DNA of 21,957 nucleotides. Source: a virus. The position numbers and the translations under genes were made by a program. The notes beneath the pieces are model-generated. The model did no database searches. It was not told where the DNA came from and saw only the letters and a list, made by a program, of their open reading frames with translations. Positions 1 through 21,957 of this stretch are shown here, piece after piece. The DNA lies in the IMG/VR virus record IMGVR_UViG_3300002231_000542, positions 56,513 to 78,469 of that record; one strand, 5' to 3'. Position 1 is the stretch's first letter. The number at the start of each line of letters is the position of its first letter.

Positions 1-131
1 AAACGTACAGATACATTATCTATAACACTACTAAAATCAGCAGTACTATGAGTTATAACTAATCCACTACTTGATAATGAAGCTGTTTTACCTTTAGCCC
101 ATCTAGGGACTATAGTTGGATATACTGGCAT
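1..131 (-). CDS. Partial structural gene downstream of the tail hub (N-terminal 43 codons only)
   Basis: An open frame starts at an ATG (129-131) and runs off the left edge with no stop. The visible N-terminus begins MPVYPTIVPRWAKGKTA and is rich in Ser, Thr and Val. It starts three bases after the stop of the tail hub/fibre gene, and an AAAGGA ribosome binding site lies about 10 bases upstream, inside the end of that gene. The tight spacing suggests the last visible member of the tail operon, probably another tail-tip or fibre component. No family is recognised from this fragment. Confidence 0.7.
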   Translation of the reverse strand, partial: MPVYPTIVPRWAKGKTASLSSSGLVITHSTADFSSVIDNVSVR

Positions 132-134
132 CTA

Positions 135-3119
135 TTATGTATCCTTTATAAATCCTAATTTAATTCCATGGAAAATACCATACCCAGAGGCATGTTCTTC
201 AATAGCCCAGTCAGCTGAAGTAGCATTAACATGTTTAGTATGTGTTGTTGACATTCTTGTTGATGTAGTTCCTATATCCAAAGTTTCATTAGCGTCAGGT
301 ACTAAATTATCATGAATAGTAATAGTACCTAAAGCACTCACTTCAAATAATAAAGTATTTACTCCAGAGGGGTCATACACAAATGACAAAGAGCCATCAG
401 CACTATCAACTAATAGTCTATATTCTTTAGTACTATATGTAGCACTGATTCTATCAGTATTAGCAGAAGTAAGCTCTGTCCAAGTAGGTGTACCCGCATC
501 ATAGTTATTAGTAGCTTCTATTTTAGGGGTACCTTCAGTAAACCTGATAGCTCCTCTTCTACCATTAGTAGAACCACCATTAAATATTAAATCAACTACA
601 GTTTCATCAGTATCATTTTGATTAATAGTGAAAGTAGCACTATCCACACCTGATATAGCTGATATAGAAAGTAATGTGTGACTAATACCACCATCTAAAG
701 ATTGATACCAACCAGCACCTCTAGCAAGTGGTGGGTCTGGGTCAGTGGCTTCATAGGTAATTGTAGCAACGCCATCAGTCAATTCTTTTTTTGCAGTAGG
801 TATGTCAGTAGCTTCATGAGTATCCACTAAAGTTTTGTTATCATCAGCTTTTTTAGTAACTGGTGTATTAACTACCATAAAGGGTACTCTAGGACTTTCA
901 ATACCATACTCGTTAGTTACTCGTATAATAGTTCCAGTTACATCATAGTGAACTTCTTTTTTAAATATAGTCCATGTCATTTCATAAACTTTATCTTTAG
1001 TTAGTCCAAAACCATTAGTAGTAACTACTTCAAAATGCCCGAATGTTCCAGAGTCAGAAGATGATGCTACCTGTGTTCCATCTATAGGATTAAATTCTTC
1101 AACAGGATAAGTTGCATGTGAACCATCTATAGTTTCTTGAACACCACCCGAGGCGGGTGTTCTGGTGGCTGTATTATATCCAACTACTTTCCCTGGATCA
1201 TATATTGTTAATATAACATCATTAATTCCACCATAAGATTTCAGAGTATACCCTTCTTCCCAAAAATTACCAGTAACCCTAATATCATCTGTATACTGAG
1301 CTACGGTAGTTGTAGTTTCATCAGGTGTAGTAGCATTATCTCGAACTTCTACAGCCATTGCGGAAGGTTTTCTAACAGTCCCTTTTATATAAATATGTTG
1401 TGTAGTAGATTCACCAAAAGTGTTAGTTACTGTAACTTCAGCGGGGATTATTTTACCATCATCAGGAATCGCTAATCCAGTAGCCTCCCAGTAATGCTCT
1501 GTCGCTGTATGAACTTCATCTACAGTATGTAGAGCTACTTGATTGTAATATAAATACACACCATCAGATTCAGAAGGAACAGTTCCTTGTATCTTAACTT
1601 CCTCTGGTTTCGCCACAGTAAACTTTAAATCAAACGTAGTAGCTCCACCACTATGGTCAACGTTTATACTAACTGGAGCTCCGTCATTAGTATAGTCACT
1701 AGAAAGAACACTTACATCTACTTGAGGTACTTCATTCTTGTACATGAGCTCTTGCTCAAACGTACCCACGTTACCAGCACTATCTTTAGCGACGTATTTA
1801 ATTTTAAATATGTCCCCTTCTGTAAGTATAGCACTAAAATCAAAATAACCAGAAGATAAGTTATACTCCCAGTAGTCCTCACTCTCAGAGTCTACGGCTG
1901 TCTGTAGAGCACCAGCTCCAATAGATACATAGGCTCCCCAGAGCCCTGTAGTCTGATTTAATATAGCATACCAGAAGTCAATACTATCTACATAAGTCTC
2001 ATTATCTCTAGCATTACAACCTAAATAGACTGGATTATCAGTTTTAGTGTAAACTACCTCATGCGCTGTTGGTTTAGCCTGTAATGGCATTACCGTTGGT
2101 GGTGAGTTATCTACTGTAGACTCAGAGGTGTTTTTACTTCTATCGATTATACGTTTATAATTGATATTAGGTCGTCTATCACCTATTCTCATAGTTATAT
2201 CAAAACCACTACTGTCTAGTGAGTAGGTTACAGATAATAATGGCATCTGTGCAAATGTGCCAGAACCATCTTTAGTAAGTTTAACATAACCATCTAATTT
2301 ATTAAAGAATGGTGGAGCCATCCCGTAAGTTACTTTCTTTAATCTAATGGTATAACCATCTAAAGGTTCAAGTAGCTTCAGACAGATACCATCCCACCAT
2401 TCATCAACTTGAGATAACTTAATATTGTCATCATTAATTGATATTATACGTTGTTTATGTGCTGTCTGGGAAGCTGTCTCTTCTGTAGAGTACTGCGTAG
2501 AAGGATAAACAACATGATTAACTATTAATTTATTTTTGATACCTAGTAAATCACTATCCACAGCTACTAGTCCATCAGGAGCTAGATCATCACTATATGA
2601 AACGAAGTCAGTCTTAGTAGAGTAGTCACCTACATCATAAGTATCTAATATAGAAGTACTTCTCTGATTAGTGTACATAGCTTTAGCGTTATCTACACCA
2701 AATACGAACTCTTCCGCAACTGATAAATCTACATTACCATTAGCTAAGTCAATACATTCCATAATAGTTGATTCTACACCATCATATTCATACGATACAT
2801 CTACCGCAAATGACGGTAAAGTATTATTACCAGCACTATAAGTGATATTGGCGCTAGAAGTAATAGCGACATTATTAGGTTGGTACTTACCACTAAAAAC
2901 ACCTCCACTAAATACATCTGTATATACATCTTGAATAGTAGTAGTGACTGCGGTGTCAGCACCATCAGTAGAACTCTCCATTAGGTTATATTCTAAGCCA
3001 GCTATCCTAGATAACTCACCTTCACAAGATACGTGAACTCTATCCACATAGAACTGCTCATCAGAGTAGTCATTTTGTATATCAGTGATAAAACCCCACC
3101 ATACTATAGTAGAAATCAA
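135..3119 (-). CDS. Tail hub / fibre-like protein, main part (994 codons)
   Basis: This is a large tail-tip protein. The first 45 residues (WWGFITDI, then VHVSCEGEL) look like the continuation of a siphovirus baseplate-hub N-terminal domain, where a beta-strand with a G.IT core leads to a C.GEL segment. The middle (about 330-760) is Thr/Val/Asp-rich and resembles strings of Ig- or Fn3-like beta domains. Near residues 935-970 a DANETLDIGTTSTRM segment matches the fibre motif usually seen as D..yDiGss..RW just before a receptor-binding tip, so the C-terminus may bind host receptors. The listed start is TTG with no Shine-Dalgarno sequence, and it overlaps the stop of the preceding 73-codon frame (TTGA). 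Together with the domain logic this suggests both frames encode one protein split by a frame break. Confidence 0.75.
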   Translation of the reverse strand: MISTIVWWGFITDIQNDYSDEQFYVDRVHVSCEGELSRIAGLEYNLMESSTDGADTAVTTTIQDVYTDVFSGGVFSGKYQPNNVAITSSANITYSAGNNTLPSFAVDVSYEYDGVESTIMECIDLANGNVDLSVAEEFVFGVDNAKAMYTNQRSTSILDTYDVGDYSTKTDFVSYSDDLAPDGLVAVDSDLLGIKNKLIVNHVVYPSTQYSTEETASQTAHKQRIISINDDNIKLSQVDEWWDGICLKLLEPLDGYTIRLKKVTYGMAPPFFNKLDGYVKLTKDGSGTFAQMPLLSVTYSLDSSGFDITMRIGDRRPNINYKRIIDRSKNTSESTVDNSPPTVMPLQAKPTAHEVVYTKTDNPVYLGCNARDNETYVDSIDFWYAILNQTTGLWGAYVSIGAGALQTAVDSESEDYWEYNLSSGYFDFSAILTEGDIFKIKYVAKDSAGNVGTFEQELMYKNEVPQVDVSVLSSDYTNDGAPVSINVDHSGGATTFDLKFTVAKPEEVKIQGTVPSESDGVYLYYNQVALHTVDEVHTATEHYWEATGLAIPDDGKIIPAEVTVTNTFGESTTQHIYIKGTVRKPSAMAVEVRDNATTPDETTTTVAQYTDDIRVTGNFWEEGYTLKSYGGINDVILTIYDPGKVVGYNTATRTPASGGVQETIDGSHATYPVEEFNPIDGTQVASSSDSGTFGHFEVVTTNGFGLTKDKVYEMTWTIFKKEVHYDVTGTIIRVTNEYGIESPRVPFMVVNTPVTKKADDNKTLVDTHEATDIPTAKKELTDGVATITYEATDPDPPLARGAGWYQSLDGGISHTLLSISAISGVDSATFTINQNDTDETVVDLIFNGGSTNGRRGAIRFTEGTPKIEATNNYDAGTPTWTELTSANTDRISATYSTKEYRLLVDSADGSLSFVYDPSGVNTLLFEVSALGTITIHDNLVPDANETLDIGTTSTRMSTTHTKHVNATSADWAIEEHASGYGIFHGIKLGFIKDT

Positions 3120-3337
3120 ACTGAAATCTGAACTATGTCAGATTCAGTTGCTGTAACTGTAGACGCAGTTTTATATAACGTAAAAGAAGCACTGTCATAG
3201 TTCTTCTTATCTATTTGAGAAAATGTTAAACCTCTAACTACCATTTCTTCATCAGCTAAATTAGCGCCTAATGTCTCTGTATATGTTTCTTGCACTGTTG
3301 TGTAAGAACTATCATATATTTTAATTTCTACAATCAT
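3116..3337 (-). CDS. Tail hub N-terminal piece (73 aa)
   Basis: The product (MIVEIKIYDSSYTTVQ at its start, ESDIVQISV at its end) looks like the first beta-sheet of a tail hub protein: a short strand, a Phe-rich middle (SASFTLYK), and a closing strand that normally runs straight into an xxWxGxIxD strand. That next strand is exactly what opens the following frame. The ATG overlaps the tape measure stop by one base (TAATG), typical of translational coupling. A 73-residue protein would end in mid-domain, so I infer it is the N-terminus of the 994-codon gene. A single missing base in the TTT run at 3118-3120, or -1 frameshifting at GTTTGA, would join them. Confidence 0.7.
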   Translation of the reverse strand: MIVEIKIYDSSYTTVQETYTETLGANLADEEMVVRGLTFSQIDKKNYDSASFTLYKTASTVTATESDIVQISV

Positions 3338-6105
3338 TATGATATTGTACCTCCTCCATCTCCACCTGTAAATTTAGTCTTAGCTCCTGAATTTGAAGAG
3401 GCTGCTTTTAGTACTTCTTGTATTTGCTTTAACAAGTGATTCTGGTCAATAGATACTTTTACATTACTTAGCTGCTTCTCTATCATCTGTTTATACTCTT
3501 TCCAGACACCTTCTTGCTCTTTAATACGTTGCTTAACGTCAGTTACAGCTATTTTAGAGTCTTTAACTAAATTTAAATTACTTGCATACTCTCGTATTAA
3601 AGCCATACCGGTTCTTATACTCTCGTTTACTTCATCAGAAGCTTCACCAAGACCCTCATACTTTTTTTTCTCATCATCTAAGACAGCTACAGCTCCTGCA
3701 ATATCTTGAGCAGTTAATGCACCTCCCGCACGTTGTTTACGTGATAAATTATCCAAAGCGGTGTCTATATTAGCTATAGAATTATCTATAATTTCTTCTT
3801 TATCAGCCCAGTTGGTTTCCTCATCAGCCAGAAGAGCCCTGTTAGCAGCAATATCAGCCTCTCTGAAACGCTTAGTCAAGTCTCTGGCTGTTTGAAGATT
3901 TTGCTCTTCTAAAGCCAACTCATCTTGTAGTTGTTGCTTTTTAATAGCGTTTTTTTCTTTAGCAAAATCCTCATCTAACTTCAGTATATCCTGTAAATAG
4001 GTTCTAGTTTGTGCTAACCTATCCTCATGAGCTTTATTTAAGTCTTTAGTGTGCTTTTCTTCTTCTTTTAGCTCATTTAATTTCCACTTGTTCTGACTTT
4101 TGGAGTTGGAAGCTTGCGCTTGTTGCTCAACCTTTATAGCTTTCAACTTTTCAGCTAACTTAGCTCGTTGAGCCTGTGCTTCTTTTTTAGTAAGCTTGGT
4201 GTCTTCAGCTAATTTTTTATTAGAAGCTTTCCTAGCTTCCTCAAGAGCCTCTTCATTTGCCTTTGCGTCAGCATCAGCAAGTTTCTTAGCGTTTAATTTA
4301 GCATTAGCTTCGAGAAGATCAGCAGCTTCCTGCTTCAGTTTAAGTCTAATATTAGTTTCCCGTTCTAATCTCTGGTCATACTTCTTAGCTTCTTCTATAA
4401 AGATTTTTGCTTTTATAGCTTCTGTTTTCTTTAAAGCTTCTGCTTCTGTTATATTACCCTGCTCAGTAAGAATTCTTATTTTATTAATATTTTCTTTATG
4501 AGACCTAAGACGCTCATTATAAAGTTTGCGGAAGACCCCTGTGATGTCATTAACTTGTCCCTCGTACTCACTTTTTATATCACGCAGTGCTTTATTAACA
4601 ATAGTTTTAGAATCATTAAAGTATTTTTCTAGTTTATCTTTTTCAGACATCGTTAATTCATTATATTTTTTAGTAGTTTCTTCAAAACGGTCTTGCAATA
4701 ATTGAAACAGTTTCGTGTTACCACCATCTGAAACGGAAATTTGGTCTTGTATTACACGTTTCAAATCACCCAGTAATTGTTGGTTATAATCTTTCGCAGC
4801 TTGTAAATGTTTCTGATTATTAAGATAATCAACAGTTTTTTTATCTTGATGATACTTGTCAATTAATCCAATTAGTGCATGAGAAGAAATTAACTGACTC
4901 TTATCAAGTTCGGCGTTATGCTCCACTTGCTGTTTAAATAATTTATCAAGATATTCAGCTTGGGCTTGAATAGCTTTAGCTTTGTTAAGTTTGCTAAAAC
5001 TATTTGATTTATCAGCTTGAGCACGCACAGCTTTACCCCACCGTCTTAACCAAGCAATGCCTTCTTTTATTGATCTTTGTTGTGCCAGATTTTGGTCTTC
5101 AAAGTAGGTAGTCCCCGCATCTGCGGCTTTACCAAAGTACTCTACTATTCCTGTAACCTGCTTTTTTATAAACGGCAAAAGCTCACTCTTTTTTAGATAC
5201 GAGGCGGCGCTAGCAAAAGCTTCTATAAATGATGTAAACTCATCTACATAACCTTTGTATGCAGCCTTCCCATCAATAACAGAGTTAGTCCATTTAAGTA
5301 GAGTATCTGTAATATCAGACAGTAATTTATTAAATTTAAGATTATTAGTAAAAAGACCTCCCACAGCTTTAGAAAACTCACGTAAAGAAGCTGCAACATT
5401 TTTAGAACTTTTTTCATATCCTTGGAAAGCAGCTTGGGCCTGCCCACCAAATTCTACATCTAATTCTCGTAAGACTTCATTAAAACCATCAGTGGCTATT
5501 TTAGCTTTGTTAAAACTAACACCAACTCTAGTGAGTGTACTTTCAATACCAACGAATGCCTTACCTACCTGAACAGCTGTACCTCTGAGGTGACGAGACC
5601 CCATAGCAGTAGCTAAGTCCAGAACTGCTACTGTAGATTTTTTGAGGGTATCCTGATTCATTCTACCAAAAGTCTGAAGTATTGTCATAACTTCAGTAAT
5701 CTCTTCAACTGTTCTTCCAGTTTGGAATTGAAGTAATAACGCAAATTTCTTATTCTCGTCAAAAGCTTGTTTAGTAAAAGTTCCTGAAGATTTCATAGAT
5801 TGTTCTAGTTTACGGAACTCCTTCTTTGCCTTACTAGCTCCATCAATAAGACCCTTAAACCACTTAATACCTTTTATAACAGCATAGTATCCGACAATAC
5901 CTTTTAAAGTTCTTGTAATATCTTTGATAGACTTAACAGCTGAATTAGAGCCTTTCTTTATAGCGTTACTAGCTCCACTACTACCTTTCTTAGCATTATT
6001 TATAGAATTCTGAGCAGAACTTTTAGTTTCTTCATCTATCCCATTCATAGCTTTCTTAGCATCTGAATAGACATCTTTAAAAGTCTTGCCTGAAGCGTTA
6101 GTCAT
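3337..6105 (-). CDS. Tail tape measure protein (TP901-like)
   Basis: A 922-codon, Lys/Glu/Ala/Gln-rich and strongly coiled-coil protein, the longest alpha-helical product in the tail block. Residues about 60-85 hold a hydrophobic stretch (LKGIVGYYAVIKGIKWFKGL). Residues about 100-260 follow the TP901-type tape measure pattern: TGRTVEEI, DLATAMG, VGKAFVGIESTLTRVGVSF, then FGGQAQAAFQGYEKSS. The role is to set tail length inside the tube and to pass into the cell envelope on infection; at about 0.15 nm per residue this implies a tail near 140 nm. The ATG at 6105 has no Shine-Dalgarno sequence, while a 39-codon frame just upstream has one and reads like a tape measure N-terminus. The real start is therefore probably at 6229, with a frame break near 6132-6135. 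Confidence 0.9.
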   Translation of the reverse strand: MTNASGKTFKDVYSDAKKAMNGIDEETKSSAQNSINNAKKGSSGASNAIKKGSNSAVKSIKDITRTLKGIVGYYAVIKGIKWFKGLIDGASKAKKEFRKLEQSMKSSGTFTKQAFDENKKFALLLQFQTGRTVEEITEVMTILQTFGRMNQDTLKKSTVAVLDLATAMGSRHLRGTAVQVGKAFVGIESTLTRVGVSFNKAKIATDGFNEVLRELDVEFGGQAQAAFQGYEKSSKNVAASLREFSKAVGGLFTNNLKFNKLLSDITDTLLKWTNSVIDGKAAYKGYVDEFTSFIEAFASAASYLKKSELLPFIKKQVTGIVEYFGKAADAGTTYFEDQNLAQQRSIKEGIAWLRRWGKAVRAQADKSNSFSKLNKAKAIQAQAEYLDKLFKQQVEHNAELDKSQLISSHALIGLIDKYHQDKKTVDYLNNQKHLQAAKDYNQQLLGDLKRVIQDQISVSDGGNTKLFQLLQDRFEETTKKYNELTMSEKDKLEKYFNDSKTIVNKALRDIKSEYEGQVNDITGVFRKLYNERLRSHKENINKIRILTEQGNITEAEALKKTEAIKAKIFIEEAKKYDQRLERETNIRLKLKQEAADLLEANAKLNAKKLADADAKANEEALEEARKASNKKLAEDTKLTKKEAQAQRAKLAEKLKAIKVEQQAQASNSKSQNKWKLNELKEEEKHTKDLNKAHEDRLAQTRTYLQDILKLDEDFAKEKNAIKKQQLQDELALEEQNLQTARDLTKRFREADIAANRALLADEETNWADKEEIIDNSIANIDTALDNLSRKQRAGGALTAQDIAGAVAVLDDEKKKYEGLGEASDEVNESIRTGMALIREYASNLNLVKDSKIAVTDVKQRIKEQEGVWKEYKQMIEKQLSNVKVSIDQNHLLKQIQEVLKAASSNSGAKTKFTGGDGGGTIS

Positions 6106-6109
6106 AGCT

Positions 6110-6229
6110 TTAAATATTCCAACTGAAGTTACCCCTTAGTTGCTTTATTTCTTCTAAGACAGCTGTCATCGTAGCTTTTACTTTATTTTTAGCACGAATC
6201 AAAATTTCGACGGATTGTCGTTTAGACAT
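6110..6229 (-). CDS. Short frame that looks like the true N-terminus of the tape measure (39 aa)
   Basis: ATG at 6227-6229 is preceded by a GAGGG ribosome binding site about nine bases away. The peptide begins MSKRQSVEILIRAKNKVK and continues TMTAVLEEIKQLRG. The form 'EI.IRAKNK....M.AV..EI' is how many tape measure proteins begin. The frame stops seven bases before the annotated tape measure ATG. The +1 frame at the GGGG run (6132-6135 on the plus strand as cccc) reads on as VTSVGIFKAMTNASG with no stop straight into the tape measure. I infer one gene interrupted by one extra G, or recoded there. It could instead be a separate tiny protein, which I think less likely. Confidence 0.55.
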   Translation of the reverse strand: MSKRQSVEILIRAKNKVKATMTAVLEEIKQLRGNFSWNI

Positions 6230-6245
6230 GTTTTAAAACCCTCAG

Positions 6246-6266
6246 AATGGCTTTTCAGCCATTTTT
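6246..6266 (+). terminator. Hairpin before the tape measure; plus-strand terminator shape
   Basis: AATGGCT and AGCCATT pair around a four-base loop and are followed on the plus strand by TTT after the stem's own TT, an intrinsic terminator that would stop antisense transcription. On the minus strand the same stem has a GAAA tetraloop and sits just upstream of the GAGGG ribosome binding site used by the tape measure transcript, so it may instead mark or protect that mRNA end. Confidence 0.5.
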
Positions 6267-6275
6267 ATAGTAAAA

Positions 6276-6293
6276 CCTATACTTAGGTATAGG
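6276..6293. repeat. Inverted repeat between tail tube and tape measure genes
   Basis: CCTATAC and GTATAGG form a perfect 7-bp inverted repeat around TTAG. There is no T-run, so it is not a terminator. It lies between two hairpins in the gap after the major tail gene and could be an operator or RNA structural element. Confidence 0.4.
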
Positions 6294-6311
6294 GTAGGTG
6301 TTTTAGATAGT

Positions 6312-6338
6312 AAAAAGGGGCATTCTCAGCCCCTTTTT
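6312..6338. terminator. Bidirectional intrinsic terminator after the major tail protein
   Basis: AAAAAGGGGC and GCCCCTTTTT are perfect 10-bp arms around a 7-base loop, giving a GC stem with A-tract and T-tract on both strands. It lies 10 bases past the stop of the major tail gene on the minus strand. It would end most of that transcript and separate tail-tube expression from the lower-copy tape measure and hub genes. Confidence 0.85.
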
Positions 6339-6347
6339 AGCATTCTA

Positions 6348-7334
6348 TTACAGTGTAGCATCACCGTTTATGTTGGTGATTGTTATCTGGTCGGATTGAT
6401 CATCTTTACCTAAGATAAAGGTGTACTTTTCAACCCTGTCTGAAGTCTCAATTCCAGGCTCCAGGGTAACTAACTTACACTCCTTCACAGCTATAGTGGT
6501 TGTGTAGTATGTGGAGCCTGTGACTAGTACGTCAGATGTGAGTGTAAGAATAACTGATTGCTCAGTACTATTATCAAATGCTGACTTAATAGCAGCTCTA
6601 GTAGCTTGAGATACTTCTACAGTAAAGTCACCTTGGATAGGTGTAACATCACCTGGAACAAACTTAGTAGGTGTGTTCTGAGAGATGTCACCATACTTAG
6701 CAGCAGTTCCTCTATTACCTGTGATAGAGAATGTAGACACGGGTACTGTGACCTCTGAGGCAAGTACTCCGATTTGGAATCCAATTTGGAAGTTATCAAA
6801 CATCTTAGATGTAGCAATAGGTGCGAATGTTTCACCTGAAGCAGCCTCAGTGTAGTCCTTTGCCATCCAATCGTAATTCATAGTGATAATTCCAGGAGCT
6901 TCTACTGTCAATGTAAATGAAGTGATAACTACTGAATTGAATGTAAACCATTTACCATCACTACCAACTTCTAAAGTCAAACCTTCTTCAAAGATGTCAA
7001 CTTTATCAGCAGAAGTAGATGTAAGCTTATGCAAATGAGTATTTGCACCGACAACTGGTGTGTCTGCTGTAAAAGTATAATCACCAAAGAAGTGTTTCAA
7101 TAGAATATCATGTTGTGAAGCAGAAAATTCTGTTTCTAATGTACCTGAGATATGGTAAAAGCCTTTACGACTTTCATTCTCGGAAGTGTTAGGATTTACC
7201 TGTGCTGATTTAATTGGTGTATCCTCGAATTGGTATGAACCGCCAGTAACACTAATCGAAAGTGTTGGAGTAACTGGAGTCCCCCATGCTGTTTGTGCTC
7301 CTAGTAAAGCACCATCTTGAATCTTAAAACTCAT
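6348..7334 (-). CDS. Major tail (tube) protein
   Basis: A 328-codon, beta-rich, Thr/Ser/Val-heavy protein. The opening (GALLGAQTAWGTPVTPTLSI) matches the common tail-tube start in which a short helix is followed by an 'ETTWGTP.TPT' motif. Residues about 55-70 (ESRKGFYHISGTLETEF) and the C-terminal half, with its long alternating beta strands, fit the tail-tube fold, perhaps duplicated. It would polymerise into the hollow tail tube around the tape measure. AGGAGA lies about eight bases before the ATG. Its position right before a strong terminator and the tape measure, and after the tail-completion gene, is the standard siphovirus order. The unusual point is that no tail-assembly chaperone pair separates it from the tape measure. 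Confidence 0.85.
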   Translation of the reverse strand: MSFKIQDGALLGAQTAWGTPVTPTLSISVTGGSYQFEDTPIKSAQVNPNTSENESRKGFYHISGTLETEFSASQHDILLKHFFGDYTFTADTPVVGANTHLHKLTSTSADKVDIFEEGLTLEVGSDGKWFTFNSVVITSFTLTVEAPGIITMNYDWMAKDYTEAASGETFAPIATSKMFDNFQIGFQIGVLASEVTVPVSTFSITGNRGTAAKYGDISQNTPTKFVPGDVTPIQGDFTVEVSQATRAAIKSAFDNSTEQSVILTLTSDVLVTGSTYYTTTIAVKECKLVTLEPGIETSDRVEKYTFILGKDDQSDQITITNINGDATL

Positions 7335-7360
7335 TATTATTCTCCTCTATTTAAAAATTA

Positions 7361-7807
7361 TTAAACATTTCCGTTATAGTTATAGAAAAATCTATACATA
7401 GCGTTACGTTGTCTAGTTCCACCTATATTAAATGCACCAACATCACTATCAGTTAATATATATCTTTCACCAACTAGAGATAATGTTGAATTAGCATCTG
7501 TATCTAATACATTTTCTATCAGCTCTAAACCATTCATTATATCCCATTTAGAACTCTGTTCGTAATCGTAATACACACCAACGTCAATAGCTACAGTATC
7601 TTTCCTGCGTTGAGCGTACCTAGCTTCCCTAACTGAAGTAACTGGAATGATATTAATACAAGGAAAAATAACTCCATTTAGTTCATTTTCATCATCTACA
7701 TCAAGCCATTCATATATACTCTCTGAACCAAACTCAGCTAGAATATTAGCATCTGTAGAGAGGAGACGATGTATCTCATTTATAAGTGTTTCAAATCTAA
7801 AAGCCAT
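7361..7807 (-). CDS. Tail terminator / tail completion-like protein
   Basis: A 148-codon product lying between the DUF1320-like connector and the major tail protein, where siphophages usually encode the tail terminator that caps the tube and joins it to the head. The sequence has the family's expected shape: an N-terminal helix (FETLINEIHRLLSTDANIL), a beta segment ending in a hydrophobic strand (FPCINIIPV), a basic turn (REARYAQRRKDTVAIDVGVYY) and a C-terminal strand pair. Assignment rests on position and fold pattern rather than a diagnostic motif. Its ATG overlaps the stop of the upstream gene (TAATG), so translation is coupled. A minor tail protein is the main alternative. Confidence 0.6.
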   Translation of the reverse strand: MAFRFETLINEIHRLLSTDANILAEFGSESIYEWLDVDDENELNGVIFPCINIIPVTSVREARYAQRRKDTVAIDVGVYYDYEQSSKWDIMNGLELIENVLDTDANSTLSLVGERYILTDSDVGAFNIGGTRQRNAMYRFFYNYNGNV

Positions 7808-8229
7808 TAGTCTGCCTCACTTCCTCGGTATATCTTAGTTGTACTAGTAGTTAGAGCATCATCCTCAGTAGCTGTAGTAGCCCCAAGAGTCATCCAACCC
7901 TTAGCTATCTTTTCTAACATATCTTTAGCATCCACATAGGCTCTATCTATATCTTCAGGAACAGATTTCCTAGCTGAAAGCCATAAATAGTACTCTGTGA
8001 TAGCAGCTGCTAAATACCGAACAAAATCAGTCTGTACATCAGAAGTCAGAGGAATAGTGTACCTAGTAGCTAGATAACCATTAATAACACTCTCAGCTTG
8101 AAGCATTTTCTTTTTTAACACATCAAGATTCACAGTAGTCGCTGTTTTATCATTAGGATTAGTTAATTTAACTAATAACTGAGTTTCAATCCCTATATCT
8201 GCTCTTCGTAAGTAGACTGGATTAGCCAT
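7807..8229 (-). CDS. Head-tail connector / DUF1320 (Mu gp36-like) protein
   Basis: A 140-codon protein with the clear DUF1320 pattern. It has a short N-terminus naming a first helix (YLRRADI), a helix pair built on 'AESVINGYLATRYTIPL' (about residues 46-63), and a second helix 'RYLAAAITEYYLWLSAR' followed by a stretch rich in Asp and Lys. The family is an adaptor at the head-to-tail joint in Mu-like and many siphovirus genomes. An AGAGGT site lies about seven bases before the ATG, and the start overlaps the end of the upstream gene by eight bases. Confidence 0.75.
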   Translation of the reverse strand: MANPVYLRRADIGIETQLLVKLTNPNDKTATTVNLDVLKKKMLQAESVINGYLATRYTIPLTSDVQTDFVRYLAAAITEYYLWLSARKSVPEDIDRAYVDAKDMLEKIAKGWMTLGATTATEDDALTTSTTKIYRGSEAD

Positions 8230-8461
8230 TATCTTTTACCTCTTTCTTCACCTTCTTAGGTTTTGTTAAAACAGGCTTAATTTTAACTGGAGCTTCCACT
8301 TTTTCTACTTCAACTACAGTTGACTTCTTTAAAGCTAAAAAGTCTCTTTTAGTGACCGTGTACTCTCTCCATTCTTTGGTATGTTTATAGCCCTGCACAG
8401 AGAACATCCTTCGTGGACTGTCTTGTGCCTTTAATCTTGATCTAATTTTTACTAACGCCAT
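8222..8461 (-). CDS. Small basic structural-module protein, possibly Mu gp35/FluMu N-domain-like
   Basis: A 79-codon protein. The N-terminal half (ALVKIRSRLK, PRRMFSVQGYKHTKEWREY, TKRDFLALKKSTVVEVEKVE) has the order of the small domain found before gp36 in Mu-like phages: a strand, an Arg pair, an aromatic-rich strand, then a helix and an acidic VEE-like end. The C-terminal 25 residues are a low-complexity Lys/Pro/Val tail. GGAG sits about six bases before the ATG. Being directly upstream of the DUF1320-like gene supports the assignment, but the sequence match is weak and it could be an unrelated minor structural protein. Confidence 0.5.
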   Translation of the reverse strand: MALVKIRSRLKAQDSPRRMFSVQGYKHTKEWREYTVTKRDFLALKKSTVVEVEKVEAPVKIKPVLTKPKKVKKEVKDNG

Positions 8462-8470
8462 TCCAATCTC

Positions 8471-8941
8471 CTATTTAAAAACTTTCCGTAATTCCTGTGC
8501 TATTAATTGTTCAAAGTCTACTCTATCAACAGCTTTCTTCATAAAACTATGTCTACCTTCTAGTACTAAACCATATAAAGGGGCTCTAGTAGTCCAACTT
8601 TCTTTTCTATCATAAAACTCAGACACCCACGTTCTCTTTTTCTTTGATGATTCTAATGGTCGTTTCCTAACATTGACTTGATTCCTATAAGTATTTCTAA
8701 TAATACCTACCCATGCTTCAATTTCATCTTTTTTACCAATAGTTCTAGGTGATGAAGTAATCCTGTTTCCCTTTAAGTCACCTGTATCGTTCTTGAAAGC
8801 AGTTGTTCGCTTAGCAAACAACTCTGCACTTCTAACACCTTTAAGTAATGCTCTACTTATAGCTACATTCATCTTCTTCATCATTTTAGATGTAGAATCT
8901 ATAGAGCTAGTTGTAACTTCGACTTTAAAATCAATTGCCAT
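8471..8941 (-). CDS. HK97 gp10-like head-tail / minor tail protein
   Basis: A 156-codon protein beginning MAIDFKVEV. I chose the ATG at 8941 rather than an upstream in-frame start at 8968 because AAAGGA lies seven bases before it and it overlaps the methyltransferase stop as TAATG. The arrangement is gp10-like: an N-terminal strand, a long amphipathic helix (MMKKMNVAISRALLKGVRSAELFAKRTT), a 'NDTGDLKGNRITSSPR' turn resembling the 'TG.L..SI' element of that family, then beta strands with WVGI and LYGLVLEGR, and a final helix. Such proteins act in tail completion near the neck. Confidence 0.65.
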   Translation of the reverse strand: MAIDFKVEVTTSSIDSTSKMMKKMNVAISRALLKGVRSAELFAKRTTAFKNDTGDLKGNRITSSPRTIGKKDEIEAWVGIIRNTYRNQVNVRKRPLESSKKKRTWVSEFYDRKESWTTRAPLYGLVLEGRHSFMKKAVDRVDFEQLIAQELRKVFK

Positions 8942-9531
8942 TACTTTTCCTTTGGAGTTGCAAAACAAATATACTTATTAGTAGAACCTTTGTCATGAAC
9001 TATCTTGAAGTACTTATTAATACGTTCCTTCCATTCTTCTATTGAAAATAAACTAAGATGTAGTGGGTCATCCCCACCTTTAAAATTATCTTTAAATAGA
9101 GCTATCTCTAAATAAACCCCACCTGTACATACCTTACATAACTCTGACAGTACCTTATTAACTTTCTCAGGTGGAATATGCTCTAACACATCTACTGAGT
9201 AAATAAAATCAAATACTGTTCCTTCTTTAAAGGGTAACTCCCAAAGAGTACCCTGCACTAATCTATCACCAAAATTCTCTTCAATATCCGCATCAGCTAT
9301 TCCAGTAGCTATATCAATACCAGTTACATCAAAACCTTCACGTAACATGTGTACCAATGACCTACCTGTACCATATCCTGCGTCTAGCACTGTCTTAGCT
9401 CTGATTCTCTTAGCTAACCCAGCTACTTGCTTTATTATATGTAAAGCGGGTGAAAATACCCTATAGGCAGGTGTTTTGTAAATGTCACTGTACTTCTTCT
9501 CTTCTTTTAATGCTAATACTTCATCATACAT
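8941..9531 (-). CDS. Class I SAM-dependent methyltransferase
   Basis: A 196-codon methyltransferase of the type 11 style. Motif I is VLDAGYGTG at residues 48-56, the acidic end of the second strand is in DVTGIDIATG (about 68-77), and motif IV with the following helix is DFIYSVDVLEHIPPE (108-122). These are the SAM-binding elements of the Rossmann fold. There is no DNA-methylase NPPY or Cys motif, so small-molecule, sugar or protein methylation is more likely. It starts directly after the stop of the DUF115-like gene, with AAAGGA about ten bases upstream, and lies inside the head operon, suggesting a two-gene modification unit acting on a virion or surface sugar. That function is inference. 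Confidence 0.85.
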   Translation of the reverse strand: MYDEVLALKEEKKYSDIYKTPAYRVFSPALHIIKQVAGLAKRIRAKTVLDAGYGTGRSLVHMLREGFDVTGIDIATGIADADIEENFGDRLVQGTLWELPFKEGTVFDFIYSVDVLEHIPPEKVNKVLSELCKVCTGGVYLEIALFKDNFKGGDDPLHLSLFSIEEWKERINKYFKIVHDKGSTNKYICFATPKEK

Positions 9532-10173
9532 TTATAATATGTCCTTTACATTAATATTTTTATAACCATACACTTCCAAAGGGTCAATAATAGAAATTGG
9601 AGAGCAGTTGTACAAATGAACATCTGCATCATTATCTCGTACATATCTTCCCCATCCTCTAAAACCATCTATCATATGATCTAACATATGTTCTTTTTTA
9701 CCAGCGTTATCATAATAGTTATGATAATGTGTTTTGGTCTTATCTTCACTAAATCTACAATCCATCCCAAGTAAATAAATATCTTTAAATCCCAGAGAGA
9801 TTGCTATTGAGATTGCAAATGTACCACAATTATTATAAGCAAAGTATCCCTTATTTTTGAAGTCCATTGTAGGGATGTCTACTTTATTTAAAAATGTTGT
9901 AGTATCATTATGTTCTTGTTCTAAACAGGCTGAGGGGGCATAAACACCCCCTTCTCCTGTAAATCCATCTATATCTTTACTAAAACGTTCATAAAAATTG
10001 ATGTCATAGTAAACCATATACGTGCAGTTAAAATCTCTAACTGCAAGATTACATCCAAAAGTTACCTCTTCTTCGAGCTTGTATTTGATAGAGCTTTCTT
10101 CGGGCGACCTGGCTTCTTCTTCGTTCTTGTAGGAACTAAGAGATGATCCACCTCCAATGATGAAGCATCTAAT
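9532..10173 (-). CDS. GT42 / DUF115 / MptE-like Rossmann protein, likely sugar or nucleotide-sugar enzyme
   Basis: 213 codons from a proposed ATT start at 10173. The N-terminus reads MRCFIIGGGSSLSSY, the 'GNGPSL' signature shared by GT42 sialyltransferases and the DUF115/MptE-like group. FGCNLAVRDF and TYMVYYDINFYERF follow, then NCGTFAISIAISLGFKDIYLLGMDCRF, the second hallmark of that fold ('T....A..IA..LG...IYL.GiD'). The C-terminus has HYHNYYDN and a final strand (VHLYNCSP). No ATG, GTG or TTG lies between a GTG at 10275, whose extension is shadow sequence of the upstream coiled coil, and this motif. ATT with GAGG eight bases upstream is the best candidate; a small sequence error is the alternative. 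The first 112 bases overlap the upstream gene in another frame. Confidence 0.7.
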   Translation of the reverse strand: MRCFIIGGGSSLSSYKNEEEARSPEESSIKYKLEEEVTFGCNLAVRDFNCTYMVYYDINFYERFSKDIDGFTGEGGVYAPSACLEQEHNDTTTFLNKVDIPTMDFKNKGYFAYNNCGTFAISIAISLGFKDIYLLGMDCRFSEDKTKTHYHNYYDNAGKKEHMLDHMIDGFRGWGRYVRDNDADVHLYNCSPISIIDPLEVYGYKNINVKDIL

Positions 10174-10454
10174 TCTTTCTGCCTCGCTACCAATTCTCGA
10201 TCCATTTCTTCTAATCTTGCACGTTTCTCTTCGATTGCCTTCTCCGCTTCGTCTAATTCCTTGTTCTGAGCCCACGTATCAATCTCCTCTGAAACACTTG
10301 ATGATGCTGTAACCCAGCCCATCTTTTTATACTTCTTAATGGCTTTCTCACCGAAAGCTTCGACTTGCTGGTCTCCTTCACGGTAAATCACTGACCTATC
10401 CTTTTTAGTAGGGTTTTTTTCAAAATATTCTGCTGTTAAAAGTCTGCTTGACAT
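10062..10454 (-). CDS. Coiled-coil protein with AT-hook-like tail, downstream of capsid gene
   Basis: 130 codons. After an N-terminal domain (LLTAEYFEKNPTKKDRSVIY, then FGEKAIKKYKKMGWV) comes a charged coiled coil of about 45 residues (KELDEAEKAIEEKRARLEEM), then a basic C-terminus containing KKKPGRPKK, which matches the GRP core of an AT-hook and could bind DNA in the minor groove. GGAGGAAGT directly precedes the ATG. Placement after the capsid terminators suggests a minor head or DNA-associated protein. No family is recognised. Its last 112 bases overlap the start of the next gene in a different frame, and both frames carry sensible motifs there. Confidence 0.7.
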   Translation of the reverse strand: MSSRLLTAEYFEKNPTKKDRSVIYREGDQQVEAFGEKAIKKYKKMGWVTASSSVSEEIDTWAQNKELDEAEKAIEEKRARLEEMDRELVARQKELDASSLEVDHLLVPTRTKKKPGRPKKALSNTSSKKR

Positions 10455-10495
10455 ACTTCCTCCATTCTTGTGGTTGTTCCTACTTTTAAAAAGAT

Positions 10496-10527
10496 GTAAG
10501 AGATGCTAGAAAACCAGCATCTCTTAC
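10496..10527 (-). terminator. Strong hairpin downstream of capsid gene, second terminator candidate
   Basis: GTAAGAGATGCT and AGCATCTCTTAC are perfect 12-bp arms with an 8-base loop. On the minus strand the stem is followed, after ATC, by TTTTT. An outer pair TCCTACTT/AAGTAGGA (about 10477-10484 and 10533-10540) can extend the structure. It follows the first terminator and may catch read-through, or act as an mRNA processing or stability stem for the gene downstream. Confidence 0.6.
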
Positions 10528-10552
10528 ACCCCCAAGTAGGAGGTTTGTATAT

Positions 10553-10575
10553 AAAACGGTCTTGTAGACCGTTTT
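10553..10575. terminator. Bidirectional intrinsic terminator after the major capsid gene
   Basis: AAAACGGTCT and AGACCGTTTT are perfect 10-bp arms with a 3-base loop, giving an A-tract and T-tract on both strands. It starts about 14 bases past the capsid gene's stop on the minus strand and would end most capsid transcripts. Confidence 0.85.
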
Positions 10576-10588
10576 ATAGTAGGTTAAT

Positions 10589-11494
10589 CTATGCTTCTGT
10601 TGTTGTCCTCATCTGAACTGCATGATCAGCTCTAAGTACGGCAGTACCATAGATAGTTCTGAAAGTCAGGATGTCAGCGAAGTTGTTGTGGTCTCTACTA
10701 GCTTCGGCTGTGATTCCAACCTGAGAAGCGAATGCAAAGGCTTCTTTGTGGAACATACCACAAGCTTTGTGAGGATAAACAACTGGTGACGCTGATGATA
10801 CAGATGATACGATTGCCACATCCGCTAGGTTATTTGAGACGTAGACAGGCATACCGTAAATCTTACCTAAAGAACCCGTAGGAACTGGTAAGTTAGCTGA
10901 TGTTACTTTGTCAGCGTCTATGAACTTATCAATCTTCAGCATAGCTTCTTCCTGCTGAGGACTAATGACGATGTATCTATCAGTCATAGGCACATTAGCT
11001 TCATTCAGAATCCTACGAGCAGCTAAAAGTGTGTTGTCTGTGATGTCTACATACGCACCTGATGTTACTGTACCGACGTTCTGTGTTACTGTAGTGTCGT
11101 TAAGTAACAGTGCAAGGTCTACGTCGATCTGGTTAGCTAGAGCGACACCCTGACTAACCGCATACTCAGACACTAGGCTGATGTCAGTTTGAATCTCGGC
11201 TAAGTCCTCGATATTGATGGCGGTGTACTTATCCTTATCAATAACGATTGTAGCCACTGTCTCAGTCTGTGTAGTAAGTACGATTGGAGTACCATCGACT
11301 TTTGTCTTAACGGTTCCAGCACCAAAGATTGGGATACGAATTGTATCACCTCGACCTTTGATTTCTTTCTCGTACCTTCGGTCTACTAAGTTACCGAAGT
11401 GTAGATTTGTGTTTCTTGCGTGTTGAACTAATGTACTCCATATTTCAGGAACAAAAGCATCAACTGTGGTTTTGGTAATATTACCTGTTGCCAT
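10589..11494 (-). CDS. Major capsid protein (HK97 fold)
   Basis: 301 codons. The sequence has the layout of the P22/N4-like HK97-fold coat group: an N-terminal arm (FVPEIWSTLVQHARNTNLHFGNLVDRRYE), the E-loop region (GDTIRIPIFGAGTVKTKVDG), a spine helix (LVSEYAVSQGVALANQIDVDLALLL), and a P-domain strand and helix (DRYIVISPQQEEAMLKIDKFIDADK), closing with the beta element GKIYGMPVYVSNNL and FRTIYGTAVLRADHAVQMRT. The scaffold gene lies directly upstream, and an AAGGAG site sits about eight bases before the ATG, right after the scaffold stop. It is followed by two strong hairpins, as expected for the most abundant virion protein. Confidence 0.9.
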   Translation of the reverse strand: MATGNITKTTVDAFVPEIWSTLVQHARNTNLHFGNLVDRRYEKEIKGRGDTIRIPIFGAGTVKTKVDGTPIVLTTQTETVATIVIDKDKYTAINIEDLAEIQTDISLVSEYAVSQGVALANQIDVDLALLLNDTTVTQNVGTVTSGAYVDITDNTLLAARRILNEANVPMTDRYIVISPQQEEAMLKIDKFIDADKVTSANLPVPTGSLGKIYGMPVYVSNNLADVAIVSSVSSASPVVYPHKACGMFHKEAFAFASQVGITAEASRDHNNFADILTFRTIYGTAVLRADHAVQMRTTTEA

Positions 11495-11512
11495 TGTTTT
11501 ATCTCCTTTTTG

Positions 11513-12310
11513 TTATGCACCTTTACTCTGAAGGATTTTTAATCTTTCATCGAATGGAAGAGTGCTAAAGTTGGCAGGAAGTCCTGTAGAACTTACTGCT
11601 GGTGTAGGAGTTGTTTCTGAACTACCACTACCCGTAGCCATTTTTGAGGCTACAAGATAACTATTAGCTGCTGAACCCAAGAATTCAGTAACGTAAGCAC
11701 CAACCGAAGCTAGTTCTCCATTAATGAATACTGGATTACCGTTATCATCAGAAACAATAACTCTATTTTCGTCATCTATGGAAATCTTATCCTTTAAAAT
11801 AGAATATACTGTGTCTGCATTAACGGCATCACACGAATTAGCCGCTGAAATAACAGCATCCTTAACTCTGAAATTGTAGATTGTATCTGAGTATTCCTTA
11901 AGTAACTGAGACTTAGCCGCAATTTCTTGCTCTGCATGAGTCTTAGCGGCATTAAACTTCTGAGTCCACTCATTGTTAATTTTGTCTACCTTCTCATTCC
12001 ACTGCTTCTGAGTAGTTGCTTTTACTTCTTCAACTTCTTCCGCTTGACTTGTAAACGTATTCAATGAATTCGTAAGATCATTAATTTTAGCTTCAAAGTC
12101 AGCTAGTTTAGCATCTTGCTCTCTAATGGTACTCTTTCGTTTCATTGTTTCCTGAGTAGTACTCTGTAGTTTAGATTGCAAATCCCTAATCTGAGTCTCG
12201 TACTGTTGCTTGAGCTCATCCACATTAACTATTTGAGTTGATGTAGTTTCTGCACCCTCTGTGCTTGCTTCTGGAGTACTTTCTGTACTCTGAATATCCT
12301 GTTCTGACAT
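11513..12310 (-). CDS. Scaffolding protein
   Basis: 265 codons, encoded between portal and major capsid. The N-terminus is Ser/Thr/Glu-rich and probably disordered. Residues about 30-145 form a long coiled coil (VDELKQQYETQIRDLQSKLQ and on), followed by a compact acidic domain (VKDAVISAANSCDAVNADTVYSIL, then ISIDDENRVIVSDDNGNPVF) and a Gly/Ser/Pro linker leading to a C-terminal helix (FSTLPFDERLKILQSKG). The helical body, acidic region and C-terminal capsid-binding helix are the normal features of phage scaffolds. No catalytic protease motif is seen. An AGAGAA site lies a few bases before the ATG. Confidence 0.85.
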   Translation of the reverse strand: MSEQDIQSTESTPEASTEGAETTSTQIVNVDELKQQYETQIRDLQSKLQSTTQETMKRKSTIREQDAKLADFEAKINDLTNSLNTFTSQAEEVEEVKATTQKQWNEKVDKINNEWTQKFNAAKTHAEQEIAAKSQLLKEYSDTIYNFRVKDAVISAANSCDAVNADTVYSILKDKISIDDENRVIVSDDNGNPVFINGELASVGAYVTEFLGSAANSYLVASKMATGSGSSETTPTPAVSSTGLPANFSTLPFDERLKILQSKGA

Positions 12311-12400
12311 ATTCTCTTTTAACCATCCTTTTCTTTAAACTGAATTAATAAAATTTATAAATCTCACTATGTTGTCTTTACTACGTTAACTTTTCATCCA

Positions 12401-13921
12401 TTAAACCTCCTCATTAGTTTCACTACTTGTATCTGGTTCTGGAGTCGTAGCACTATCTAAACTAGCATTAGTACCTATAAACGTAGAACCGTCAATTGGT
12501 TTTTCATCTGTTTGAACTTCATTTACAACTTCTTCTGAGGCTTCTATCTCAGACTCTATTATACGTTTAATATTATTATCAATCTCTGGTAATAGTAAAT
12601 TAGACATCTTTCTGTAGTAATGTTTCCTAAATGTATCTGAAGGAACTTGAATAGCTATTGTATTATAAGCTTGCTCAAGTACTGCACCAACATCTACTAA
12701 CCCAAACTGGTCTGGGTATTCAATAGTAACTTCTGTTTTAATATTATCAACACTGACTCCATTCCACAATAAAACTAACTCATGAATAAAGTACTCTGCA
12801 TTAGTTAAGTTAATTGCTACTTTCTGAAGCATAGCTTCAGTTTTCTCAAATTCTATTTGAAGAGAAGCCCCACTTTTAACAGCGTTATGGTTCTCTATAC
12901 CTGTATGGTTTAATTTTGCTAATCTATAAATTTCTTCTACTGTTTGTTTAATACGTTTTTCGTAAGAATCAGTAGTTGATGATGGAGGAGCTATGAATGC
13001 TGGAGCATGTTTACTTTCGGGATCAAAAGTAACAGCTAAATCAGTATCTAATCTAATCTCTCCTGGATCACCTGGAAATGTTAATATAGCAAATGTCTGT
13101 TGTCTAAGTAAATCATCTAATTCAGAAAGGAGGTTAAATAATCTTTTACTTAAGGATGAAACGTCCTTAATGCCTGAAATACCTAAAATTGTATGCCCAT
13201 CAGCTTTCTTGTAATGTACAGGAACCACGGGTACTTTACCTAAGCCATGAGAACCACTATCAATAACAGTTAAGTCACCTTCATCCTCTTCAATGAGTGA
13301 CCACTCATCTATTGTCCATATTTTGTACCTAGTACGTTCTTCATGCTCTTCAAAAACATCTTCAGTGTTAGTTAGAGCTGTTTCTTTAATTTTTATCCAT
13401 TGTAATATACCATACTCGTCAATAGCCCAATCTAATACATTTTTAGGGTGTACCACGTAAGCATAAGCTTTCTTATTAGCTAGACGCTCTTCTAATTTTG
13501 TAGTAACTTCTACATTAGGTGTGTCAACTACAACAAAACAGTGTCCTATAACAATAGCTGTAATAAAAGCTTGACTCATAAGCACATCTATAGAAGCATC
13601 GCCTCTAAGATTTGTTGACCTGTGGAAACTGTCTAGTATATCATTTATTGTTCTTCTATCTGGTGATTTTTTGTAGATATGCCCCACGTAAGTATCAACT
13701 ATAGCTGCTGTATAGTTAGGGTAGTACGACAGCTTTTTTCTGGATATGTATTTAGCTTCATCTTCTTTCTCATATTTGTCTAAATACGTACCATCTTCAA
13801 AACCACCAGTGCCATGATAACTATCATGAAGCATTGTCCATGTATCTATATTAGCTGTGTACTCAGCGTGTTCCTGAGCAATAGTACCTAACTCTTTTGC
13901 CCTGTCTAACGATATAGCCAT
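12401..13921 (-). CDS. Portal protein (DUF4055-like)
   Basis: 506 codons, with an AGGAG site about seven bases before the ATG. The N-terminal signature (YHGTGGFEDGTYL, then YYPNYTAAIVDTYVGHIYKKSP) is typical of a portal group that forms the dodecameric ring at the capsid vertex. A central beta region (YAYVVHPKNVLDWAIDEYGILQWIKI) and a long helix (KRIKQTVEEIYRLAKL) followed by GIENHNAVKSGASLQIEFEKTEAML match the wing, stem and crown order. The Asp/Glu/Thr-rich C-terminus is probably disordered. It is the first large gene after a perfect-consensus promoter at 13978-14006, about 56 bases upstream of its start. The neighbours, terminase on one side and scaffold on the other, agree. Confidence 0.9.
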   Translation of the reverse strand: MAISLDRAKELGTIAQEHAEYTANIDTWTMLHDSYHGTGGFEDGTYLDKYEKEDEAKYISRKKLSYYPNYTAAIVDTYVGHIYKKSPDRRTINDILDSFHRSTNLRGDASIDVLMSQAFITAIVIGHCFVVVDTPNVEVTTKLEERLANKKAYAYVVHPKNVLDWAIDEYGILQWIKIKETALTNTEDVFEEHEERTRYKIWTIDEWSLIEEDEGDLTVIDSGSHGLGKVPVVPVHYKKADGHTILGISGIKDVSSLSKRLFNLLSELDDLLRQQTFAILTFPGDPGEIRLDTDLAVTFDPESKHAPAFIAPPSSTTDSYEKRIKQTVEEIYRLAKLNHTGIENHNAVKSGASLQIEFEKTEAMLQKVAINLTNAEYFIHELVLLWNGVSVDNIKTEVTIEYPDQFGLVDVGAVLEQAYNTIAIQVPSDTFRKHYYRKMSNLLLPEIDNNIKRIIESEIEASEEVVNEVQTDEKPIDGSTFIGTNASLDSATTPEPDTSSETNEEV

Positions 13922-13943
13922 TAAAACTCCTATTTAAGAATAC

Positions 13944-13965
13944 ATCTATATATGTACATATAGAT
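13944..13965. promoter_or_regulatory. Inverted repeat just downstream of the portal promoter; possible operator or leader stem
   Basis: ATCTATAT and ATATAGAT are perfect 8-bp arms around ATGTAC, placed about +6 to +27 from the predicted transcription start of the portal promoter. That position fits a roadblock operator or a 5' leader stem. No protein is known to bind it. Confidence 0.5.
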
Positions 13966-13977
13966 ATAATTGAATAT

Positions 13978-14006
13978 ATTATACCCGATAATACTAGTGA
14001 TGTCAA
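13978..14006 (-). promoter_or_regulatory. Perfect-consensus sigma70 promoter before the portal gene
   Basis: On the minus strand TTGACA (14001-14006) and TATAAT (13978-13983) are separated by exactly 17 bases. Both hexamers are full consensus. It directs transcription of portal, scaffold and capsid with the host's housekeeping polymerase. The -35 lies 16 bases past the stop of the Cys-rich microprotein. Confidence 0.9.
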
Positions 14007-14021
14007 GCAGTTTATTCTGTA

Positions 14022-14195
14022 TTACTTTATTTTATTCTTACTTTTCTTCTTTCTGGGAGTGAAGTATTCACAAATATCCATAACTTCCTGATTAATAAGT
14101 ACGCAGAATAGTGGCACAGAGCCATCCTTACGCTCTAGGTAAGAACCATGACCACAATCTAAACAGCAAATAATTTTCTTGTTTTCTTCTACCAA
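14022..14195 (-). CDS. Cys-rich microprotein after the large terminase (57 aa, TTG start)
   Basis: TTG at 14195 is preceded by GGAGGT, about six bases away, which lies in the last codons of the terminase gene; this near-perfect site decides the start. The frame overlaps the terminase stop by a few bases. The protein has Cys at residues 10, 11, 14, 31 and 42, with a CLDCGH knuckle, suggesting a zinc-ribbon or rubredoxin-like fold, followed by a basic tail (PRKKKSKNKIK). It may bind nucleic acid or act beside the terminase. No family is recognised. It is too short to appear in many gene predictions. Confidence 0.65.
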   Translation of the reverse strand: MVEENKKIICCLDCGHGSYLERKDGSVPLFCVLINQEVMDICEYFTPRKKKSKNKIK

Positions 14196-15577
14196 AATCT
14201 ACCTCCTGATGATGGTGTAAATCCAGTTTCTCGTGAATAAATAGCATAACGTATAGCATCCATAGCATGATCATCCATTTTCAGCGGCTCTTCTTTAACA
14301 TTTTTAGTAGTAGATTTCTCGTACCTGTACGACTCAAATTCACGGATAACATTAACACATTTATCCATAACGTATAAATGAGGTTTATGGTTACGTACTA
14401 CAAGTTTTTGAGCTACTGCTTTGATACCTTCTGATATAGAATAGTTATGTTTACGGGCTTTTTTAATTTTAAAGCCGTTTTGATTAAATAAATGTATTGC
14501 TTCAGGTTTATGGTCGGCAAAGCCACTAAAAATGCCATATTTAGCCCTCAGATCGTTTAATACGCGCAGTAAATCAGTATTTGTATGCTTACGCTTGTAA
14601 AACTCATCAAACACGTAATAACGCCCATCCTCGTCAACGCCTATGCACAAAATAACTGAAGGATTCTCAAAACCAAAGTCTATAGAAAAGAATTTCTCAT
14701 TAAATTCTTCTGGACGTATGTTATTAGGTAATTTCTTAATAACATGTGTCTCAGGAGTGAACTCTTTGTAAACTCTACCTTCGTACACATGAAATGAAGC
14801 TAAGTACTCTTGCGCATAGACTTCTGCCGATAGTGTGGCTTTAGCTTCAGCTAAATCTCCTGGAGAAAGGTGAGGGTTAGATGAAGAGGGTGCCTGAAAA
14901 CTAGCCCAATCAACATGCTTCTCTGGTGCTCTTTTACTGAGCATAAACAGTTTATAAATCCAGTTTCTACCTTCTGGAGTAGTTAAAAAGAGAGCATCAC
15001 CTTCTTTATCAGTTAAAGTAGGTCTAAGATACTTTTGCCATATAGCTTCTTTGACTTTAGCAGCCTCATCAAATACTAAAAAATCAACACCTTCACCAAG
15101 AAGTGAATCTGGGTTCTCTGCTGATTTACCGATTATCTGAGTACCATTTTTAAGTATGATATGACGTTCTTTAGTAGAACATTTAGCCACATCTTCACCT
15201 CTAAGAATAATCTTAAAGATTTTAACTACTTCCCTAAAAATCTTATCTGTAAGATCATACGTAGGGGCTACTATCCATATAATTTGGTTAGGTTCACAAG
15301 CTTTATAAGAGATTTCATAAGAAGCGAGTAATGATTTACCTGTTCGTCTTCCACACACAACTACTCTAAATCTTTTTTTACTAGAATGAATAGCTACCTG
15401 CACTGGGTGAGGTATGTATTTATCTTCCTCACGAGCTTTCGCGTTTAATCTACGAAACCATGAATCCTTACCAAACTTATATTCCATCCCCTTAAGTTCT
15501 GCAAGATGTTGTTGCAGTTCTTCTATGGAGAGGTCTTCAATGTTCCCAAAAGTACTTAAAGTTTCTGTTAAAGACAT
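14189..15577 (-). CDS. terL: Large terminase subunit (ATPase and nuclease)
   Basis: 462 codons. The ATPase half has Walker A as CGRRTGKS (75-82), an adenine or Q-type WIVAPTYDL segment (101-109), Walker B as FLVFDE (166-171), and coupling motif TTPEG (199-203). The RNase H-like nuclease half has its acidic residues in SIDFGFENPS (Asp 300), ADHKPE (Asp 355) and DDHAMDAIRYA (435-445). This is the motor that pumps DNA into the prohead through the portal and cuts concatemers. AAGGA lies about eight bases before the ATG. The start overlaps the end of the small gene upstream by ten bases, and the portal follows after one microprotein and a promoter. Confidence 0.97.
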   Translation of the reverse strand: MSLTETLSTFGNIEDLSIEELQQHLAELKGMEYKFGKDSWFRRLNAKAREEDKYIPHPVQVAIHSSKKRFRVVVCGRRTGKSLLASYEISYKACEPNQIIWIVAPTYDLTDKIFREVVKIFKIILRGEDVAKCSTKERHIILKNGTQIIGKSAENPDSLLGEGVDFLVFDEAAKVKEAIWQKYLRPTLTDKEGDALFLTTPEGRNWIYKLFMLSKRAPEKHVDWASFQAPSSSNPHLSPGDLAEAKATLSAEVYAQEYLASFHVYEGRVYKEFTPETHVIKKLPNNIRPEEFNEKFFSIDFGFENPSVILCIGVDEDGRYYVFDEFYKRKHTNTDLLRVLNDLRAKYGIFSGFADHKPEAIHLFNQNGFKIKKARKHNYSISEGIKAVAQKLVVRNHKPHLYVMDKCVNVIREFESYRYEKSTTKNVKEEPLKMDDHAMDAIRYAIYSRETGFTPSSGGRFW

Positions 15578-15777
15578 AGCAAATCCTTATACGTCGCCAC
15601 AAACTCATTTATCTTGTTTACGTAATGATTATAACGATTACCTTCTTCAAGAACTAGACGACCTTCACCAGCACTTATCATAAAGTATACTAGGTACTGA
15701 AAGTCTTCATTCTCGTCATTGAGACCATACAGAGTGCCATGTTTGAAAGTTACTACAACATTACCTGTCTTATTCAA
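15568..15777 (-). CDS. Small unknown protein between terminase subunits (69 aa, TTG start)
   Basis: The TTG at 15777 overlaps the end of the small terminase gene by eight bases, and a purine-rich AAGGTGGT lies a few bases upstream. The sequence opens with two short strands (GNVVVTFKHGTLYGL) followed by an acidic turn and a helix-rich end (YVNKINEFVATYKDLL). There is no ATG in a suitable place. The coupled overlaps on both sides support it as a real gene of the packaging operon, but I do not recognise a family. Confidence 0.55.
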   Translation of the reverse strand: MNKTGNVVVTFKHGTLYGLNDENEDFQYLVYFMISAGEGRLVLEEGNRYNHYVNKINEFVATYKDLLCL

Positions 15778-16411
15778 TATCTACCACCTTAGCTTGTTTT
15801 TGTTTTAACTGGTCATTGACTAATCTAGTCATGATAGTTAATTGTTCTTTAAATTCGTCCTGCTCTCTGTGTTGAGTGTCTATTGCTGAAGTTATAGTAG
15901 TTCTAATATTTTCAGTAGCCTCACCTTTGAGTAACTTCTCAGTTTTGACTAAAGTAGCTAAGATTTCAGTAGCTTCCTTTAAATTCCTAATAGGCAGGCT
16001 CCGTTCATTATTAACCCACTGCATTAAAGAGTCTTTTAGTACCCTTTTCAAGCCTTTAAGTAAGAAAGCTGATTCCCGTTCTTCCCCAGATAACATTTCT
16101 ATAACTTTAGCGTACTCCTCTGCTTTCTTTTCTCTATTTTTAATAGATAACTCAGCTTGCTTCATTACAGCGTTATCACTAATATCCTTTTTAAGTTTAT
16201 CCCAGCGATGATAGTGGCATTTACATTGAATCTCACCACGTTTCCATTTACCCAAAGTCAAGGCAATAGGCATTCCTTGTATCTTAGCAATATTATCTAC
16301 TGAAATACCATCTTGGTACCAGTACTCAAAAGCTCGTTTATGTAAAGCTGTGTCGAGTTTATTTCCTGAATTTTTTAATTTTCTTTTTCTTACTTTCTTT
16401 TTAGTAGACAT
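15770..16411 (-). CDS. terS: Small terminase subunit
   Basis: 213 codons and first in the leftward operon. After a basic N-terminus (STKKKVRKRKLKNSGNK) comes a helix-turn-helix region at about 20-60, with FEYWYQDGISVDNIAKIQGM as the helices and LGKWKRGEIQCKCHYHRWDKL as the recognition part, resembling the TerS N-domain that senses the packaging site. The rest is helical (KEATEILATLVKTEKLLKGE) and ends in a charged oligomerisation helix. The predicted -10 box of its promoter ends only eight bases before the ATG, so its transcript would be close to leaderless; there is no real Shine-Dalgarno sequence. Confidence 0.8.
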   Translation of the reverse strand: MSTKKKVRKRKLKNSGNKLDTALHKRAFEYWYQDGISVDNIAKIQGMPIALTLGKWKRGEIQCKCHYHRWDKLKKDISDNAVMKQAELSIKNREKKAEEYAKVIEMLSGEERESAFLLKGLKRVLKDSLMQWVNNERSLPIRNLKEATEILATLVKTEKLLKGEATENIRTTITSAIDTQHREQDEFKEQLTIMTRLVNDQLKQKQAKVVDIE

Positions 16412-16418
16412 ACTCTAT

Positions 16419-16447
16419 ATAATACCAGATAGTTACCTATATGTCAA
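16419..16447 (-). promoter_or_regulatory. Promoter for the leftward packaging operon
   Basis: Minus-strand TTGACA (16442-16447) and TATTAT (16419-16424), 17 bases apart: consensus -35 and 5/6 -10. Counting from the -10, transcription should start near 16412, next to the small terminase ATG at 16411. Confidence 0.85.
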
Positions 16448-16488
16448 GCACTTTATATAGTATTTTTAATATATAATGATTTTTGAAT

Positions 16489-16503
16489 ACTATTTAAAAT
16501 AGT
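16489..16503. promoter_or_regulatory. Inverted repeat between the divergent promoters
   Basis: ACTATTT and AAATAGT pair around one central A. It lies between the leftward -35 (16442-16447) and the rightward -35 (16541-16546), where a shared operator would be expected. The region is very AT-rich, so chance is a real possibility. Confidence 0.35.
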
Positions 16504-16540
16504 TATATTAATTTATTTTATTTTATTTTGCAAATAACAC

Positions 16541-16569
16541 TTGACTTTAATTTTTATTTATGTTAGTAT
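16541..16569 (+). promoter_or_regulatory. Promoter for the rightward small-gene array
   Basis: TTGACT (16541-16546), a 17-base spacer, then TAGTAT (16564-16569): 5/6 and 4/6 matches to the sigma70 boxes. It is the best candidate start for the rightward operon, about 58 bases upstream of its first ATG. Confidence 0.65.
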
Positions 16570-16626
16570 GTTTTTACGCTTTATTAAAAAGTGATTTTTA
16601 TTAATTTTTTTTAAAAGGAGAAAACA

Positions 16627-16932
16627 ATGATAACATCAGGAGAAGTCGCTGGGTTAGCACGAACACCCTCACCAATACCAAAGAAGTATTGGAAGATGAT
16701 GAATTTATTAAATAGGGTCAAGACTGACACAGTTAACGCAGGTTACGACCAAATGAAACGAATTTCAGTTAAACTGAATTCATCTGAGGACAAAGCCGCT
16801 TTCTATTGGAAGCCCAGTGCAGAGGAGGAAAGTCAGTTACTGTTTAATACTTCTATCAAAATTTGTGAAGCGATTGTCTTCACATGGGTTAAATCATTTA
16901 GAATGTTAAGAGATGATTTTAACTTAGTATAG
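16627..16932 (+). CDS. First gene of the rightward array, unknown function (101 aa)
   Basis: AAAAGGAG lies about seven bases before the ATG, and the gene follows the rightward promoter directly. The N-terminus has a short hydrophobic-basic region (SGEVAGLARTPSPIPKKYWKMMNLLNRVK), the middle has a WKPSAEEESQ segment, and the C-terminus is a Phe/Trp/Val-rich helix (FNTSIKICEAIVFTWVKSFRML). No signal peptide or clear transmembrane segment is seen. It shows no convincing similarity to the downstream paralogues. Being the first and best-placed gene behind the promoter, it is probably made early in infection; its role is unknown. Confidence 0.7.
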   Translation: MITSGEVAGLARTPSPIPKKYWKMMNLLNRVKTDTVNAGYDQMKRISVKLNSSEDKAAFYWKPSAEEESQLLFNTSIKICEAIVFTWVKSFRMLRDDFNLV

Positions 16933-16939
16933 TAGAAGT

Positions 16940-16959
16940 CGTAATTACTACTAATTACG
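16940..16959 (+). repeat. Stem-loop between the first two rightward genes
   Basis: CGTAATTA and TAATTACG are perfect 8-bp arms with a 4-base loop, starting eight bases past the stop at 16932. The following bases are AGGGTTAAAT, so there is no T-run for a standard terminator. Confidence 0.45.
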
Positions 16960-16995
16960 AGGGTTAAATATAGCGGGATATTGAACGGTAACTAG

Positions 16996-17060
16996 TACTA
17001 ACATGTACATGGCAACGAGAAGATGCCCATATGGGCATCCTCGTAAGCCTCATGTTAGTA
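16996..17060 (+). ncRNA. Nested stem-loop structure, candidate small RNA or leader element
   Basis: Outer arms TACTAACATG (16996-17005) and CATGTTAGTA (17051-17060) are a perfect 10-bp match. Inside, CGAG (17016-17019) pairs with CTCG (17040-17043) across an AA bulge onto GATGCCCATATGGGCATC (17022-17039), a perfect 18-bp palindrome. Together they form a closed two-level hairpin ending 22 bases before the next gene's ATG. It has no open frame of its own. A regulatory leader, small RNA, recombination site or DNA cruciform are all possible. Confidence 0.5.
17035..17052 (+). repeat. 18-bp repeat, copy 1 (inverted match to 21931-21948)
   Basis: GCATCCTCGTAAGCCTCA here is the exact reverse complement of 21931-21948. 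The copy overlaps the 3' half of the nested hairpin. The pair encloses the whole small-gene array. Confidence 0.8.
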
Positions 17061-17082
17061 AAACGTAGAGGAGAGTAATGAA

Positions 17083-17298
17083 ATGATAATACCAGATGAC
17101 ACATGGGATGACGTAGCTGATGAAGTAGCTGATAATTTAGGTTGTAGTATAAGTGATGTGATAACCATAGATGCTTCTCTTGAGATGATATTATTTATTC
17201 TAGGTTTAGAAGTTGAATCAAAGTATGAATGCAGTGAAAGAGCTTTACTGGATTTGGGTTTCCACCTAAATACTAACATATTCACTGTAACAAGCTAA
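17083..17298 (+). CDS. Small array protein, paralogue family (71 aa)
   Basis: Preceded by GAGGAGAG. A tiny ATG AAA TGA frame begins five bases before the real ATG and overlaps it, so ribosomes could start at either. The protein is acidic at the N-terminus (PDDTWDDVADEVADNLG). Its C-terminal half, LEMILFILGLEVES through RALLDLGFHLNTNIFTV, aligns by eye with the family pattern seen best in the genes at 19807 and 21021 (FRLLTHVLDLDHLK and IEIDANFDLFTV). No known domain is recognised. It probably folds as a small helical bundle. Confidence in the gene is higher than in its family membership. Confidence 0.7.
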   Translation: MIIPDDTWDDVADEVADNLGCSISDVITIDASLEMILFILGLEVESKYECSERALLDLGFHLNTNIFTVTS

Positions 17299-17313
17299 TA
17301 AGAAGGGAAAATT

Positions 17314-17796
17314 ATGGGAAAATTATCAAATGTACTTGTGAAATGTAGAAAATTAACTCAAGATGAGTTAAATCAAGAAATAGTTATAAATAAAATCAAT
17401 GAAATACAAAAATTAGTTGAAAAAGCTTCAAAAGATACTGGAGAAAAATGGGTTTATCCAGTAGAACTATTAAAAACAGTTCCAGAGTTCCTGGTATCAC
17501 CACTGAAGCACGCAGAGTGTAATCCATTTAGTTTACTAGTTGGAATAGGTATTCCACAAGGCTTAAAAGAGCGATTACCTAATAAACAAAGAAAACATGA
17601 CTATTTTGTCTACTATAATTGGAAAGTAGCCATTCACAAGGCTCTGATTAAAGTGGGTGGTGTAAGAATAGGTAAAATGAAGGAACATGTTCCTTCATTT
17701 AAGCACTACTATTTCCAAGTTATGAAAATCTATGAGAAAGATGGCATTTACGCTAGTGCTTTCAAAGAATTACCAACAAGAATATGGAGGTTTTAA
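17314..17796 (+). CDS. Array protein of unknown function (160 aa)
   Basis: AAGGGAAAA precedes the ATG. This is the longest gene of the array and does not show the paralogue pattern. The first third is helical and charged (LTQDELNQEIVINKINEIQK); the middle has a hydrophobic turn (NPFSLLVGIGIPQGLKERLP), and the end is basic and aromatic (HDYFVYYNWKVAIHKALIKV, then FKHYYFQVMKIYEKDGIY). Such composition could suit nucleic acid or protein binding, but I recognise no family. The next gene starts immediately after its stop, using a GGAGG site in this gene's last codons, so the two are translated together. Confidence 0.7.
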   Translation: MGKLSNVLVKCRKLTQDELNQEIVINKINEIQKLVEKASKDTGEKWVYPVELLKTVPEFLVSPLKHAECNPFSLLVGIGIPQGLKERLPNKQRKHDYFVYYNWKVAIHKALIKVGGVRIGKMKEHVPSFKHYYFQVMKIYEKDGIYASAFKELPTRIWRF

Positions 17797-18045
17797 ATGA
17801 CAATATCTGCTTTTTGGCGGGTAACATTAGAACTACATAAGATGCATGTAGCAGAAGACAGAAATGTAGGTGTATCAGGCTACGGGACTAATGTGGCTGC
17901 GTTTAGTAATAGGTTGCTTGTGGAAATACTACCCTTGCTAAATTTAAATGAACTCACCCGTTCATGGGCGGTCGAAGCTCAGCTATTAGCTGAATTAAAT
18001 TTAGACAAAGAAGTATATAGAACCCATTTCTTTGAAATATACTAA
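17797..18045 (+). CDS. Small array protein, paralogue family (82 aa)
   Basis: GGAGG in the last codons of the previous gene and an ATG directly after its stop show coupled translation. It opens MTISAFWRVTLELHK, close to the internal MTISEFNLHICGHIR of the 21021 protein. Residues about 35-55 (AFSNRLLVEILPLLNLNELT) match the helix FAFRLLTHVLDLDHLK, and the C-terminus (LLAELNLDKEVYRTHFFEIY) matches LLEDIEIDANFDLFTVY in spacing and polarity. The similarity is by eye and moderate. No domain of known function is seen. Confidence 0.7.
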   Translation: MTISAFWRVTLELHKMHVAEDRNVGVSGYGTNVAAFSNRLLVEILPLLNLNELTRSWAVEAQLLAELNLDKEVYRTHFFEIY

Positions 18046-18056
18046 GGAGAATTAAT

Positions 18057-18329
18057 ATGGTAGTATTAGGAAGAATACATAATGATAATATTAATGAGCT
18101 TACTGCGCATTATCGTACTCATGATAATGAGTTTTACGAGGGCATAGATTTACCAGAAGTTGTCTTTGTAAGTGTATGGATAATCGCATCTATGTTTAAT
18201 GTATGTAGTGATAAGTACATAATAACTAAATATAGAGATACAGCTATTATGTTGGGTATAGAGGAAGAGTACTTACATCAACCAGACCACCCGATTTATG
18301 GTGATACTGGGTATATAAGTTCATTTTAG
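18057..18329 (+). CDS. Small array protein, possible distant paralogue (90 aa)
   Basis: AAGGAG lies about seven bases before the ATG, and the start is 11 bases after the previous stop. The protein is acidic and has a hydrophobic core helix (PEVVFVSVWIIASMFNV) followed by a charged stretch and LGIEEEYLHQ. The order helix, linker, acidic end fits the array's family, but identical residues are few, so membership is uncertain. The hydrophobic helix is too polar at its ends to call a membrane anchor with confidence. Confidence 0.65.
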   Translation: MVVLGRIHNDNINELTAHYRTHDNEFYEGIDLPEVVFVSVWIIASMFNVCSDKYIITKYRDTAIMLGIEEEYLHQPDHPIYGDTGYISSF

Positions 18330-18374
18330 GATAATACTACAACGCTAGAAGAGGCTTACAGCCTATTACTTGAC

Positions 18375-18392
18375 CTATGTGTGCTCACATAG
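18375..18392 (+). repeat. Stem-loop in the gap after 18329
   Basis: CTATGTG and CACATAG pair perfectly around TGCT. Flanking AGAGGCTTAC (about 18350-18359) and GTAAGTCTCC (18402-18411) can pair at 8 of 10 positions to give an outer stem. GAGGCTTAC is also the core of the 18-bp repeat at 21931 and, inverted, at 17043. Confidence 0.4.
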
Positions 18393-18556
18393 CAGAAGCT
18401 AGTAAGTCTCCTTGGATTACTAGTAATAACTGGGTGATGCCTTTTCACAACAATTTACCGTTGCTATGGTCAGAATATAGAAGACGAAGAGGAGTAGATA
18501 TGTTGGATGATATGACAGTATGTAGAATAATGGAGGTAATAGCTGGTGAGCTTTAG
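18377..18556 (+). CDS. Possible small gene or gene remnant (59 aa)
   Basis: An open frame starts at ATG 18377 with no Shine-Dalgarno sequence and ends just after the start of the next gene. It reads MCAHIAEASKSPWITSNNW, then a basic patch SEYRRRRGVD, and ends IMEVIAGEL. An internal ATG at 18500 does have a good AGGAG site and would give an 18-residue leader peptide coupled to the gene at 18546. In another frame directly upstream, TTTLEEAYSLLLDLC reads on from the previous stop and could have joined this sequence before a frame break. A decayed gene, a leader peptide, or a genuine short protein are all possible. Confidence 0.35.
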   Translation: MCAHIAEASKSPWITSNNWVMPFHNNLPLLWSEYRRRRGVDMLDDMTVCRIMEVIAGEL

Positions 18557-18758
18557 TGGAAAGGATTATTTGGACACATCACATAGTGAGTATCTATTCA
18601 TGCTATTTTCTTATGCCACTATGGCTACTTTATTAAGTATAGAGGTACCTCCAAGATGGCATACAATGAATTATGATATTAAGTATCTAAAAGATAGATT
18701 TCCTGATAGTACGTTTAACGTGCTCAGGGACTTACTTAATTTGGAAGAGGAGCGCTAA
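18546..18758 (+). CDS. Small array protein, possible paralogue (70 aa, GTG start)
   Basis: GTG at 18546 is chosen because GGAGGT lies eight bases upstream. The frame overlaps the end of the 59-codon frame. The helix (EYLFMLFSYATMATLLSIEV) followed by a polar segment with an aromatic (PPRWHTMNYDIKYL) and an acidic C-terminus (LRDLLNLEEER) follow the array's general architecture. No known domain is seen. It ends two bases before the next ATG, so the pair is coupled. Confidence 0.65.
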   Translation: MSFSGKDYLDTSHSEYLFMLFSYATMATLLSIEVPPRWHTMNYDIKYLKDRFPDSTFNVLRDLLNLEEER

Positions 18759-18759
18759 A

Positions 18760-19068
18760 ATGACTTATGAAGCTATTAGTGAGAGAATGGTAAGTTCGGT
18801 AGATGATGAGATAGGTCATGAGTTACACGATGAGTTATATTATAAGTCACGTGATAAGTCAAAATCTTCATATAGGGGTACTGGTTGTGTTTGGTTTAGT
18901 AGAGCTACACTATATCATCTACTTAATATAAAACCGTTTATGGAGGAAGTACAAAGGTACTCACCAGTGTATACCTCTAAGTACATTACTGTAGGTGAAG
19001 ATTTTGAGGATGATTTTTACGATTTTGTTTTACTAAAAGGAGTTAAAGATGGGTATAATTACATATGA
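18760..19068 (+). CDS. Small array protein, paralogue family (102 aa)
   Basis: A GAGGAG site sits in the last codons of the upstream gene. The pattern is DDEIGHELHDEL near the N-terminus, comparable with FHILHQIYQEL at 19807; then a helix (WFSRATLYHLLNIKPFMEEV), and finally YITVGEDFEDDFYDFVLLKG, comparable with IKIDDNFNLFSV. The product is acidic and has no Cys-based motif or signal. Its last 20 bases overlap the start of the next gene. Confidence 0.7.
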   Translation: MTYEAISERMVSSVDDEIGHELHDELYYKSRDKSKSSYRGTGCVWFSRATLYHLLNIKPFMEEVQRYSPVYTSKYITVGEDFEDDFYDFVLLKGVKDGYNYI

Positions 19069-19354
19069 TAATATAATTGAAATTAGAAAGACAGTTAGTC
19101 ATACACTCATAGAGAGTATTGGTTATGATAGCTTCCATTATGATTGGGACAATAGCAGTACTGCTTCTTCTATAGTGTTCTCTGCTTTTAACATGTTGTT
19201 GAGGATGACTAATATAGAAGTAAAAGATAGAGTTATAGGAAACCAAATTAAGTACACACAATATTCAAATGGGACAACAATAGCGACTCCTTTCTTAGTC
19301 GACACTAAGCATCCCTCGAATTTTGGTTGTGATATTAGGCACACATTCATCTAG
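19049..19354 (+). CDS. Small array protein, paralogue family (101 aa)
   Basis: AAAAGGAG lies about seven bases before the ATG, inside the previous gene's end. Residues about 10-22 (IIEIRKTVSHTLIES) and 42-60 (IVFSAFNMLLRMTNIEVKDR) have the order seen in the 21021 protein (HICGHIRKELF, then IGFAFRLLTHVLDLDHLK). The C-terminal part (NQIKYTQYSNGTTIATPF) is longer and differs, without the acidic NF.LF.V end. No recognised domain. Confidence 0.65.
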   Translation: MGIITYDNIIEIRKTVSHTLIESIGYDSFHYDWDNSSTASSIVFSAFNMLLRMTNIEVKDRVIGNQIKYTQYSNGTTIATPFLVDTKHPSNFGCDIRHTFI

Positions 19355-19371
19355 AATAAGGAGATAAGTAA

Positions 19372-19641
19372 ATGGATATTGATGATATAAAATTTGAAGT
19401 TCTGGATAGTATTAGCTTAGAGCTTCTTAAGAAGCAGTACATAGATAGTATGTACTCAGGGGCTGATGAGTTATTGTACGGTTTTCTGCTTTTAGTGAAG
19501 TGTTTAGGACTTAATAACTCTGAAGAAATGTATTCATTTGATGATTTTGATGATTTTAATGAAGATGTATTACGCATAATGTATGTATTAGATAAAAAAC
19601 AATCAGGAATTTACTATTTCCCAGGGTATAGAGAGGAATAA
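19372..19641 (+). CDS. Small acidic array protein, paralogue family (89 aa)
   Basis: AAGGAG lies upstream, with the ATG 18 bases after the previous stop. It is very acidic: an early helix (DSISLELLKKQYIDSMYSG), then ELLYGFLLLVKCLGLNNSEE as the family's LL..L.L helix, then FDDFDDFNEDVLRIMYV in place of the DDNF.LF.V end. It could be a DNA-mimic-like acidic protein by composition, but no family assignment is possible from this. The C-terminus (GIYYFPGYREE) is unique. It is followed by a decayed copy of a paralogue. Confidence 0.7.
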   Translation: MDIDDIKFEVLDSISLELLKKQYIDSMYSGADELLYGFLLLVKCLGLNNSEEMYSFDDFDDFNEDVLRIMYVLDKKQSGIYYFPGYREE

Positions 19642-19667
19642 AGACTACCAGAACAATTGTACGATAA

Positions 19668-19763
19668 TATACCGGAAAGAGTGAACAAACCCATCTACTA
19701 TTAACAAAGGCTAATATAAAGACAGATGATAATTTTGACTTATTTCCAATTGACTTTGATTAA
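19668..19763 (+). pseudogene. C-terminal remnant of an array paralogue
   Basis: A frame with no start codon reads KANIKTDDNFDLFPIDFD before its stop. About 35 bases here, from 19713, match the gene at 19807 around 20059 almost base for base. The purine-rich leader that follows (AAAGTATAAGAAACAAAGGAGAAAC) also matches the sequence after that gene. This shows a recent duplication of roughly 350 bp, whose older copy has lost its N-terminal part. Confidence 0.7.
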
Positions 19764-19773
19764 GTAAAAGTAT

Positions 19774-19800
19774 AAGAAACAAAGGAGAAACAAAGGAGAA
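19774..19800 (+). repeat. Duplicated ribosome-binding leader (two ACAAAGGAGA units)
   Basis: AGAAACAAAGGAGA followed by AACAAAGGAGA gives two consecutive Shine-Dalgarno sequences before the gene at 19807. A near copy, AGAAACAAAGGAGAAACAAAG, lies at 20128-20147 before the alaS relic, so the whole leader was duplicated together with the gene end. Confidence 0.65.
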
Positions 19801-19806
19801 ATTGAA

Positions 19807-21000
<1,194 letters not shown>

Positions 21001-21020
21001 AATTCTAAAAGGAGAAAGAA

Positions 21021-21356
21021 ATGCTAGAAGAAAACAGCCCATTTATAACTCATCCTAATGAGAGATTAACAACCGTAAACTCTAAATATGGGGACATGAC
21101 TATATCAGAATTTAACCTTCATATATGCGGTCATATCAGGAAAGAACTCTTTCCTGATACCTCAGTAATTACTACGTTCATAAATGAAAATACCATAGGT
21201 TTCGCTTTCAGGTTACTAACACATGTTTTAGATTTAGATCATTTGAAAACAGATGGTTGGAGTAAGCTTCTAGAAGATATAGAGATAGATGCTAATTTTG
21301 ATTTATTTACAGTCTATCCAAGCTTTACCGCCCATCTATCCGATCCCACCACTTAA
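21021..21356 (+). CDS. Small array protein, paralogue family (111 aa)
   Basis: AAAAGGAGAAAG precedes the ATG and lies on the last codons of the alaS relic. Aligned blocks with the 19807 protein are given there; here they fall at residues about 28-42 (TISEFNLHICGHIRKEL), 61-76 (FAFRLLTHVLDLDHLK) and 87-98 (IEIDANFDLFTV). It is the last gene of the rightward array in this window and stands directly before the repeat-rich region. Its C-terminal tail (SFTAHLSDPTT) is unshared. No domain of known function is recognised. Confidence 0.8.
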   Translation: MLEENSPFITHPNERLTTVNSKYGDMTISEFNLHICGHIRKELFPDTSVITTFINENTIGFAFRLLTHVLDLDHLKTDGWSKLLEDIEIDANFDLFTVYPSFTAHLSDPTT

Positions 21357-21393
21357 ATCAGACCCTAACCATTACTTTTAGGCGGTATACATT

Positions 21394-21423
21394 AGACTCT
21401 AGACTCTAGACTCTAGACTCTAG
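21394..21423. repeat. Four tandem copies of a 7-bp unit
   Basis: AGACTCT repeats exactly four times (21394-21421), followed by AG. Internal TCTAGA steps give it short dyad character. It begins the gene-free region after 21356. Confidence 0.9.
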
Positions 21424-21427
21424 GTAC

Positions 21428-21499
21428 TTAATCCTCATATCCCTTAATCCTCATATCCCTTAATCCTCATATCCCTTAATCCTCATATCCCTTAATCCC
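21428..21499. repeat. Tandem 16-bp repeats, 4.5 copies, iteron-like
   Basis: TTAATCCTCATATCCC occurs exactly four times from 21428 to 21491, then a partial unit (TTAATCCC). Identical head-to-tail 16-bp units in a non-coding AT-rich region are what replication or partition iterons look like; no binding protein is identified in the window. Confidence 0.9.
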
Positions 21500-21501
21500 T
21501 T

Positions 21502-21530
21502 TGACCTAGCCGCGTAGGCGCTATAGGTCA
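21502..21530. repeat. GC-containing hairpin after the 16-bp repeats
   Basis: TGACCTA (21502-21508) and TAGGTCA (21524-21530) pair, with an inner GCC/GGC (21509-21511, 21517-21519). The loop holds GCGTA. No T-run follows, so a termination role is not supported. Confidence 0.55.
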
Positions 21531-21563
21531 TTGGAAAATGGGGATTTTTGTGTAAGGGGGACA

Positions 21564-21595
21564 GTGTCCTATATTATATCCATAATATAGGACAC
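21564..21595. repeat. Perfect inverted repeat with 14-bp arms
   Basis: GTGTCCTATATTAT and ATAATATAGGACAC are exact reverse complements around a 4-base loop. GGGGG upstream and CCCC downstream can extend the stem. There is no T-run. It would form a very stable hairpin or cruciform, or a two-fold protein site. Confidence 0.85.
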
Positions 21596-21607
21596 ACCCC
21601 ACCCCCC

Positions 21608-21621
21608 GCGTCATATGACGC
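21608..21621. repeat. 14-bp perfect palindrome
   Basis: GCGTCATATGACGC is identical on both strands and lies 12 bases past the large inverted repeat. It is a plausible dimer-binding site. Confidence 0.75.
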
Positions 21622-21642
21622 ACTCGTATAAATGTAGAGCCT

Positions 21643-21658
21643 ATGCAATAACTGTGCC
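21643..21658. repeat. Isolated 16-bp half-site of the dyad repeat
   Basis: ATGCAATAACTGTGCC is the exact reverse complement of 21780-21795 and 21853-21868 in the 73-bp repeats, about 100 bp before the array. Confidence 0.8.
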
Positions 21659-21667
21659 AACATTAAC

Positions 21668-21681
21668 GTCAATATATTGAC
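21668..21681. repeat. 14-bp perfect palindrome
   Basis: GTCAATATATTGAC is identical on both strands, ten bases after the isolated half-site. Confidence 0.75.
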
Positions 21682-21750
21682 ACCTATAAATAACACGACG
21701 GTATAACATGGTAGTAATAACACGAGGTACTTACCTCATATAGTATGACT

Positions 21751-21918
21751 TACATGCAAGTACTATGCCAAACGTAGTTGGCACAGTTATTGCATAGCAA
21801 ACTACCATGGTAAAGTAAAGTATTACATGCAAGTACTGTGCCAAACGTAGTAGGCACAGTTATTGCATAGCAAACTACCATGGTAAAGTAAAGTATTACA
21901 TGCAAGTACTGTGCCAAA
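21751..21918. repeat. 73-bp tandem repeat with internal dyad, 2.3 copies
   Basis: Units 21751-21823 and 21824-21896 differ at only a few positions; a third starts at 21897 and breaks off after about 22 bases. Each full unit holds a dyad: a left half-site ATGCAAGTACTGTGCC (or CTATGCC in unit 1) and a right GGCACAGTTATTGCAT about ten bases away, then the palindrome TACCATGGTA. With the isolated copy at 21643 there are six half-sites in 273 bp. This is an operator or origin-type array. Confidence 0.9.
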
Positions 21919-21930
21919 ACAAACATGCCC

Positions 21931-21948
21931 TGAGGCTTACGAGGATGC
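21931..21948 (+). repeat. 18-bp repeat, copy 2 (inverted match to 17035-17052)
   Basis: TGAGGCTTACGAGGATGC is the exact reverse complement of 17035-17052. It lies 13 bases after the partial third 73-bp unit, close to the window edge, so more of the element may lie outside. Confidence 0.8.
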
Positions 21949-21957
21949 GATTCTGTG

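Follow-up and report, generated by a model that had tools for sequence, protein, structure and literature searches.

We found that the six repeats at the right end of this phage DNA are, judged by sequence, near-perfect copies of the DNA site of sigma-54 (RpoN), an alternative subunit of bacterial RNA polymerase, and that arrays of the same predicted site are common in other viral contigs, where they are intergenic, run in either direction, and, in many phage lineages, are found upstream of the terminase genes. We consider it on balance probable that such a dense array, in a control region upstream of the packaging and structural genes, is a set of recognition sites for the sigma-54 of the host; that sigma-54 binds the array sites as such is highly probable. 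Most likely, the arrays would provide landing sites where host sigma-54, or the holoenzyme that contains it, settles on the control region of the phage. The window that we analyzed (21,957 nucleotides) makes up the right-hand end of a virus record of 78,469 bases (IMG/VR record IMGVR_UViG_3300002231_000542, here G000).

The preliminary description had placed six copies of a 16-mer at 21643, 21754, 21780, 21827, 21853, and 21900, and all six are found there, those at 21780 and 21853 on the minus strand and the others on the plus strand, none departing from ATGCAANTANTGTGCC by more than one base. When up to three mismatches are allowed, the 22-kb window contains 12 matches to ATGCAANTANTGTGCC versus 1.7 expected, six of them inside 273 bp, and extending the search to the rest of the 78.5-kb record gave no further match at one mismatch or fewer. 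Read on the opposite strand, each 16-mer becomes TTGGCACA-N4-TTGCA, with GG-N10-GC, and the unit takes the form TTGGCACAGTTATTGCA or TTGGCACAGTACTTGCA, which corresponds to the sigma-54 -24/-12 element YTGGCACR-N4-TTGCW. Four sites point leftward on the minus strand, namely site 1 (21644 to 21660; TTGGCACAGTTATTGCA, score 20.4), site 2 (21755 to 21771; TTGGCATAGTACTTGCA, 18.5), site 4 (21828 to 21844; TTGGCACAGTACTTGCA, 19.3), and site 6 (21901 to 21917; TTGGCACAGTACTTGCA, 19.3). Two point rightward on the plus strand: site 3 (21778 to 21794; TTGGCACAGTTATTGCA, 20.4), back-to-back with site 2, and site 5 (21851 to 21867; TAGGCACAGTTATTGCA, 16.2), the weakest, which is divergent with site 4. 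The two dyads reported earlier (21754/21780 and 21827/21853, with 10 bases separating the arms) are real, each being a divergent pair. All six sites have GG-N10-GC within TGGCAY...TTGCW, site 5 with an A in place of the first T, before GG.

The scores were obtained with a matrix derived from E. coli sigma-54 ChIP-seq data (42 intergenic sites; PMC4591121, Table 1). The six best scores of the window are exactly those of the six copies (16.2 to 20.4; next best, 11.5), and they are as strong as the E. coli sites scored with their own matrix (median, 16.4; maximum, 21.7). A first-order Markov simulation gave 0.05 sites scoring 16.2 or more per 22 kb. In vitro, the RpoN holoenzyme selects TGGCACnnTTnTTGC without an activator (PMC8743547). 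We thus reject the view that the 16-mers are half-sites of a dimeric protein, since each is a complete, asymmetric, and directional -24/-12 site. The broader proposal of a multisite tract for a sequence-specific DNA-binding protein, inside a non-coding control region, holds. So does the observation that the window encodes no matching protein, for which the host's own sigma-54 would be the simplest source.

The array lies in a non-coding hub (21357 to 21957) that extends to the contig end, and the only listed open reading frame (ORF) of at least 60 aa in this hub is one that runs open at the contig edge; the contig end, 40 bases past the last site, cuts the array off. A 73-bp direct repeat is present, as had been noted. 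Its first copy (21750 to 21822) holds sites 2 and 3 plus a ACTACCATGGTA palindrome, its second copy (21823 to 21895), 97% identical to the first, holds sites 4 and 5 plus the palindrome, and a 23-bp remnant follows (21896 to 21918). The 73-bp period, however, is a local duplication, since related arrays are spaced otherwise, with preferred spacings of 25 to 29 bp for tandem, 17 to 21 bp for convergent, and 21 to 26 bp for divergent sites. These preferences are clear, but periodicity past the first mode is weak (p about 0.05), and we do not claim helical phasing of the sites. The palindromic ACTACCATGGTA element, an inverted repeat between sites, occurs at 21801 to 21812 and 21874 to 21885, with a diverged inverse at 21704 to 21715, and is a possible site for an activator or another regulator; no known activator motif was identified among the palindromes of the hub. 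Just left of the array, we observed tandem repeats of the 7-mer AGACTCT (21396 to 21423) and of the 16-mer CTTAATCCTCATATCC (four copies, 21427 to 21490), then a hairpin at 21564 to 21595 with a perfect 14-bp inverted repeat and a 4-bp loop (GTGTCCTATATTAT...ATAATATAGGACAC), followed by the short palindromes CGTCATATGACG, GTCAATATATTGAC, and AGGTACTTACCT.

G000 is a tailed phage, as it encodes a terminase large subunit (TerL; 14189 to 15577, minus strand; Pfam Terminase_6N/Terminase_3C, PHROG 2), a portal (12401 to 13921, minus strand), and a major head protein (10589 to 11494, minus strand). A candidate terminase small subunit (15770 to 16411, minus strand) is proposed from its position, without a family match. 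From the translated frames, we recognized by eye a DNA polymerase, a primase, a ligase, a ribonucleotide reductase, and an NAD-salvage pair in the rest of the record, which is incomplete because its left end cuts an open frame. The genes are mostly leftward, and small rightward frames (16627 to 21356) reach up to the array, which is located about 6.2 kb upstream of TerL. We found no co-oriented gene shortly downstream of the sites of the window: the four leftward sites face only plus-strand ORFs, the first 5 kb downstream of them containing no start of a leftward gene, and the rightward side runs into the contig end. In IMG/VR, the array-side ORF and the small-terminase candidate had no relatives and TerL had only distant ones, which left no close relative of the phage in which to trace the conservation of its own array.

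Several other features of the record deserve mention. At 20150 to 20876 (plus strand), two broken frames, mutually out of frame, match alanyl-tRNA synthetase (PF01411; E values of 3e-52 and 1e-13) as well as one phage family (phrog_28604), and the stretch reads as a decayed alanyl-tRNA synthetase gene in a phage. In the left part of G000, a phage protein (L059:3947-4876) has about 20 six-residue units of the IGSNSE type and resembles hexapeptide repeats, with an antisense frame that is open too. The NAD-salvage pair (L059:10308-12621) consists of adjacent nicotinamide phosphoribosyltransferase-like and NMN-adenylyltransferase/NUDIX-like genes, again by eye from translations.

We then looked for the element in other viral contigs, the phage loci being metagenomic assemblies. 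Scans with the exact 16-mer gave mostly single chance matches, plus some clusters that kept the core but had another spacer, and these led us to search for arrays. When 2.9 million viral contigs were first scanned for TGGCAY-N5-TTGCW sites in tandem pairs, at least 120 stretches were returned, from which at least 88 to 89 non-redundant arrays with three or more sites were derived; a divergent-pair pattern in a second, non-overlapping sample returned at least 54 arrays with three or more sites. Together, the two scans yielded at least 143 non-redundant arrays of three or more sites. A control pattern with one extra spacer base gave 47 stretches in the whole collection, compared to at least 120 for the true spacing, and the control stretches inspected were largely tandem repeats of near-identical units, which we took to be coding repeats. 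The spacing preference is also seen in 118 viral loci, where TGGCA-Nn-TTGC occurs 565 times at n = 6, compared to 6 to 27 times at each of the other values of n between 2 and 15; as the loci were picked for two tandem sites, about 240 of the 565 matches are guaranteed by the selection and the remainder are not. Among the matches listed, the largest arrays are those of L131 (26 sites in 0.8 kb of a 147.5-kb contig) and L023, whose 15 sites all point in one direction, which argues against obligatory dyads. Consensus sites are confined almost wholly to one region each in 14 array-bearing records, in which a reversed control pattern gave none.

Thirteen cultured phage records, YuA included, contain no exact site and no such array, and BLAST of three arrays against cultured phages gave no useful match. 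A three-site pattern searched in 257 Gb of bacterial and archaeal contigs matched 13 stretches, six of which consist of identical tandem units; the matches in Actinoplanes, Planococcus, Paenibacillus, Nostoc, Bacillus, and one Bacteroidales bin were discarded as ordinary repeats of this kind. Two other loci look mobile: L229 is a phage in a Sphingobacteriales bin, with its array just upstream of small-terminase-like and terminase-like genes, and L238, in a Methylococcaceae bin, is an integrated element with an integrase and a primase. In L238, seven sigma-54-type sites about 40 bp apart (5216 to 5484) adjoin an HU/IHF-like gene.

The arrays are intergenic, and in loci that include TerL the main array lies upstream of it in 20 of 20 TerL groups (defined at 45% identity) among the matches listed and in 29/29 loci of the second sample. 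The distance to TerL is typically 0.8 to 2.5 kb, and one locus has a second cluster downstream. Orientation is mixed, with 222 sites facing away from TerL versus 115 facing it, and lineages differ completely in this respect. The largest TerL group shares a candidate small-terminase gene, conserved and about 130 codons long, whose start is located 230 to 750 bp from the array; on the other side, small genes often lead away from the array as a set. Apart from TerL, no protein family near the arrays recurs across TerL groups.

Evaluation of positions that the searches had left free supports sigma-54 as the reader of the motif. A purine follows TGGCAY in 97% of 466 sites and a pyrimidine precedes TGG in 83% (94% and 73%, respectively, in the second sample), and the motif is unchanged in contigs with a GC content from 31 to 64%. 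Among six related arrays, divergence amounts to 1.3% in the core, 22% in the spacer, and 16% in the flanks, the motif-derived labels favoring the core somewhat. The preliminary description had held a freely varying repeat count in close relatives against its own reading; the count does vary, as sites are gained and lost, but the site cores stay conserved, so that copies turn over while site quality is kept. By these sequence criteria, the motif is that of sigma-54, and selection maintains it between relatives. A sigma-54 gene (PF04552) was found in none of 28 array-bearing records, and the protein would therefore be the host's. In the same 28 records, the sigma-54 activator domain (PF00158) had a single match, a fragment at G000:26086-26196, which we rejected as an activator since it sits in a clamp-loader-like AAA+ ATPase.

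Sites for other host factors were also evaluated. Within 500 bp of the arrays, the density of perfect DnaA boxes (TTATCCACA) is 68 times that elsewhere in the same contigs (37 versus 4), with scrambled controls flat, and 12 times in the second sample, where numbers are small (10 versus 6). The boxes form runs of 3 to 6 in a few lineages (L032:10190-10275 and L143:395-530, for instance, and also L147, L150, L116, L154, and L015), which suggests an origin or a DnaA decoy beside these arrays. Between the DnaA boxes of L143 are two copies of TGTTCCACATGGAACC (at approximately 409 to 424 and 469 to 484), which we take to be one base off the parS sequence known in Pseudomonas. Near arrays, the enrichment of IHF consensus sites is 2.2- to 3.7-fold, and the density of sigma-70-like promoters at the arrays is about 4-fold higher. 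No enrichment was seen near arrays for CRP, PhoB, PurR, ArgR, and MetJ sites. An enrichment of Fur boxes (14- to 16-fold in the first sample) was 1.4-fold in the second and is not claimed, and that of NtrC-like sites is confounded by their overlap with the sigma-54-type sites themselves. Fur-box-like palindromes are located near the arrays at L142:536-560 and L094:1669-1745 and in L017, L019, L022, and L027. The hub of the window contains none of the host-factor sites tested, including DnaA boxes of the consensus used.

Alternatively, the arrays could be banks of working sigma-54 promoters, opened by a nearby activator of the host or an unseen one of the phage, perhaps at the ACTACCATGGTA palindromes, so that late or early genes are transcribed in the manner of phage YuA. 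This reading, which we regard as possible though rather unlikely, stays strong because the development of YuA depends on host sigma-54 (PMC5053324) and because three -24/-12 promoters are mapped in its structural region. It also accords with the position of the arrays between modules at the head of the terminase operon, where the sigma-70-like promoters are dense, and with lineages L121, L149, and L057, whose arrays point wholly towards TerL. Yet orientation is inconsistent among lineages, the largest having 132 sites away from TerL and 39 towards it, start sites at intervals of 25 to 29 bp have no obvious purpose, and the leftward sites of the window face nothing but antisense DNA for 5 kb. 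Neither is there a sigma-54 activator in the 28 phage records beyond the clamp-loader fragment, and where YuA has single late promoters ahead of structural genes, the window has an array of mixed orientation 6.2 kb from TerL.

The constant location upstream of the terminase genes (TerS/TerL) in both samples would be expected equally of a packaging site. Such a site would be a cosB- or pac-like tract to which the terminase small subunit of the phage binds, loading terminase beside its genes. Lambda cosB is similar, with several short repeats and an IHF site upstream of the small-terminase gene, and the IHF enrichment near arrays goes in the same direction. We nevertheless judge a terminase-specific site improbable because one motif spans 20 TerL groups with unrelated neighbors and GC contents of 0.31 to 0.64, whereas independent terminase specificities should differ, and because this motif equals the consensus of a host factor even at unsearched positions; the 6.2 kb between the array of the window and TerL also speaks against it. 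The reading initially proposed, an origin or partition site with iterons for a phage-encoded initiator or ParB-like protein, draws on the presence of repeats in a non-coding region and on the DnaA boxes that accompany some lineages' arrays, as an origin would show. However, iterons normally differ between replicons, while the array motif is constant across phages, at any relative orientation and with variable spacing; no initiator-like or ParB candidate family is shared near the arrays; and the hub of the window is devoid of the DnaA box. The expected change in GC skew is there in a 1-kb profile, with sign flips near 16.5 kb and again in the last 1.5 kb, but these follow gene strand, coinciding with the gene-strand switch and with the end of the strand-biased genes, respectively. 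An origin as such is thus unsupported, and we hold this explanation to be very improbable.

We favor the view that the arrays act as platforms or decoys for host sigma-54. The sigma-54 holoenzyme forms a stable closed complex on such sites and remains silent without an ATP-driven activator, and the array would therefore collect silent polymerase. Sigma-54 or its holoenzyme would occupy the sites as inactive closed complexes and, less certainly, multicopy phage genomes would concentrate or titrate host sigma-54 on phage DNA instead of driving one gene. An E. coli cell contains about a hundred sigma-54 molecules, and several near-consensus sites per genome, multiplied by many genomes per cell, could outnumber them. 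The array might then be a sponge that works against the host regulon, a block or clamp where phage modules meet, or the promoter bank discussed above. We lean towards a platform or decoy because of the free orientation, the tight packing, and the 5 kb of antisense DNA downstream of the leftward sites of the window; provided that sigma-54 binds, the chances of this role and of a conventional promoter would be about even.

More tentatively, and at somewhat less than even chances, we propose that many tailed phages carry a DNA sponge for host sigma-54, some lineages with DnaA boxes too. After replication, hundreds of near-consensus sites would hold the sigma-54 polymerase in inactive closed complexes, and the host sigma-54 regulon would be shut off, polymerase would be held ready at the early-late boundary of the phage, or both. 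Spacings of 25 to 29 bp and convergent pairs at 17 to 21 bp are too tight for neighboring holoenzymes, which argues against simultaneous occupancy. The 13 array-free cultured relatives also count against our main reading, and the single promoters of YuA favor a promoter function. Altogether, the arrays suggest that phages gather, exploit, or soak up host sigma-54.

We found no account of sigma-54 site arrays in phages in the open-access literature, subscription papers being mostly outside the scope of the search. Single sigma-54 promoters in a phage, YuA, are already known and are the only described relative that we found; a 2016 paper presents the use of sigma-54 by phages as rare, with YuA as the precedent. 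The present analysis adds arrays of near-consensus sigma-54 sites that lie upstream of the terminase genes of at least 20 terminase lineages, together with comparable arrays in contigs from Sphingobacteriales and Methylococcaceae genome bins. Should sigma-54 bind these arrays, the regulation of nitrogen, motility, and envelope stress would be a target or an input for many uncultivated phages, and an array could be used as a sequence marker to predict an RpoN-positive host and to locate the control region of a phage. They would also offer a directly testable case of viral DNA-based titration of a host transcription factor.

Comparison with known systems places the arrays close to several of them. 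YuA is likewise a tailed phage whose promoters need host sigma-54, and its TerL shares about 59% identity with that of one array phage (L045); the YuA promoters, in contrast, are three separate and degenerate elements inside the structural region, and its genome has no array and no exact TGGCAYRNNNNTTGCW site. With bacterial -24/-12 promoters, the sites share TGGCAYR-N4-TTGCW, GG-N10-GC, the preceding pyrimidine, and scores like those of E. coli sites, but the phage arrays comprise 3 to 26 copies that are 17 to 50 bp apart and run both ways, and a suitably positioned gene downstream is often missing. The cosB and pac arrays of phages also have several short repeats upstream of terminase genes, whereas the motif described here is common to unrelated terminase lineages and matches a host factor. 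The datA locus titrates DnaA, and datA-like decoys and chromosomal non-promoter sigma-54 sites resemble the arrays as sites that perhaps act by occupancy or titration. Chromosomal non-promoter sigma-54 sites have been discussed as decoys (PMC4591121), and the phage sites differ from them in being phage-borne and arranged as arrays, with a putative role in titration.
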